A stretch of 58,050 nt of DNA from a bacterium (lineage in GTDB: Bacteria > B130-G9). The position numbers were made by a program, and so were the translations under genes. The notes below the pieces were generated by a model. The model did not search any database and was not told where the DNA came from. It worked only from the letters and a program-made list of their open reading frames with translations. Location: assembly GCA_035527515.1 (NCBI GenBank), contig DATLAJ010000164.1, positions 1 through 58,050 of the forward strand, read 5' to 3'. Positions 1-58,050 of the stretch are shown piece after piece (within the stretch, counting starts at the first letter, position 1; each line of letters begins with the position of its first letter).

Positions 1-1838
1 TCGTATGAGAGCGCAACCGTCATCGTGTCGCCCGCGTGATACTCGTCGCTGTCAGTCCCTATCGTTATCGTCGGTCCCGGCGGCTTGACGCCAGACTCGT
101 GGCAGAGAAGCCCAGCCGGCGTGGCAAACCAGACGTCGCCGTTCGGGGCTATCGAGATGTCGCGTATCTCGTTGACCGGAAGGCCGCTGTCGATGTCCCA
201 CATCGTCCACTCGTGGCCGTCGAAGTAGCCCAGGCCATCGTTCGTCCCAACCCAGACGTTGTTCGCCGCATCGCACTCGATACAGCTTATCGCGTTCGAG
301 GGAAGCCCATCATCGACGGTGTAGTGCGCCAGCTCCCCCGAAAAATCGACCAGGGCTAGTCCTGTGTCCTTGAACCCTAGCCAAAGCGCGTCCCCGCCTG
401 CACAGGCGATCGCCGTTACGTTCTGATACTCGGGCAGCCATTTGACAACGCTGTTGCCCAGAAAAGCCGCGACGCCCGCAGGGATGCTGACCCAGACCTT
501 GCCGAGCTGGTCGAGCGCGATGGCCTGCGGACTACTCCACGACTCGGTTGGCCACGACATCCACAAGGAGCCATCATATCTCGCAAGGCCGTCCAGAGCG
601 CAGACCCAGAGCCTACGCTCGTAGTCGCAGCATAAGGCTTTGCAGTAGCTGAGAGGTATCCCTTCGTTCCCTGCCCTGGAGTAGTTGATGAACGTGCCCT
701 GCCACTTTCGCAGCATGTCCTGTTGGCCAAACCAAATCGCGCCTGTTCCGTCGAAAACGATGTCATAGACGGCGTTGACGCCGTATGCCTCAGGACGGTA
801 AAGGACCTCCCAGTTCGGGGCGTCGTAGTATCCGATTTCGGCCTGTCCACAGCCATAGAAGACCTTGCTTCGCTCATCAACGGCGACGGAGTGCACGTCG
901 TTGCTCATCAGCGTGTCTCCGGCGTAGTTGCTCCAAAGACCGTTCTTGTAGCTGGCTATGCCCGCCGGTGTGCAGATGAACGCCGTGCCGTCCGGGGCGC
1001 AGGCGACGCCGGTGGTGACGTTCGATAGCAGCCCGCTGTTCAACGTGTTGAAAACAGTCCAGTTCGCCCCGTCGAACATCGAGACGCCTCGATTATAGCT
1101 GCCGACCCAGACTCGCCCGTCTGGAGCTACGTCCACATAAGTCGCTGTGTAGGCAGGCAGGCCATCGTCCGGCCCGTATGAATGCACGAGGACGCCATCC
1201 TGAAATCGATGCGCCATATTCCAGTCGGTGACCCACACCTCGCCCGGCGCACCCACGGCCATGTCCGTCGGCTCCCCGAAGGGCAAGTTGTCGAACACCC
1301 TCCACACGCCGTCTTTGTACCTGGCAAGCGAGCCTGGTGGGCCCATGTAGGCAAACCATCCGGTCCCATCATCCTCAAAAACTACCCGCTTTGCACAGTC
1401 GTCCGCGGGTGCGCCATCCACAGGCTCCCAGGCGTCGCCCTCGAAGCGCCACAGCTGACCCCACGTCGAGCACCACACACTTCCATCGGGCGCTGCGGCC
1501 AAAGCCCCAATACCATCGTCGAACTCGTGCCAGGCAACGAAATCCTCAGCTATGCAGAAGACCTTGTTCCACGAGCCGACCCACACCCAGCCCTGGGTAT
1601 CGATAGCGAGACCTATCGACCAGGAGTTCGCCTCCACGTAGTGGGTCTTATACTCGCCGGTCGATGGCACAAAGCTGACGACTGCTGCATCACCAGCCCT
1701 AAACCATAGCGTCCCATCGGAGGCGACCTCCGGGTAATCGCCGTTAACGAACACGTTCTGATACCACACGAACTCCTCAGCATAGCCAACCGAGCAAAAT
1801 ACGAACAGAATCAAACAGCCAAACACAAACCTCTTCAT
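1..1838 (-). CDS. Secreted propeller-repeat protein, 3' end missing
   Basis: The reading frame runs leftward from ATG at 1838 to the window edge without a stop, giving at least 612 residues; the C-terminus lies outside. The start is backed by GAGGAGG about 5 bases upstream. Residues 1-22 form a signal peptide (MKRFVFGCLILFVFCSVGYA). The body is built of repeated blades of about 40 residues with signatures such as APDGSVW, APDGRVWVG and NNVWVGTNDGLGYFDG, as in the ligand-binding propellers known from hybrid two-component sensors. No kinase domain is reached. The last visible residues (TIGTDSDEYHAGDTMTVALS) look like the start of the C-terminal beta-sandwich seen in the paralogue at 28110-30317. 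The protein is probably extracellular or periplasmic; its ligand is unknown. Confidence 0.85.
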   Translation of the reverse strand, partial: MKRFVFGCLILFVFCSVGYAEEFVWYQNVFVNGDYPEVASDGTLWFRAGDAAVVSFVPSTGEYKTHYVEANSWSIGLAIDTQGWVWVGSWNKVFCIAEDFVAWHEFDDGIGALAAAPDGSVWCSTWGQLWRFEGDAWEPVDGAPADDCAKRVVFEDDGTGWFAYMGPPGSLARYKDGVWRVFDNLPFGEPTDMAVGAPGEVWVTDWNMAHRFQDGVLVHSYGPDDGLPAYTATYVDVAPDGRVWVGSYNRGVSMFDGANWTVFNTLNSGLLSNVTTGVACAPDGTAFICTPAGIASYKNGLWSNYAGDTLMSNDVHSVAVDERSKVFYGCGQAEIGYYDAPNWEVLYRPEAYGVNAVYDIVFDGTGAIWFGQQDMLRKWQGTFINYSRAGNEGIPLSYCKALCCDYERRLWVCALDGLARYDGSLWMSWPTESWSSPQAIALDQLGKVWVSIPAGVAAFLGNSVVKWLPEYQNVTAIACAGGDALWLGFKDTGLALVDFSGELAHYTVDDGLPSNAISCIECDAANNVWVGTNDGLGYFDGHEWTMWDIDSGLPVNEIRDISIAPNGDVWFATPAGLLCHESGVKPPGPTITIGTDSDEYHAGDTMTVALSY

Positions 1839-2537
1839 CTAATCCTCCTCAATTCAGTAAATTGTGCATGGGGCCCGGGCACGGCCCGGGCCGCTCTGGC
1901 TGGCCGGCCGAGGGGCGTTACGCCTCTTGGTCGGCTTTTTCATCTCGGGATTATCGAGGCGAAAGTTCTGCGCGGCGCTCATAGGTGGGCCTCCTTCGGT
2001 CGGGCCCGCCTTCGCCGAAGTTATGGCGGACGGAGAGGAGCGGCGCCTAGCTATCTCCGTACTACATATTGTAGCACCTGAGAATGACAGCACAGGATGC
2101 TGAAACCTCATCCCATTCCCCTATTTTATCCTACAACCTTACTTAAAATATGACGCCTGCAACCAGAAGAGTCAAGCACTTTTTTGCGGACGTAAACGCC
2201 GTCCAAAGCACCGGTTGTGTTTTAGGGCGCTTGACAGGCGCCGCGAATCCCTGGACGAATCCCCCTGAAGTGACTGTGTTTGGCGTCGGCAAGCGTGTCT
2301 GGGTCGGTGTTGCCCCGCCCTAGTGTCTGCGCTGCCAAAGCTGGTCTTAACAGCGAGCGAACTAGTGCGGCGTCGCTGAAACTGAGCCCACGTCAAACTG
2401 TGCGCCTCGCAGTAGGCTACAGCCGGAGGTGATAGCTTTGAGGCGAGCGCGGCTTTTTGGGGTTCATGTTTTGTGCGAATACGTTATAGTCAGTCTGGTT
2501 AGTCGAAAGGCGCAGAATTTATGCGGGGATGCGTGCA
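1839..2537. other. Divergent intergenic region with stable hairpins
   Basis: About 700 bases separate the leftward propeller gene from the rightward GH57 gene. The first part (1870-2060) is rich in GC hairpins, one with a terminator-like T run. The rest holds no ORF with a convincing ribosome site. Short frames on both strands across 1854-2111 are explained by the palindromic sequence. I saw no clear promoter for either flanking gene. Confidence 0.5.
1871..1940 (+). terminator. Double hairpin ending in a T run
   Basis: The first hairpin has the perfect 9-bp stem GGCCCGGGC/GCCCGGGCC with a 3-base loop (about 1872-1892). The second (1903-1935) has a 15-bp stem with three G-U pairs, a TTA loop, and TTTTT at 1936-1940. 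On the + strand this has the form of an intrinsic terminator. No + strand gene precedes it in the window, since the neighbour at 1838 is transcribed away. It may end a small RNA or an antisense transcript, or be part of a dispersed element. Confidence 0.5.
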
Positions 2538-4271
2538 ATGAAAGGTTACTTGTCAATAGTCCTACACTCTCATCTTCCTTATGTTTTGACTCACGGGGTC
2601 TGGCCGCACGGGGCCGATTGGCTGAACGAGTGCTGTGCCGAGACATATATCCCGCTGCTTGACGTTTGCTTTCAGCTTGTCTCGGAGGGAGTCTCGCCGA
2701 AGCTGACTATCGGGCTGACGCCAGTGCTGTGTGAACAGCTGGCGGACCCGGCATTTGTTGGCTCGTTCACGACCTACGTCGATCACAAGATCGAGAGCGC
2801 CGTCTTGAACGCTGACGAGTTCGGGCGCACCGGTCTGCGGGACAGGGCACGGCTGGCGGAGATGTGGCGTGATTATTATATTGGAGTTAGACGAGCCTTT
2901 CTGAAGACCTATGACAAGGACCTTGTGGGCGCATTTAGGAGGCTTCAAGATGATGGCCACGTGGAGATAATTACCAGCGCCGCGACGCACGCGTATCTCC
3001 CGCTGCTTTATGAGGATGGCAGCATAGACCTTCAGATCGCCGCTGGCAAGGCGAATTACGAGAAGTTCTTTGGCCGCGAGCCGTTTGGCATCTGGCTTCC
3101 TGAGTGTGCATACCGGCCGGGCTACAGGTGGAGCTCTCCGCTGGTCGAGTCGGGCGATGACCGGGCTCGGCCCAGGAAGGGGATAGAGTATTATGTCGGA
3201 AAGAATGGGATGCAGTATTTTATCGTTGATTCGCACCTGCTCCGAGGCGGTAAGCCAATCGGGACCTATCTTGCACGATTTGATGCTCTTCAGCGGCTTT
3301 GGAAACAGATCGAAGAGCAGTACGTTCCTCGTCCACAAAAGGAGGACCTGTCGCCGTACAACGTTCACTGGGTCGGGTCAACATCGGGTGAAACCAGTGT
3401 GGCCTTTTTTACCCGCGATCCCAGGACTGGGCTCCAGGTGTGGAGCGGCGAACGGGGTTATCCGGGCTCACCGGAGTACTTGGATTTCCACAAGAAGCAT
3501 TTTCCGGGCGGGCTTAGGTATTGGCGGGTTACGGGCCCCCAGGTGGACCTGGGAGAGAAGCAGCCCTACAGTTTGGAGCCAATAGAGGGAAGGCTCAGGG
3601 AACATGCGCATCACTTCTTGGGCCTGGTGGTGGAGAACCTGAGCGGAGCGCGGCTGGACGGAGGCCGCCCGGGAGTCGTCTGTGCACCGTTCGACACGGA
3701 GCTGTTTGGACATTGGTGGTTCGAGGGCCCGAGGTGGATATATCATCTCGCCAAGGCGGCCCACGAGTCTAGCGAGGTCTCGCTTGTAACTTGTGGCGAG
3801 TACTTGCACAAGTTCCCGCCCTCGACGGTCGTCGATCTGCCCGAGGGCTCGTGGGGGGAAGGTGGGTTCCATTTTATATGGCTGAACAAGGATACCGAAT
3901 GGACGTGGCGTCATATCCATTCCGCGGAGCGGCGCATGAAGGAGCTGCTGGCCGCTTACGGAGGCGATAGCGACCCCCTTATGAGGCGCACTCTGGCGCA
4001 GGCTGCTCGCGAGTTGCTTCTCCTCGAGAGCTCGGACTGGCAGTTTTTGATCAGCACTTGGTCAGCGCGGGACTACGCCCAACAGCGTTTTGCCGAACAC
4101 GACGCCTGTTTCAATCGGTTGGCCGAGCTGATCGAGCGCTACGCGAGCGCTCGCGACATGGGAGAGGACGACCTCAACTACCTTCTAAGATGCGAAACAA
4201 TCGACCCGATATTCCCCGAGCTGAAACTCACAGGCCGAACCGATGAGGACAGTCCACACGAATCGGGCTGA
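2538..4271 (+). CDS. GH57 family alpha-glucan branching enzyme-like protein
   Basis: This 577-residue protein resembles glycoside hydrolase family 57 enzymes of the 1,4-alpha-glucan branching/DUF1957 type, which remodel glycogen-like polymers in the cytoplasm. Family motifs appear in order: HSHLPYV near the N-terminus, GLTPVLCEQL, GIWLPECAY with the likely nucleophile Glu189, and APFDTELFGHWWFEG with the likely acid/base Asp386. The length fits the branching-enzyme subgroup. I chose ATG 2538 because GGGG lies about 8 bases before it; an in-frame ATG at 2529 would add three residues. No other glycogen gene is adjacent. Whether it branches, or is an amylase or 4-alpha-glucanotransferase, cannot be settled from motifs. 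Confidence 0.85.
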   Translation: MKGYLSIVLHSHLPYVLTHGVWPHGADWLNECCAETYIPLLDVCFQLVSEGVSPKLTIGLTPVLCEQLADPAFVGSFTTYVDHKIESAVLNADEFGRTGLRDRARLAEMWRDYYIGVRRAFLKTYDKDLVGAFRRLQDDGHVEIITSAATHAYLPLLYEDGSIDLQIAAGKANYEKFFGREPFGIWLPECAYRPGYRWSSPLVESGDDRARPRKGIEYYVGKNGMQYFIVDSHLLRGGKPIGTYLARFDALQRLWKQIEEQYVPRPQKEDLSPYNVHWVGSTSGETSVAFFTRDPRTGLQVWSGERGYPGSPEYLDFHKKHFPGGLRYWRVTGPQVDLGEKQPYSLEPIEGRLREHAHHFLGLVVENLSGARLDGGRPGVVCAPFDTELFGHWWFEGPRWIYHLAKAAHESSEVSLVTCGEYLHKFPPSTVVDLPEGSWGEGGFHFIWLNKDTEWTWRHIHSAERRMKELLAAYGGDSDPLMRRTLAQAARELLLLESSDWQFLISTWSARDYAQQRFAEHDACFNRLAELIERYASARDMGEDDLNYLLRCETIDPIFPELKLTGRTDEDSPHESG

Positions 4272-4320
4272 TTGAGCCGCCATCCACAGCCGGAAACGTG
4301 TGAAACTGCCCCAACCCTAC

Positions 4321-4992
4321 CTAGTGCATAATCGCACTGCCGCCGGTCATCTCGTCGATGAGGCGCTGCGTCTTGGCAAACTCCTTGTCGGCGCTGACTG
4401 ATTTTAGCATGTCGGCCGCGTTGAAAAGGACGGACAACCCCTCCTGTTGGGAGCCTTGCTGACACATAATCACGCCTATGTATCTCATGTCAATCGCCTC
4501 CTGTCGCCTTGCGCCGAGCTCTCTGTGTATCAGCATCGCCTTCGCCAACATGTAAAGCGCATGCGACCAATCCCCCTGCGCATCATAGACGCGGCCGATA
4601 TTGCGCATGACGTCGGCCTCGCCACTGCGATCGCCAATCGTTTCATAGATAGATAGCGAGGAGTTTAGACATGCGAGCGGGTTGCCGATCTGGCCGCGCT
4701 CATAAAGCATCACTCCGAGCCTACAAAGCTGCTTTGCCTTGCCCTTCGGATCGTTCAAGGCCACGAACTTGCGCAGCGATGCCCTGGTCGAGACAATTGC
4801 ATGCGTATGCTGGCCGGCTTCCCAGAGGCACATCCCGATCTCGCCGAGGGCGTGCGCCTCGCCCAGCTCGTCGCCGGACGCCTTTGCCTCTGAGAACCTT
4901 TCGCGGAGTTTCCTCAGCGAGGTGATAAGTTCATCTTGCTCTTCGCTCTCTGAGCGGTCATGCGTTGCGTCAGTGGCCTGGTTGTCAACCAT
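4321..4992 (-). CDS. TPR-repeat protein
   Basis: This 223-residue protein is made largely of tetratricopeptide-type helical pairs, for example GEIGMCLWEAGQHTHAI, CRLGVMLYERGQIGNPLACL, RNIGRVYDAQGDWSHALYML and RYIGVIMCQQGSQQEGLSVL, at about 40-residue spacing. It has no signal peptide or membrane segment and is probably cytoplasmic. The repeats resemble the DRSGEADVMRNIG type common in scaffold and regulatory TPR proteins. ATG 4992 is preferred because GGGAG lies 7 bases upstream; ATG 5019 is an alternative with a poorer site. It converges with the GH57 gene across a 49-base gap. The role is unknown; protein-protein interaction is inferred from the fold only. Confidence 0.75.
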   Translation of the reverse strand: MVDNQATDATHDRSESEEQDELITSLRKLRERFSEAKASGDELGEAHALGEIGMCLWEAGQHTHAIVSTRASLRKFVALNDPKGKAKQLCRLGVMLYERGQIGNPLACLNSSLSIYETIGDRSGEADVMRNIGRVYDAQGDWSHALYMLAKAMLIHRELGARRQEAIDMRYIGVIMCQQGSQQEGLSVLFNAADMLKSVSADKEFAKTQRLIDEMTGGSAIMH

Positions 4993-5138
4993 CTGCTTAC
5001 TCCCAATACACCATACCACTATGTGAAGAGCTTATCGATGTTAAAAAGCCAGCCATCAGTCGGGTGGCCGAGCAATTGCATCTACTCATGGAGTAATCAT
5101 ACTTTGTTTGGTTTGATTTCTCAAGGTGTAAGACGAGT

Positions 5139-5458
5139 CCCCAATAATCAGATTGAAGAGGGGAATGTCGTGGCCCCCTCGGGGATGGGGCGCATGAGAT
5201 TGTGCCCGACAGGGCACACCACGGGTAGCCGCAGGCGCAGCCTGACGGTAAGAGGAGAGCTCCCTATGATAACCCTCCCGTTGCGTTGCACGCACGGCTA
5301 CCCACGGTATCCCCTGCCGGGGATTGCAGCGTGGGTCCCTCATTTCCACCCGGCAGGTGAAGGAGGCAGCTGTTCGGACTGCAACATGAACTCCTCTATC
5401 TACCTGTCGAGCTGCTGCAACAGACAACTTCCCGGACCGCCAATCTGATTATCGGGGG
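5139..5458. mobile_element. MITE-like element with AATCAGATT terminal inverted repeats (copy 1)
   Basis: The left end (5139-5154) reads CCCCAATAATCAGATT. The right end (5442-5457) read on the other strand gives CCCCGATAATCAGATT, 15 of 16 identical. The match extends imperfectly outward (CGAGT against CGACT). No transposase ORF lies inside. The interior holds a chain of short hairpins, including GTGCCCGACAGGGCAC, GCCGCAGGCGCAGCCTGACGGT and CCCCTGCCGGGG. The same terminal motif frames the region at 25149-25465. A non-autonomous element moved by an enzyme in trans is inferred. Confidence 0.6.
5195..5350. repeat. Multi-hairpin repeat, family B (copy 1, divergent)
   Basis: A chain of hairpins with the layout of 12231-12440 and 27100-27335: a short GC hairpin, a GGGTAGCC box with its own hairpin, a central spacer, an ACGGCTACCC box, then CCCCTGCCGGGG. 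The primary sequence is less similar than between the other two copies, so membership rests on shared architecture and the mirrored GGGTAGCC/GGCTACCC boxes. Confidence 0.5.
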
Positions 5459-5469
5459 AGTCGGACGTG

Positions 5470-5563
5470 CTTGACGGATCCGGCGTCTGTGCATTATATT
5501 GTATAAGTACGTGGATTGCTAATCCATAAGCATTAATGGGTTCCTGATTAGGGAGGTGCTTCT
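5470..5563 (+). repeat. 94-bp direct repeat, upstream copy
   Basis: This segment is identical to 7362-7455 except for one base (C or T in CCGGYGTCT). It carries a promoter-like TTGACG, 18-base spacer and TATATT, and the ribosome-site sequence GGGAGGTG. The copy ends just before the ATG found after the downstream copy; here TCTAAGG follows and no start codon is in place. It is therefore a promoter and leader separated from its original gene, lying 300 bases before the metallopeptidase. Confidence 0.95.
5471..5501 (+). promoter_or_regulatory. Sigma70-like promoter in upstream repeat copy
   Basis: TTGACG (5471-5476) and TATATT (5495-5500) are separated by 18 bases, each matching the consensus at five of six positions. 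If active, it would transcribe the metallopeptidase gene with a 5' leader of more than 350 bases. Confidence 0.5.
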
Positions 5564-5865
5564 AAGGATTCACACATATTCCAGCTCTCGGAGAAAGGAT
5601 CGATACTGGATTCGGGACACCGGTTCGGTACTAAAGGCATTTGAGAGCTCAGAGGATTTGGGGACACGTTTTCCCCGGGTCATATCTGGTGAATACGCAT
5701 GTTCTTAAGAGGACGACTGTATAGCCCGACAGTCACCGAGGGCATACTTGATCTATCAATCGCACTCTCGAGATGCTCCCGACACTTTGATGGTATGCAA
5801 TGACCTAAGAACCAGGAATCGAGTCTGGGCCGCAATGTTGATAGTCAGGACAGGAGGGATGGGCG

Positions 5866-7347
5866 TTGAATGAGGCCAAGAGAACATACTCCAAGATCCA
5901 GGAGGATTTTGCCAAGTGGGATTCTGAGACGAGGCGCCTCCTCAGAGAGGCCAACCTCGCAGGACGAGAATCGATGGGTCGGGACGATGTAGCGAGCGCC
6001 ATCGACGCACATCATGCTTACGAAGCGTGGCGGGTCGGTGACGAGATCAAGGCCCTGGGCGCGGAGCTGGCGCGCGACTATCCCGACTCTCACCTGTGCA
6101 AACTGGTCAATGACCACCTGAGGCGTGAGGAGAAATCGCATCGGATGGTCTCCATTGTGAAGGACCTAAATGAGAGGCTCGCCAAAGCCTGTTCAGGCTT
6201 CAGGTTCAAGGTCGCACCTGAACCAGTGCGGTTGGGTGAGATTCGCGCCCTCATGGCGGGTCTGACTGAGGAGTCAGACAGAGCAATGCTATTCAGCCAG
6301 CTAGCGGTTCTCAACGAGCAGATTGAACCGCTGATAAGAGAGGGCCAGAGGCGCCTCGCGAAAGAACACGACATGTCTCTCGCTGATTACTGCAGGCTCT
6401 TTCTTCAGGAACAATGGCAGTTAACTGGCAATACTGCGAAGCTGCTTTACGCTGTGTTTTCTGCCGGCAGGCAGCTCGTCCGACTGGTTGAGCTGGATGG
6501 ATGCGGCTTACAAGACCTGTTCCATTATCACAAGAGATCACTTGACGAGGCCGATGCTTATTTCGGACCTGAATTGCCGACCGAGCAGTGCTTTCAGGCA
6601 CTCAAGGCGCTGGGTTTTGACGAAACTCAGACTAGGCGAATCAGAGTGGTTGTTAAACCAGGCACCACACCAGCGCACGCATCTGCATTGAATCTCGATG
6701 AGGATCTTTGCGTTGAGGGCAGTTTCTCAGCCGGCGCGTGGTGGTTTAGAGTACTAGTGCACGAGATGGGCCACTGTCTCTGCAACATCTTCTCGCCAAA
6801 ATGGCCTACGATACGAGGCGACCCGATTTATCTACATTACGGCGAAATCCTGGCCGAGCTGCCTGCCGCTGCCGCGTCCACCGCGCATGTTCTGGGAGAA
6901 GTGCTTGCGGTTGATGATATTCAGGCGGAGCGAATTGGCGCCCTTATCCGACGCTCGAGGGCGATGGCGTTCGTCTATGACGCTGTGAGAGCGGATTTTT
7001 CGATGAGAATATGGCAGGACACATCTTCATCATTTGACGACCTCTATGCGCAGGTCTGCGCAGACTATGGGCTTGGCGTGCCAGAACCGGGTGCTTTTTT
7101 CCCACCGGTTATCTTCGATGTTCTTTCCCCGGTCTTCATCACTCACGCGTTTGGCTCATGCCTTTCAGACTTGTTCCTCAACCTGACGCTCGAGAGGGCT
7201 GCGAAGCTCTGGCCGCGGCCCATTATTGCGCCGCTTTTGATAGGCGAGACGTACCATCTGTGGTGCAGATGCAGCGTTGCCGACTATCTTCTGGAAAGCG
7301 GCTGCAAACTCGAACCCGGCGAGATTCTACCTTCCTTTCTTGCGTAG
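5866..7347 (+). CDS. Divergent M3-like zinc metallopeptidase
   Basis: A 493-residue protein with a helical N-terminal half and a zinc-peptidase signature. HEMGH (His299, Glu300, His303) would supply two ligands and the catalytic Glu. GEILAELPAAAAS follows at Glu327/Glu331, the place where M3 (thimet/oligoendopeptidase F) enzymes have the third ligand within a VExPS-like motif. It is shorter than typical M3 enzymes (about 600) and has no signal peptide, so a cytoplasmic peptidase is inferred. The start is TTG 5866, chosen for the perfect AGGAGG at 5852-5857 with 8-base spacing; an ATG just before it is out of frame and stops at once. The gene lies between the two 94-bp repeat copies, which suggests insertion or duplication. 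Confidence 0.75.
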   Translation: MNEAKRTYSKIQEDFAKWDSETRRLLREANLAGRESMGRDDVASAIDAHHAYEAWRVGDEIKALGAELARDYPDSHLCKLVNDHLRREEKSHRMVSIVKDLNERLAKACSGFRFKVAPEPVRLGEIRALMAGLTEESDRAMLFSQLAVLNEQIEPLIREGQRRLAKEHDMSLADYCRLFLQEQWQLTGNTAKLLYAVFSAGRQLVRLVELDGCGLQDLFHYHKRSLDEADAYFGPELPTEQCFQALKALGFDETQTRRIRVVVKPGTTPAHASALNLDEDLCVEGSFSAGAWWFRVLVHEMGHCLCNIFSPKWPTIRGDPIYLHYGEILAELPAAAASTAHVLGEVLAVDDIQAERIGALIRRSRAMAFVYDAVRADFSMRIWQDTSSSFDDLYAQVCADYGLGVPEPGAFFPPVIFDVLSPVFITHAFGSCLSDLFLNLTLERAAKLWPRPIIAPLLIGETYHLWCRCSVADYLLESGCKLEPGEILPSFLA

Positions 7348-7361
7348 TCCAGTTGATTGTA

Positions 7362-7455
7362 CTTGACGGATCCGGTGTCTGTGCATTATATTGTATAAGT
7401 ACGTGGATTGCTAATCCATAAGCATTAATGGGTTCCTGATTAGGGAGGTGCTTCT
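7362..7455 (+). repeat. 94-bp direct repeat, downstream copy
   Basis: This is the downstream partner of 5470-5563 (93 of 94 bases identical). It directly precedes the ATG of the DUF3160-type gene and supplies its GGGAGGTG ribosome site, so this copy is the functional leader. The interval from one copy to the other is 1892 bases and contains exactly one gene. Confidence 0.95.
7363..7393 (+). promoter_or_regulatory. Sigma70-like promoter for DUF3160-type gene
   Basis: TTGACG (7363-7368) and TATATT (7387-7392) with an 18-base spacer lie about 65 bases before the ATG at 7457. The element is conserved in both copies of the 94-bp repeat. Confidence 0.55.
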
Positions 7456-7456
7456 G

Positions 7457-9964
7457 ATGACTGCTTCGAGGCGTCTGTTTGTGCTTGTTGCGGTCGTGGT
7501 TTCGCTGCTCGCGGCTGGATCGGCCTTCGCTGGTTTCAAGACCATGATGGCGACAATCGACAAGGATATCGAGACTCGGTTTGGTGTTTACAGTCCGCTC
7601 GCGGTTGATGTGAACCCGTCGCTGGAGCCGCAATACGTCGCTTGGGACTTCAGCAACGTTGCCGATTTCGACGAGGTCGCAAGCCGGTTGAGCGACCGTG
7701 CTAAGGCTCTGTTGGCCAAGAACGGGTTCGTGGTTGTGCCGACGCATAGCCCGAACGTGCTCACCATGCAGGGCTTGTATAAGGACCTTAACACGTTTGG
7801 GCGGCGCGTCTTCGTAACAACGGATTCGATGCTGACCACGTATCATGTTCTGTTCGACTACAGCCTCCGGGTCGCGGAGATGCAGAGGTTCAACGCTGCG
7901 GCCGGTGCGTTGACGCAGGGGATGGTTGGGAAGATGGACGAGATGTGTCGGAGCGCGGCGGAGCCTTATACTCAGGAGCTCCTGATGAGGGCGCTCGCAT
8001 ACTTCTGTGTTCCGGCCAAGCTTCTCGACCCGGACTATGTTGTTCCCGAAGAGGTTTCGGGCCTCGTGTCCGAGGAACTGGCTCTCATCGAGGCGCATCA
8101 GGGCAAGGCCTGCTCCCCGATCATGGGCATGTACGAGGACTACAGCCAATACGTTCCCCGCGGGCATTACACGCGGAACGAGACGTTGAGCCGCTATTTC
8201 AAGGCGCTGATGTGGTATGGGCGGCTGATGTTTCGGCTTGATACGAGCTCCTCGTTGAGCTGTGTCGAGAAGGGCGCTTACGACGAGACATTGCAGGCGC
8301 TCTTGATAGTTCAGGGGATTGTAAACCTCGAGACCTCGGAAGGATCGGGCCTTGAGCTTTACGACCAAATCTACACCCCAACTGTCTTCTACGTGGGCGA
8401 GGCGGACGATTTGACTGTCCAGGAATACCTGACGCTTGCCCTTGAGGTCTATGGGGATGCTTTCGCATCGATGCCGCCTGAGCAGCTCGTGGACGAGGCT
8501 AAACTGGCCGTATTCACCGAGGCGGCCAAGGAACTGCACGACCCGCTGATCAATTCCACGTTTGTTCAGGACTACGAGGACCATGCGGTGACGACCAAGG
8601 GCTTTCGGTTCATGGGCCAGCGGTTCATCCCGGATTCGTATGTTTTTCAGCAGCTGGTGCACAATAAAGTCTGGGGCAGGATGATGCCCAAGGGGTTGGA
8701 CGTTATGGCCGCTCTTGGCTCATCGAGGGCGTATAGCATTCTTGATTTCGTGTATCAGGACACCCGCTATCCGGACTATCCAGAGCGGATGAGTCGCGTC
8801 AGGACATGGTTCGCGACGCTGCCGGACGAGTCGTGGGTCCAGAACCTCTACTGGGATTGGCTCTATTGCCTGATGCCGGCTCTCGTCACGAAGGGGGAGG
8901 GTTTCCCGCTGTTCATGCAGAACAAGGCCTGGACGGACAAGGAGCTGGGGACGGCGCTTGGTTCCTGGACGGAGCTGAGGCACGACACGATCCTTTACGC
9001 CAAGCAGAGCTACTCTTACGAGACGGGAACGCCCGACCTGACGATTGGTTACGTTGAGCCCAATCCGCTCGTCTATGCTCGGCTGGCCTCGTTGTGCGAC
9101 ATGACAATATCGGGTCTGTCCAAGTACGGGCTGCTTCTTATGGACTATCGGACGCGGTTCGAGAGCCTTCGCGATACTCTGCTGCTTATGAAGAGGATCA
9201 GTGAGCGAGAGCTTATAGGCGAGCGACTGGATGAGGACGAACATCTTGCGATATGCCACATCGGTAGCAGGCTGTCAGAGATTCTGACTTTCCCGGCGGA
9301 TGACCCATCTAGTCAAAACGACGAGGATGGTAAAATGGCACTGGTCGCGGACGTTCACACCGATGGCAACAGCTCAAGCGTGCTAGAGGAGGCGATAGGT
9401 CATCCCGCGTGGGTTTACGTAGTAGCGCCGACCGACGATGGGCTTGCGATGTGCACGGGCGGGGTCTATTCCTACTACGAGTTTAGCTGGCCAATGAGCG
9501 ACCGCCTCACAGATGGCGCTTGGCAGGAAATGCTCGCGAACGGCACGAACCCGCCCCAGCCAGAGTGGGTGTCTTCGTTCGTTGCGGAGGGCGTTTCGGA
9601 AGGTCATGCGCCAACCACGAACATCCTCTCGGTCGCGCCCAGCGATCTCATCGTGGCCGATGGCGACGAGCTTTCTGTCTCAGTGTCGGCGTTCGCGCAC
9701 GACGAGCTTGTCAATTGCACGGCTTACATCGCTGCCCTTGATCCGGCAGGGAGGCTGCTGTTCTATCCCGACTTCTCCCAAGTGCCTCAGCCCTTACCGT
9801 TGTCTCTAGCAGCCGGAACCCTGATCAAAGACGTAACGGTCTTCCGTTTCGGGGTCGTGCCCTGGGTGGAGAAGGGCTATTACATTCTGATGACTGCTGT
9901 GTTCGACAACACATCCACGCTGATCGAATCTTCCGTGAGTTCTGCCCCCCTTATGCTCAGATAG
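7457..9964 (+). CDS. Secreted DUF3160-type protein
   Basis: An 835-residue exported protein. Residues 1-26 are a signal peptide ending GSAFA. The body matches the DUF3160 family as I recall it: LTMQGLYKDL, VTTDSMLTTYHVLFDY, LAYFCVPAKLLDPDY, KGFRFMGQRFIPDSYVFQ and YAKQSYSYE are typical. The family's biochemical role is unknown. The last 110 residues form a separate beta-rich module (VAPSDLIVADGDELSVSVSA onward) resembling the C-terminus of the propeller protein at 28110. ATG 7457 is chosen because GGGAGGTG sits 6 bases upstream; a GTG at 7448 would overlap that site. Transcription is probably driven by the promoter in the 94-bp repeat. Confidence 0.85.
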   Translation: MTASRRLFVLVAVVVSLLAAGSAFAGFKTMMATIDKDIETRFGVYSPLAVDVNPSLEPQYVAWDFSNVADFDEVASRLSDRAKALLAKNGFVVVPTHSPNVLTMQGLYKDLNTFGRRVFVTTDSMLTTYHVLFDYSLRVAEMQRFNAAAGALTQGMVGKMDEMCRSAAEPYTQELLMRALAYFCVPAKLLDPDYVVPEEVSGLVSEELALIEAHQGKACSPIMGMYEDYSQYVPRGHYTRNETLSRYFKALMWYGRLMFRLDTSSSLSCVEKGAYDETLQALLIVQGIVNLETSEGSGLELYDQIYTPTVFYVGEADDLTVQEYLTLALEVYGDAFASMPPEQLVDEAKLAVFTEAAKELHDPLINSTFVQDYEDHAVTTKGFRFMGQRFIPDSYVFQQLVHNKVWGRMMPKGLDVMAALGSSRAYSILDFVYQDTRYPDYPERMSRVRTWFATLPDESWVQNLYWDWLYCLMPALVTKGEGFPLFMQNKAWTDKELGTALGSWTELRHDTILYAKQSYSYETGTPDLTIGYVEPNPLVYARLASLCDMTISGLSKYGLLLMDYRTRFESLRDTLLLMKRISERELIGERLDEDEHLAICHIGSRLSEILTFPADDPSSQNDEDGKMALVADVHTDGNSSSVLEEAIGHPAWVYVVAPTDDGLAMCTGGVYSYYEFSWPMSDRLTDGAWQEMLANGTNPPQPEWVSSFVAEGVSEGHAPTTNILSVAPSDLIVADGDELSVSVSAFAHDELVNCTAYIAALDPAGRLLFYPDFSQVPQPLPLSLAAGTLIKDVTVFRFGVVPWVEKGYYILMTAVFDNTSTLIESSVSSAPLMLR

Positions 9965-10052
9965 CGCTTGAAAAGGTATGAAATACCGGCATACTGCGAG
10001 CATACGCAATACTGTTGCTAGCTAACTCGCTCTACACCAAGAAAGGATAATA

Positions 10053-10616
10053 ATGCCCGCGATAACCAAGAAGCTCGTTGAGGACCTTCGGCAAAGGATC
10101 ATTGCGCTTCAGGTTCGTGATAAGGATTTCGTGCTGTCTTCAGGAGCACAAGGTCACCATTTCATCGACATCAAGGGCGCGTGCCTGGAGCCCGAGTCGC
10201 TCTACGTAATCGCTGGTACATTTGTCAAATGGATGAAAGCGATGAACGTCTCTTTGGCCGGGGGCGGTGCTTTGGGCGCTGACCCAATCATTGGAGCAAT
10301 GGTCGCGATATCGCAGCTTGCCCCTTTCAAGCACCCTATTAAAGGCTTCATTGTGCGCAAGAGCCTAAACGAGTTCGGAACGGACAGTCTCGTCGAAGGT
10401 TGCGTCGAGCGAGGCGCTGCCGCGGTCATCGTGGATGATGTGCTATCGACCGGTGGTTCTACGCTATGGACGGTTCAGATGGCCAAGAGCAGTGGCATGA
10501 GGGTCAAGGCTGTGTTCGCAGTTATTGACAAGATGAGAGGCGGTGCCCAGAAGGTTGTTGGGGCCGGATATGACTGTCGGTCGATTTTCACGCTCTCCTC
10601 GCTGGGTTTCTCCTAG
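10053..10616 (+). CDS. pyrE: Orotate phosphoribosyltransferase-like protein
   Basis: A 187-residue cytoplasmic type I phosphoribosyltransferase. The PRPP-binding loop AAVIVDDVLSTGGST is intact, preceded by the GGGALGADPIIGAM and KGFIVRKSLNEFGT segments found in PyrE, which makes OMP from orotate and PRPP in pyrimidine synthesis. The length fits PyrE (about 190). AAAGGA precedes the ATG. rsmI follows 23 bases later and may be co-transcribed. No other pyrimidine gene is nearby, so a related phosphoribosyltransferase specificity is possible. Confidence 0.8.
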   Translation: MPAITKKLVEDLRQRIIALQVRDKDFVLSSGAQGHHFIDIKGACLEPESLYVIAGTFVKWMKAMNVSLAGGGALGADPIIGAMVAISQLAPFKHPIKGFIVRKSLNEFGTDSLVEGCVERGAAAVIVDDVLSTGGSTLWTVQMAKSSGMRVKAVFAVIDKMRGGAQKVVGAGYDCRSIFTLSSLGFS

Positions 10617-10639
10617 CGTCGCGTCTTGAGGCCGCCGGT

Positions 10640-11416
10640 ATGGTCGGGCCCACGCAGCCACAAAGAAGCACTCACTCGAAAGCCTCAGAACCGGGAACTC
10701 TCTACGTCGTCGCGACTCCGATCGGCAACCTCGACGACATCACGCTCAGGGCAATAGAGACGCTCAGGTCTGTCCATCTTATTGCCTGTGAGGACACTCG
10801 TAGGACGCGCAAGCTGCTTTCACGGCTTGAAATATCGGCTGGGGGAGCAGGCGCCCTCCTCAGCTATTTCGAGGGGAACGAGCTTGCGCGAACAGAAAAG
10901 ATCATCGCGCAGCTCAGAAGCGGGAATGATGTCGCGCTCGTCTCCGATGCCGGCACGCCGGCAATCTCAGACCCGGGCTTCCCTCTGCTTAGGGCTGCTA
11001 TTGAACATGGGATCAGAGTCATCCCGGTCCCGGGCCCATCGGCCCCAACTGCGCTCCTGTCTGCTGCCGGGATGCCGACCGACCGGTTCCTTTTCGAGGG
11101 CTTCTTGCCGAGAAAAAAGGGGAAGCGAGCTGCACGCATCTCCGAATGGAAGGAACTTTCGGCGACCGTCGTTCTGTTCGAGTCCCCAAAGCGCATCGCC
11201 AGGACGCTACAAGAGCTGCTCGAGCTGCTCGGCGACAGAGACGCCGCGATAGGGAGAGAACTTACCAAGCTCCATGAGGAGATCGTTCGGGGCCCGCTCT
11301 CTGAGTTGGCGCAGCGTTTCTCCGGTGGCGACGTGAAGGGTGAGATCGTGCTGGCAATTGCTGGAGCTGGCAAGCGAATCTTGCTCAGGTCCAAGAGCAC
11401 CAGCCCAAAGAGGTAA
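10640..11416 (+). CDS. rsmI: 16S rRNA (cytidine-1402 2'-O) methyltransferase
   Basis: A 258-residue tetrapyrrole-methylase-fold enzyme of the RsmI family, which 2'-O-methylates C1402 in the decoding centre of 16S rRNA using S-adenosylmethionine. Diagnostic stretches are GTLYVVATPIGNLDDITLRA, HLIACEDTRRTRKLL, VALVSDAGTPAISDPGFPL, VPGPSAPTALLSAAGMPTD and FLFEGFLPRKKGKR. The length is near the usual 270-290, with a short C-terminal domain. An N-terminal extension of about 16 residues precedes the conserved fold. Confidence 0.92.
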   Translation: MVGPTQPQRSTHSKASEPGTLYVVATPIGNLDDITLRAIETLRSVHLIACEDTRRTRKLLSRLEISAGGAGALLSYFEGNELARTEKIIAQLRSGNDVALVSDAGTPAISDPGFPLLRAAIEHGIRVIPVPGPSAPTALLSAAGMPTDRFLFEGFLPRKKGKRAARISEWKELSATVVLFESPKRIARTLQELLELLGDRDAAIGRELTKLHEEIVRGPLSELAQRFSGGDVKGEIVLAIAGAGKRILLRSKSTSPKR

Positions 11417-11530
11417 CTGCGGCCCGGTTGGCGCGAAGGCCGGCCTCCGCATCAATTTCATCCTACAAGCATAAGCCGAGAACCCACAATTCATGGAGAC
11501 CGTATTGAAGCTGTCGGGGCTCTACCTGCG

Positions 11531-12031
11531 TTATTTGGCCTTCATGTTGCGGCCTTTCAGCCGCTCCATCTTGGCGTAGGTGTCCTTGATTTTCTCGTCC
11601 GCCGAGCTGACCCAGCTAGGGTCTGGAGAGATTCTGACCGTCCTGTAGGCCGAAAGCGCCAGCGAAAACTCGTTCTTGTTCAGGCAGTCGTCCCCAAGCC
11701 ATATTAGGGCCTCGGCAGCGATTGGCAGATACTCGTTGAAAGGCGTGTAGGAATGAAGGCAGTTATCAAAGGCAGTGATCGCCTTGACGACGCTTTGATA
11801 GTAATCGTATCGGACCTGCTCGAATCGCTTTGTCTCCTCCTCGGAGAGAAGGCCTTTCTCATTGCGAGGAAGCAGCTTCGCATAGGACCTATAGTGCCCC
11901 GCGATGCTTGTCACCTGCTGCTCGCCTCGACGGATCTCTGCCCGTGACCTTAGGAACACATGCACCCAGACCGATACATAGACAAAAGCGAACAGGCAAA
12001 CAATCGAAAGTGCGATCTCTAGCTTCTTCAT
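11531..12031 (-). CDS. Membrane-anchored helical/TPR-like protein
   Basis: A 166-residue protein with an N-terminal hydrophobic segment (residues 6-26, LEIALSIVCLFAFVYVSVWV) that is an anchor or uncleaved signal. The rest is helical and charged. The stretch IAAEALIWLGDDCLNKNEFSLALSAYRTV looks like one TPR unit. No family is recognised. It is probably attached to the inner membrane facing the periplasm. It stands alone, followed downstream on its strand by the convergent rsmI. Confidence 0.6.
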   Translation of the reverse strand: MKKLEIALSIVCLFAFVYVSVWVHVFLRSRAEIRRGEQQVTSIAGHYRSYAKLLPRNEKGLLSEEETKRFEQVRYDYYQSVVKAITAFDNCLHSYTPFNEYLPIAAEALIWLGDDCLNKNEFSLALSAYRTVRISPDPSWVSSADEKIKDTYAKMERLKGRNMKAK

Positions 12032-12103
12032 GGAACTCTCAAACTCAGTCGAGAAAACACCACGGCTTAACTCTCTTGGAGCCTATCGTGCGAACGCCCG
12101 CGT

Positions 12104-12230
12104 TGTCAAATCGAGCATATTGAGAAGTTCCCCCATTCTGTTTTGGATTGGTTCGTGGCACGGGTTTTCGTTTCTGGGGATTTGATAACAGCTGTGCGTT
12201 GGTCTTTTGGCAGCAAAGTAGGACAGGACA
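12104..12230 (+). repeat. Dispersed repeat, family A (copy 1)
   Basis: The sequence starting GTCAA and containing CCCCCATTCTG, GGCAC, TTCGTTTC, GGGG, TTGATA and CAGCAAAGT recurs at 21637-21765 on the same strand and 30569-30670 on the other. No ORF is shared between copies. It abuts a family B repeat directly. Confidence 0.8.
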
Positions 12231-12440
12231 TCCGCTGCAAATCCCCGCAAGGGGGTTAACGTGAATAGCCCCACGTGTAACGTGGGGAATCCGTGCCAGC
12301 TGACAACCCTCTCCCCCAAAGGCCTCGGGCAATCTCACAGAGATTGCCCGAGGCCTTTGGGACCAATAGATTCTTGTCCGTTTCAATCCGTAGGTTGCAT
12401 CTACGGCTACTGTTGTCGGCCCCCTATCGGGGAGCCAAAA
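12231..12440 (+). repeat. Multi-hairpin repeat, family B (copy 2)
   Basis: Contains in order CCCCGCAAGGGGG, a GTGAATAGCCCC box with hairpin CCCCACGTGTAACGTGGGG, a long central hairpin, the hairpin CCGTAGGTTGCATCTACGG with a GGCTACT box, and CCCCTATCGGGG. The same order, with closely matching sequence, occurs at 27100-27335. Confidence 0.8.
12315..12361. repeat. 22-bp perfect inverted repeat
   Basis: CCCAAAGGCCTCGGGCAATC and two further bases pair perfectly with 12340-12361 around an ACA loop at 12337-12339. It sits at the centre of the family B repeat. No T run follows, so it is not a standard terminator. Confidence 0.95.
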
Positions 12441-12640
12441 CACAGCATCACGGCAATCCTAATTCCACTTTTGTCTCGCCCAAAACCAACACACACAGCC
12501 AACTACCCGGCAAATCAGCAGTCTGTTTTGGGGAAACTCCTGGAGGATATTACAGAGGGTGAGGCGCTGCTGTGTCTCAAGGGTCATGACGCAAATGAGG
12601 ACAACCTACAACTGCTAATAAGAAGCTTATGGCCTGGGAC

Positions 12641-13690
12641 CTACAACTCACGACGTCGCTTTATTGTCCTGCCGATCGCCTCGCAGACGGCCTCAACTGT
12701 GATCGCCAGCATGCAGTCGTAGCTGTGGGTTCTGCACTCGCGCTTCAGGCACGGTGCGCAGCGGACGCCTGAGGTGATGATGGCGTGTTTCTCGCCGAGC
12801 GGCCCTGTCGCTGCCGGGTTGGTCGATGTGAAGATGGCGACGACGGGAGCCCCGGCAGCGGCCGCAAGGTGCATCAGCCCCGAATCGTTTGACAGAACCA
12901 CCTGCGCCCGTGCGAGCACGCCAGCGGCCTCGACCAGAGACGTCTTCCCACCCAGGTCAATGCACTTTCCCGATGCCATCGCAGCTATCTGCGCAGTCAG
13001 CGGCGACTCGGCTGCGCTTCCGAGCAGGACCGAGGGCATGTTGTGCTCGACCCAAACGAGGTCAATGACTTTCGCAAAGCGGTCGGGGAACCAGCGCTTT
13101 GCTGGCCCAAAAGACGCTCCCGGGCAGATGGCGAGATATGGCCCGGAGGCCGGGGAGCCCAGGACCTCGGCCGTGAGCTGTTTCCCTCTCTGGAGAACCT
13201 CGTCGGGAAGCGTGAGCGACGGAGTGGCCTCGCCCTCGATGGCAACGCCGACCGCCTTCAGCATGTTCAAGTAGTATTGAACGTGGTGGAGGCGTTTGGC
13301 GTCGGGTGTGATGGGCACGGCCGTCGTGAGCAACAGGGCCCTCCCGTCAGTCGCATACCCTATGCGCTCGGGGATGCGCGCCATGAATGCCAGCAGCGCT
13401 GCCTCGAAGGCGTTCTGGAAGAGGAAGGTCTTCTGAAAGCGCAGCTGTCGGATCGCCCGGACGGCTTTCCAGAATGTGAGATGGCCGCGCTCGATGGACC
13501 CACGCGGGTGAACGCCAACGTAAGGCATGACCCCTGCGACCCCATCGACTAGCTCGAAGATAGGCGCTAGCTGCGGCCTAACAAGAACCCTGACCTCAGC
13601 GCCGGGGTAGTGCTCGATGATCGCCCTCAGGGCCGGCAGATTCATGACAACGTCGCCCACCCAGTTGGTGGCTCTGACGAGTATTCTCAC
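12641..13690 (-). CDS. waaF: ADP-heptose:LPS heptosyltransferase II-like
   Basis: A 349-residue GT9 glycosyltransferase that would add a heptose to lipopolysaccharide core at the inner face of the inner membrane. Motifs are MRILVRATNWVGDVVMNLPA at the N-terminus, AICPGASFGPAKRWFPDRFA, the LLGSAAES turn, and VLSNDSGLMHLAAAAGAPVVAIFTSTNP, all typical of WaaF, followed by a C-terminal CAPCLKRECRTHSYDCM segment. The start is GTG 13690, overlapping the stop of the small upstream ORF as GTGA, so translation is probably coupled. It is the last gene of a leftward group. The presence of this enzyme supports a diderm, LPS-bearing cell. Confidence 0.9.
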   Translation of the reverse strand: MRILVRATNWVGDVVMNLPALRAIIEHYPGAEVRVLVRPQLAPIFELVDGVAGVMPYVGVHPRGSIERGHLTFWKAVRAIRQLRFQKTFLFQNAFEAALLAFMARIPERIGYATDGRALLLTTAVPITPDAKRLHHVQYYLNMLKAVGVAIEGEATPSLTLPDEVLQRGKQLTAEVLGSPASGPYLAICPGASFGPAKRWFPDRFAKVIDLVWVEHNMPSVLLGSAAESPLTAQIAAMASGKCIDLGGKTSLVEAAGVLARAQVVLSNDSGLMHLAAAAGAPVVAIFTSTNPAATGPLGEKHAIITSGVRCAPCLKRECRTHSYDCMLAITVEAVCEAIGRTIKRRREL

Positions 13691-13869
13691 TGCGAGTCTC
13701 GTTTCCCGAGGCTAAAGGCTTGAGAGAGGTTTGTGGCCCCATAATCTATGCGCTGATCATCGCCCCGTCCGGGGTCATGGGCTCGTCGCTCGGCGAACCG
13801 GGCGCCGGGGACGTTTTTCAAGGCCTCGGTCATTGCTTTGTCAGGTCGGACGGTCGCGGGTTTCTTCAT
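13687..13869 (-). CDS. Small coupled ORF upstream of waaF
   Basis: A 60-residue basic protein starting MKKPATVRPDKAMTEALKNV, of no recognised family and without membrane segments. ATG 13869 is preceded by GAGGG at 7 bases. An alternative TTG at 13896 would overlap the upstream stop as TTGA. Its own stop overlaps the waaF start as GTGA. The tight packing and ribosome site support a real translated ORF, perhaps serving mainly for coupling to waaF. The function is unknown. Confidence 0.5.
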   Translation of the reverse strand: MKKPATVRPDKAMTEALKNVPGARFAERRAHDPGRGDDQRIDYGATNLSQAFSLGKRDSQ

Positions 13870-13892
13870 TTGTTTCCCTCGGACTCTAGTGC

Positions 13893-14729
13893 TCAAGGTC
13901 GGCGCGGCGAAGTCCCGGTTGCTGTGCCAAGCTCCTCTTTTTCCGCCATCCTACGCAGGACAGCATTCAGCCTGAACAGCGACGTGATGCGCCTGGCCAA
14001 GATTGACCAGACGTTTGGGGAGTAGTACTCCCCGAGCGGGACCACCATCTCTTTGGAAGGCAATGGATGGCCGTTGACCCAGATAGTTACGATAACCTTG
14101 GCGCCTCGAGCGACTACGGACAGAAGGCTGAAGAGGACGCCGGCCGCGGGATACATATATTTCGCCCACTGGCCGAACTTCTTCAACAACAGGGTGCCAG
14201 CAAAGATGAAGACCATGCTAAGGGAGTACAGAACCTTCTTGAGCCAGTACAGCTGCTTGCTGGCGGCGATCTTCTTTCCGCAGCGCGGGCAATTCGTAAC
14301 GCCCAACTTCGTCAGTGCGGACTTGCACTTGCGACAGCTGACCTTGTAGTCCACGTGAACACCCTGAAGCTCGAAGGAGGCCACGCCAGCAGTTGGGGTC
14401 GATGTTTTTGCCGCCGCCTGGGCCGCCGCTTTGGACGACCTAACGCTTACCGAAGGCCAGGGGGGCTTGTGAACCGACGCTGCTTGTCTCAGGTCGCTCT
14501 GTTTCTGCACCCGTGCAACGCTTTTGGCCGCCCCGGTGCTCTCGGCCAAGTCCTTCCTCTGAGCCCATGCGCCCGCAAAAAAGTCCAACTCGCTAGCCTT
14601 GGCCCATTTGCCGCCCGTCAATTCGTCCGACTTGATGCTGAACCACGGCTGAATCTGCCCCTCACGAGCCATTCGCAGAAGCCCGGCCGCCGTAACGTTG
14701 AGCCTCTTACCCTCGACCTCCACTTTCAT
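13893..14729 (-). CDS. Zinc-ribbon membrane protein with GYF_2-like N-terminus
   Basis: A 278-residue protein. Residues 1-50 (GLLRMAREGQIQPWFSIKSD, then W and ASELDFFAG) resemble the GYF_2/DUF4339 domains found before membrane segments. An Ala/Lys-rich linker follows. A zinc ribbon CRKCKSALTKLGVTNCPRCG with two CxxC knuckles comes next, then a hydrophobic stretch of about 40 residues (LYSLSMVFIFAGTLLL and PAAGVLFSLLSVVA) likely to span the membrane once or twice, and a soluble tail. ATG 14729 is chosen for the GAGGTGGT just upstream. It lies 22 bases after the dehydrogenase gene. The role is unknown. Confidence 0.65.
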   Translation of the reverse strand: MKVEVEGKRLNVTAAGLLRMAREGQIQPWFSIKSDELTGGKWAKASELDFFAGAWAQRKDLAESTGAAKSVARVQKQSDLRQAASVHKPPWPSVSVRSSKAAAQAAAKTSTPTAGVASFELQGVHVDYKVSCRKCKSALTKLGVTNCPRCGKKIAASKQLYWLKKVLYSLSMVFIFAGTLLLKKFGQWAKYMYPAAGVLFSLLSVVARGAKVIVTIWVNGHPLPSKEMVVPLGEYYSPNVWSILARRITSLFRLNAVLRRMAEKEELGTATGTSPRRP

Positions 14730-14751
14730 TAACGCACCACCTCGAGACAAA

Positions 14752-15516
14752 TCATGCTGTAGCGCCTCCGTCCAGAACAATCAGCGAGCCCGTCATCCAA
14801 GAGCTTTGGTCAGAGACCAAAAAAACGGCGAGAGACGCGACGTCCTCGGGCATGCCCCGGCGGCCCAGCGGATACAGCGAATCGATCTTTGCCCTGTCGC
14901 TCTCAATGCCTATGCTGTTGAAAAAGTCGATCGTGGTGTCCATGATCCGCGTATCGATATGGGCGGGGCAGATGCAGTTGACCCGTATCCCGTCCTTCGC
15001 GTAGCCCTTCGCCAGGCTTCGCGTCAAGATATGCACCGCTGCCTTCGAGGCGCTGTATGCGTCTGCATAGGTAGTGGCCCTGATGCCCGAGACTGAGCCG
15101 ATGTTCAGGATGTTGCCCGCCTTTCGATCGATCATGTGCGGCAGCGCCGCCTTGCAGCATAGATAAACGCCCTTGACGTTGATGGCGAACATCTCATCCC
15201 AGTCCTGTTCACTTGTGCTCAGGATGTCCTTTCTGAAAAGAATGCCAGCGTTGTTGACGAGAATGTCAATGCGTCCAAAGCGGTCCACAACGTTCCCAAC
15301 AAAGCGGTCAACGTCGGCCTTCCTCGAGACATCTGCCGTCTGCCAATAGGGCGCCTCATTGGCGTTGCCAAGCTCGCGGCCCACACGTTCGAGTGGCTCG
15401 AGGCGCCTCCCGCAGATAGCAATCTTGGCGCCTTCCACAGCAAATCGGTGGGCGATTGCTCGCCCGATCCCCGTCCCGCCGCCCGTTATGATTGCGGTCT
15501 TATCCTTCAGCTGCAT
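14752..15516 (-). CDS. Short-chain dehydrogenase/reductase (FabG-like)
   Basis: A 254-residue classical SDR. The NAD(P)-binding motif TGGGTGIG is at residues 11-18 and NNAG near 88. The catalytic Ser is in SVSGIRATTYADAYSASKAA, which also carries the YxxxK pair. The C-terminus LVSDQSSWMTGSLIVLDGGA is typical. The arginine pair in CGRR after the second strand suggests NADP preference. The substrate cannot be told: 3-oxoacyl-ACP, sugar and polyol dehydrogenases share this architecture. GGGGAGA precedes the ATG. It is the first gene of the leftward group ending in waaF. Confidence 0.85.
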   Translation of the reverse strand: MQLKDKTAIITGGGTGIGRAIAHRFAVEGAKIAICGRRLEPLERVGRELGNANEAPYWQTADVSRKADVDRFVGNVVDRFGRIDILVNNAGILFRKDILSTSEQDWDEMFAINVKGVYLCCKAALPHMIDRKAGNILNIGSVSGIRATTYADAYSASKAAVHILTRSLAKGYAKDGIRVNCICPAHIDTRIMDTTIDFFNSIGIESDRAKIDSLYPLGRRGMPEDVASLAVFLVSDQSSWMTGSLIVLDGGATA

Positions 15517-15899
15517 GTTCTATGTCTCCCCAATTCTGGATGATCATACAACCCGGCAAGTTGCCTTTGCAACCGACCGGGTCTGCCCCACCGATGGAAT
15601 TAACTATGTTGGAGACCGCTCTTTTGGAGTGCGGCGGGTTCACGCCGCTTTCATTGGTGGTGGCTCGACACCACCCTCTGATAGACATCCATCCTGAACC
15701 TGGAAGCGGTCATCGAAACAAACGCACGCTTCTTAACAGAGCGCACGCCGCGTCAGGCCACGGCGAGACAAAGCGGTGTCAAGCCACCGCACTCCAAAAT
15801 CAGCCAACGGGAGTGCTAAGTGTCGTTGACATTCGACGTCATGGCGAATTAGCCTCTATGGTGCCACGAGCAATTGCAGAGTGTTTCGCGCAGAACGCC
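15517..15899. other. Divergent intergenic region with palindromic repeat
   Basis: The region between the leftward SDR gene and the rightward exbB/tolQ gene is mostly occupied by the family C palindromic repeat (15622-15799). The exbB frame happens to stay open through the repeat to 15492, but nothing before 15900 looks like protein of this family. No clear promoter was found. Confidence 0.6.
15622..15799. repeat. Palindromic repeat, family C (copy 1)
   Basis: The left arm TTTTGGAGTGCGGCGGGTTC (15622 onward, ending CGCCGCTTT) is mirrored at the right end by AAAGCGGTGTCAAGCCACCG followed by CACTCCAAAA. About 120 bases of spacer lie between the arms. The same arms occur at 25264-25414. Mismatches inside the arms are few. 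Confidence 0.85.
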
Positions 15900-16676
15900 A
15901 TGAGGTATGAGCATTTGGACCTATTGCTAGCTGCAAAGGACAGCGTTGTCGTCTCGCTGTTCTCTCAGATGGACCCTCTTGGTGTTGCGATCACGGTGTC
16001 TTTACTGGTGGTCTCGCTCTATTCATGGTCGGTGATCCTTGAGCGCGTTTTTTTCTTCAGGCAGACGGAGCGAGGATTCTGGGAGTTTGAGCGCATCTTC
16101 AGGAAGTCGCACAACCTAAAAGAGGTTGCCGACAGCCTTGGCGACATCCCGCCCAGCTCCCTGTCTAGGATATTCAACAGGGGGCACGCTCTGCTGAAGG
16201 AGTCGCTTCAGCTTCTGGACATCGCCGGCTCAGGGCGTGCTCAGGAGCCCGGGCTCAGGTCCGGGATGGTTGAGATGCAGATCGATCTTCTGAAGGAGAG
16301 CCTCGCTATCTGTGCTGACGAGGAGGCGGCTTTGTTCGAGCGTCGGCTTGGCGTTCTGGGCACAATCGCTGCTGCCGGGCCGTTCGTGGGATTGCTGGGA
16401 ACGGTGTGGGGGATCATGGTCGCCTTCCATAGTATGGGCGGAGTGGGAACCGCGGAGTTCAGAGTCGTGGCCGCCGGAATCTCGAGTGCGCTTCTCACGA
16501 CAGTCGCAGGCCTTGTGGCAGCGATTCCGGCGCTCGTCTCTCACAACTACTTCATTCAGAAATCCCGGCAGTTCGGCGCCAGGATTGACGACTTCAACGA
16601 CAGGTTTCAGCGGCTTGCGGGACACTGGTTGGTGCGTGCTATCTCGGGGCCAAGAGAGGCGGGGTCCGAGCCATGA
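15900..16676 (+). CDS. MotA/TolQ/ExbB proton channel family protein
   Basis: A 258-residue inner-membrane protein of the TolQ/ExbB family, which uses the proton gradient to drive envelope or transport machinery. The first membrane segment is at about residues 25-45 (AITVSLLVVSLYSWSVILER). The second and third follow in the conserved GVLGTIAAAGPFVGLLGTVW and ISSALLTTVAGLVAAIPALV regions. I chose ATG 15900 because the family N-terminus begins there (MRYEHLDLLLAAKDS); the frame is open upstream through a repeat. It overlaps the ExbD/TolR gene by 4 bases (ATGA). No TonB, TolA, TolB or Pal is adjacent, so Tol versus Exb cannot be decided. Confidence 0.88.
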   Translation: MRYEHLDLLLAAKDSVVVSLFSQMDPLGVAITVSLLVVSLYSWSVILERVFFFRQTERGFWEFERIFRKSHNLKEVADSLGDIPPSSLSRIFNRGHALLKESLQLLDIAGSGRAQEPGLRSGMVEMQIDLLKESLAICADEEAALFERRLGVLGTIAAAGPFVGLLGTVWGIMVAFHSMGGVGTAEFRVVAAGISSALLTTVAGLVAAIPALVSHNYFIQKSRQFGARIDDFNDRFQRLAGHWLVRAISGPREAGSEP

Positions 16677-17092
16677 GCCTCGGCAGGCGCCGAATGGCTG
16701 CTATATCGGACATCAACGTAACCCCTATTGTCGATGTCATGTTGATGCTCCTCGTCATTTTTATCCTGACCGCCCCGGTGATTCGATACGGGCTGGACGT
16801 CGGCCTGCCGAAAGGGGACTTTGAGGAGCAGAAGACTCGCCGGGCCGTTATAGTGTCGCTTCGGCATGACGGCCAGGTTTTCGTTCAGGATAAGAAGGTG
16901 GACCTGGGCCAGCTTCCTAAAGTCCTGACCACGGAGCTTGCCCGGATGCCTGCCTCGAAGGTGATGATTGCCGCGGACAAGCGCTGCTCGTACGAGGGGG
17001 TGATGGAGCTTCTAGAAAATGTGAGGGGCGCTGGCGTCGAGAATGTTTATCTAATGACTGAGTCGCCAAAAGTTCTCCCGAAGGCGAGATGA
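16673..17092 (+). CDS. ExbD/TolR family protein
   Basis: A 139-residue partner of the preceding channel protein. It has a short cytoplasmic start, a single membrane segment at about residues 20-42 (NVTPIVDVMLMLLVIFILTA) with the conserved proton-carrying Asp in VDVMLMLL, and a periplasmic domain ending MTESPKV. Translation is probably coupled to the upstream gene through ATGA. The family forms a stator complex with ExbB/TolQ. Confidence 0.9.
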   Translation: MSLGRRRMAAISDINVTPIVDVMLMLLVIFILTAPVIRYGLDVGLPKGDFEEQKTRRAVIVSLRHDGQVFVQDKKVDLGQLPKVLTTELARMPASKVMIAADKRCSYEGVMELLENVRGAGVENVYLMTESPKVLPKAR

Positions 17093-17164
17093 TCTCGTGC
17101 GGCATCCTCACGCTCGCGCGGGCAGGTGTCGAGGATTGCCTGCAACCGCTTGGCGTTGGTGTCG

Positions 17165-17193
17165 TTGACAGGGCTTGCCTTGCGTTTTAGTAT
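17165..17193 (+). promoter_or_regulatory. Sigma70-like promoter for rpmH
   Basis: A perfect TTGACA (17165-17170), a 17-base spacer, and TAGTAT (17188-17193) lie about 80 bases before the rpmH ATG. This is the best match to the primary sigma-factor consensus in this part of the window, as expected for a ribosomal protein operon. No DnaA boxes were seen nearby. Confidence 0.65.
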
Positions 17194-17274
17194 CCGGCGT
17201 GTAATCCCCTGGAGGGATACCTTTCTACTGATAAGACCACGTTACGAAAAATGAGCAACTGAGAAGGTAGCAGA

Positions 17275-17409
17275 ATGAAACGGACATATCAGCCTCACAA
17301 TCTGAGGCGCAAGAGGACACATGGCTTCCTGGTTAGAATGCGATCCCGGCAAGGCAAGCAGGTGATTGCGAGGAGACGTTCAAAGGGCAGAAAGCGACTC
17401 TCAGTTTGA
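17275..17409 (+). CDS. rpmH: 50S ribosomal protein L34
   Basis: A 44-residue protein beginning [20 protein letters not shown] and ending [12 protein letters not shown], the complete L34 sequence pattern and usual length. The N-terminal KRTYQP and the internal RTHGF block are diagnostic. It is a component of the large ribosomal subunit. A weak AAGG site precedes the ATG. It lies 39 bases before rnpA in the conserved rpmH-rnpA-yidD-yidC order. In many bacteria this cluster adjoins dnaA and the origin; here tolQ/tolR-type genes precede it instead. Confidence 0.97.
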
Positions 17410-17448
17410 GCGCCACGGGCATCATCAGCACTTCAAGGGTTAGCGACA

Positions 17449-18084
17449 TTGCCAAAACGGGGGGTTGACTACGAGCGGCTGAGGCTCTCATCGGAGTTTC
17501 GGCTGATCTACGACAGCGGCAAGCGCGTTGCGGGAGCGAACTTGGTTGTGTTCGGCGTGAAGTCTGACGAGAGAACCATTCGGCGATTCGGGGTGTCCGT
17601 CAGCCGGAAGGTCGGGAAAGCGATCGTCAGGAACCGCGTCAAGCGGCTGCTGCGCGAGGCGTTTATGAGTCTTTTGCCACATCTGGGGCCGGGCTGGGAC
17701 GTTGTCATCTGTGCGAGGCCGTCGATAGCCGGCGCCTCGTTTGTGGAGGTCCGAGATGACCTGGAGCGTGCGCTGAAAAGGCTGGTGGGCAGCCCTCGCA
17801 AGCACGGCTCATTTGCGTCTCTGGCCAGCAAAGGCATTAACACAGTGCTGGCAACCCCCGTTATCATGACGCTCACCGCATACCAGAAACTAGTGTCGCC
17901 CATCATGCCTCGCTGCTGTCGCTTCTCGCCAACTTGCTCAGAATACGCCATCGAAGCGTATCGAGAGTTCAGTCTGCTTCGAGCCACGCAACTTGCTGTT
18001 TATAGGCTCTTGAGGTGCCAGCCCTACTGCGCCGGTGGCTACGACCCATTGCCCCGAGCAGAGAAACACACAACCGCCGGTTGA
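17449..18084 (+). CDS. rnpA-yidD: RnpA-YidD fusion: RNase P protein plus membrane insertion factor
   Basis: One 211-residue frame carries two proteins that are normally separate. Residues 1 to about 118 are RnpA, the protein subunit of RNase P: RLRLSSEFRLIYDSGKRV, RRFGVSVSRKVGKAIVRNRV and KRLLREAF hold the RNR-type signature. Residues about 135-207 are YidD, the small factor that helps YidC insert membrane proteins: TAYQKLVSPIMPRCCRFSPT, CSEYAIEAYREF and RLLRCQPYCAGGYDPLP are all present. A linker of about 20 residues joins them without a stop. The start is TTG 17449 with AAGGG upstream. yidC follows after 13 bases. Alternatives are a sequencing frameshift that removed a stop, or internal initiation producing separate YidD; no internal ATG with a good site was seen. 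Confidence 0.88.
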   Translation: MPKRGVDYERLRLSSEFRLIYDSGKRVAGANLVVFGVKSDERTIRRFGVSVSRKVGKAIVRNRVKRLLREAFMSLLPHLGPGWDVVICARPSIAGASFVEVRDDLERALKRLVGSPRKHGSFASLASKGINTVLATPVIMTLTAYQKLVSPIMPRCCRFSPTCSEYAIEAYREFSLLRATQLAVYRLLRCQPYCAGGYDPLPRAEKHTTAG

Positions 18085-18097
18085 GGACTGAGCTTAT

Positions 18098-20050
18098 ATG
18101 GAAACAAGAAGACTCATTCTAGCGATCGTTCTAATCTTCGCCGTAGTGGTTCTTTACAACTACTTCTTTGTGCCTAAACCCGAGCCCGGACCAAAAGAGC
18201 CCACTCAGACTCGCGCGAAAGAGGTGGGCCCGGCTTCAGAGTCGCCAAGCACTTTGGAGCAGTATTTAGAGCGCGAGATGACTGGCAAGCAGGCCAAATC
18301 GCGGTTGCGGCCCGTCGTCAAAGAGAAGCGTCCAAGTGAGGTTGTTGTTGATTCTGACCTGTTCAGAGTGGTCTTCTCTACTGACGGAGGAGGGATCAAG
18401 AGCCTGCGTTTGAGACGCTACAAGGACCTTCCGCCCAACTTCATAACGGCCAAGGAGAAGCTTTTGGCCAAGAACACGGCGGCCGAGGCGCTGAACGAGT
18501 TCCAGCTTGCGAACGCAAAGAAGGTGCTTGGCGAGGTAGTCTCCGATTTCCGCAGCGACTTTATGGGCCAGAGGGAGCTTTCTTCCGAGCAGAAGGACCG
18601 CCTCAAGGAGCTTGCGGAGCAGTTCCTGGGCGCTGCGAGTCGCATTTCCTTCTCCGACTTAGCCAAGCGCCGCGCCTCCGCCGGACGATTGCGGACGAGT
18701 CTGTCAAAGGAGCTCTCGTATGAACGGTCAGACAAGGGTGAGACGATGCGCCTGATAGAGCTGCTCGAGGGCGTGGAGATGGTGCCTCCGTATCTTTCTG
18801 CTATTGGCGAGTACATGCTGAAGACCGTCTATCCGTTAGGGTCGGAAGAGAAGGGGAGGCCGTCGTTTGAAACCGTGCAGTTCACCACAACTGCCCCGGC
18901 CAGTACCGTTCTCGCATCGGGCTCGGACCCCTGGGTAATTCGATTCGAGGCCGACTTCAACGACGGCAAGCTGATCAAGGAGTATCGCATAAGACCCGAC
19001 AGCTATATGATGGACCTGTCTTACACGTTTGAGGCGTCGTCGTCGGCCACGGTCGCGGGGCAGAGCTTCGAGACCTGGCTTGGCCCCGATGTGGGCTCAT
19101 CCGGCGTGGAGCCCAAGGGGAGATACTCGAGCGGCGGAATAGTTGCCTCGGATAGGGAACATCTGCTCAAGGACGCGTTTGGTCTCAACGACATGTTGTC
19201 CTGGGCGGCGCTTCAGGACAGATATTTCATTGTCGCGCTGGCTCGGAAAACATCCTGGCTGGTCGGCTCGGAGCCGTTCTTACAGGGATTTAATGTTAGA
19301 TGGGTAATCCCTCTGTCCGGCAGGAGCACCTCGAGCGTAACGGTCTTTGCGGGGCCAAAGGACACAGACGAACTCGAAAAAGTGCACGTTGGCCTGGAGA
19401 AAATCATTGATTTTGGCTGGCTCACCATTGTGGCAGAACCAATCTATGTCTTGCTAAAGTATATCTACAAGCTTGTCGGCAACTACGGCCTGGCCATTAT
19501 TATCTTGGCGCTGCTGATCAAGATTGTTTTCTACCCACTAACAGTCAAACAGACAAAATCGATGAAGAAAATGCAGGTGGTCGCACCTCAGATCAAGGCG
19601 CTTCGCGAGAAATACAAGAACGATAAAGAGCGCCTCAACAAGGAGATCATGACCTTATATAAGACGCACGAGGTGAACCCGATGGGTGGGTGTCTGCCGA
19701 TGCTGATCCAGTTCCCGGTCCTGTTCGCTCTTATCAGGGTTCTGCCCATCGTTATCGACTTGAGGCAGGCGCCGTTCATCCTTTGGCTCCATGACCTCTC
19801 CGAGCCAGACCCTTACTACATAACACCCATCCTCATGGGAGTCGCGATGCTCGTCCAGCAGAAGATGACGCCCGCCGGCGACCCCAAACAGGCCAAAATG
19901 ATGATGATGATGTCGGTTGTTTTCACGTTCTTTTTCTTGAGCTTCTCATCCGGTCTCGTGCTCTATTGGCTCACCGGCACCGTTTTACAGGTGGCCCAGC
20001 AGGTCTGGACGAGCAAGAAGGAACAGAAGGCAAAGGCACCCGCATCGTGA
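18098..20050 (+). CDS. yidC: Membrane protein insertase YidC with enlarged periplasmic domain
   Basis: A 650-residue YidC/Oxa1 insertase, about 100 residues longer than E. coli YidC. An N-terminal membrane anchor (residues 5-23) is followed by the periplasmic beta-sandwich and the conserved C-terminal membrane core: WLTIVAEPIYVLLKYIYKLV, NYGLAIIILALLIKIVFYPL, VNPMGGCLPMLIQFPVLFAL, and the last helices near TFFFLSFSSGLVLYWLTGT. The extra length lies at about residues 108-240, a highly charged, probably helical insertion between the RLRRYKD strand and the next sandwich strands. It inserts and folds inner-membrane proteins, alone or with Sec. It lies 13 bases downstream of the rnpA-yidD fusion. 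Confidence 0.95.
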   Translation: METRRLILAIVLIFAVVVLYNYFFVPKPEPGPKEPTQTRAKEVGPASESPSTLEQYLEREMTGKQAKSRLRPVVKEKRPSEVVVDSDLFRVVFSTDGGGIKSLRLRRYKDLPPNFITAKEKLLAKNTAAEALNEFQLANAKKVLGEVVSDFRSDFMGQRELSSEQKDRLKELAEQFLGAASRISFSDLAKRRASAGRLRTSLSKELSYERSDKGETMRLIELLEGVEMVPPYLSAIGEYMLKTVYPLGSEEKGRPSFETVQFTTTAPASTVLASGSDPWVIRFEADFNDGKLIKEYRIRPDSYMMDLSYTFEASSSATVAGQSFETWLGPDVGSSGVEPKGRYSSGGIVASDREHLLKDAFGLNDMLSWAALQDRYFIVALARKTSWLVGSEPFLQGFNVRWVIPLSGRSTSSVTVFAGPKDTDELEKVHVGLEKIIDFGWLTIVAEPIYVLLKYIYKLVGNYGLAIIILALLIKIVFYPLTVKQTKSMKKMQVVAPQIKALREKYKNDKERLNKEIMTLYKTHEVNPMGGCLPMLIQFPVLFALIRVLPIVIDLRQAPFILWLHDLSEPDPYYITPILMGVAMLVQQKMTPAGDPKQAKMMMMMSVVFTFFFLSFSSGLVLYWLTGTVLQVAQQVWTSKKEQKAKAPAS

Positions 20051-20139
20051 TGCTCCAGGGGCTCGCGGCATAGCTGCCGCTTAGCGGGCCTCGACCAAGC
20101 CCTCTCGCTCTGACCGAGGGGCCGCTGGCCGCCCGTTCC

Positions 20140-21567
20140 TCAGGGGGCCGCGAACAATAGCTCGCTGCCAAGCTCCTTGCCTGATAGATAGATCACAGGA
20201 CGATGGTCGAAAGCGGCCTTCTTCCTCATATAGGCCTTGATTGACATCTCATCTGAGCCGAAATCCGTTGGACCACATACCTCGAGAAAAGATGCCCCTC
20301 GGCAGTGCATCTCGAGCGCAGAGCCGGCCGGTGCGCCCTTAACACCGATTGCGCAGTGCGACCAAAGGTATCGGTCGGGCTCGGTCATGGCGAACGTGGC
20401 GCCGATCCCTCTAAACGCTTCCAGTAGATCGGTCTCGACCTTCGTCTTGCCCTTGGCTGCCAGTATCACGATGGCCCCGGCAGGGAGCTTTCTGATGCGT
20501 TGCCTAAGCTGCTGATTATCGCCCTTGTCTTTGATTGTGTCGAAGTGGTCCGATACGAGAAGCTCCCCCGACTTCTGCTCGAGAGCCACGAGATTGTAGC
20601 CCCTAAGACCTGTCGCGACATCAACCCCATTGACGACGATGTTGCCATAGTCGCCGTGGTCCTTGCCGGCGCTGCGAACAACGATGTCGCAAGGTGCAGC
20701 GACGCCAGTCGAGCCGATCTTGTCATTGCCGGGATGGACCAGCTCCATCCCCATTCGCTCGACAATCTGAGCAAGCTCGAACCACTTGAGCTGTCCGGCA
20801 AGCGTCCAGATCGGCCAGAGCTTCTTGGGCACGAGAGACCTAAGCGTTGTCTCGACCACCTTCTTGCTGTTCGCCTGTTTCCCGAAGCCCTCCAACAGAG
20901 AACCCATGCCCGAAGTCTTCATTAGTTTCTCTATGACTTGCGGCGCTGCCTCCCAGTCCCATGTAATCAGATAGACATAGGTCTCCCAAAAAAGCGCCGA
21001 GGACTTGTCCAGCGCATCCCTCTCACATTCCTGCATGCGAGGCCTTGCCTTGTCCCATTCGCTTCTCAACGAGTGGACTTTCGCCATCAGGCACGAGTCA
21101 TCTTTGATGGTGTCCAAGAGCTTCAGAAGCTTATCCTCCTTTGGCGCCCCGAACTCATCCGAGGGAAAGACAAAAAAGTAATCGTTTGAAAGCGCCATTG
21201 CCGCCGTATATTCCGCCAAAGCATTCTGAATCTGTCCTTTGTTAAAGAGCTCCTTGCTTTGCTCATAGTGCTGTCCAATGCCCGTGAGCGCGATATCACG
21301 CATCTTCGGCTCGAAAGGTTTGCTTGTGTGCTCGATGCGCCGAATCTTGATATAGTGCTTCATTGCCGTGGCGAAATCGCCCGCCGCTAAGGCCCTCTCG
21401 GCTCGATACTTCAGCGCTGACGGCAGGTTGGCTATCTGCATCCCCAGGGCAAAAGCGCCGGCCAGGCAGAGCAAGACAACGACAAGGATGGAAAGCCACC
21501 GTCCCTGCCCGTCGCCCTTCGGCGTGGCCAATTCTTCGCTCACACGGTCGTTCTGTGTTTCAGACAC
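20140..21567 (-). CDS. Membrane-anchored TPR protein with ILEI/FAM3-like C-terminus
   Basis: A 475-residue protein. One membrane segment lies at about residues 24-46 (WLSILVVVLLCLAGAFALGM). Residues about 50-270 are helical with TPR-like units (AERALAAGDFATAMKHYIKI, KGQIQNALAEYTAAM). Residues about 290-415 resemble the ILEI domain of the eukaryotic FAM3/PANDER group: VVNGVDVATGLRGYNLVALE, VSDHFDTIKDKGDNQQLRQR, LPAGAIVILAAKGKT, then AFRGIGATF and SHCAIGVKGAPAG. In bacteria the domain is uncommon and its ligand uncertain; a carbohydrate-related role has been suggested for some FAM3-like folds. The domain probably faces the periplasm. It converges with yidC. The domain assignment is from memory and should be tested. 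Confidence 0.7.
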   Translation of the reverse strand: MSETQNDRVSEELATPKGDGQGRWLSILVVVLLCLAGAFALGMQIANLPSALKYRAERALAAGDFATAMKHYIKIRRIEHTSKPFEPKMRDIALTGIGQHYEQSKELFNKGQIQNALAEYTAAMALSNDYFFVFPSDEFGAPKEDKLLKLLDTIKDDSCLMAKVHSLRSEWDKARPRMQECERDALDKSSALFWETYVYLITWDWEAAPQVIEKLMKTSGMGSLLEGFGKQANSKKVVETTLRSLVPKKLWPIWTLAGQLKWFELAQIVERMGMELVHPGNDKIGSTGVAAPCDIVVRSAGKDHGDYGNIVVNGVDVATGLRGYNLVALEQKSGELLVSDHFDTIKDKGDNQQLRQRIRKLPAGAIVILAAKGKTKVETDLLEAFRGIGATFAMTEPDRYLWSHCAIGVKGAPAGSALEMHCRGASFLEVCGPTDFGSDEMSIKAYMRKKAAFDHRPVIYLSGKELGSELLFAAP

Positions 21568-21636
21568 CTATCTTCTCCCAGCGAACTCACTTTGACATAA
21601 AGCGCTGCCAGAATCGTATAGAGGCCGCTCCGTCCT

Positions 21637-21765
21637 GTCAACACACGCGATGTGAGGAGTTTCCCCCATTCTGTCCTGGAGTGCTTCTGGGCACCGCTTT
21701 CGTTTCATGGGGCTTGATACTGGCTGCGCGTTGCTTTTTTTACAGCAAAGTCTTAGGACATAACC
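21637..21765 (+). repeat. Dispersed repeat, family A (copy 2)
   Basis: Begins GTCAACACACGCGATGTGAG and contains TTTCCCCCATTCTGTCCTGG, GGGCACCGCTTTCGTTTC, GGGGCTTGATACTGGCTGCG and CAGCAAAGT. It matches 12104-12230 along its length and matches 30569-30670 (other strand) even better in the central part. Confidence 0.85.
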
Positions 21766-21802
21766 CCGGTCGAGGCTCACGAGACCTCGACCGGCCCTTT
21801 TC
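21766..21802 (+). terminator. Terminator-like hairpin
   Basis: CCGGTCGAGG and CCTCGACCGG form a perfect 10-bp stem with a 9-base loop, followed by CCCTTTTCATTT. No + strand gene precedes it, so it may belong to the adjoining family A repeat rather than end a gene. Confidence 0.4.
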
Positions 21803-22051
21803 ATTTCAGGGCAGACGTCGAGATCAGACGTGCAAGGATTAGCCCCAATGCTGTTCACTTAAGTTGATCTTCAGTGTTCTGCTCGCTTTTGCGACTCCTG
21901 AGATGAAGGGGGGTAGTATCGCGGAGCGTTGGTGGCTTTTTAGATGCGATAATCACCGATACTTCATGCTTGTCCCAGGCCGCGACAGTGGCCTGAATGT
22001 CTCAAGAGGTCAGGAGGGGGAGCGATGGCACCTGCGACTTATCTTGATTGA

Positions 22052-22372
22052 CTACTCGCCGTAAACAATAACTGTTAGTTTGGCATAAACGCCCAGAATG
22101 ACCTCTGCCTTGTAATCTACGTGATGAATCTTGGTGATGCCTCCGTTCTCCATGGCGGCCTTAATGCTAGCATCACCGGTCGCGATCCACCCCAGGATTG
22201 AGGTGCACTCGGAGGTCCCAACCTTTGAGTAGTCCGCATTGGCAGTTACCGAATGGGGACCCTTGACGTCAGAGTACAGAAAGCCTGTCGCGGGGCTCAA
22301 AACCATCGCACATCCTGACAGAAGCAAAGCTGCCACCATCAACACAGTCATCGGAAGAAGCGCCATTTTCAT
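22052..22372 (-). CDS. TRL-like lipoprotein
   Basis: A 106-residue predicted lipoprotein. The signal ends in the lipobox LLLSGC at about residue 21. The mature part matches the TRL-like family pattern: PATGFLYSDVKGPHSVTANA, then KVGTSECTSILGWIATGDAS, IKAAMENGGITKIHHVDYKA and GVYAKLTVIVYGE at the C-terminus. Family members are small envelope lipoproteins of unknown function, often induced or found in multiple copies. ATG 22372 is preferred over upstream in-frame ATGs because GGAGGG lies 9 bases before it. Confidence 0.85.
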   Translation of the reverse strand: MKMALLPMTVLMVAALLLSGCAMVLSPATGFLYSDVKGPHSVTANADYSKVGTSECTSILGWIATGDASIKAAMENGGITKIHHVDYKAEVILGVYAKLTVIVYGE

Positions 22373-22691
22373 GTTTAAATCCCTCCAAAAGATTTTTGGT
22401 CGCAGGTGCCTCTCCATACTTTCCACCAAGCATTAACAGGAGACGATTCCCGTTATGAGAATGATAAGGCACTCTTTACGATTGTCAATGATTTCGAGAA
22501 CATTTACGAAACAGTCCCAACATCCACGTTTGTGTTCAAGAGGCTGAACCACGAGTGGCCTGAACCAACGCGATACGCACCTACCGAATAGATGCTCGAT
22601 GAAGCTCTGGTGAAATGACTTGACACAAATCGGCAGCCTCGTATCATGCGAATGAAATTGTAACTGACACTAGTTTGAATAGGAGGCTGTT
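22373..22691. other. Divergent intergenic region with promoter
   Basis: Between the leftward TRL-like gene and the rightward beta-helix gene. A promoter for the latter is visible at 22620-22647; nothing else was recognised. A 61-codon frame at 22406-22591 lacks a ribosome site and family signatures. Confidence 0.5.
22620..22647 (+). promoter_or_regulatory. Sigma70-like promoter for beta-helix gene
   Basis: TTGACA (22620-22625), a 16-base spacer and TATCAT (22642-22647) lie about 45 bases before the ATG at 22692. AGGAGG precedes the start codon. Confidence 0.55.
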
Positions 22692-24458
22692 ATGAAGCTA
22701 TTACATTTTGCTTTTGCTGCGGCGCTCGTATGCGCGCTTGTTTGGCCATCGGTTACTCAGGGCCGCACGATAACGGTGCCGGACGATTTCCTGAGTATTC
22801 AAGATGCTGTTTATGATGCGAATACCGGGGATACGGTCTTTATTAGGGAAGGATTGTATTATGAGACGTCGATCTCAATCAGCCCTATCGGCCCGAAGGC
22901 CCCGGAGCGTGAGGCCGTAACGATCGTAGGCGAGGGTACGGGCAAGACGATCATCGATGGGTCCAAGGGCGGATTCGATATTTTCATCGTCAATGCTCCC
23001 TACACGATCATCCGGGACCTTACAATTCAAAACAGCAAGGCCTCGGGCATCTGCTTCCGGGGCAAAGGAGAGGTCTCGGTGGCCATCAACTGCGAGAGCA
23101 CGGGCAATCGGACCGGCATCAAGTGCCAGATTACGAGCTACGACCAGAACCTTAACACTGACATCTCCAAGGCGCTCATAATCGACAACCGGCTTGTCGA
23201 TAACGAGTACTATGGGCTGTATCTCGAAAATGGCTGTCAGGCGAGTGTGATGCACAACTGGATCGAGGGCAACGGCTACGCCGGCGTCTATTGCAGGATG
23301 GACGCTGTCCTGACGCCTTGTGAGCCGACCATCCGCAACAACCACATAGTCAACAATGCTCCGGGCTCAGAGGTGTACGGGTTTGTGGTCGGGGGGATGG
23401 CACAACCGACCATTCGTAACAACGTCATCGTCGGTTTCCCAACGGGCGTTTACTGGTATGAGGGCAATCACGTGGACTGGTTCAGGAACAACGTGATCAC
23501 GGAATGTGCCGTTGGGGCAGAGTCGCAGGTGAGGAAAAGGCTCGACTACTGCCTATTCTATGACAATGGCCAAGACGTAAATAACCTCCAGCTTGGTTCA
23601 AACGTGATAGCCGACGAGGACCCGCTATTCGTCGATGCGGAGAACGGCGACTATCATCTTGCGGCAGGTTCCCCTTGTATCGGGACAGGCGACCCAGATA
23701 TGCCAGATGAGACTTCCGAGACGAATTACGACGGCACCGACATCGACATGGGTGTCTATGGAGGCAAGGAGGTCGGCCCTGTCTGCAAAATCTTGCTGTC
23801 CAAACCGTCCAAGGACGGAGACGGCGTCAAGACTTATTACGTGGCCGAGTATTACGAGGACCTCAACGACAACGGAAGATGGGACCTTGGCGAGCCGTTC
23901 GAGGACGCTAACGACAACGGCAGGTGTGACGAGGGTGAGACCTTCACGGACGAGAATGGGAACGGCGTTTGGGACGGAGGAGAGCCCTATATCGACGAGA
24001 ACTACAACGGGCGATACGACAATGGTGAGCCGTTCACTGACCTGAACGAGAACGGGCGCTGGGACAATCAGCGCGAGCCATACACGGACAGCAACAGGAA
24101 CGACAAGTACGATCGGGGGGACGCGTTCACCTACATCAGCCTTTACACTAATTTTGGGTACCAAGTAGGGGATACGGACCTCTTTCTGGCTTTCTTGCTG
24201 GAGGACGGCAGCTACTTCTCATACAACGTTGACGGTGCTTGGGTTCCGGGCGCACACGGCCTTCTTGACCCAGCTCCGTTTGCTGATGACAACTATGCGT
24301 TCGCAATTCACGCAATGACGCTTCGCTTTTTCTATGGCTTCCCGCTAATTGACCAGAACATAGGCCTCTTTGCCGTGATGGCGCCGGCTGGGCATGTGTT
24401 CGATCAGCCCTGGGATGCAATCGCGGGCGAGACGATCACGCTTACCGAGGCTCAATAG
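22692..24458 (+). CDS. Secreted parallel beta-helix protein with calcium-loop repeats
   Basis: A 588-residue exported protein. Signal peptide: residues 1-24. Residues about 28-340 are a right-handed parallel beta-helix of the pectate-lyase/NosD type: TITVPDDFLSIQDAVYDANT, GDTVFIREGLYYET, repeated NNxI and NNVIxG turns, and AGSPCIGTGDPDMPDETSET near the end. Residues about 385-480 hold six tandem 15-residue units of the form DxNxNGxxDxGEPFxD, with aspartates spaced as in EF-hand or dockerin-like calcium loops. A C-terminal beta domain of about 110 residues follows and resembles those of the other exported proteins in this window. The substrate is unknown; surface polysaccharide binding is inferred. 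AGGAGG precedes the ATG. Confidence 0.85.
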   Translation: MKLLHFAFAAALVCALVWPSVTQGRTITVPDDFLSIQDAVYDANTGDTVFIREGLYYETSISISPIGPKAPEREAVTIVGEGTGKTIIDGSKGGFDIFIVNAPYTIIRDLTIQNSKASGICFRGKGEVSVAINCESTGNRTGIKCQITSYDQNLNTDISKALIIDNRLVDNEYYGLYLENGCQASVMHNWIEGNGYAGVYCRMDAVLTPCEPTIRNNHIVNNAPGSEVYGFVVGGMAQPTIRNNVIVGFPTGVYWYEGNHVDWFRNNVITECAVGAESQVRKRLDYCLFYDNGQDVNNLQLGSNVIADEDPLFVDAENGDYHLAAGSPCIGTGDPDMPDETSETNYDGTDIDMGVYGGKEVGPVCKILLSKPSKDGDGVKTYYVAEYYEDLNDNGRWDLGEPFEDANDNGRCDEGETFTDENGNGVWDGGEPYIDENYNGRYDNGEPFTDLNENGRWDNQREPYTDSNRNDKYDRGDAFTYISLYTNFGYQVGDTDLFLAFLLEDGSYFSYNVDGAWVPGAHGLLDPAPFADDNYAFAIHAMTLRFFYGFPLIDQNIGLFAVMAPAGHVFDQPWDAIAGETITLTEAQ

Positions 24459-24470
24459 AGCGGGCAATAC

Positions 24471-25148
24471 ATGACGGGCGGTGAGCGGCCAACTAACCTC
24501 ATCTCGCTCGTCAATCAGAGGTTGCTGGGCAATTTAGGCTTGCCTAGACGGAGGCCTTTGAGGTCTCCGCTGGACGAGCTTATTCTCACGATCCTTTCCC
24601 AGAACACGACTGACGTCAATTCTCTCGCAGCCTTCAGACGGCTCAAGAACAGGTTCCCTCAATGGCACATGCTGCTGTCAGCAACTTACAGCGAGGTTCT
24701 CGATACTATCAAAACCGCCGGGCTAGGCCCCACAAAGACGAGGCGCATCCTCGATCTGCTCCCCCAGGTCAGGCAGAACGACCCAGACCTCACGATGGAC
24801 TTCGTCTGCTCAATGTCGCTTGAGAAGGGATATGAGTTCCTGACAGGCTTCAAAGGAGTCGGCGCCAAGACGGCAGCGTGCGTGCTGCTATTCGCATGCG
24901 GCAAGCCGGCATTCCCGGTCGATACTCACGTTTTCAGAGTGGCGAGCAGGATCGGTCTGGACCACGCCTCGCGCACGCGCGAGCAGCTGCAGCGATTCCT
25001 CGAGCAGGCAGTCCCTGAGGACGATAGATACAACTTGCACATGAACCTCATCCGGATAGGTCGAGAGGTCTGCCTCGCCCGTGCGCCCAGATGCGGCCGC
25101 TGCTTCTTGCAGGATGTCTGCGAGCACCATCTACATCAAGGGAGTTGA
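24471..25148 (+). CDS. nth: Endonuclease III-like DNA glycosylase
   Basis: A 225-residue HhH-GPD enzyme of base excision repair that removes oxidised pyrimidines and nicks the abasic site. The helix-hairpin-helix GFKGVGAKTAACVLLFACGK carries the catalytic lysine (Lys133), and PVDTHVFRV carries the catalytic aspartate (Asp151). A C-terminal [4Fe-4S] site CLARAPRCGRCFLQDVC has the standard C-x6-C-x2-C-x5-C spacing. The length is close to the family norm. It starts 12 bases after the beta-helix gene and is probably co-transcribed, though the functions look unrelated. Confidence 0.93.
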   Translation: MTGGERPTNLISLVNQRLLGNLGLPRRRPLRSPLDELILTILSQNTTDVNSLAAFRRLKNRFPQWHMLLSATYSEVLDTIKTAGLGPTKTRRILDLLPQVRQNDPDLTMDFVCSMSLEKGYEFLTGFKGVGAKTAACVLLFACGKPAFPVDTHVFRVASRIGLDHASRTREQLQRFLEQAVPEDDRYNLHMNLIRIGREVCLARAPRCGRCFLQDVCEHHLHQGS

Positions 25149-25465
25149 GATTCCCCCAGAATCAGATTTGAAGTCATCGACGTTTCGGATGCAATCTATT
25201 CAGCCACTTTACTGGGCGATCGTGGCGGCTCTTGTTGCTTTGTGAGTTGCACCTGTTGGGTGGTTTGGAGTGCGGTGGCTTGACACCGCTTTCACCTGAC
25301 GCGGCTTGACGCGTCAATCTGTCTGCTCAATGACTTGTTGCTGGTGCAATCGCCTCTTGTGGCGGTGCCAGGTCACCGCCAACCAAAGCGGTGTCAAGCC
25401 ACCGCAGTCCAAAAGGTCTCTGCCCGCTTCGCTCAATCTGATTCTTGGAGAGATTCAATAAGGTT
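25149..25465. mobile_element. MITE-like element with AATCAGATT terminal inverted repeats (copy 2)
   Basis: The left end has CCCCCAGAATCAGATT (about 25154-25169). The right end (25435-25452) read in reverse gives CCAAGAATCAGATT. A further outer TTGA occurs at both ends. The same terminal core frames 5139-5458. The interior differs: here it holds the family C palindrome instead of family B hairpins, so unrelated cores share ends. There is no internal ORF. Confidence 0.55.
25264..25414. repeat. Palindromic repeat, family C (copy 2)
   Basis: The left arm TTTGGAGTGCGGTGGCTTGA ends CACCGCTTT. The right arm (25385-25414) is AAAGCGGTGTCAAGCCACCG then CAGTCCAAAA. The arms are near-perfect reverse complements and match the arms at 15622-15799, while the spacers between arms differ. 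Confidence 0.85.
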
Positions 25466-25526
25466 CCCGCTGGAAGTTCGGCTCGAGGCCCGGGCCTCAG
25501 ACCTGAACGCTCCTGGCCGGCGACCA

Positions 25527-26930
25527 CTATAGCCGGGCGGCGCGCATGAAATTCGTGGGGGTAGTTTCGGACGCCGGGAGCCCCGCCGTTACAATATAGA
25601 GCTCCTGCTTGTGGATTATTCCCCGGTCCAGCAGCACTCGCTCCGCCACCTCGAGCATGTGGTCGGTGCTCATTATCTCCTCGACAAGGATCGGCATAAT
25701 ACCCCACAGAATGTTCAGCCGCCGCAGCGTGGTCCTGTCCGGCGTGATCGCGACAACGGGCATCGGCAACCTGTGCTGCGAGATGAGCTGAGCCGTTCGG
25801 CCAGTCCGCGTGAAAGCCACGATCGCGCTTGCGCCAAGATCGTGGGCTGCGGTCGCCGCCGAGTGCCCTATCGCCGCATCGATTCTGCATCTGCCCTCAT
25901 CTTGCCGTGTCATTATGGGACATACGTGCGGCTCGGTGTAGGAAGCAATGCTCGCCATCATCTTGACCGCCTCAATCGGATGCTTGCCGATGGTCGTCTC
26001 CTCAGAAAGCATCGTCGCATCAGTGCCATCCAGTATCGCGTTCGCCACGTCCGTCGTCTCCGCACGAGTAGGCCTGGGGTTCTCGACCATGGAGCTGAGC
26101 ATCTGAGTCGCCGTAATCACGGGCTTGTTTGCCGCGTTGGCGCACGCGATGATCTTCTTCTGCGCGATCGGCACCTCATATATCGGTATCTCAACGCCCA
26201 AATCGCCCCTGGCAACCATCACACCGTCCGCCACGTCAACGATCTCCTCGATCCTATCGACCGCCTCTTTCTTCTCTATCTTGGCGATAACGGGGATGTG
26301 CGATTGCAGCTCCGCCAGGGCCTGTTTCGCATCGAGAACGTCGCTCGCCTGATGGCAGAACGAAAGCCCTATGAAATCCACACCGACGCGAACAGCGAAC
26401 GCGATGAGCTCCCTGTCCCTCGGAGTGAGCGCCGGAATATCGAGCGACGGCCCCAGCACATTCACCCCCTTGTGGCTCGATAGTTCCCCTCCCTCCTCGA
26501 CCACGCAATCGACGTTCGTCCCGTCCGTTCCCTCGACCACAAACTGCAAGGCGCCGTCCGCAAGGAGTATCCGCTCGCCAGCCTTCACCTGCTTTGCGAA
26601 CGGCTTATAGCCGATCGATACTCGCTCTTGATCGCCCACAACGTCCTCGACGGTGATCCTGAACTTGTCGCCCTTCGTGAGCGTGATCGGCTCCTTCTCG
26701 AAACATCCGATGCGCATCTTCGGCCCAGGTAGGTCCATCAATATCGCGATCGGCTTGCCGGTGTCCTCCGCCACCTGCCGAATCTCGGAAACCACCTGCG
26801 AGTGCTCCTGCTCCGTGCCGTGTGAAAGGTTGATCCTGGCCACGTCCATGCCAGCGTCCACCAGCGCCGCGATCATCTCTCTGCTAGCTGTGGCCGGCCC
26901 AACTGTGCAGACTATCTTCGTTTTTCTCAT
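25527..26930 (-). CDS. pyk: Pyruvate kinase
   Basis: A 467-residue glycolytic enzyme that converts phosphoenolpyruvate and ADP to pyruvate and ATP in the cytoplasm. Landmarks are MRKTKIVCTVGPATASREMI, VARINLSHG, the catalytic-lysine segment HIPVIAKIEKKEAVDRIEEI, DGVMVARGDLGVEIP, PTRAETTDVANAILDGTDAT followed by MLSEETTIGKHP, and the C-terminal domain with IVAFTRTGRTAQLISQHRLP. ATG 26930 is preferred because the family N-terminus begins there; the frame is open for 32 further codons with no good ribosome site. It converges with nth across the repeat region. Confidence 0.96.
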   Translation of the reverse strand: MRKTKIVCTVGPATASREMIAALVDAGMDVARINLSHGTEQEHSQVVSEIRQVAEDTGKPIAILMDLPGPKMRIGCFEKEPITLTKGDKFRITVEDVVGDQERVSIGYKPFAKQVKAGERILLADGALQFVVEGTDGTNVDCVVEEGGELSSHKGVNVLGPSLDIPALTPRDRELIAFAVRVGVDFIGLSFCHQASDVLDAKQALAELQSHIPVIAKIEKKEAVDRIEEIVDVADGVMVARGDLGVEIPIYEVPIAQKKIIACANAANKPVITATQMLSSMVENPRPTRAETTDVANAILDGTDATMLSEETTIGKHPIEAVKMMASIASYTEPHVCPIMTRQDEGRCRIDAAIGHSAATAAHDLGASAIVAFTRTGRTAQLISQHRLPMPVVAITPDRTTLRRLNILWGIMPILVEEIMSTDHMLEVAERVLLDRGIIHKQELYIVTAGLPASETTPTNFMRAARL

Positions 26931-27099
26931 AAGCGTCGTTATCCATTGTTTTGTCGCGGCCGCCCGGCTGCGCATATAAAGAAGATTGGATATTAAAATC
27001 CTACAAGACTGCCAAAAACTTTGCAAGCGCCGACATTGTGGCCTTTATGGCTCGATTGTGGGTAGGGAAAAACTGGAATCGAGGTTGACAGGGAGGATG

Positions 27100-27335
27100 T
27101 TTTAACTCCCTGAAAGGGAGCAACGTGAGTAGCCCCGTGTGAAACGCGGGGTCATGGGTGTGCCCAGATCCGTCTTGGCGACCCTAAAGGGGTCGAACAA
27201 ATCCAGAGATTGACGGTATCGTTCGACCCTTTGCAGGGTCGCTTTTGAGGAGGTTTGGGACAACCTGTCCGTAGGTTCCACCTACGGCTACTCACGTCCA
27301 TCCCCTCGCGGGGAAAGGCCCCATGACAAGGGAAG
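27100..27335 (+). repeat. Multi-hairpin repeat, family B (copy 3)
   Basis: In order: CTCCCTGAAAGGGAG, a GTGAGTAGCCCC box with hairpin CCCCGTGTGAAACGCGGGG, a central imperfect inverted repeat around GGGTCGAAC/GTTCGACCC, the hairpin CCGTAGGTTCCACCTACGG with a GGCTACT box, and CCCCTCGCGGGG. It closely parallels 12231-12440. Confidence 0.8.
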
Positions 27336-27405
27336 CTGGGTTATGGCCCTAGACATTCCGAGCCGGCTGTCTGGAGAAGAATAGGGCGACTCCTCAAGAA
27401 AGCAC

Positions 27406-27434
27406 TTGACATGTCCGCCAGCTGCTTTCATCAT
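27406..27434 (+). promoter_or_regulatory. Possible promoter for small exported protein gene
   Basis: A perfect TTGACA (27406-27411) is followed after 17 bases by the weak -10 CATCAT (27429-27434), about 138 bases before the start codon. Confidence 0.35.
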
Positions 27435-27571
27435 GAATAATGTCTAAGTGTATAAGAAAAACGTACAGTTATGATAAGCTCGTTTAGAAAAGAGAGGTTG
27501 GGGCCTCGAGTTTACAGGCGCTTGGGACGGGAGTGTTGAAGAACCTATTCAGAAAAGACAAGGAGTGTGTT

Positions 27572-27991
27572 ATGAGAAAGAGAAACCTCATAGTTGTTGG
27601 TTTGGTCGCTTGCGTGGCAATAACGTGGGCGATTATTGCCCTTGCAGGGCAGTGTGGAGACGAGAGTGATTGCCTCTCCAATGGTGCCGTTTTCGCAACA
27701 CCGACGCCGTGGGTCTTCGTCTTTGGGGTGACGGGTGATGTGACGGAACTGGGCTTGGAGTGTCCCAAGGTGTATATCAAGCCACCGGGCTCCAGTAACT
27801 GGACAGATTACACCCTGACCGAGTGGGAGCTGATCACACCGGTATGCAAACACTATTGGAAAGACGTGGATTTCGAATTTGAAGGCTGGGGCAGCGGCGA
27901 ATACACATACCACTTCGATTCGAGCTGCGGCCGAGACCCCAATTCAGGCGAATACTACTTCAACGTGAACGAGGACGGGGAGAAAGAGTAG
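27572..27991 (+). CDS. Small exported protein of unknown family
   Basis: A 139-residue protein with a signal peptide (MRKRNLIVVGLVACVAITWA, cleavage probably after IIALA). The mature part is acidic and aromatic, with five cysteines (CGDESDC, LECPK, PVCKH, SSCGR), and ends in GEYYFNVNEDGEKE. The pattern suggests a compact secreted beta domain, perhaps disulphide-bonded. ATG 27572 is chosen for AAGGAG 6 bases upstream; an upstream in-frame start would bury the signal peptide. It lies 118 bases before the propeller gene and may be expressed with it. I do not recognise the family. Confidence 0.7.
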   Translation: MRKRNLIVVGLVACVAITWAIIALAGQCGDESDCLSNGAVFATPTPWVFVFGVTGDVTELGLECPKVYIKPPGSSNWTDYTLTEWELITPVCKHYWKDVDFEFEGWGSGEYTYHFDSSCGRDPNSGEYYFNVNEDGEKE

Positions 27992-28109
27992 CCGGCTCAG
28001 GAGAGACTTACGCTGGGCTAACACATTGGCGATGTTAGTTAGGGAGGCCCCAACCCTCAGCAATGGGAAGAACTTGACGACAGTCTCTTAAACATGGAGG
28101 GATAGTGAA

Positions 28110-30317
28110 ATGACGAGGTCTAGGTGGACGGCGATTCTGTTGGTCTTTTTTCTGTTTGCGTGCGTTTGCGGAGCGGGATACTGTCAGACTTGGAAGAACT
28201 ACGTGAAAGAGGACGGCTATGGGAAGCTGCTCGTTGAGGGCGACCATCTCTGGTCAGCGGGCGCGCTCCTCTACCGATTTGACGTCAACACGCGCGCCGC
28301 GAGGGTCTATCGGCGCGGCGAGGGCCTGCCGGAGAACAACCTCAGCTGCATTGCGATTGATTCCAGGGGCGTAAAATGGCTGGGGACCGCCAGTCGGGGC
28401 CTGTGGCTCTTCGATGGCGCAGCGTTTGAGCCGTTCGGGGCGCAGCAGCAGCTGGGCAAGAGCAGCATAGGTTGCCTTGCCGTAGATGGCGACGATAACG
28501 TCTGGACCGCGGCCTTAGGCGCCAAAGGGCTCAGTTTTTGGGACGGGCAGCTCGTGAGGTTCTATGGCGAGGAGAGCGGCCTCGAGGGAACCATTCGGGG
28601 CGTCACGGACAATGGCGATGCCGCGTGGTGCTGCACCGCTAAGGGCATATTCCGACTTGGTGAGGAGCAATGGGTAAAGGAGAAGGAAAAGGCTCACTAT
28701 GAGATATTCAGCGACAGCGAGGGCAATATATGGGCAGCGAACTACGGGGGCTCGGACAATGTGGTTTGCTTTGACGGCGCCCAATGGTCCTCATACTCAG
28801 TCGGTTCCGCACGGTCAACACCGTTTGGTTTCTCAGAAGCGCCGGACGGCTCGATTTGGGTGGGCATCTATAACGGCGTGGCCCGGTTTGACGGCGAGTC
28901 CTGGACCAAGTATAGCCCCGGGGACGGCATGCCCGAGACGTGGGCCGAAGTTGTGGATATCATGAGCACTGCGGTCGATGCGAACAACGTCCTGTGGGCG
29001 ACGAGCTCGATGGGGATAATATCGTTCGATGGCGACACTTGGTCTGATCTGCCCATGAGTTTCAGTATCCCGATGGGCCACCTGATGTGCGCCTGTTGGA
29101 CGCCGGACGGCCTGCTGTTTGAGAGCTACCACGGGGGCAGGGGCTTTTTTGATGGGGTCTCGTGGAGTGTGTACAGCGCAGAAAGGCCCGGAGTAGTATC
29201 CGGCAGCCCCTCGATGTTCTACGATCAGGCTCGCAATTGCGTGTGGTTAACCGGCCGGGCCGGCCATCTCAGTCTCTTTGACCTGGCATCGAGAAGCACA
29301 TTTAAGCTGCCGGGCGACGACGTTCCACTCAATCCTAGCGGGGCAATGGCTTTCGATGTGAGCGGCAACCTCTGGGTCGGCTCCTCTATGGGCATCTATC
29401 GCCTGGAAAGCGAGACCTGGACGAGATTCAGCACAGAGGACGGTCTTACCTCAAACGACGTTAATGGAATCGCCATCGCGGCTAACGGCGACATCTGGGC
29501 GTGGGCCGGCTCTCCATACACGGAGCCCACAATCGACGTGAACATCTTCAGCGAGGGCAGCTGGCGCCAGCAGCCCATCGCGGCGTCGGCCTGCACCATA
29601 ATGGGCCTCGCCTCTGACGACCAGCACAGTATCTGGGCTTTGATACAGACCTCCTGGTCGCCCGCCTCTTACACAGTTATGAGGCTTGACGCGGATGGCT
29701 CCCTGAAGCAATGGCCGCTCGACACCGGTATAACGGGCACTCTCCAAGGGATGTTCGTCTCCCCCCGAGGCGACGTGTGGATAACGGGGTCCTTCGGCGC
29801 GCTGAGATTCGCCGACGATGAATGGCGGCCCGTTACGCCCGCAGATGGCCTTGCGACCGGGGCGATCGAATCCGTTGCCTTCGCCCCTCACAACGAGACC
29901 TGGGTTTGCACGGACACCGCGCTTTCGCGCCTCGATGAGAGCCCGATTCCCTGGCTTGACCTTGATCTCACGGGCACTACTGGCACGACAGTGGACTTCG
30001 TCCCTGGCGACACGCTCAGTCTTTACGGCGAGCTTCACAATCCCATGGCGCCCTGCGCCGTCTCAATCTACGTAGCCTTTCAGCTGCCCGGCGATGAGAC
30101 GCTCTTCTTCTGGCCAACGTTCTCGACCGCTCCTACTCCTGCGTTCACGGGGGCGCTTCCGGATAAGCTCTTCTGGGGTCCTGCGAACTTGTTCCAGTAC
30201 AGTTTCGGAGGCTTCGAGCCCGCCGGTGAGTATTTCGTAAAGGCGGCCATCATCTCCAACGAGACCGGCGAGCTGATCGACGAGATCGTTGAGGCGCCGT
30301 TCACGTTTACGCCGTAA
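28110..30317 (+). CDS. Secreted propeller-repeat protein with C-terminal beta domain
   Basis: A 735-residue exported protein, signal peptide residues 1-25 (ending GAGYCQ). Residues about 30-610 consist of propeller blades of the type seen in two-component sensor ectodomains: GEGLPENNLSCIAIDSRGVK, DGDDNVWTA, EAPDGSIWVGIYNGVARFDG, EDGLTSNDVNGIAIAANGDI. No membrane helix, kinase or regulator domain follows. Residues about 620-735 are a beta-sandwich-like module (DFVPGDTLSLYGELHNPMAP, then SIYVAFQLPGDETLFFWPTF and GEYFVKAAIISNETGELIDE). It is paralogous to the truncated gene at 1-1838. GGAGGG precedes the ATG. A free-standing extracellular binding protein is inferred. Confidence 0.85.
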   Translation: MTRSRWTAILLVFFLFACVCGAGYCQTWKNYVKEDGYGKLLVEGDHLWSAGALLYRFDVNTRAARVYRRGEGLPENNLSCIAIDSRGVKWLGTASRGLWLFDGAAFEPFGAQQQLGKSSIGCLAVDGDDNVWTAALGAKGLSFWDGQLVRFYGEESGLEGTIRGVTDNGDAAWCCTAKGIFRLGEEQWVKEKEKAHYEIFSDSEGNIWAANYGGSDNVVCFDGAQWSSYSVGSARSTPFGFSEAPDGSIWVGIYNGVARFDGESWTKYSPGDGMPETWAEVVDIMSTAVDANNVLWATSSMGIISFDGDTWSDLPMSFSIPMGHLMCACWTPDGLLFESYHGGRGFFDGVSWSVYSAERPGVVSGSPSMFYDQARNCVWLTGRAGHLSLFDLASRSTFKLPGDDVPLNPSGAMAFDVSGNLWVGSSMGIYRLESETWTRFSTEDGLTSNDVNGIAIAANGDIWAWAGSPYTEPTIDVNIFSEGSWRQQPIAASACTIMGLASDDQHSIWALIQTSWSPASYTVMRLDADGSLKQWPLDTGITGTLQGMFVSPRGDVWITGSFGALRFADDEWRPVTPADGLATGAIESVAFAPHNETWVCTDTALSRLDESPIPWLDLDLTGTTGTTVDFVPGDTLSLYGELHNPMAPCAVSIYVAFQLPGDETLFFWPTFSTAPTPAFTGALPDKLFWGPANLFQYSFGGFEPAGEYFVKAAIISNETGELIDEIVEAPFTFTP

Positions 30318-30993
30318 GGGAAGCTGTCTCCCTCAGCAGACCTGGATTGAGGCGCACGCCTGCGATAACGCTCGCAGGAGTGGCTTTGTGATGACGTTGT
30401 AGAGGCTGTCCGGCCTATCCGGCATGGTTTCTGACCGGAGCGGGGATTCTGCGCCGGGAGTTTGCCCGGTCTTAAGCGGGGGCTCGTCGGTTTATTTGGT
30501 ATATGGGTCTGCTTCTGCATGGTCCCAGCTGGAATTGGACCGGACCGGACGCCGCGCATGAGCGCGCCGAGGGGGATTCGCAGCCGGCGTCAAGCCCCCT
30601 GAAACGAAGGCGGTGCCCTGAACCACTCCAGGACAGAATGGGGAAACCCCTCTCAAAAAAACAGCTTGACTTTATCGGACTGAGAACCGATAGTTAAAGA
30701 TAGAAACACGAAAATAGCCTGCCTGAGCCGCGATCGAGGCAAGGTATTGCCATCGTGGTATTGTGTCAGGTTTATCCTTCAGAAATCCGAGTCCCGATGA
30801 TATATAGCCGGTATGGTGGCAATTAAGTGCTTGTCGGTTCAAGATTTGGTCTTTGCGAGGGTGTTTATAGCTTTTCACGATTCGTTCATCGACTGATCAC
30901 TTAGGCGTTGGTTTCGGTCATTAGGTCTTGGGCTGTGTTGCCTTTGATTTGGCGGGTCCGAGCAATTCACAACAATAATCAGGGGAAATCACA
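30318..30993. other. Intergenic region upstream of rho
   Basis: About 675 bases. It includes a family A repeat (30569-30670, inverted relative to the other copies). The last 300 bases form the rho leader, which could carry autoregulatory sites, but I saw no defined structure. No gene is supported. Confidence 0.5.
30569..30670 (-). repeat. Dispersed repeat, family A (copy 3)
   Basis: On the minus strand it begins GTCAAGCTG and contains GTTTCCCCATTCTGTCCTGG, AGTGGTTCAGGGCACCGCCT, TCGTTTCAGGGGGCTTGACG and CCGGCTGCGAATCCCCCTCG. It matches the copy at 21637 most closely. It lacks the CAGCAAAGT tail of the other two. Confidence 0.85.
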
Positions 30994-32349
30994 TTGGCTA
31001 GACCACGAAAGAGGAAGGTAGAAACAGCGGCAGTTCCGCCCAGGAATCAGGTTCGAGAGGATACTGGGTACATGCCGAGCGGCGTCAGGCCGACGATGAA
31101 CCTCGTCGAGCTGAAAGCCAAATCGACCTCGGAACTGTCGAAGCTCGCTCAGGAGCTTAGTGTTGATGGTTCCGCCGCTCTCCCAAGGCAAGAGCTGATC
31201 TTTAAGATCATGCTTGCCCAGATAGAGAAAGAGGGGCTGATCTTTGCGGAGGGTGTTCTCGAGACGTTGCCCGAGGGCTTCGGCTTTCTGCGGTCTCAGG
31301 ACTTCAACTACCTTCCTGGGCCTGACGACATCTACGTCTCGCCGTCGCAAATACGGAAGTTCGGGCTGCGAAAGGGCGACACAGTTGGCGGGCTGATCCG
31401 TCCCCCCAAGGAGAACGAACACTACTTCGCTCTCTTGCGAGTGGAGACGATAAACAGCCAGGAGCCCGACAAGATCAAGGAGACAATCAACTTCGACAAT
31501 CTGACACCGCTCTTCCCGGACCAGAAGATCCAGCTCGAGACCGGCAACGGCAACATATCTACTCGCATCATAGACTTGATTACGCCGATCGGACTGGGTC
31601 AGAGGGGCCTGATCGTGGCGGCTCCCAGAACTGGGAAGACGATGCTGCTCCAGGCCATCGCCAACAGCATCACGGCGAACCATCCGGACGTGATACCGAT
31701 CGTTTTGCTGATCAACGAGCGTCCGGAGGAGGTAACCGAGATGCGTCGCTCGATAAACGCAGAGGTTATCGCGTCAACTTTTGACGAGCCTGCTGAGCGG
31801 CACGTGAAGGTTGCCAGCATGGTGCTTGAGAAGGCCAAGCGGCTTGTCGAGCAGGGGCATGACGTTTGTATCCTTTTGGATAGCCTCACCAGGCTTGCCA
31901 GGGCTCACAACACTGTCGCGCCTCCTAGCGGCAGGGTCCTGTCGGGCGGGCTCGACTCCAACGCTCTTCAGAAGCCGAAGCGGTTTTTCGGGGCCGCGAG
32001 GAACATCGAGGAGGGCGGGAGCCTCACCATTATCGCTACCGCGCTTGTCGAGACGGGGAGCCGAATGGACGATGTTATCTTTGAGGAGTTCAAGGGCACC
32101 GGCAACATGGAGCTGCACTTGGACAGGAGGCTGGTTGACCGCAGGATATATCCTGCCATCAACTTCGAGAAGTCGGGAACGAGAAAGATAGAGCTTCTTG
32201 TGTCCAAGGATGTGCTCCAGAAGCTCTGGATACTAACTCGTTTCCTACAGCAGAACTATGACCCGGTCGACGCGATGGAGTTCTTGATTGACAAGGTCTC
32301 CAAAACCAAGTCCAACGAAGATTTCCTCAACTCAATGAACACGATGTAG
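30994..32349 (+). CDS. rho: Transcription termination factor Rho
   Basis: A 451-residue hexameric RNA helicase that terminates transcription. A short basic N-terminus leads to the Rho_N helices ([20 protein letters not shown]), then the cold-shock-like RNA-binding domain with [20 protein letters not shown] and [20 protein letters not shown]. The RecA-like motor has Walker [40 protein letters not shown] and the Q/R-loop regions [20 protein letters not shown]. The start is TTG 30994, with AGGGG 7 bases upstream; the length is slightly above the 420 of E. coli Rho. It is followed by an unrelated glycosyltransferase gene. Confidence 0.96.
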
Positions 32350-32385
32350 CGGCCAGCCGCCCTTCTGAGGGAGACATCCTGGAGG

Positions 32386-33366
32386 ATGACCTGGCCAAAA
32401 CTAGTCTCGATCAATGTCCTTGCCACAAACGAGAAGGATTGCTTGAGGCGCTGTCTTACATGCATCCAACGTCAGACGTATTCGCCAATCGAGGTCATTG
32501 TAATTGACAACGCCTCGACCGATGGGACGGACGAGATGCTCAGGAGCACTTTCCCCGAGTTTGCTGTCATAACCAATCCCGATAACCTCGGCTACTGCAA
32601 GAGCCACAACATCGCCATTAGGCGGTGTCACGGCGATTATGTGATGCCGCTAAACGCAGATGTCTTCATGGAGCCAGGCTTCGTCGAGGCGAAAGTGTGC
32701 GCGGTGCAGAGCGCCGCCAACATCGGCATGGTTGAAGGGAAGCTCTTGCGGATTGCGGGCCACGACGCCGCTATACCTGACGAGAAGATCATTGACGGGG
32801 TTGGCACCGTGCTGACGAGAGCGCGAAGGAACTTCGAGCGAGGCCAGCGCGAGCGCGACGAGGGGCAGTACGCCGAGCCGGAGTTTGTTTTCGGCGCATC
32901 GGGCGCCGCACCACTTTATCGGCGAGAGATGCTGAACGACATCGAGGTCGAGGGAGAGTTTTTTGACGAGGACTTCTTCATCTACAGAGACGAGGTGGAC
33001 CTGGCGTGGCGTGCTCAATGGCTCGGCTGGAAGTGCCTTTTCACGCCAGATGCGGTCGCATATCATGTTAGGGCTTATGCCCCGGACAAACGGCTTAAAG
33101 TGCCAAAGTTCCTCCGACAGATTCAGCTTCGCAACCGATATCTGATGATAATCAAGAACTCCTCTGTCACCAACATCCTGCGGGACCTGCACCACATCCT
33201 CTGGTTCGAGTTCAGGCAGTTAGCCTACGTCCCCATCTTCGAGCCTCACCTGGTGAAAGGGCTTCTGGGCGCTATCAGGCTCGCCCCCAAGATGCTCAAG
33301 AAGCGCAGAGTAATCGTCGCCAGACGCCGTGAGACCCCTAGATACATCCATTCTCTTTTCGGTTGA
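32386..33366 (+). CDS. GT2 family glycosyltransferase
   Basis: A 326-residue GT-A fold enzyme. SINVLATNEKDCLRRCLTCI begins the nucleotide-sugar domain, followed by VIDNASTDGTDEML, NPDNLGYCKSHNIAIRRCHG and the DxD-like PLNADVFMEPGF. The acceptor end has FVFGASGAAPLYRREML and FFDEDFFIYRDEVDLAWRAQ, typical of rhamnosyltransferase-like (WbbL/WsaF-type) members. It acts on the cytoplasmic side in cell-surface polysaccharide synthesis; donor and acceptor are unknown. GAGGGAG lies 11 bases before the ATG, and a second GGAGG touches the ATG itself, so the start is slightly uncertain. The membrane protein downstream may work in the same pathway. Confidence 0.85.
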   Translation: MTWPKLVSINVLATNEKDCLRRCLTCIQRQTYSPIEVIVIDNASTDGTDEMLRSTFPEFAVITNPDNLGYCKSHNIAIRRCHGDYVMPLNADVFMEPGFVEAKVCAVQSAANIGMVEGKLLRIAGHDAAIPDEKIIDGVGTVLTRARRNFERGQRERDEGQYAEPEFVFGASGAAPLYRREMLNDIEVEGEFFDEDFFIYRDEVDLAWRAQWLGWKCLFTPDAVAYHVRAYAPDKRLKVPKFLRQIQLRNRYLMIIKNSSVTNILRDLHHILWFEFRQLAYVPIFEPHLVKGLLGAIRLAPKMLKKRRVIVARRRETPRYIHSLFG

Positions 33367-33489
33367 TCGCCCCCGTCACCAGCAATGCGAGGGGCTGGCC
33401 CAAATTCGCCTCGAAAATCATTTGTGAGATTGCCAGCCCCGTGCCCACGCAGTTGCGTTCGGTATGCAGATTCGGATAATCTATCGGGC

Positions 33490-35709
33490 ATGAGATTCCG
33501 GCAAGCGCGGCACTCGGACAATGAATCTGACATAGAGCACTTGGGCGAGAGGGGCGTTCCTACGCCGATCAATGGTCGAGGTGCAATAGGCCGTGTAGGG
33601 CTGCCCGGCACACTGCTGTGTCTGGCACTAGTGGCCGCGGCCGGACTTGTGCCGTTCCTTCCGACGTTCCACCTATTCTTCAGCCACACGGATGACTTCC
33701 TCTTCTTCTATCCGCTTCCATTCTCCGAGTATCCTAGGATTTTCATCCCGCACTGGAGCTTCTACAGGCCGCTGCCTGAGATATTCTGGCTGCTGGAATA
33801 CCGCTTCCTGAACGTCGATCCGTTCGGGTATCGTGTCGTTGCCTGGTCTCTCCACCTTCTGTGCCTTCTTACTGTTTTCTGGCTGGGATTTGTGCTCTCC
33901 AGAAGCCGCTTCGTCGCGACCGGCGCTGCGCTGATAGTCTCACAGCAGCCAGCGCTCCATGACACAGTCTGCCGGATTGGTGGTGGGATTGACATCATGT
34001 TCACCATCCCTTACCTCCTGTGCCTCATTGCGTATTTCCGCTACCGGCGGGCGCGAAGCACCACAGCCCTGGTCGCATCGCTCGTCCTAGCTACCATTTC
34101 GCTCTTATCCAAGGAGATGGCAATCACACTTCCGCTTGTCCTTCTTTTGATCGAGCTTGTTTTCTTTTCAGGTCGCGGTCGCAAGGAAACTGTCAGAAGG
34201 TGCGCCTCGGCCATTCGCCGCACCAGCCCATTCTTCCTACTCACCGCCACTCACGTCATCCTGTTCGTTCTGCGGCCATTCTGGCCAAAGCCAAGCCAGA
34301 TCGGCCTTCTATCGAACTTCCGGTCAACCGCTCTTCATGTCTTGAGCAACACAGAGCTGGTCTTCAGCCACCTTTTTGCCCCACTTTGGCTCGTCGTGCC
34401 AACCATTCTTCTTGGCATCTATATCATGCTGCGAGCTCGCACGACCGGCGGCGTAGGTTGGGAGGACTCTGCACGGCTGCGACGGCTAATGCTCTTTGCG
34501 CTTGGATTCACGGCGCTCTCGCCGATCCCGGTAGTGCCCCTGCCCGTGATGATCGAGCCGCATTCGTTCTATCTTCCAGTAATCGCCTCGAGCCTCGTGA
34601 CAATGGCCTCGCTGGCCACCATCCGCGCTCGCCTTGCCCGAAGTCGCAAGGCTGCCGTGGCGCTGCCAGCCGCAATCTTGTGCGCAGCGCTCCTGATCCT
34701 CAACGCCGATCTTCGAGGCGAGCTGGCTGAGTTTGTGAAAACGAATGAGGTCAAAGGATCGATTCCGATGTCGGTCGCCCGTAATATCGATCCCAAGACC
34801 GCTAATGGCCAGATATCGCTCGTCTTCATGCCCGGAGACAAGGTCAGGAGCGTCGGCACGGATGTCATCTACTTCTGGGTTGCAGGGACACGGTTCATGT
34901 TGCACGACTCGATCGAGGTGATGTGGGTTCACGAGTACCTGACCAGGGCGCTTGTGATGGGCCGACCAGCCCCCGAACCACAGTTTTGGGAATGCAAGGA
35001 TTCTGAGGCGCGCGCGAGTCCGGAGTTGACCGAACACATAAGGCGGCTGTTGAAGTACCGGGCCAGCCTGGGAACAGCTCTTGGGACACCCCCTCCTCTC
35101 GATCGCAGCAAGGCCGGCCTATCGTTGACCGGGCCTGTGCCTGAAAACACACTCGACTGGGATTTCTCTGAGGGCCTGGACGGCTGGATAGTTAGGCGCG
35201 GCAGCGCCAAACTGGCCAACGGATACTTGGATATATCATCAGATGACGGGCTGTTCGTGCTTGAAAGTCCCAGAATCTCGATCGATCCATGGTATTTCGC
35301 CACGGTCAACGTGGTCGCTAAGTGCGACCACAAGCCCGACGATTCTGTGTGGCGAATCCACTACCGTTCCAACGGCGACGATGGCTGGCCAAAGTTCAAG
35401 AATCGAATCGCTCCCATAAACCGGGATGGCAACTTCAACGCCAATCTTGCCCTCATGCTGGTCCAGTTCTACTGGGGCTACGGCCGAAACATCGCTGGGT
35501 TGCGCCTCGTCATCGAGGGTCTCTCCCCGGGCACTGCCCTGCAGCGCATTTCTCTCTCTCCTGCCCTGGCCCCACTGTCGATTAGCGGCTTCAGAACGAT
35601 CTCACCTGGCTTCAGCATGAAAGGGCCGCCGCGCCTCGATAACTTCGTGGACTGGTCTCGGCCTTGCGACGTGAAGTCGGCCAAATCAAAAGCTTCAGTG
35701 GGCAAGTAA
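33490..35709 (+). CDS. Multi-pass membrane protein with C-terminal soluble domain
   Basis: A 739-residue protein with about 9-11 predicted membrane helices in residues 35-410, for example LPGTLLCLALVAAAGLVPFL, VVAWSLHLLCLLTVFWLGFV and AALPAAILCAALLILN-like stretches. An early loop has HTDDFLFFYPLPF and the nearby HWSFYRPLPEIFWLLEYRFL, reminiscent of GT-C glycosyltransferases, whose catalytic Asp lies in the first periplasmic loop. Residues about 430-739 are soluble, with a beta-sandwich-like region (LDWDFSEGLDGWIVRRGSAK) that resembles carbohydrate-binding folds. ATG 33490 is chosen because the sequence before it has poor character; the frame is open to 33385. Involvement in surface glycan assembly is inferred. 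Confidence 0.65.
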   Translation: MRFRQARHSDNESDIEHLGERGVPTPINGRGAIGRVGLPGTLLCLALVAAAGLVPFLPTFHLFFSHTDDFLFFYPLPFSEYPRIFIPHWSFYRPLPEIFWLLEYRFLNVDPFGYRVVAWSLHLLCLLTVFWLGFVLSRSRFVATGAALIVSQQPALHDTVCRIGGGIDIMFTIPYLLCLIAYFRYRRARSTTALVASLVLATISLLSKEMAITLPLVLLLIELVFFSGRGRKETVRRCASAIRRTSPFFLLTATHVILFVLRPFWPKPSQIGLLSNFRSTALHVLSNTELVFSHLFAPLWLVVPTILLGIYIMLRARTTGGVGWEDSARLRRLMLFALGFTALSPIPVVPLPVMIEPHSFYLPVIASSLVTMASLATIRARLARSRKAAVALPAAILCAALLILNADLRGELAEFVKTNEVKGSIPMSVARNIDPKTANGQISLVFMPGDKVRSVGTDVIYFWVAGTRFMLHDSIEVMWVHEYLTRALVMGRPAPEPQFWECKDSEARASPELTEHIRRLLKYRASLGTALGTPPPLDRSKAGLSLTGPVPENTLDWDFSEGLDGWIVRRGSAKLANGYLDISSDDGLFVLESPRISIDPWYFATVNVVAKCDHKPDDSVWRIHYRSNGDDGWPKFKNRIAPINRDGNFNANLALMLVQFYWGYGRNIAGLRLVIEGLSPGTALQRISLSPALAPLSISGFRTISPGFSMKGPPRLDNFVDWSRPCDVKSAKSKASVGK

Positions 35710-35941
35710 TAGACGAAAAGGCATCCAAGTCCGGCAGTAGAGGCCTGATACCTGTTACACTGTTGCTATAACTGGGAAACTCGGGCCAGTGCCGTTCAAG
35801 GAAATGCTGGCGCTGGTTTATGCTGCCTAATCTGTTTTTTTCGAGACGTGCTGGTCTGCGTTGCAAAACTGCACCGGGCGTGTAGTATGCCGCGTTGAAG
35901 CCCGATTTGGTGGGAACTATAGCAGAGGTTGTCGATCTATC

Positions 35942-37261
35942 ATGCTTTTGGAAGAGGTTGAGCTCATCTTCGTTTTGAGCGTCCTTCTTCTCTCCGGCTA
36001 CGCACTGGGCATTTTGGCCAAGAGAGCCAGGCTTCCCGAGATCACGGGTTACATCGCGGCCGGGATAGTCTTAAAACAGGCGATCTTCTGGCTCGGGCTG
36101 ATGTCGGACATCAAGTTCACGAAGCTCTTCTCACGCGACCTCATTCCGATTAACCATCTAGCACTTGCACTCATAGCGTTTGCTGTGTGCAGGGGTCTGC
36201 GGCTCGAGCAGATGAAACAGCTGGGCAAGGGCATTATCTGCATAGCTTCGGTTCAGGCCATTGTTACGTTCGTCGCAGTTACGATTGGCGTTGCAGTCAT
36301 CGGTTCTTACGCCAATCTCGGCGGCGCGCCCGCAGGCAGTTTTATGAATGTGCTGCCGCTTGCGATCGTCTTTGGTGGTATCGCGACTGCGACCGCACCG
36401 GCGGCAACAGTCGCCGTGATAAGGGAGTTAAGGGCCAAGGGCCCCTTCACTACGACGCTGCTGGCGACGGTTGCTATGGACGATGCGATCGCGCTTTTGA
36501 TATTCGCTTTTGGCATTACGATAGCTGAAAGTCTGCTCACGATGGGCGTTGCCACCGCTGGTTATGGGGCGTCTCGGCTATGGCTTAGACCGCTGGTGGA
36601 AGTGGTTGGGTCTTTGTGTCTTGGGCTTCTCGTCGGCATAGCTCACCATTTCGTCGGGGCAAAGGTAGTGGGAAAGGTCGAGATGATGACAGCATCACTT
36701 GGCATAATCACGTTCACCAGCGGCCTCTCCATGCTTCTCGGGCTGTCACCACTGCTCACTATCATGGCCGCCGGTTTTGTCCTGGCCAACATCTCCAGAC
36801 GTAATCAGCGCATCTTCGCGTCCATCGAGGGCGTTCAGGGCCCTGTATTCGTGATCTTCTTCACGCTAGCGGGGACACAGCTTCACCTTGAGAACTTGTT
36901 CACCTGTGGGATAATCGGGGCAAGTTTTCTTGTCTTCAGGCTTTTGGGTAAGGTGGGTGGCGCCCGTTTGGGTGCATCCATAGCACATGTGAAGGGACCG
37001 GCGAGGCGCTATTTGGGGCTTGCGCTGCTTCCGCAGGCTGGTGTTGCGATCGGCCTGATGCTGGTGGCTCAGGAGAACCCTTACTTGTTTGCTTATAGGT
37101 ATGTGCTTGTCGATGTTGTCCTCGCATCAGTTGCTTTGAACGAGCTTATCGGGCCGCCCTTCGCTGCCTACGCCTTGAGGCGCTCTGGCGAGGCGGGTCT
37201 CTCGAGGAAAACAGAGACCTCGAAAACTCTGGGCGCATCAGAGGAAAGATATGATTCCTGA
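35942..37261 (+). CDS. CPA2-type cation/proton antiporter (first of a pair)
   Basis: A 439-residue integral membrane protein of the Na+/H+ exchanger family, about 12 helices. LLLSGYALGILAKRARLPEI and TGYIAAGIVLKQ form the first core helix. TAPAATVAVIRELRAKGPFT and LLATVAMDDAIALLIFAFGI hold the ion site, whose paired aspartates usually mark electrogenic antiporters. GLALLPQAGVAIGLMLVAQ is near the C-terminus. There is no C-terminal TrkA-N or USP domain. ATG 35942 is preferred to 35861 because the first helix then starts the protein. It overlaps the next antiporter gene by 11 bases. The transported cation (Na+, K+) cannot be read from sequence. Confidence 0.88.
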   Translation: MLLEEVELIFVLSVLLLSGYALGILAKRARLPEITGYIAAGIVLKQAIFWLGLMSDIKFTKLFSRDLIPINHLALALIAFAVCRGLRLEQMKQLGKGIICIASVQAIVTFVAVTIGVAVIGSYANLGGAPAGSFMNVLPLAIVFGGIATATAPAATVAVIRELRAKGPFTTTLLATVAMDDAIALLIFAFGITIAESLLTMGVATAGYGASRLWLRPLVEVVGSLCLGLLVGIAHHFVGAKVVGKVEMMTASLGIITFTSGLSMLLGLSPLLTIMAAGFVLANISRRNQRIFASIEGVQGPVFVIFFTLAGTQLHLENLFTCGIIGASFLVFRLLGKVGGARLGASIAHVKGPARRYLGLALLPQAGVAIGLMLVAQENPYLFAYRYVLVDVVLASVALNELIGPPFAAYALRRSGEAGLSRKTETSKTLGASEERYDS

Positions 37262-38540
37262 GGGAGCAGACCTAGTATTCCTTGTTGGACTGATCCTCAC
37301 CGTAGCCTTCATTGGCGGGCGGCTCTCAAATCGCGTTCGGCTGCCTGAGGTTACTGGCTACATTTTTGTGGGGATTCTTCTCAAGCTGTTCCTGGACCTG
37401 CTCGGCCTCATCAAACACCAGAGGCTTGAACTGCTGCTTGGCGAGCATCTCGGACAGGTCCCACAGATCACACTTGCTCTCATCGCGTTCATCATCGGCG
37501 GCAGTTTGCCTATTGGCCGGCTCAAGCGGCTTGGGCGAGGCATCGCCTGGATCGGCATGATGGAGGGTTTCGGAGCTTTCTTCTGTGTTACCTTGCTGAC
37601 ATTCGTAGTAGCGCCTCATGTGTGGGCCGTGCCCCCGATCGAGGGAATCTCGCCAATCAAGTCTGTGTTTGCATTTGCCCTGCTGTTGGGAGCGCTCTCG
37701 GCTGCCACAGCGCCCGCCGCAACTGTGGCCGTCATAAGAGAGCTCAGGGCGCGAGGCGACGTTACGACAACGCTTCTGGGGGTGGTCGGCTTCGACGACG
37801 CTGTGGCGCTATTCATCTTCACTTTCGCGAGCGCAACTGCCTCAGGTCTGCTGACCATTGGGGCACAAGTGGGCAGCAGTCTTTACGAAACAGTGGCTTT
37901 GCCGCTGATCGAGATCGTTGGCGCCGCCCTGCTGGGTATAGGGATGGGGTTTGTGGCTCACTTCGGCTCTCGCTTCTTCAGGACCAAGCGCGAGACTACC
38001 GTTGGCGCCTTGGGATTCGTGCTGCTTTCTGGCGGGATAGCAATTGGTCTTGGCGTATCGCCGCTCTTCACAAACATGTTCGTGGGATTCACTTTGATAA
38101 ATCTCTCCCCGCGGAACATCCGAATCTTCCGGTCGCTCGGCGATATCGACGCGCCGATCTATGCGATGTTTTTCACTCTGGCAGGGACACATCTTGAGTT
38201 CAGCAATCTGGGCATGCTTGGCGCGCTGGGAGGGATCTACATCGTTGCGAGGTTTGCTGGTAAGCTGTTTGGTGTGAGAATCGGTGCCAGGCTGGGGCGA
38301 GCCCCACCAACGGTCAGAAAGTATCTCGGGTTTGGCCTCCTGCCGCAAGCGGGCGTGGCAATTGGACTTGTGTTGGTAGCTAAAGCCAATCCGGCCTTTG
38401 CATCTTTTGCGCCTATGCTGACGAACATCATACTCGGGACGGTGGCGGTCAACGAGCTGGTTGGACCACCGTGCACCGCCTATGCCTTGAGGAAAGCTGG
38501 TGAGGTGGCGGGGGAAAAGCCCCCGGCAAACAGCTCTTGA
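37251..38540 (+). CDS. CPA2-type cation/proton antiporter (second of a pair)
   Basis: A 429-residue paralogue of the preceding antiporter with the same landmarks: GGRLSNRVRLPEVTGYIFVG, TAPAATVAVIRELRARGDVT, LLGVVGFDDAVALFIFTFAS with the paired aspartates, NMFVGFTLINLSPRNIRIF and GLLPQAGVAIGLVLVAKANP. The two are similar throughout and clearly arose by tandem duplication. Overlap with the upstream gene suggests coupled translation and possibly a heteromeric transporter. It is followed after 121 bases by an EIIA-type protein and a PII-like protein, suggesting regulation by phosphorylation state or small ligands. Confidence 0.88.
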   Translation: MIPEGADLVFLVGLILTVAFIGGRLSNRVRLPEVTGYIFVGILLKLFLDLLGLIKHQRLELLLGEHLGQVPQITLALIAFIIGGSLPIGRLKRLGRGIAWIGMMEGFGAFFCVTLLTFVVAPHVWAVPPIEGISPIKSVFAFALLLGALSAATAPAATVAVIRELRARGDVTTTLLGVVGFDDAVALFIFTFASATASGLLTIGAQVGSSLYETVALPLIEIVGAALLGIGMGFVAHFGSRFFRTKRETTVGALGFVLLSGGIAIGLGVSPLFTNMFVGFTLINLSPRNIRIFRSLGDIDAPIYAMFFTLAGTHLEFSNLGMLGALGGIYIVARFAGKLFGVRIGARLGRAPPTVRKYLGFGLLPQAGVAIGLVLVAKANPAFASFAPMLTNIILGTVAVNELVGPPCTAYALRKAGEVAGEKPPANSS

Positions 38541-38661
38541 AAGCAAGATGATTCTCGTGTTTGATAACGCTCAGGCAATCGCAGTGAACTAACTTCGAGG
38601 CTTTGATTGACTGGCACGCACTCCCAGTTGACGGTATTTAAGCTCTTAGAAGAGGTAGAAC

Positions 38662-39132
38662 ATGGTTGAACTGACATCCTTCATGAAGGAGAAGCTGATC
38701 TGCCTTGACCTCAAGTCCACCACGAAGGCAGATGTGTTTGACGAGATGTCAGATATCATCTCGCAATCCGAATCCGTCCCGGACCGCGACATGTTTCTGG
38801 CCGCCCTGAAGGAGAGGGAGGCAGTAATGACAACGAGCCTCGGCGACGGGGTGGGGATTCCACACGCCAGGTCTGATTCGATCAAGAAGCTCGTAATCGC
38901 GGTCGGCCTGTCTCGCAAGGGTATAGACTTCGGGGCGAAGGATGATCCGCTGGTTCGCATAGTGTTCATGTTCGGCATTCCGGCCAAGGAGACCAAGCTA
39001 TACATCCAGGTGCTTGCCAAGATCTCACGGTGCGCTCGAAAGAAGGCCAACCGGGATAGACTTTTGGCAGCCGGGAGCAAGGACGAGGTTTACGCTATTT
39101 TCGAGGAATTTGACGCTTTGACACGGGGATGA
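38662..39132 (+). CDS. PTS EIIA (PtsN-like) regulatory protein
   Basis: A 156-residue cytoplasmic protein of the mannitol/fructose EIIA fold. FDEMSDIISQSESVPDRDMF, KEREAVMTTSLGDGVGIPHA and the following RSDS give the phosphorylation site, His68. FGIPAKETKLYIQVLAKISR and LLAAGSKDEVYAIFEEFD complete the domain. No sugar permease domain is attached or adjacent, so it is more likely a regulator like EIIA-Ntr than a sugar importer. EIIA-Ntr is known to control potassium transport in some bacteria; here the neighbours are two antiporters. AGAAGAGG precedes the ATG. It overlaps the frame of the next gene, whose chosen start is 36 bases downstream. Confidence 0.88.
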   Translation: MVELTSFMKEKLICLDLKSTTKADVFDEMSDIISQSESVPDRDMFLAALKEREAVMTTSLGDGVGIPHARSDSIKKLVIAVGLSRKGIDFGAKDDPLVRIVFMFGIPAKETKLYIQVLAKISRCARKKANRDRLLAAGSKDEVYAIFEEFDALTRG

Positions 39133-39167
39133 GGGTGTCTGCCCTTTTGAAACCCAGAGGGAATGTC

Positions 39168-39500
39168 ATGTATTTAGTGATCGTGGTTCTGTTCCGAGAA
39201 GATCAGCTGGACGACATGTTGTCAGTGTTTGCCGAGCTAGGACTGGAGAACGCTGTTGTGGTCGAGGCGACGCGGATGCAGGAGGTGCTCGCCTTTGACG
39301 TGCCGATATTCGCAGGTCTTGTCGGCGGTTCCCTCGGAGGCAAGAGGTACATCAAGATGGTGATGGCCGCATCTGATGATGAGCACATCGGCACGAGAAT
39401 TAGCAGTGTAGCTAAAGATCTGGACATAGATTTTTCGAATAGGGAAGTAGGAATGGTCCTAACCCTGCCGATTAGGGAGTATGTATCGGCGGAGGATTAA
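39168..39500 (+). CDS. PII-like regulatory protein
   Basis: A 110-residue protein of alpha/beta character, MYLVIVVLFREDQLDDMLSV then FAELGLENAVVVEATRMQEV, resembling PII-like (GlnB-superfamily) proteins that sit beside transporters and bind nucleotides. The central GLVGGSLGGKRYIKMVMAAS may be the glycine-rich loop region. It lacks the classical uridylylation Tyr loop. ATG 39168 is chosen because GAGGG lies 6 bases upstream; the frame is open to 39129, overlapping the EIIA gene. Control of the adjacent antiporters is inferred from position. The family assignment is from general pattern, not strong motifs. Confidence 0.6.
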   Translation: MYLVIVVLFREDQLDDMLSVFAELGLENAVVVEATRMQEVLAFDVPIFAGLVGGSLGGKRYIKMVMAASDDEHIGTRISSVAKDLDIDFSNREVGMVLTLPIREYVSAED

Positions 39501-39539
39501 CAACCCAGAGTAAATGAGAGAAGGCGATGATCAGGTGAG

Positions 39540-42500
39540 ATGACCGCGCTCGAGCTTGGCTTTCTGATCTCATTTGTTACTTGGGTGTTTCCTCTTCTCG
39601 CTCTGGGGCTCTTCTCTTACGGTCTAGCTTTACACTCCAAGAGAAGCACTGGCGCTGTTCATTTCTTCTTCGCTGCGTTCGCAGCATTCTGCCGCAACCT
39701 CATGTTTCTGATCGACTACGGGACGCGCTCCCCGCTCGGCGGTCACGAGATTAGGCAGCTTTTCGACCTGATCCTGCTGCTGGCGATGGCTCTTGCCGCT
39801 ATCGGTTCGCTGTCTTTCCTCTCGGCCCAAGGGATAAAGATTAGTCAGTCGCGGCGCCGGGTCATGATCACAGCATCGTTTGCGGCCTGGGCCATACCGG
39901 CCATGTCGGGGATGCTCGGCTCTTTCACAGCGATCGGGGTCCTGCATCACGCCGTTTACAACTCCGCCGTGGTGGGCCTTATGTGGGTATATCTCGTCCT
40001 GGGCGCGGTGGCTGCCCGCCACTTCGGCAAGAGCGGCCAAAAGGCTCAGAAGCTCGCCATCTCAGCCGCCGTGCTGATTCTCATCAATCCTATCCTGCGC
40101 ATGTATTTCTTCCATAACATGATAGTGCCAAAAGCAGCGCTATGGTGGTGGCTGGATGCTGTCCTGCTCGGTGCGAGCACATCCTTGGCCGGAATGGTTG
40201 TCATATTCATTGCCAAGAGCGCTGGGGCACGGGGACTGAGCTCGCTTGTGAGAAAACAGTTCAGGGCCAACAGAATCATGTCAAAGCGCACCTTCGCAGT
40301 CATTGGGGCCGTTGTCGTCATCGCCGTGCTGATGTCGCTCCTTCTGATCCAGAGGTCCGGCGAGGAGCTTACCTGTGCAGTTGCCAAGCAACTTCAAAGC
40401 AGGCAGCTTTCGCATATTCTCGGCGTCGGTTCCGAGCTTCGAGCAGCAAGCAAGACGCTTGCCTCGTGCCTCGCCGGGTTGAGCGAGCTATGTAGCAGAG
40501 GGTTGCAGCACTGGGACGATGAGGTCTTCAATAATCTTGTGGCGATGGCGAACGACCAGCTGCCATGCAGCCTGCTGATAACCGACCCGGAAGGACGAAT
40601 ACTCAAGACCGACGCCCAGCAAGGAACGGTGCGGCAACTGCTCGGCTATCTTGCAGCAGTCCCGTTTGAGAAGACCGCCGCTGGCAAGGAGGTGCGCGTT
40701 GCAGGCCCCGTCTTCATTGGCCCAAGAGGTTCCCCCAGAAGCTTCTTCGTGTTTCACGCCCCGGTCTTTTCTCGCGGCGCTTTAGACCAAGCGATTCTCT
40801 ATAACGCTTATCTCTTCGCCCCAGCTCAGGTCGTGGCCAGCACCTTTCTGCGAGGCGCCGGCTCTGAGTTCGGCCACACGATTCTCGCTGACGACGGGGG
40901 AAAAGTTCTCCTCTCCACCGAGGTCAACTCAACTGCCCACTCGATACCCCATCGTGTCCCGCACTCCCCGACTGAGAGAACAAAGCACTTGCTTTCGAGA
41001 ATGAGGGCGCATAGCCCAGGCTCAACCATTCTCAAGTCGAGGGATTCCTCGGAGCTCGCCTCATACTGCTCGGTTCGTCTTGGTGACAGCAGCTACTACC
41101 TCGTGGCAGCGGCCCCATGGAACGTCGTCCTGTCCTCCATTGACGAGGCGTACCTCAAGCAGTACCAGCTTCTGGGCTTCATAATGGCCCTCGTTCTCTT
41201 CGGCAGCGGGACCGCGGTCGAGGTCTCGACACAGTGGGGGAAGGCACTTGAGCGCATGATGCTGGTCAAGACTGAGCAGTTGCACCACGAGAAGGTCAAC
41301 CTTGAGCAGACGATGCGCAGTATCGGCAACCCGCTTCTCGCCGTGGATGAGGAGCTCAACATCACCTACGCCAATCCCGAGTTCGTGTCAGCCTTTGGCT
41401 CGCCTGACGGGAAGAAGTGCTATCAATTGGTGTTCGGTCGGAGCGAGCCCTGCGAGGACTGTCTCGCCAAAAAGGCCATCGAATCCGACCACGTCTGCCA
41501 TGCGATTAGGCAGCGCGAGGTTGATGGGCAGCCCCGGAGCTTCGACATAACCGCGAGCCCCAAGAGGGACATTGAGGGGAACGTGCTGGAGTCGATCCTT
41601 CTGTTGAATGACATCACAGAAAGAAGCACGCTACAACGCGAGATAAAAGAATCGGAGGAGAAATATAAGCGTCTGGTTGAGGCCTCACCAGACATGATCT
41701 GTATCGTCCAATCCGGTCGGCTGATCTACGCCAACCAGGTCTTGACGCGGAAGCTGGGATTTGCCCCACGCGAGCTCTTTTCTAGCGATTTCGACCTCGT
41801 CTCGAGGGTTGTGCATCCTGATTGGCGCACAAAGGCCATAGAATCTCTCGAGCGCCTTCAGAAGGAGGGAGCTGCGTTGGAGACGGAGCTTCTGCTGATA
41901 ACCGCGAGCGGAAAAGAGCTGCAGGTCCTCTTCAAGGGCGTTCCGATAACCTACAGCGGCCAGGATGCAGTCGAGTTGATCCTGGTCGATATTACGAAGC
42001 TCAACGAGCTTCATAAGCAGCTGCTCCAAGCTGAGCGACTCGCCTCGCTGGGCGAGCTAACCGCCTCGATAGCACATGAGCTCAACAACAAACTGGCCCC
42101 GATACTTGCCTACTCCGAGATGCTTCAGGACAGGGTCTCTGACGATGCTGTCTCCAAGAGGCTGATGTTCATTGAGAAATGTGCGATTGGTGCGAAATCG
42201 GTCGTTGAGTCGTTACTTGCGTTTCCGAGAACCGGTGCCTCTGTCAGGAAGTATGTCAACCTGAACAGGATACTCGAGGAGACCGTCCAGCTGGTCAAGT
42301 ATCGGCTGGATGCCTTCAATATAGACTTGATATGGGAACTTGATAAGGGCCTGCCCCGGACAATGGTTGACCGTAAACAGATGGAGCAGGTCTTTCTCAA
42401 CATCATAAACAACGCCTACCAGGCGATGGAGGATAGGGGAGGCACGCTCTACATTCAGTCGTCAGTCGAGGGCGACAACATCGTGTTCCAGATCACGGAC

Positions 42501-43136
42501 ACCGGCCCTGGAATCCCTGAGGCGAACTTGACGCGCATATTCGAGCCGTTTTTCACGACAAAACCTGTTGGGAAGGGCACTGGACTAGGCCTGCCTTGCT
42601 CCTACGGTATAGTCAAGACGCACAATGGGGACCTGCGCTGCGCCAGCAAGGTCTCAAGGGGGACGACCTTCACAATAGAGATGCCCATAGTTGAGGGTGA
42701 GCCCGAAGAGGAAGCTCCCAAGGGGGCGCAGATTGTCTCTCAAGAGGTGCAGCGGGGTGCCAGTATCCTCGTTGTCGATGACGAGGAAATACTCAGGGGG
42801 ATGGTGCGCGAGATACTCGCCCCTGACCACACAGTGTTTCTGGCCGGCAACGGCCGAGAAGCGATAGACATCCTAAAACGAGAACCAGTAGATATGATTA
42901 TCACCGACCTGCGCATGCCCGGACTCGACGGCTTTGCGCTGTTCAAATGGGTCAAGGAGAACATACCCGGACTTGAGAAGCGGATGCTCTTCACGACCGG
43001 CGACATCTACGAGCCCAAAACACGCGAGTTCATCAGGCAGGTGGAGTTCAGGTGCATCTCAAAACCCTTCTCGGTAAGTGCTTTTGTCCAGCAGGTCAGC
43101 TCCCTACTTGTTGAACAGCCCGCCGCCCCGGTCTGA
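39540..43136 (+). CDS. Large hybrid sensor histidine kinase
   Basis: A 1198-residue membrane kinase. Residues 1-230 hold about seven membrane helices. Another helix near 255 precedes an extracytoplasmic sensor region (about 275-530, containing SLLITDPEGRILKTD), followed by a further helix near 550. Two PAS domains follow (about 590-710 and 715-825). The first has a Cys-rich insert, KKCYQLVFGRSEPCEDCLAK. The HisKA helix SIAHELNNKLAP has the phospho-acceptor His846; the ATPase has INNAYQAMED, DTGPGIPE and GKGTGLGLPCSYGIVKTHNG. A C-terminal receiver domain has the acceptor Asp1123 in IITDLRMPG. It lies 39 bases after the PII-like gene, suggesting the same transcript. No separate response regulator is adjacent. 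Confidence 0.92.
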   Translation: MTALELGFLISFVTWVFPLLALGLFSYGLALHSKRSTGAVHFFFAAFAAFCRNLMFLIDYGTRSPLGGHEIRQLFDLILLLAMALAAIGSLSFLSAQGIKISQSRRRVMITASFAAWAIPAMSGMLGSFTAIGVLHHAVYNSAVVGLMWVYLVLGAVAARHFGKSGQKAQKLAISAAVLILINPILRMYFFHNMIVPKAALWWWLDAVLLGASTSLAGMVVIFIAKSAGARGLSSLVRKQFRANRIMSKRTFAVIGAVVVIAVLMSLLLIQRSGEELTCAVAKQLQSRQLSHILGVGSELRAASKTLASCLAGLSELCSRGLQHWDDEVFNNLVAMANDQLPCSLLITDPEGRILKTDAQQGTVRQLLGYLAAVPFEKTAAGKEVRVAGPVFIGPRGSPRSFFVFHAPVFSRGALDQAILYNAYLFAPAQVVASTFLRGAGSEFGHTILADDGGKVLLSTEVNSTAHSIPHRVPHSPTERTKHLLSRMRAHSPGSTILKSRDSSELASYCSVRLGDSSYYLVAAAPWNVVLSSIDEAYLKQYQLLGFIMALVLFGSGTAVEVSTQWGKALERMMLVKTEQLHHEKVNLEQTMRSIGNPLLAVDEELNITYANPEFVSAFGSPDGKKCYQLVFGRSEPCEDCLAKKAIESDHVCHAIRQREVDGQPRSFDITASPKRDIEGNVLESILLLNDITERSTLQREIKESEEKYKRLVEASPDMICIVQSGRLIYANQVLTRKLGFAPRELFSSDFDLVSRVVHPDWRTKAIESLERLQKEGAALETELLLITASGKELQVLFKGVPITYSGQDAVELILVDITKLNELHKQLLQAERLASLGELTASIAHELNNKLAPILAYSEMLQDRVSDDAVSKRLMFIEKCAIGAKSVVESLLAFPRTGASVRKYVNLNRILEETVQLVKYRLDAFNIDLIWELDKGLPRTMVDRKQMEQVFLNIINNAYQAMEDRGGTLYIQSSVEGDNIVFQITDTGPGIPEANLTRIFEPFFTTKPVGKGTGLGLPCSYGIVKTHNGDLRCASKVSRGTTFTIEMPIVEGEPEEEAPKGAQIVSQEVQRGASILVVDDEEILRGMVREILAPDHTVFLAGNGREAIDILKREPVDMIITDLRMPGLDGFALFKWVKENIPGLEKRMLFTTGDIYEPKTREFIRQVEFRCISKPFSVSAFVQQVSSLLVEQPAAPV

Positions 43137-43146
43137 TAATCGGCGC

Positions 43147-43734
43147 CTACAGGTCCTCTGCAATCCTCACAGTATGGTCCTTGTAAAGCTGTGAGACCGA
43201 GTTGTAGGCCAACAGGTAACGGTTCATATCGCTGCCAGACAACAACTCATCGCCCTGCATACAGCCCACAAACTCGCTGTGCTCAAGAGACTTGAGCTCC
43301 TCATACTTACGCTCAGCGAGCTTCATGTGCATCAGAAGATACCCCACTGAATCCCTAGCACGCTGATAGTAAGATTCACGATAGCGAGCGATCTCCTCAG
43401 CGCTCTCCTTGTAAAAATTCGTGATAAAATTCTGCTGCTTCTCAATTAGCCCACCATGTTTGTGAGCAAAATAGCCCGCTCGAGACTCGTCCAACAATAT
43501 GTCAAGGTGCTCGAGAAAATCCAACTCGTCCTGAGATACCTCCGCAAAGAACATCAGCGACCGCTCTGAGTTGGCGAGAGCCCGCTTCAGGTAGTATATG
43601 ACGTTGACCGGATTCTCCTCCATGCTCGCGAAAATCGCGTCAAGATCACCAGTCTCAAGAAGGGCCCGAGTCCGGTCGTAGTACGCGTCGCGCCGCCCAA
43701 ACAGGGGGGCTTTGTTATTGTCAATCTCTACCAC
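43147..43734 (-). CDS. Helical protein of unknown family
   Basis: A 195-residue, strongly charged, probably all-helical cytoplasmic protein. VNVIYYLKRALANSERSLMF, VSQDELDFLEHLDILLDESR and EEIARYRESYYQRARDSVGY suggest long amphipathic helices. There is no signal peptide or membrane segment. GTG 43734 is chosen because AAGGTG lies 7 bases before it; the frame is open to ATG 43791, which has no ribosome site. It converges with the histidine kinase across 10 bases. I do not recognise the family; a chaperone-like or adaptor fold is possible but unproven. Confidence 0.6.
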   Translation of the reverse strand: MVEIDNNKAPLFGRRDAYYDRTRALLETGDLDAIFASMEENPVNVIYYLKRALANSERSLMFFAEVSQDELDFLEHLDILLDESRAGYFAHKHGGLIEKQQNFITNFYKESAEEIARYRESYYQRARDSVGYLLMHMKLAERKYEELKSLEHSEFVGCMQGDELLSGSDMNRYLLAYNSVSQLYKDHTVRIAEDL

Positions 43735-44358
43735 GCTATCACCTTGCCTAAATCCAAGTAATGCTCGGCGCGTAATACCATGCCCCACCATGGACGCCCA
43801 GAAACGTGGGCTCAGGCCACAAGGTCAAGCTGCCGCCCAGTCGTCGAGGCCTCCAGGAACTGTCCTGAGCGGCCGTAGATTAGGCACGCAAACTCCGCCT
43901 GAAGACAGCGGCCGGAAGTGCTATATCCATTCTGGTAGGACTGGGAGTCTGCCAAAAACTGATCCTCTCGCTTCGGCTCAATCAGGGCGCACGAGCTCTG
44001 AGAGCTCCGCGAAGCGATGGCTCCCGTATTCTCATTCTCTTGCAGCCCGAGACAGATGGCAGCGTTGTGCCCGCCAAACCGAGCCACAAGCCCCATACCC
44101 ATCGCTGGGAGCCTCTGCTCGTCTCGTAGGTAGCCAATCGCCCCCCTAAGCTGGTAGCTGGGGGTTGCGCTCGCCGGAACCATTGTCAAATCCCCGCCTA
44201 TCGCCTCCGTAACTCGAAAATCACCGGTTCAGAAGCTCCCAACAGACCCTACTGCACCCCAATACTAACGGTCAGAACTGGCGCCATCAGGAATTGCCGC
44301 AGCCCACCGCAGCGAGCTGTCAGACACCCGTAGAGAGCGAGTCCCCCAAGACGCACAA
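43735..44358. other. Gene-poor region between helical protein and bactofilin genes
   Basis: About 620 bases whose only notable content is a degraded ORF at 43812-44189 with ketosynthase-like segments. No repeat family found elsewhere in the window occurs here. Confidence 0.4.
43812..44189 (-). pseudogene. Possible ketoacyl synthase C-terminal remnant
   Basis: A 125-codon frame (TTG 44189). Its first 55 residues recall the end of FabF-type 3-oxoacyl-ACP synthases: TMVPASATPSYQLRGAIGYL sits where VPVSSTKSMTGHLLGAAGA would be, and VARFGGHNAAICLGL where NSFGFGGHNASLVF would be. The segment between them is about 40-50 residues too short, the catalytic part is absent, and a TGA stop precedes it in the same frame. 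The remaining 70 residues match nothing I know. It could be a decayed gene or chance resemblance. Confidence 0.3.
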
Positions 44359-44934
44359 TCAAGCACCTCCATTCTTCTCAGGAATCGGATTGGCATCGCC
44401 TCGCAAAAACTCCTTCTTCTTTTTGATCTCTGCCTCGCCGATCTGTTTCGTCGCCTGCGGTGAGCCGGTCTGCATGTTGATCTTACCGATCACGCGCCCG
44501 CCCTCGTCGATCTTGACGCTCTTGGCCACGATCTCGCCTTCTATCGTTCCTGTCTTCTTAAGCTCAAAGAGGTTCCTCGCCTCGGTCCGGCCCTTCTTCC
44601 GACCGGCTATCGAGACGTTCTCCGCGTTCACATCCGCCTCGACCAGCCCAGACTCGGCCACTATGAGGTCGCTCTGGATATGCACCTTGCCCTTTACGAT
44701 ACCGTAAACAATGACGGTTCTGTCGCTCTGAATGTCGCCGTTCACCACCGTCCCCTCGGCTATGATCGACTCGCCACCAGCGACAGGCACGTCACCTTGA
44801 CTCTTAACGTTTGCTTTCATGTTTCCTTTGACCATTGGTCTCGCCTCGGGCTTACGCACTTGTGAGGCAGTTTGCTCTTTTTTTGAACCAGTTTGAGAAT
44901 CCTGCTTCTTCTCGTCCTTGTTGAAAAATCCCAT
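44359..44934 (-). CDS. Bactofilin family protein
   Basis: A 191-residue cytoskeletal polymer-forming protein. A flexible polar N-terminus (MGFFNKDEKKQDSQTGSKKE) precedes the beta-helical bactofilin core of short repeats: SIIAEGTVVNGDIQSDRTVI, VYGIVKGKVHIQSDLIVAES, GLVEADVNAENVSIAG, KKTGTIEGEIVAKSVKIDEG. A Lys-rich tail follows. Bactofilins form filaments at the inner membrane and shape the cell or localise other proteins, sometimes together with MglA-like GTPases and peptidoglycan enzymes. ATG 44934 is chosen because the frame upstream runs into the tRNA gene. Confidence 0.9.
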   Translation of the reverse strand: MGFFNKDEKKQDSQTGSKKEQTASQVRKPEARPMVKGNMKANVKSQGDVPVAGGESIIAEGTVVNGDIQSDRTVIVYGIVKGKVHIQSDLIVAESGLVEADVNAENVSIAGRKKGRTEARNLFELKKTGTIEGEIVAKSVKIDEGGRVIGKINMQTGSPQATKQIGEAEIKKKKEFLRGDANPIPEKNGGA

Positions 44935-44973
44935 CTCATACTCCTGCGCCACGAATAACTCAAATCCACTTCC

Positions 44974-45049
44974 TGGAGCGGGCAACGGGGTTCGAACCCG
45001 CGACATCAAGCTTGGGAAGCTTGCACTCTACCAGCTGAGCTATGCCCGC
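44974..45049 (-). tRNA. tRNA-Gly (anticodon CCC)
   Basis: The cloverleaf is complete: acceptor GCGGGCA/TGCCCGC, D arm GCTCAGCTGGTAGAGT, anticodon stem CAAGC/GCTTG with loop TTCCCAA (anticodon CCC), T arm GCGGGTTCGAACCCCGT, discriminator T. The 3' CCA is encoded in the DNA (44974-44976). It lies on the same strand as, and 40 bases upstream of, the bactofilin gene, so the two may share a transcript. Confidence 0.95.
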
Positions 45050-45115
45050 CACACTCAATAACACTATAATGCAACCCCATGCCGCACGCAACTTTTTGAA
45101 GACTCTCCCTCGACC

Positions 45116-46024
45116 TCACTTCAATCGGTGAAACACTGCCGCGCGCCTGCGGCCAGAGAGATCGGCCACGAAACGCGGCTCGCTCATTCTATCGCGCATC
45201 GCCTGCTGCATGTCCCTGATGGCCGGGGGCATATCAGGTGCGATTTCGCAGACCAGCGCTCCGCCTCTCTTGAGCAGCCCCGCCGCCGTCTCTATCAATC
45301 GCGGATAGAAGTCCAGCCCCGATGCGCCTCCGTCAAGAGCAATTGCTGGCTCAAATTGCGAGATCTCTGGCTGAAGCCTCTTGAGGTCTTGGGAGCGAAT
45401 GTAGGGCGGGTTGCAGACGATCAGTTCCACTCTTTGGGCAAATGCTTCTGGCGAGAGAGCGTCCGCCATATCGCAGCAGACAAGGGCAACTGTGTGCTGC
45501 AAGCCAATGCGGGACACGTTCGCCTCTGCAACGGCAAGCGCGGCCCGTGAGATGTCGGTCGCCACGATCCTGCACTCGCCGCTTAGCTCCGCGGCAAGCG
45601 CGATGGCGATGGCGCCCGACCCCGTGCCTATATCTATTATGAGAGGACGGGCCGAGGGCGCGAGGCCAGAACTGCCCTTTAGCTCCTGTATTGCTGCCTC
45701 AACAAGGGTCTCGGTCTCTGGACGGGGGATGAGAGCGCCCTCTTTGACCACGAGGTCGATTGACCAGAACTCCCAATGACCAAGAATGTACTGTATCGGC
45801 TCGCGGTTCTGCCGGCGCTTGGCGAGTCGCCTTACTTGTTGAAGCTGTGCATCGCTGAGGGTCTCCTGCGATCTCATAGGCAGGACCGAGCGGTCAAGGC
45901 CAAGACAATGCGAGACGATTAGCTCCGCGTCGAGGCGCGGTTGCTGTACGTCTGCGCGCGAGAGGGCTGATGAGGTCCAGCGCACTGCTTCGGCAACAGT
46001 TTGTGGCGTCCTTCGGATTGGCAT
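45116..46024 (-). CDS. prmC: Release factor glutamine N5-methyltransferase
   Basis: A 302-residue SAM-dependent enzyme that methylates the glutamine of the GGQ motif in peptide-chain release factors. The helical N-terminal domain ends in REPIQYILGHWEFWSIDLVV. The Rossmann domain has LIDIGTGSGAIAIALAAEL-type motif I (IDIGTGSGAIAIALA) and the catalytic IVCNPPYIRSQDL. ALDGGASGLDFYPRLIETAA and LVCEIAPDMPPAI follow. The length is slightly above the usual 280. No prfA is adjacent. The ATG at 46024 has only a weak ribosome site. It is divergent from ackA. Confidence 0.92.
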   Translation of the reverse strand: MPIRRTPQTVAEAVRWTSSALSRADVQQPRLDAELIVSHCLGLDRSVLPMRSQETLSDAQLQQVRRLAKRRQNREPIQYILGHWEFWSIDLVVKEGALIPRPETETLVEAAIQELKGSSGLAPSARPLIIDIGTGSGAIAIALAAELSGECRIVATDISRAALAVAEANVSRIGLQHTVALVCCDMADALSPEAFAQRVELIVCNPPYIRSQDLKRLQPEISQFEPAIALDGGASGLDFYPRLIETAAGLLKRGGALVCEIAPDMPPAIRDMQQAMRDRMSEPRFVADLSGRRRAAVFHRLK

Positions 46025-46157
46025 CAGCGATCACACAATGACGTTCTGGATGTTTATACTTGCGTACGAGAGGACATGTGGTATAACGCCTCTTTTCGCC
46101 GCCAGGTTGACAAGGTTGCGGTCAAAGTCAAATGGAACCCACAAGAAGAGGGATATC

Positions 46158-47477
46158 ATGGCTCAAATCATTCTTTCTCTGAACTGCGGCAGCTCTTCGG
46201 CCAAGTATCAGGTCTATAACTGGGACGAGAAGAGGACCATGGCCAAGGGCATCGTGGAACGAGTTACAGTCGGAGGGTCGTTTATCAAGCACGAGGTCCC
46301 CGGTCAAGAGGAGTATATCGAGAACCATGAATGCCCGAACCACAAAGAGGCGCTCTCGTTGATTACCGATATGCTTCTCCGGAGGGACCATGGCGTCCTG
46401 AAAGACATTTCTGAGATAAGTGCTGTCGGGCATCGCGTCGTGCACGGTGGCGATAAGTTCGCCAAATCGGTGAGGATCACCGAGGAGTCCCTGCAAACGT
46501 TCAGGGAGTTGTCGCCTCTTGCGCCTCTTCACAATCCACCCAACATTCAGGGGATCGAGGCGGCGATGGAGGTCTTGCCGAACGTGCCTCACATTGCGGT
46601 GATGGACACGGCCTTTTTGCAGACGATGCCCGCCACAAGCTATATCTACGCCGTCCCCTATGAATGGTATGAGGAATACGGTGTGAGGCGCTATGGCTTT
46701 CACGGGACTTCGCATCTTTACGTCTCGAAGCGAGCAGCTGTCATGCTCAAAAAACCTCCTTTTGAGTGCAATCTCATCACTTGCCATATCGGCAACGGTG
46801 TCAGCTTCACTGCGATTCGGGACGGCGTGGCGTTCGATCATTCCATGGGCCTTACGCCGCTAGAGGGTCTTGTGATGGGCACGAGGTCCGGCGATATTGA
46901 CCCGGCGATCATCCCGTTTATCTGCGGCAAAACAGGGATGACAGTGAAAGAAGTAGAGTCAACTCTCAACAAGAAAAGTGGTCTGCTCGGCATAACAGGC
47001 AAATATACGGACTGCCGAGACATGCTCAAGGCTGGGGCAGAAGGAGATGAGCGCGCGCAGCTTGCGATCAACATCGAGACCTATCGCATAAAGAAGTACA
47101 TCGGCGCGTACTACGCGGCCCTGGGGCGGCTGGACGCGATCGTCTTTACCGCTGGAGTTGGCGAGATGAGCCCCGAGATCAGAGGCAAATCGCTTGAGAA
47201 CATGGAAGCGCTCGGCATCAAGCTCGACAAGGAACGTAACGAGGCAGCGCGGACCAGAAACAAGGAGCTTGTGATAAGCGCCGACGACTCGAGGGTCAAG
47301 GTGTTGGTCATCCCGACCGACGAGGAGTATGTTTTCACGGCGGATGTTGTGGCCATTCTCGAGAACCGCTATGACGTCCACACTAAGTTCGAGTATTCCT
47401 TCCAACGGTCCGGTTACGTCAACACGATGCGTGATGAGTCTTACGCGAAGGAACAGGCTAACAGGAAACATGAGTAA
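46158..47477 (+). CDS. ackA: Acetate kinase
   Basis: A 439-residue enzyme that interconverts acetyl phosphate plus ADP and acetate plus ATP. Motifs: IILSLNCGSSSAKYQVYNWD at the N-terminus, VGHRVVHGGDKFAKSV, APLHNPPNIQGIEAAMEVLP, MDTAFLQTMPATSYIYAVPY with the catalytic Asp, RRYGFHGTSHLYVSKRAAVM, LITCHIGNGVSFTAI, GLTPLEGLVMGTRSGDIDPA and VFTAGVGEMSPEIR. The segment DTAFHQTMP of most family members reads DTAFLQTMP here. The length is about 40 above E. coli AckA, partly in the C-terminal tail. ATG 46158 is backed by GAGGG 6-7 bases upstream. No pta is adjacent. Confidence 0.95.
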   Translation: MAQIILSLNCGSSSAKYQVYNWDEKRTMAKGIVERVTVGGSFIKHEVPGQEEYIENHECPNHKEALSLITDMLLRRDHGVLKDISEISAVGHRVVHGGDKFAKSVRITEESLQTFRELSPLAPLHNPPNIQGIEAAMEVLPNVPHIAVMDTAFLQTMPATSYIYAVPYEWYEEYGVRRYGFHGTSHLYVSKRAAVMLKKPPFECNLITCHIGNGVSFTAIRDGVAFDHSMGLTPLEGLVMGTRSGDIDPAIIPFICGKTGMTVKEVESTLNKKSGLLGITGKYTDCRDMLKAGAEGDERAQLAINIETYRIKKYIGAYYAALGRLDAIVFTAGVGEMSPEIRGKSLENMEALGIKLDKERNEAARTRNKELVISADDSRVKVLVIPTDEEYVFTADVVAILENRYDVHTKFEYSFQRSGYVNTMRDESYAKEQANRKHE

Positions 47478-47523
47478 GTAGCTTCGATGGGCGTGCAGCC
47501 CTGAAAGGTGATGAATAGCCGCC

Positions 47524-47557
47524 GGGCAGGTCATTTTGGCCTGCCCGTTTTCTTTTG
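47524..47557 (+). terminator. Rho-independent terminator after ackA
   Basis: CGGGCAGG (47524-47531) and CCTGCCCG (47541-47548) form a perfect 8-bp stem with a 9-base loop, followed by TTTTCTTTT. It lies 47 bases after the ackA stop and is the clearest intrinsic terminator in the window. Confidence 0.85.
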
Positions 47558-47692
47558 GCAGCAATGCGCCCGCAATAAAGAGCTCGTTCAATCCATCGCT
47601 TGGTCTCGTCAACACCTATTGTTTGCCCTCGGGCGTAGTATAATCGCCCAAACGTGTCTCATGGGCAGAACTCAGTCGATTCGAGCGAGGCG

Positions 47693-50602
47693 ATGCGCAA
47701 ATACATGGTTTTGAATAAGCCGCTGGCTGGCCAGATACTTCTGGTTGTGGTTCTGGTTGCGGTCTTTTTCGGCAATGCCCTCTTCACGAACAAGCTCTAC
47801 TTCTTCTACGACACGATCATGCAGAACTTCCCGTTCGGGCAGTTCTTTGCGGAGGGATTTGGGCAACACAAGCTGCGTCTTTGGTGCCCGAACATCTTCT
47901 GTGGTTTTCCTCTTTTTGCAGAGGGGCAGGCCGGCCCGCTGTATCCGCTCTTCGGTCCGCTGCTGCTCCTCGCTCCCTACTGGGTGATCTACAAGTACTC
48001 CGTGGCGCTCCACTCGCTCCTGGCGGGCATCTTCATGCTGGTCTTCCTGCGGCAGAGAAAGCTCTCGGCCCAAAGCTGCCTCCTCGGCGCGGTGGCGTTC
48101 GCCTTCAGCGGTTTTTTCGTAGCACAGGTCTCCCACATAAACATCATCCGAGGCTACTGCTACCTCCCCGCTATCCTCGCCGCAATCGAGGCGGTCCGCG
48201 CTCGTGGGATGAGGAGATGGTGGCTCATCCCGGCGCTTTCAGGCGCTTTTCTGCTGGGCACACATCCCTATGTCGCTATCTACGTCCTGCTGGCCGTTGG
48301 CCTGTGGCTCGCTTTCGGGCTGTTCGACCGGAGGCGCCTCCCAAAAAAGGCCTCGGCGGGACGGTGGCTGGCGATAGCTGGCGGCCTGGCTCTCGGCCTC
48401 GGGCTGGCGGCGTGCCAACTGCTCCCAAGCGCAGAACTGCTTGAGCACTCAACACGGGGCCAAGACGTTAGCATCGGGTTTCTGACCGCTGGCTCGCTGC
48501 CGGCAAGGAACCTCATCACGTTCCTTCTGCCCAACTTCTTTGGCACTCCCGCCACCAACTCCTACTGGGGGCCGGGCGAGATAGGGCTTTATGCCGAGTT
48601 CTGCGGCTACGTCGGCATTCTGACACTCATACTCGCCACCGTGGCCGTTCTGTTTAGGAGAGACGGGAGACTATTGTACTTCGTCGTCCTGCTTGCAGGC
48701 AGCATCGTCTTCGCACTCGGCAGCCGAACGCCGCTTTACCTCATCCTTGCCAACATCCCTGTTCTCAACGCAACCCGCACTCCGGCGAGGTTCATGTACC
48801 TTGCCGTATTCGCTCTCTCTGCCCTGTCGGCCCATGGGCTCGAGTACTTGCTCTCGCTTCACAGCAAGCTGCGCACGAGGCGCCTCGTCGGCGTGTGTTT
48901 GGTGCTGATCGTCGCGGCTCTCTCAATCACTGCGTATCATCTCGCGCTTGGCAATTCGCTCGCCGTGAGCCAGGAGCGATCGTTTCCCGCTCAATCCCGA
49001 AATCTTGTCAGCGACGAGAGCAGGACCTTCTTTGCCCGCTACGGCGAGGCGCTATCAGGGGACCTGTGGCGGTTCGGGACCATCTCCGCCTTGTCCGCCC
49101 TGCTGCTGGTTTTGATTATCAGCAGGCCTCGGCAGGGCCGCTACTTGGCATTCGCCCTGCCTGTGCTGCTTTTTATCGACCTTTTCTCGTTCGGGCATGG
49201 GTTCAATCCGGTCGTCTCGACGAAGGTCTATACGAGGCCCGGCAAGCTCGTCAGACTTCTGCGTGCGGACCCTGGCACATTCAGGACGCTGCGATGGCAT
49301 GTCCACGAGCTCTGGCGCCCAGAATTGGGCGTCGGCGAAGGCGAAAGGCAGGCTGACCCGTTCACGCCTGGCTGGGTCAATAACCTCGAGAGATACCGCA
49401 ATTGCACGGAGTCGCTCGTGCCCAATACCAACATGCTCTACGGCATCGACAGCGCCGACGGTTACACCTCGTTTGGGCTTGCCCGATACAACGAGCTGCT
49501 TGGCGCTCCGGGCAAGTGCGCATGGCCGAGGTTCGAGCCCTCGCCGGGCCTGTTGTCGCTGCTGAACGTCAAATACGTCATCTCGTCCGAGGTGATCGAC
49601 AACGCTCGGCTCGCCCCGGTTTTCACGTCGGGTGACCTTTATCTATACCAGAACGGCGATTTCCTGCCTCGTTTCTTTCTCGTGGAGAGGGCGATCGTGC
49701 TCCCCAATGAGGCGGCTGTCCTGAAGGCCGTCAAAGACCGCAGCTTTCATCCGCTTTCTGGCGTGCTGCTCGCCGGGGGCGAGCTGCGGAAGGCGGGCGG
49801 TTTCAATCTCGGCTCGCTATTGCGCCAGTGGTCGATCGAGGGCGTTTCTGGGACGCCTCGCGGCGCGCGTCGTGTGGCGGCCGGCCCCCTGGGCGAAGTG
49901 ATCGTTGTTCAGGCCGATCCTGGCGAGATAACGCTCGAGGTCCGGGCCAATCTGCCCACATTCTTGGTTGTCTCGGAGAACGACTATCCGGGCTGGGAGG
50001 CGTTCATAAATGGGGAGCGGTCGCCCATCTTGCGGGCCTACGGTTTTGTAAAGGCGCTCGCTGTCCCCAGAGGGAAGAGCGTCGTCAGGCTCGTGTTTGA
50101 GCCGAAGAGCGTTGGCATCGGTCTTCTTATCTCTCTCCTTTCGGCGATGGCTGTCTTCTGTGCGGCGATCGCTTTTCTGTCCTGCAAGCGTGTCGAGCCG
50201 CCGCCGGGCGACGAGCGCTGCGGCGGGGGATTCGTGTCGAGATGGGTGGTCATCTCGATTGCTGTTGGCCTGATCGTTGCTCCAGGGCTCCTCGGCCCGG
50301 AGGGCAGCCAGCGAGCTGCTGCTGGTCTGTATTTTGGCAACGTGGTCGCGAAGGTCTATTGCGATTCGGCGGCCGATGCCTTGCGACGAGGTGAGAACGA
50401 TGCGGCCGCCGAGACCGCCAAGGCTGCGCTTGAGTTGACGCCCGACGGTGTTAGGGCACACTATCTGCTCGGAGCAGCGTTGTTTGGGCTCGAAGACTGG
50501 GACGGAGCTCGGCGGCAGTGGGAGCGGTGCTTGGAGCTTGAGCCCAAGTATTCGCCGGCGCTTCGCGGGCTTGCCGAGCTGGGCATGCGATTCGGGAGAT
50601 AG
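47693..50602 (+). CDS. YfhO-like membrane protein with C-terminal TPR
   Basis: A 969-residue protein with about 12 membrane helices in residues 10-510 and a periplasmic C-terminal portion. Features typical of the YfhO/GT-C-like family are TNKLYFFYDTIMQNFPFGQF early on, GFPLFAEGQAGPLYPLFGPL, VNNLERYRNCTESLVPNTNM-type segments, and SENDYPGWEAFINGERSPIL near residue 770. After two more helices the last 90 residues contain TPR units (AADALRRGENDAAAETAKAA, then YLLGAALFGLEDWDGARRQW). YfhO proteins act in lipid-linked glycan modification, such as teichoic acid glycosylation in firmicutes; the substrate here is unknown. The start is uncertain (47654, 47693 or 47705); it nearly abuts the GTPase gene. 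Confidence 0.8.
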   Translation: MRKYMVLNKPLAGQILLVVVLVAVFFGNALFTNKLYFFYDTIMQNFPFGQFFAEGFGQHKLRLWCPNIFCGFPLFAEGQAGPLYPLFGPLLLLAPYWVIYKYSVALHSLLAGIFMLVFLRQRKLSAQSCLLGAVAFAFSGFFVAQVSHINIIRGYCYLPAILAAIEAVRARGMRRWWLIPALSGAFLLGTHPYVAIYVLLAVGLWLAFGLFDRRRLPKKASAGRWLAIAGGLALGLGLAACQLLPSAELLEHSTRGQDVSIGFLTAGSLPARNLITFLLPNFFGTPATNSYWGPGEIGLYAEFCGYVGILTLILATVAVLFRRDGRLLYFVVLLAGSIVFALGSRTPLYLILANIPVLNATRTPARFMYLAVFALSALSAHGLEYLLSLHSKLRTRRLVGVCLVLIVAALSITAYHLALGNSLAVSQERSFPAQSRNLVSDESRTFFARYGEALSGDLWRFGTISALSALLLVLIISRPRQGRYLAFALPVLLFIDLFSFGHGFNPVVSTKVYTRPGKLVRLLRADPGTFRTLRWHVHELWRPELGVGEGERQADPFTPGWVNNLERYRNCTESLVPNTNMLYGIDSADGYTSFGLARYNELLGAPGKCAWPRFEPSPGLLSLLNVKYVISSEVIDNARLAPVFTSGDLYLYQNGDFLPRFFLVERAIVLPNEAAVLKAVKDRSFHPLSGVLLAGGELRKAGGFNLGSLLRQWSIEGVSGTPRGARRVAAGPLGEVIVVQADPGEITLEVRANLPTFLVVSENDYPGWEAFINGERSPILRAYGFVKALAVPRGKSVVRLVFEPKSVGIGLLISLLSAMAVFCAAIAFLSCKRVEPPPGDERCGGGFVSRWVVISIAVGLIVAPGLLGPEGSQRAAAGLYFGNVVAKVYCDSAADALRRGENDAAAETAKAALELTPDGVRAHYLLGAALFGLEDWDGARRQWERCLELEPKYSPALRGLAELGMRFGR

Positions 50603-50603
50603 G

Positions 50604-51185
50604 ATGTTCTATTCACCACGGAAGAAACTTGCGGTTTTCAGGGCTGCCTTGTGGGGAGCAACGCAGTGCGGCAAGACCGAGACGCTGAAGGGCCTGATCT
50701 CGCAGCTACCGCGTGAAGTTACCAGGGGCAACTGGCTAGACTATGCGGACATTCCCGAGCGCGACACTGAGCTTTTCCTGGAATATGTCCCTGTCCGGCT
50801 CGGGCACATAAAGGAGGCTGACGTGATGCTGGAGCTCTTCGCGCCTCATGCAGATCAAGCTGGCCTCGAGGTGTGGCTAAAGCTCGTCTCCGGTGCGGAC
50901 GGTATCATCATCGTGGTGGACTCGCGCACTTCTAGGCTCGCTAGAAACCTGGCCTCGCTCCGCCGGCTGCGGCAGCTGCTCGTTGCGGCCAATCGGTCGC
51001 TGGAGAGAATGCCCTCGGTCTGCCAGTTCAACAAAAGAGATGCGCCCGATGCTCTGCCGCTCGAGGTGCTGGAGAGGGCCATCGACCTCAGGATTGCGCC
51101 CGGGGTCGGGACGGTTGCGACGAGGCAGATGGGCCTCGTTGACGTGGTTCAGGTGTTGAGCAAGCTGCTTGTGCGGACGCTCTGA
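50604..51185 (+). CDS. MglA-like small Ras-family GTPase
   Basis: A 193-residue cytoplasmic GTPase. Walker A GATQCGKTETLKGL at about residues 18-31. The switch region RDTELFLEYVPVRLGHIKEA corresponds to the RTLFFDFLPL segment of MglA. VSGADGIIIVVDSRTSRLAR is beta-strand 5, and the guanine-specificity motif is FNKRDAPDALP (NKxD). MglA proteins switch cell polarity and motility machinery, with MglB as activating partner. No MglB/roadblock gene is adjacent. GGAG precedes ATG 50604, one base after the stop of the YfhO-like gene, so both are probably one transcript. The bactofilin gene at 44.4 kb is a possible functional partner. Confidence 0.85.
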   Translation: MFYSPRKKLAVFRAALWGATQCGKTETLKGLISQLPREVTRGNWLDYADIPERDTELFLEYVPVRLGHIKEADVMLELFAPHADQAGLEVWLKLVSGADGIIIVVDSRTSRLARNLASLRRLRQLLVAANRSLERMPSVCQFNKRDAPDALPLEVLERAIDLRIAPGVGTVATRQMGLVDVVQVLSKLLVRTL

Positions 51186-51310
51186 GCCGGCTGCGGCCAA
51201 GATGTTGTGGTGGCGACATATTAGAGCCCGAGATGTGCGACTTGTAGTCGCGATGCTGTGGGAATAATCCCGCAAGCCACACAATATCTTGATCCAGCTA
51301 CAATTCGGGC

Positions 51311-51340
51311 TTGACTTCACACAAATTGTGCGTTTAGTAT
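51311..51340 (+). promoter_or_regulatory. Promoter with palindrome in spacer, upstream of CBS gene
   Basis: TTGACT (51311-51316), an 18-base spacer and TAGTAT (51335-51340) lie about 70 bases before the CBS-protein start. The spacer contains the perfect odd palindrome CACAAATTGTG (51320-51330), which would suit an operator blocking polymerase. No regulator is known. Confidence 0.45.
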
Positions 51341-51408
51341 TCTTACAGGAAGTTAGGTGTTGTTTTTCTGTATTGTTGGTTTCTTAACCAAATGATGGAG
51401 GGATGGGG

Positions 51409-51792
51409 ATGAAAGCAAGGGACCTTATGAACGAGGAGGTCGAGTTCATCGATGGGTCCAGGAATGTCGCGGACGCCGTCAGGCAGATGAACGAGCGCAA
51501 CGTCAGCAGCCTGATCGTCCAACACCGGGGCATCGAGGATGCCTTTGGGATTGTGACTCGGAAGGATGTCGTCACTAAGGTCATCGCCACTGGCGCAGAC
51601 CCTCACGCGACGAAGGTTGCGGACATCATGAGCAAACCGCTGGTGTTTGCGTCGCCGGGGCTTGAGCACAAGTATGCGGCCAGGCTTCTTGCTAACACGG
51701 GCTTCAGGCGGCTGCCGGTCTTCGATGGCAAGAACATAGTCGGGATGCTGTCGAACTCAGACATCTTCGCCGCCTTTTCTAAGACCATTTAG
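51409..51792 (+). CDS. CBS-domain protein
   Basis: A 127-residue protein consisting of two CBS motifs: RDLMNEEVEFIDGSRNVADA with SSLIVQHRGIEDAFGIVTRK, and VADIMSKPLVFASPGLEHKY with GFRRLPVFDGKNIVGMLSNS. Such stand-alone pairs bind adenosine nucleotides and act as energy sensors or modulators of partner proteins. ATG 51409 is chosen because GGAGGG is 6 bases upstream; the ATG at 51403 touches that site. It is monocistronic by position. The partner is unknown. Confidence 0.88.
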   Translation: MKARDLMNEEVEFIDGSRNVADAVRQMNERNVSSLIVQHRGIEDAFGIVTRKDVVTKVIATGADPHATKVADIMSKPLVFASPGLEHKYAARLLANTGFRRLPVFDGKNIVGMLSNSDIFAAFSKTI

Positions 51793-51827
51793 TCTCGCGA
51801 CAACTGGCTCTTCTTTCTCCTTCGTAC

Positions 51828-51855
51828 GGCCCCGCCGCCTCCGGGTGGCGGGGCC
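51828..51855. terminator. GC hairpin between convergent genes
   Basis: GGCCCCGCC and GGCGGGGCC form a perfect 9-bp stem with a 10-base loop, in the gap between the CBS gene and the convergent methyltransferase gene. The T run after it is poor (GTTCT), so it may act as a weak or Rho-assisted bidirectional terminator. Confidence 0.55.
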
Positions 51856-51900
51856 GTTCTGCTGGTGGCTGAAGATTGCTCAGCTCGCCTTGGGCCGAGT

Positions 51901-52707
51901 TCAGGCCCTCTTTTGGCCGCAGATAACCATCCTAAAACTGTGCTTGCTAAGTGGCACCTTGACGTTGTTTTCTCCGTATGCAGACGTAATCTGCAGCCCC
52001 AGTCGTGCAAGGATACCTGCCATCTCGCTATAAGTATAAAGCCGCACCCAGCCTTGTGAGCGGTGAAACCTAAGACCTCTCCACCGAACAGAGCAGACGT
52101 CCGTTCTGAGGCGTGACTCCTTACGATCGTAGCGAAACCGGTAAACCCCAATAGCCCCCTTGTCGAGCTGGAACTTGACGCACGGGCATCTTTGCATCGC
52201 CCAGCCGGCATTTATGACCCCTATGACGAATCTGCCGCCCGGAACAAGAACTCTCGCCAGCTCCGCCAGCATCGCCTCGTTGGCCTCGTTTGTCTCTTTG
52301 TATCCGATGCCACCCTCTGCCATGCCAATTATGCAATCGAACGAATGGGTGTCGAACGGTAACAGGCCGATGTCGGCGGTAACAAAGCTCGCTCTCGCGG
52401 AAGTAATCCTGGCCCGCTTCATAGCAAGTCGTGGCAGGACATGGGAGATGTCAACGCCAGTAACCAAAAACCCTCCTTCGGCAAGCAGAAGACTGTGCCG
52501 TCCGAACCCGCACCCGGCGTCGAGGAGGCGTCTTGCCCGCCCCGGACCGAGGACCTCCAGCAAAAACTTCACCTCCCGCGCGGTTATCTCGGGCTTTGCC
52601 CAGGGAGCATAGACGGCTCCCTCACCAATCTTATCTAGTTCGTCCTTCCACCAGCCGGGCGCAGTCCCTTTCGGCATCGTCATGGCCACAGAGTATTGCC
52701 CGGCCAT
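51901..52707 (-). CDS. Class I SAM-dependent methyltransferase
   Basis: A methyltransferase of about 268 residues. Motif I LLDAGCGFGRHSLLLAEGGF, the acidic end of strand 2 VTGVDISHV, motif II/III TADIGLLPFDTHSFDCIIGM and LARVLVPGGRFVIGVIN are clear. The N-terminal region (GWWKDELDKIGEGAVYAPWA) may form a substrate lid. The target is unknown; small molecules are most common for this type. Start candidates are 52767, 52707, 52683 and 52677, none with a strong ribosome site; 52707 is given as a compromise. Confidence 0.8.
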   Translation of the reverse strand: MAGQYSVAMTMPKGTAPGWWKDELDKIGEGAVYAPWAKPEITAREVKFLLEVLGPGRARRLLDAGCGFGRHSLLLAEGGFLVTGVDISHVLPRLAMKRARITSARASFVTADIGLLPFDTHSFDCIIGMAEGGIGYKETNEANEAMLAELARVLVPGGRFVIGVINAGWAMQRCPCVKFQLDKGAIGVYRFRYDRKESRLRTDVCSVRWRGLRFHRSQGWVRLYTYSEMAGILARLGLQITSAYGENNVKVPLSKHSFRMVICGQKRA

Positions 52708-52881
52708 GTTTGATGTCAATCGTGAGGGAAGCGGGCGAGAAGTTTTTGTGCTTTTGGTGCTTGACAAGCTTGGACAGTGGCACTAAATTGGGCTTCTGAG
52801 GAGGTCTGCTGGTGAGACCTCTGCAAGATTAAGCAGCCTTTGTGTGTGGTTGGGTTAGCCAAAGATGGGAGGATACCTGCT

Positions 52882-53721
52882 ATGATGATGGCGCGTCGTT
52901 GTGCTCTGATTATATTGGTTCTAGCGCTTGCTGGGCTGCAGGCGGCCTGTATGCTGTTTTACAAACGTCCTGACGTGGAGTTGGAGGCCGCCTCAACGAG
53001 CATCTCTAACTCGAAGGAGGCATGTGCAGACATTTACGCCTCGGACGCCTTCGCGGAGGCGCAGGATAAGCTGAAAGAGGCGCAAGTGGCGGCTGACCAC
53101 AAGGAGAAGGGCGCGAAGGACTTGGCGCTCGAGGCCAAGGAACTTGCGGAGAAATCGAAGGCCGATGCGATCAGGCGTGGCGATGAGTCGCGTGCGATAA
53201 CGAGCAAGAATCTTGCCGAGTCGCGAGATGTACTTGCCAATGTTGACGCGGCGCTGAGCGAGCTTGGCGAGGACGCGGGTGGTGCGCTGTTCGTAAGTCG
53301 AATGGATTCACTGCGTGATTTGGAGGTGAAGACAGAGACTCAGCTGAGGGAGGCTGGCTGCAGTCTTCTGGCTGCAGAGGAGGGGAGTAAGACGCTTTTA
53401 TCTGGGGCGAATGAGCTCTTGGCAGACGTTGAGAGCTACTCGTTCTCGGTAAAGGCCGAGCAGCAGCCGGTTGCCCCCATTTTACATTCGGTGGTCCAGG
53501 GCGAGTGCTTGTGGTGCATAGCGGGTTATTCGACAGTGTATTCTGATCCTTTTCTATGGCCGCTTATCTATAGCGCCAACCGGGACCAGATCAAGGACCC
53601 CGACCTGATCTTCCCAGGCCAGGTTTTTGAGGTTCCGAGAGATTCAACGGACGTGGAGAAGGCTGAGGCCAGGCACGAGGCGAGAACGCGTGGCCAGTGG
53701 AGTCTCTACGACGGGAGGTAG
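52882..53721 (+). CDS. Envelope protein with coiled coil and LysM domain
   Basis: A 279-residue exported protein. Its N-terminal signal (ARRCALIILVLALAGLQAAC) may be a lipoprotein signal, though QAAC is an imperfect lipobox. Residues about 35-205 are alanine- and charge-rich, probably coiled coil (AQDKLKEAQVAADHKEKGAK). Residues about 208-262 form a LysM domain that binds peptidoglycan: HSVVQGECLWCIAGYSTVYS, DPFLWPLIYSANRDQIKDPD, then LIFPGQVFEVPR. A structural link between envelope and cell wall is likely. ATG 52882 is chosen for GGGAGG upstream. phoH follows on the same strand after 69 bases. Confidence 0.85.
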   Translation: MMMARRCALIILVLALAGLQAACMLFYKRPDVELEAASTSISNSKEACADIYASDAFAEAQDKLKEAQVAADHKEKGAKDLALEAKELAEKSKADAIRRGDESRAITSKNLAESRDVLANVDAALSELGEDAGGALFVSRMDSLRDLEVKTETQLREAGCSLLAAEEGSKTLLSGANELLADVESYSFSVKAEQQPVAPILHSVVQGECLWCIAGYSTVYSDPFLWPLIYSANRDQIKDPDLIFPGQVFEVPRDSTDVEKAEARHEARTRGQWSLYDGR

Positions 53722-53790
53722 GCGTTCGAGAGGTCTGCGGCTTTGGGACGCGGTGGTTTTTGCGGCGTAGTGTGAGCCGCGTTCTTTGAG

Positions 53791-54810
53791 ATGGAAAGAG
53801 TCGTAGATTTCACGGAGAATGAGAGCCTGCGAAGGCTGTTGGGTTCTTACGATTCGGGTTCCAATCTAATCGAGGACGAATTCGGCGTCGTCCTAATTTC
53901 CCGTGGCAGCAAGGTCAAGGTCCGCGGCGAGGACAGCAAAGTTCTTATGGTTGAGGATTTCTTGCGGAAGATGGCTCCGCTATTGCACAAACACCTTCAG
54001 TGTGATGATTCGCTCGTCGCTGATGCGGTCTATGCGTATCTAAATGACGCGAATGTTGATCTGCCGGGGCTTTTCTCTGAGCAGATAAGAGTTCCGTCTC
54101 GCGAGGCGGATATATACCCCAAGACGTCGAACCAAAAGCGCTACGTTCGGCTGATGAGGACTTCCGACATAGTTTTCTCGATCGGGCCGGCTGGGACGGG
54201 CAAGACCTACCTTGCGATGGCAATCGCGGTCTCGTCGTTTCTCACCAAGAGAGTGAAGCGGATTGTCTTGACCAGGCCTGCTATCGAGGCAGGAGAGCGT
54301 TTGGGCTTCTTGCCGGGCGATTTCAAGGAGAAGGTGATGCCGTATTTGCGGCCGCTTTACGATGCACTTTACGACATGATCCCCATGAACAAGGCGACTT
54401 ACCTCATAGAGAATGGGGCGATCGAGATAGCGCCTCTTGCGTACATGCGTGGTCGGACGCTCAACGACAGCTTCGCGATCTTGGACGAAGCTCAGAACAC
54501 CACCCCTGAGCAGATGAAGATGTTTCTCACTCGTCTGGGCAAGGGCTCGAGGGCGGTTATCACGGGTGACATAACGCAGATAGACCTGCCGGCGGCGCAG
54601 GTCTCAGGTCTTGTGCAGGTTCAATCTGTTCTGTCGTCCATTCGTGGCATAGAGTTCATCTATTTCTCGTCTGCCGATGTTGTCCGGCACAACCTGGTGC
54701 AGAAGATCATAGATGCCTACGAGGTGTTCGGTCGGCCGCCAGTTGTGGCGCCTGAGCCGGTTCCTCAGACTTCCTTTGACACGGGAAAAGGTGAGAGCGC
54801 TGCTGGCTGA
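53791..54810 (+). CDS. phoH: PhoH family ATPase
   Basis: A 339-residue cytoplasmic P-loop protein. A KH-like N-terminal part (VISRGSKVKVRGEDSKVL-type) precedes Walker A SIGPAGTGKTYLAMAIAVSS, RIVLTRPAIEAGERLGFLPG, DFKEKVMPYLRPLYDAL, Walker B-like FAILDEAQNTTPEQMKMFLT and SRAVITGDITQIDLP. PhoH/YbeZ proteins are linked to RNA metabolism and ribosome maturation and characteristically sit beside ybeY. Here the order phoH, 7TM-HD phosphohydrolase, ybeY, corC matches the arrangement of many bacteria. The role as an RNA helicase-like partner of YbeY is inferred from that. Confidence 0.95.
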   Translation: MERVVDFTENESLRRLLGSYDSGSNLIEDEFGVVLISRGSKVKVRGEDSKVLMVEDFLRKMAPLLHKHLQCDDSLVADAVYAYLNDANVDLPGLFSEQIRVPSREADIYPKTSNQKRYVRLMRTSDIVFSIGPAGTGKTYLAMAIAVSSFLTKRVKRIVLTRPAIEAGERLGFLPGDFKEKVMPYLRPLYDALYDMIPMNKATYLIENGAIEIAPLAYMRGRTLNDSFAILDEAQNTTPEQMKMFLTRLGKGSRAVITGDITQIDLPAAQVSGLVQVQSVLSSIRGIEFIYFSSADVVRHNLVQKIIDAYEVFGRPPVVAPEPVPQTSFDTGKGESAAG

Positions 54811-54848
54811 TTTGGCGTAGCGTTTGTGGCAATCAGCAGGCACTGAAA

Positions 54849-57326
54849 ATGAAAAAGAATGGCTCCAAGCACAAACCTAAAGGCCTGGTGCAGAATTCAG
54901 AGCCCCCTGACCGGCGTTCATCAGGGACTTCGCCTCCTGTCGCAAGACTGAGGGCGCTATTTGCCCAGAACCGCGTTCAAAGCGCGGTGATAGCATGTGT
55001 GGCGATAGCTCTTCTCACTGTTTTGCTCGTTCCCAAACGGCACACGATAGACCTGAAGCTGTTTCCCGTCGGGGAGATCGCAAGGCAGGATATCTGGGCG
55101 CCCACCGAGATCACTGTCGAGGACGAAGAGACGACAGTGGCCAAGAAAAAGGCCGCGGTTGCGAATGTGCCCTCCGTATATGACTTCGACGAGCGCGCCT
55201 TCTCCCAGACGACTAGAGCGATAGGCTTGACGTTCCGGGCTCTTCGAGCTGGTATCGAGAAGCGCAACGAGTTGCTGCGATCGCTTCTGCAGCCGGCGGC
55301 ACCGGAAGGTGAGGGCAAGCAGGCGAAGTTGGCGGAGGATGTATCCGCCAAAGGCACAAAGGAGAAGTTATCCGGGCCTTCGGAGGCGCCGGCTCGGCCC
55401 GAGGTGAAGCCGACGATTGCAGACTTACATGAGGAGTTCAAGCAGTTGCTGGGGATCGATGTGTCCCCGGATGAGTTTGATCAACTAGTTGTATCTGGCC
55501 TCGACGTTTCAGTCGAGGACTGTGTTGTCAAGGCATTTGAGGACGCTAGCAAGGACGGGGTGGTTGGCGACAAAGCGCTTTTGCTGAGCAATTCTGAGAA
55601 CGGCATCATTATGAGGCAGGTTGGCAGCGGCACAGCGAAGTCGCTTGGTGCGAGCTCGCTCTTCAGGGTCTCGGATAGCCAGGAGGCTCGAGCCAGGGCT
55701 GTTAGGTTTGTAAAGTCGGAATGCCCTGGCTCCAGCAAACTGCGCGCCGTTCTTGCCTCGGTCGTCTCGCGTCTTGTCAAGCCGACTCTCACGTTCAACA
55801 AGAGCGAGACAGAGAAGGCCAAGCAAGATGCCATGGCGGCCGTCGAGCTTGTTTATTTCAAGATCAAAAAAGGGCAGATGATCATCCGGGCGAGGGAGAT
55901 GGTTACTCCTAAGCAGAGCCGGCTTATCAGGGAGATTTCCAAAAACATCCAGCCTCGTCGGCGTGTGAACTCGGCTGTCGGGACGCCGCTTTTTTTGGCG
56001 ATTGTGGTCATCCTTCTCAGCCTTTCGGGCCGGCGGTTTGGGTTTGAGGCGGCATCGGGGTGGAAGAATCAGCTGCTGTTCTGGACAATCGCCATGCTGA
56101 CTCTGCTTCTCTCGAAGGGCTTTTTGTGGGGCATCAGGAGCTTTGCAGATGCGATTGAGCAGTTCCCGTTCAACCAACAGGAGTGTTACTATTTCGCAGC
56201 GCCTCTTGGGCTTGGTGCGGTCTTGGCCACGCTTCTTCTGGGGAAGCGTTCGGGCCTGGCGGCCACGATTGTGTGTTCTGCGTTCGTGCCGCTTCTTTTC
56301 GGTAATTACCCCGTGATCATCATGGCGACATTTCTCTCCGGAGTGACCGTGGTGTTCGTAGCCGGAAGGTATGGCAGCGGTGCAGTTGTGTTCAAGATGG
56401 GCCTGTCGATCGGCGTGGTTGCCGCGGCGACGGTCCTTTCGATGCAGCTGCTTGACGCGAACGTCAAGTTTAGTCAGACAGGTTACTTCAACGCGCTTTG
56501 TGGTTTTGGACAGGGGCTGGTTGTGATCGCTTTTGCGGGGATTTTCTTGCCGATCTTAGAGCTTGTGTTCGGGGTCTGGACGAAGTCCAAGCTGCTTGAC
56601 CTTGCCTCCAGCGACAGGCCGCTAATCAAGCGGCTCATGATCGAGGCGGGCGGCACGCACAATCACAGCCTCAGGGTTGGGGAGCTGGCACGCAGCGCGT
56701 GCGAGGATGTGGGCGCAAACGGCGTCATCGCGTTGGTCGGCTCGTACTATCACGACATCGGGAAGCTGAAACGGCCAGGCTACTTCATAGAGAACACCCC
56801 GGTAGGAGGCGAGAACCCCCACGACCGTCTGAAGCCGGCCATGAGCGTGCGGGTTCTTATCGAGCACGTAACTTATGGACTTGAGCTCGCACGGAAGAAG
56901 AAGCTGCCGCCGGTCGTCCAAGACATAATTGAGCAGCATCACGGCAAGTCCCTGATGAAGCCGTTCTATCACAAGGCGCTGGAGGCGGCCAAGCGAACGG
57001 GGGAGAAGGTGGAGGAGTCGGAGTTCCGCTACCCTGGCGTTAGGCCCAAGACCCGGCAGGCGGGGATCATAATGCTGGCCGATTCAGTTGAGGCTGCGTC
57101 CAGGGTCTTGATCGACCCCACACGGGACAAGATCTCCAAGATGGTCGATAGGGTTGTTTCGTGGTATGTCGAGGACCGCCAGTTGGACGAGTGCGACCTC
57201 TCGCTGCATGACATTCAGAGATGCAAGGAGAGCTTTGTGCACGTTCTGCAAGGAATGCTTCATTCCCGCATTGAATATCCTGAAGACCAGCCGGCTGGGC
57301 CGGTGCAGAGCGAGGAGGTTCGGTAG
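54849..57326 (+). CDS. 7TM-HD family phosphohydrolase (PgpH-like)
   Basis: An 825-residue membrane enzyme. One N-terminal helix (about residues 45-60) is followed by a large extracytoplasmic 7TMR-HDED-type domain to about residue 375. A seven-helix membrane block covers about 380-590, and a cytoplasmic HD domain follows: GTHNHSLRVGELARSACEDV, SYYHDIGKLKRPGYFIENTP, IEQHHGKSLMKPFYHKA and IMLADSVEAASRVLIDPTRD. PgpH in firmicutes degrades the second messenger c-di-AMP; the same activity is plausible here, but no c-di-AMP synthase is in the window. The extracytoplasmic domain carries a Lys/Glu-rich insertion at about residues 150-195. It lies between phoH and ybeY. Confidence 0.92.
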   Translation: MKKNGSKHKPKGLVQNSEPPDRRSSGTSPPVARLRALFAQNRVQSAVIACVAIALLTVLLVPKRHTIDLKLFPVGEIARQDIWAPTEITVEDEETTVAKKKAAVANVPSVYDFDERAFSQTTRAIGLTFRALRAGIEKRNELLRSLLQPAAPEGEGKQAKLAEDVSAKGTKEKLSGPSEAPARPEVKPTIADLHEEFKQLLGIDVSPDEFDQLVVSGLDVSVEDCVVKAFEDASKDGVVGDKALLLSNSENGIIMRQVGSGTAKSLGASSLFRVSDSQEARARAVRFVKSECPGSSKLRAVLASVVSRLVKPTLTFNKSETEKAKQDAMAAVELVYFKIKKGQMIIRAREMVTPKQSRLIREISKNIQPRRRVNSAVGTPLFLAIVVILLSLSGRRFGFEAASGWKNQLLFWTIAMLTLLLSKGFLWGIRSFADAIEQFPFNQQECYYFAAPLGLGAVLATLLLGKRSGLAATIVCSAFVPLLFGNYPVIIMATFLSGVTVVFVAGRYGSGAVVFKMGLSIGVVAAATVLSMQLLDANVKFSQTGYFNALCGFGQGLVVIAFAGIFLPILELVFGVWTKSKLLDLASSDRPLIKRLMIEAGGTHNHSLRVGELARSACEDVGANGVIALVGSYYHDIGKLKRPGYFIENTPVGGENPHDRLKPAMSVRVLIEHVTYGLELARKKKLPPVVQDIIEQHHGKSLMKPFYHKALEAAKRTGEKVEESEFRYPGVRPKTRQAGIIMLADSVEAASRVLIDPTRDKISKMVDRVVSWYVEDRQLDECDLSLHDIQRCKESFVHVLQGMLHSRIEYPEDQPAGPVQSEEVR

Positions 57327-57369
57327 TCGTGGAGTCGGTGCTACTTGGTGTCATGGGGATTCGACGAAA

Positions 57370-57816
57370 GTGATCGAGGTCATCTTGGATGCGGGTGTGG
57401 ACGGCGTGAGCGAGCGTCATGCCCGAAACATAGTTTCGCAAGTGCTGAGTATGATCGGCAGGAGCGGCGCCTCGTTGAACGTGCTCTTCAGCGGGGACGA
57501 GAGGATTCGGGAGCTGAACAAGAGGTTCAGAGAAGTCGACGCTCCGACTGATGTGATGGCCTTTCCGTCGGGGGACGATAGCGCCTTTCTTGGCGACGTC
57601 ATCATCTCGGTTGAGAGGGCGCAGGCACAGGCCGTAAAGCTAGGCCACAGTCTTGAGGATGAGCTCGAGGTGCTTCTCGTGCATGGTATCCTGCACTTGG
57701 TTGGATACACTGATTACGACGATTCGAGCAGAGCCATGATGTTTGAGAAAACAGATCAGATCATAAAGCAACTTATATATTCGAGAACTGGGAAGGTGAA
57801 TAGAAGTGGAGGATGA
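57370..57816 (+). CDS. ybeY: Endoribonuclease YbeY
   Basis: A 148-residue metal-dependent RNase for 16S rRNA 3'-end maturation and ribosome quality control. Typical segments are LNVLFSGDERIRELNKRFRE, VDAPTDVMAFPS, LGDVIISVERAQAQA and the zinc site EVLLVHGILHLVGYTDYDD. The first two histidines of the H-x3-H-x5-H/D site are present; the third position is Asp. The start is GTG 57370, without a strong ribosome site; the upstream in-frame sequence overlaps the phosphohydrolase gene and has no family character. Its end overlaps corC by 11 bases. Confidence 0.92.
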   Translation: MIEVILDAGVDGVSERHARNIVSQVLSMIGRSGASLNVLFSGDERIRELNKRFREVDAPTDVMAFPSGDDSAFLGDVIISVERAQAQAVKLGHSLEDELEVLLVHGILHLVGYTDYDDSSRAMMFEKTDQIIKQLIYSRTGKVNRSGG

Positions 57817-58050
57817 CCAAAACGCAGGCAACATAAGTCTGCTCATGAAACTCAAGAACCTAGTCAAACGCCACAGAGCACCGCAGAAGTCGGAGCCGGT
57901 CCACGATAGAATAGTCTCGCTGATTGAGCGCACGATTGGGAGCTCTTCTCAGATTGATGTCAGTGTGCTGAGGATGATCGGCAGCGTGCTGGAGTTCAGC
58001 GACAAGATAGTGCGCGAGGTCATGGTTCCTCGTGTCGAGATGGTCTGCGT
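57806..58050 (+). CDS. corC: CorC/HlyC family protein, truncated by window edge
   Basis: The first 81 codons of a gene that runs past the window. The start is GTG 57806 with AAGG about 8 bases upstream, overlapping the end of ybeY. After a polar N-terminus the sequence reads SLIERTIGSSSQIDVSVLRM, LEFSDKIVREVMVPRVEMVC, which is the entry into the CBS pair of CorC/hemolysin C-type proteins. No membrane helix precedes it, so this is the soluble CorC form. Such proteins are linked to magnesium and cobalt homeostasis. Confidence 0.85.
   Translation, partial: MEDDQNAGNISLLMKLKNLVKRHRAPQKSEPVHDRIVSLIERTIGSSSQIDVSVLRMIGSVLEFSDKIVREVMVPRVEMVC

Follow-up and report, generated by a model that had tools for sequence, protein, structure and literature searches.

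The window, a stretch of 58,050 nucleotides of bacterial DNA, encodes a run of two antiporters, a PTS EIIA protein, a PII-like protein and a hybrid kinase, which an initial sequence-only reading had taken together as a possible regulated ion-transport module. Our analysis strongly supports such a module for a core of antiporter, EIIA and PII-like protein, on the basis of linkage across families, fusions of EIIA to the PII-like protein and recurrence at the genes of a second antiporter type, Mrp; the kinase drops out of it, since no family other than the window's links it in this form. Almost every bacterium relies on antiporters to set its pH, Na+ and K+, and EIIA- and PII-type regulators report metabolic status in other bacteria. 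The recurrence of the grouping in dozens of unrelated families points to an undescribed metabolic switching of ion exchange, and we found no description of the combination of antiporter, EIIA and PII-like protein in the open-access literature that we searched.

Genomic linkage speaks to functional association, not to mechanism. The mechanism that we consider probable, by analogy with known systems, is metabolic gating of a monovalent cation/proton antiporter module, with EIIA and the PII-like protein acting as detachable cytoplasmic gates. The transport parts would be the two tail-less CPA2-like antiporters, with EIIA and the PII-like protein standing in for the regulatory domain found at the C terminus of many other antiporters. 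Ion exchange, which spends the proton gradient and shifts pH and K+/Na+, would then be permitted only under a suitable energy and carbon status. Within this proposal we infer the binding, the direction of control, the ligand, the ion and the role of the kinase. If correct, metabolism would be linked directly to ion exchange through two detachable regulators, one responding to PTS phosphorylation and the other to a small ligand, and PTS and PII signalling would be joined at the ion gradient.

Organization of the locus

The open reading frames of the window place five genes in one rightward run on the + strand: antiporter A (35942..37261, 439 aa), antiporter B (37251..38540, 429 aa), EIIA (38662..39132, 156 aa), the PII-like protein (39168..39500, 110 aa) and the hybrid histidine kinase (39540..43136, 1198 aa). 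The inventory given by the sequence-only reading, tandem antiporters followed by an EIIA with His68, a PII-like protein and a 1198-residue hybrid kinase, was thus confirmed with small corrections. The frame of antiporter A is open from 35861, and a start at 35942 gives 439 residues, the same as in the same-genus orthologue; the genes for A and B overlap by 11 bp. The PII-like frame is open from 39129, but in relatives the start Met lies at 39168. The 4-bp overlap with the EIIA gene is thus probably only apparent, a gap of 35 bp separating the two genes, and we rejected translational coupling through this overlap. None of the gaps within the run holds a terminator-like site, and the next gene downstream of the kinase is convergent (43147-43791, − strand). 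Scattering of these genes in close relatives would have spoken against a module; the order antiporter A, antiporter B, EIIA, PII-like protein and kinase is retained in all three family-level relatives (three genera in all), so the proposal was not refuted on this point.

Two tail-less antiporters of the CPA2 type

Antiporters A and B are 41% identical to each other and are the sole matches to PF00999 in their own genome, scoring 82 and 90 bits, respectively, against a cut-off of 26.2. Both harbor the adjacent Asp-Asp pair of the CPA2 type, and not the Asn-Asp of CPA1, contained in MDDA in A, together with the motif ATATAPAATVAV, and in FDDA in B, together with SAATAPAATVAV. NCBIfam gave only a weak CPA1 match, and a phmmer search of the PDB with antiporter B alone returned no useful match, so that the family profile was needed. 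Compared with solved structures, this profile matched NapA of Thermus thermophilus best (4bwz, CPA2; E 3.5e-16), ahead of NhaP, and NapA and the window antiporters have the DD motif in common; we know of no EIIA or PII-like regulator linked to NapA. A and B probably carry out monovalent cation/proton exchange, probably with Na+ or K+ moving out and H+ in.

Neither protein has a cytoplasmic regulatory tail. Among 66 antiporters encoded near PII-like genes the tails measure at most 51 aa, and tails of 145-178 aa are present in 9 of the 25 antiporters that are not near such a gene. In other genomes, EIIA is itself fused to the antiporter tail (three loci, L070, L071 and L072).

Our tree resolves A and B as two distinct clades, each represented in all four genomes of the family and supported at 100%, and as each other's closest clades with 95% support, placing the duplication inside the family. 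A second, ancient class of tandem pair exists, in which the PII-proximal member mostly lacks the DD pair (f144, f242, f182, f105 and f189); we rejected the identification of the window pair with it because the A and B clades are mutually closest. A hetero-oligomer of A and B, two paralogues from one in-family duplication that both keep the ion-binding DD pair, is possible. A stronger version, to which we give roughly one chance in three, holds that an obligate A-B heterodimer is the functional unit on which the regulators act and that the duplication is the main novelty, which would be compatible with the gating module. The conservation of both clades in every family genome, the overlap of the genes and the existence of the ancient tandem class favor an obligate pair, whereas only one antiporter accompanies the regulators in most families and the DD motif is complete in both A and B, so that either might function as a homodimer, or the two might serve in different conditions.

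EIIA as a proposed phosphorylation-dependent switch

The EIIA protein is a stand-alone member of PTS_EIIA_2 (PF00359, 117 bits) with an EIIA-Ntr-like sequence, and its best PDB match is the EIIA-Ntr structure 2a0j. The phospho-acceptor His68 (codon 38863-38865) lies within GIPHAR and is conserved, and among linked EIIAs with the site in view the phospho-His is retained in all but one. Tyr114 aligns with the second active-site His of 2a0j, a position at which many of the other linked EIIAs have Tyr or Phe. Against the PtsN equivalog TIGR01419 the protein scores 68.8 bits, below the cut-off of 138.7. The window's own genome carries EI and HPr, which adjoin apparent mannose-type EII genes, and the EI, at 587 aa, has the length of an ordinary EI; neither EI nor HPr was found in one genome that keeps the module and is 91% complete (G077), a point against the gating proposal. 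In our proposal His68 would be phosphorylated by the genome's EI and HPr, and the state of EIIA would thus follow PEP/PTS flux.

A close parallel is found in E. coli, where the stand-alone EIIA-Ntr protein PtsN controls the monovalent cation/proton antiporter YcgO (CvrA) by its phosphorylation state, the unphosphorylated form binding and inhibiting this K+/H+ antiporter (PMC11808508). By analogy, one phospho-state of the window EIIA would bind and silence (or release) the antiporter. YcgO is a CPA1 protein whose own tail comprises RCK and CorC, whereas the window antiporters are CPA2-like, lack a tail and are encoded beside both EIIA and the PII-like protein; to our knowledge, YcgO and PtsN are not encoded in one operon, and YcgO lacks a PII-like partner. 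PTS phosphorylation of a fused EIIA domain likewise sets transporter activity in LacS-type permeases (PMC10710835). LacS differs in joining a Glc-family EIIA to a sugar transporter, while here a fructose/Ntr-family EIIA, separate or fused to an antiporter, is accompanied by a PII-like domain.

The PII-like protein

The PII-like protein of the window gave no significant Pfam match on its own, including to PF00543. Its PII identity is indicated by its homologues, 7 of 12 of which match PF00543 (best 5.7e-9), by the match of its A3 profile to solved PII structures (2gw8, E 2.4e-5) and by its fold. In the AlphaFold2 monomer model (pLDDT 89) it has a PII fold (fold match at E 3e-5, probability 1.00), and all 50 matches listed by Foldseek belong to the PII family. 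The best fold match of a deeper model is PotN of Lentilactobacillus hilgardii (7o4x), which is also PII-like and is 13% identical over the alignment; we know of no EIIA partner of PotN. The PII B-loop signature, the uridylylation-site signature and the C-loop RTGE are absent from all 75 family members, so we term the protein PII-like and not a canonical PII. This absence, together with canonical P-II genes at other sites in five genomes (G069, G076, G077, G030 and G088), led us to reject GlnB itself as its identity; no canonical P-II gene was found in G000, G001 or G003.

GlnK-AmtB and SbtB-SbtA resemble the present arrangement in that a small PII-fold protein is encoded beside the transporter that it gates, with contact through the T-loop region, as we propose for the window protein; they differ in that the window protein lacks the canonical signatures for nucleotide binding and uridylylation, and AmtB and SbtA are trimers that carry ammonium and bicarbonate, whereas CPA antiporters are dimers. 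AmtB and SbtA are gated by PII proteins, and a 2023 review noted that control by PII seems to be confined to transporters working as trimers (PMC10710835), which counts against gating of a dimeric CPA protein. In our proposal the PII-like protein would respond to a further input, which is probably an adenine nucleotide or some other small ligand, and would contact the cytoplasmic face of the antiporter through its T-loop region, which contains a VPIF motif. If so, PII gating would extend to non-trimeric transporters, a new class of target for the superfamily.

An alternative ligand would make the protein a c-di-AMP receptor similar to PstA/DarA, tying a K+ second messenger to cation/proton exchange. 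c-di-AMP controls K+ homeostasis, and a diadenylate cyclase is present in the window's own genome and in 23 of the 25 PII-like-positive genomes tested. The cyclase is common anyway, however, and was undetectable in G206 and G332, both of which have the tandem module. Sequence and fold are also nearer to GlnB, GlnK and PotN than to PstA, which the profile search placed at no better than E 0.24 and which was absent from the 50 fold matches listed. We regard this reading as unlikely.

The hybrid kinase

Pfam domains of the kinase comprise two PAS domains, HisKA with His846, HATPase_c and a receiver, preceded by an N-terminal membrane and sensor region that gave no meaningful match to solved structures. 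It occupies the same place in three relatives (54-86% identical), and no comparable linkage was found in other families. The kinase is therefore a local addition and not part of the general module, and we rejected it as a core component. In the proposed gating module, the kinase added in this lineage would probably couple the genes or state of the module to an outside cue.

EIIA and the PII-like protein could instead not be gates of transport but relay the ion status, which the antiporters might report, to other targets such as this kinase. The kinase gene lies directly 3' of the PII-like gene in the window's family, and E. coli EIIA-Ntr acts on the kinase KdpD (PMC13104625). Other families, by contrast, link EIIA, PII-like protein and antiporter with no kinase attached in this way, and the fusions in our set join EIIA to the antiporter or to the PII-like protein, never to a kinase. 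Such an output role is improbable in our estimate.

Linkage across bacterial families

Our linkage sample covered 75 PII-like loci from 48 families. A CPA antiporter lies on the same strand within 2.5 kb at 50 of the 75 (33 families), an adjacent or fused EIIA is present at 48 (30 families), and 37 loci (23 families) have both; the linkage expected by chance is ~0.2% per locus. EIIA and the PII-like protein are fused at 12 loci in 7 families. Gene order varies while linkage holds, with antiporter (A), EIIA (E) and PII-like (P) genes arranged as A-P, E-A-P, E-P-A-A, A-A-E-P and A-EP. Neither a CPA antiporter nor EIIA is nearby at 14 of the 75 loci, one of them at Mrp genes, which indicates that some of the PII-like proteins have another function or act in trans.

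Within the window's family, synteny by itself could account for the conserved order, but an inherited neighbourhood devoid of functional meaning is contradicted by linkage in 33 families in shuffled orders, by linked antiporters that span three distant clades, by PII and antiporter trees that show no simple mirroring and by recurrence at an unrelated complex, and we give it almost no weight. That complex is the Mrp Na+/H+ antiporter, at whose genes four PII-like loci lie (L047, L140, L141 and L152). Whether this PII-fold family, distinct from nitrogen PII, serves together with the EIIA switch as a general and exchangeable gate on cation/proton antiporters from the unrelated CPA and Mrp superfamilies is in our judgment an even call.

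Five genes in a conserved rightward run

Gene calls and domain matches agree that antiporter A (35942-37261), antiporter B (37251-38540), EIIA (38662-39132), a PII-like gene (39168-39500) and a hybrid kinase (39540-43136) lie in a single rightward run, as the sequence-only reading described. The PII-like start is probably 39168 rather than 39129, matching relatives. No terminator-like sites were found within the gaps separating the five genes, and the gene 3' of the kinase is convergent, so the run ends there. The source genome is a 3.47-Mb draft of 183 contigs whose nearest named relatives are bacterium AUK292 and 'Candidatus Coatesbacteria bacterium'; in a genome-wide search A and B were its sole PF00999 (antiporter family) proteins. 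Far from being scattered in close relatives, the genes keep the identical order in all three, one genome of the same genus and two of the same family. The run is flanked by a 774-aa membrane protein upstream (33385-35709) and a 214-aa protein downstream (43147-43791); both lack matches in Pfam and NCBIfam.

PII-like genes often lie near cation/proton antiporter genes

A PII-like profile matched 67 of 386 genomes. We analyzed linkage at 75 PII-like loci from 48 family-level groups; since the loci were chosen by this profile, the proportions concern PII-like genes, not antiporters at large. A CPA antiporter lies on the same strand within 2.5 kb of the PII-like gene at 50 of the 75 loci (33 families), EIIA adjoins or is fused to it at 48 (30 families), either is present at 61 (39 families) and both at 37 (23 families). 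The chance expectation for a single locus is about 0.2%. EIIA and the PII-like domain form a single protein in 12 loci from 7 families. With antiporter, EIIA, PII-like gene and fusion written A, E, P and EP, the orders seen were A-P, A-EP, E-A-P, E-P-A-A and A-A-E-P; such variation indicates that the linkage was rebuilt or shuffled, which is more than inheritance alone. The linked antiporters spread over three distant clades of the antiporter tree. In four families, with EIIA also present in three of them, the neighbours of the PII-like gene include genes of Mrp, an unrelated Na+/H+ antiporter: L047 has MnhE and MrpF, L140 and L141 each have MnhE, and L152 has MnhB together with a Proton_antipo_M protein. 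The common factor among these loci is cation/proton exchange rather than any single transporter family.

Linkage, varied orders and fusions lend good support to the proposed regulated ion-transport module; how it works, which ion and ligand are involved and which way control runs are inferred. CPA antiporters are dimers, and their control by a PII-like protein, if true, would be a new case: according to one review, PII control, for which GlnK-AmtB and SbtB-SbtA are precedents, is seemingly confined to trimeric transporters (PMC10710835). For EIIA the precedent is direct: in E. coli, PtsN binds the K+/H+ antiporter YcgO when unphosphorylated, and inhibits it (PMC11808508). What would be new here is the joining of EIIA-Ntr control of antiporters with PII control of transporters, each known separately; we found no published description of the antiporter, EIIA and PII-like combination among the open-access papers searched.

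Two loci types stand apart. At L176 (269-2387), a single case, a few hundred bases separate the PII-like gene from downstream genes for the I and a subunits of ATP synthase. In family f14 (L044, L160, L163) a small gene, and no antiporter, precedes the PII-like gene, which possibly has a different role; the small gene encodes a HAD-type phosphatase in both scanned loci (L044, L163).

A separate PII branch

By itself the window PII-like protein matched no Pfam family, and 7 of 12 homologues matched PF00543 (P-II). A profile from 62 homologues found solved PII proteins (E 2.4e-5), and an AlphaFold2 model built on them (mean pLDDT 89) gave only PII or PII-like proteins among the 50 Foldseek matches listed (probability 1.00). 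The PII B-loop, uridylylation and C-loop signatures were found in none of 75 family members; in the T-loop region, a P-I-F type motif is common to 62 of them. Canonical P-II was not detected in G000, G001 and G003, and is encoded elsewhere in five other carrier genomes. The protein is thus a separate PII branch, not GlnB. A c-di-AMP synthase is encoded by 23 of 25 carrier genomes, including the source genome, where c-di-AMP is a possible ligand; with none detected in the other two, it is unlikely to be the universal ligand.

Antiporters, kinase and EIIA

The label CPA2-type has support for A and B: both keep the DD pair (adjacent Asp-Asp ion-binding motif), and the best solved relative of the family profile is NapA, with NhaP behind. 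They form two fully supported clades, sisters at 95%, indicating a single duplication that predates the family's diversification, both copies being kept since. Duplication and retained DD pairs would allow an A/B heterodimer. A stronger hint of hetero-oligomers comes from a separate, older pair elsewhere, in which the PII-proximal antiporter-like protein has in most cases lost the DD pair and its partner carries Lys-Asp (sometimes Gly- or Ser-Asp) there; the DD-less protein is possibly an inactive partner within a heterodimeric antiporter. Members of the DD-less clade (L156:6969-8300, L158:4993-6357, L162:6868-8061, L165:5264-6475, L166:5215-6480, L170:6849-8060) each lie next to a PII-like gene and an antiporter with Lys-Asp or Gly/Ser-Asp; a Pfam scan matched none of the four from L156, L165, L166 and L170. 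One reason to read EIIA and the PII-like protein as putative regulators is tail length. Antiporters near a PII-like gene (n=66) have at most 51 residues beyond the membrane domain; 9 of 25 others have 145-178, and in three of these nine (L070-L072) an EIIA domain makes up the tail.

The kinase's membership stands within the window's family, where it keeps its position at 54-86% identity, and does not extend to other families, where kinases linked to PII-like genes are rare and of a different kind. We therefore treat it as a putative lineage-specific addition, for which E. coli EIIA-Ntr control of KdpD (PMC13104625) is one possible parallel.

Linked EIIAs with a readable site keep the phospho-acceptor His, with the sole exception of L170 (Asn); the L173 EIIA is truncated ahead of this site. 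In place of the second active-site His, the window's family has Tyr, and many other linked EIIAs have Tyr or Phe, suggesting that EIIA may accept and hold phosphate rather than pass it on. HPr and EI are encoded in the source genome. Apart from this EIIA, the one PTS_EIIA_2 domain there forms the C-terminal tail of an amino-acid permease (L098:5494-7407, contig C157), so this EIIA type seems devoted to transporter control in the source genome, and amino-acid uptake may also be under PTS phosphorylation control. Similar-sized proteins with a C-terminal EIIA occur at L104 and L105.
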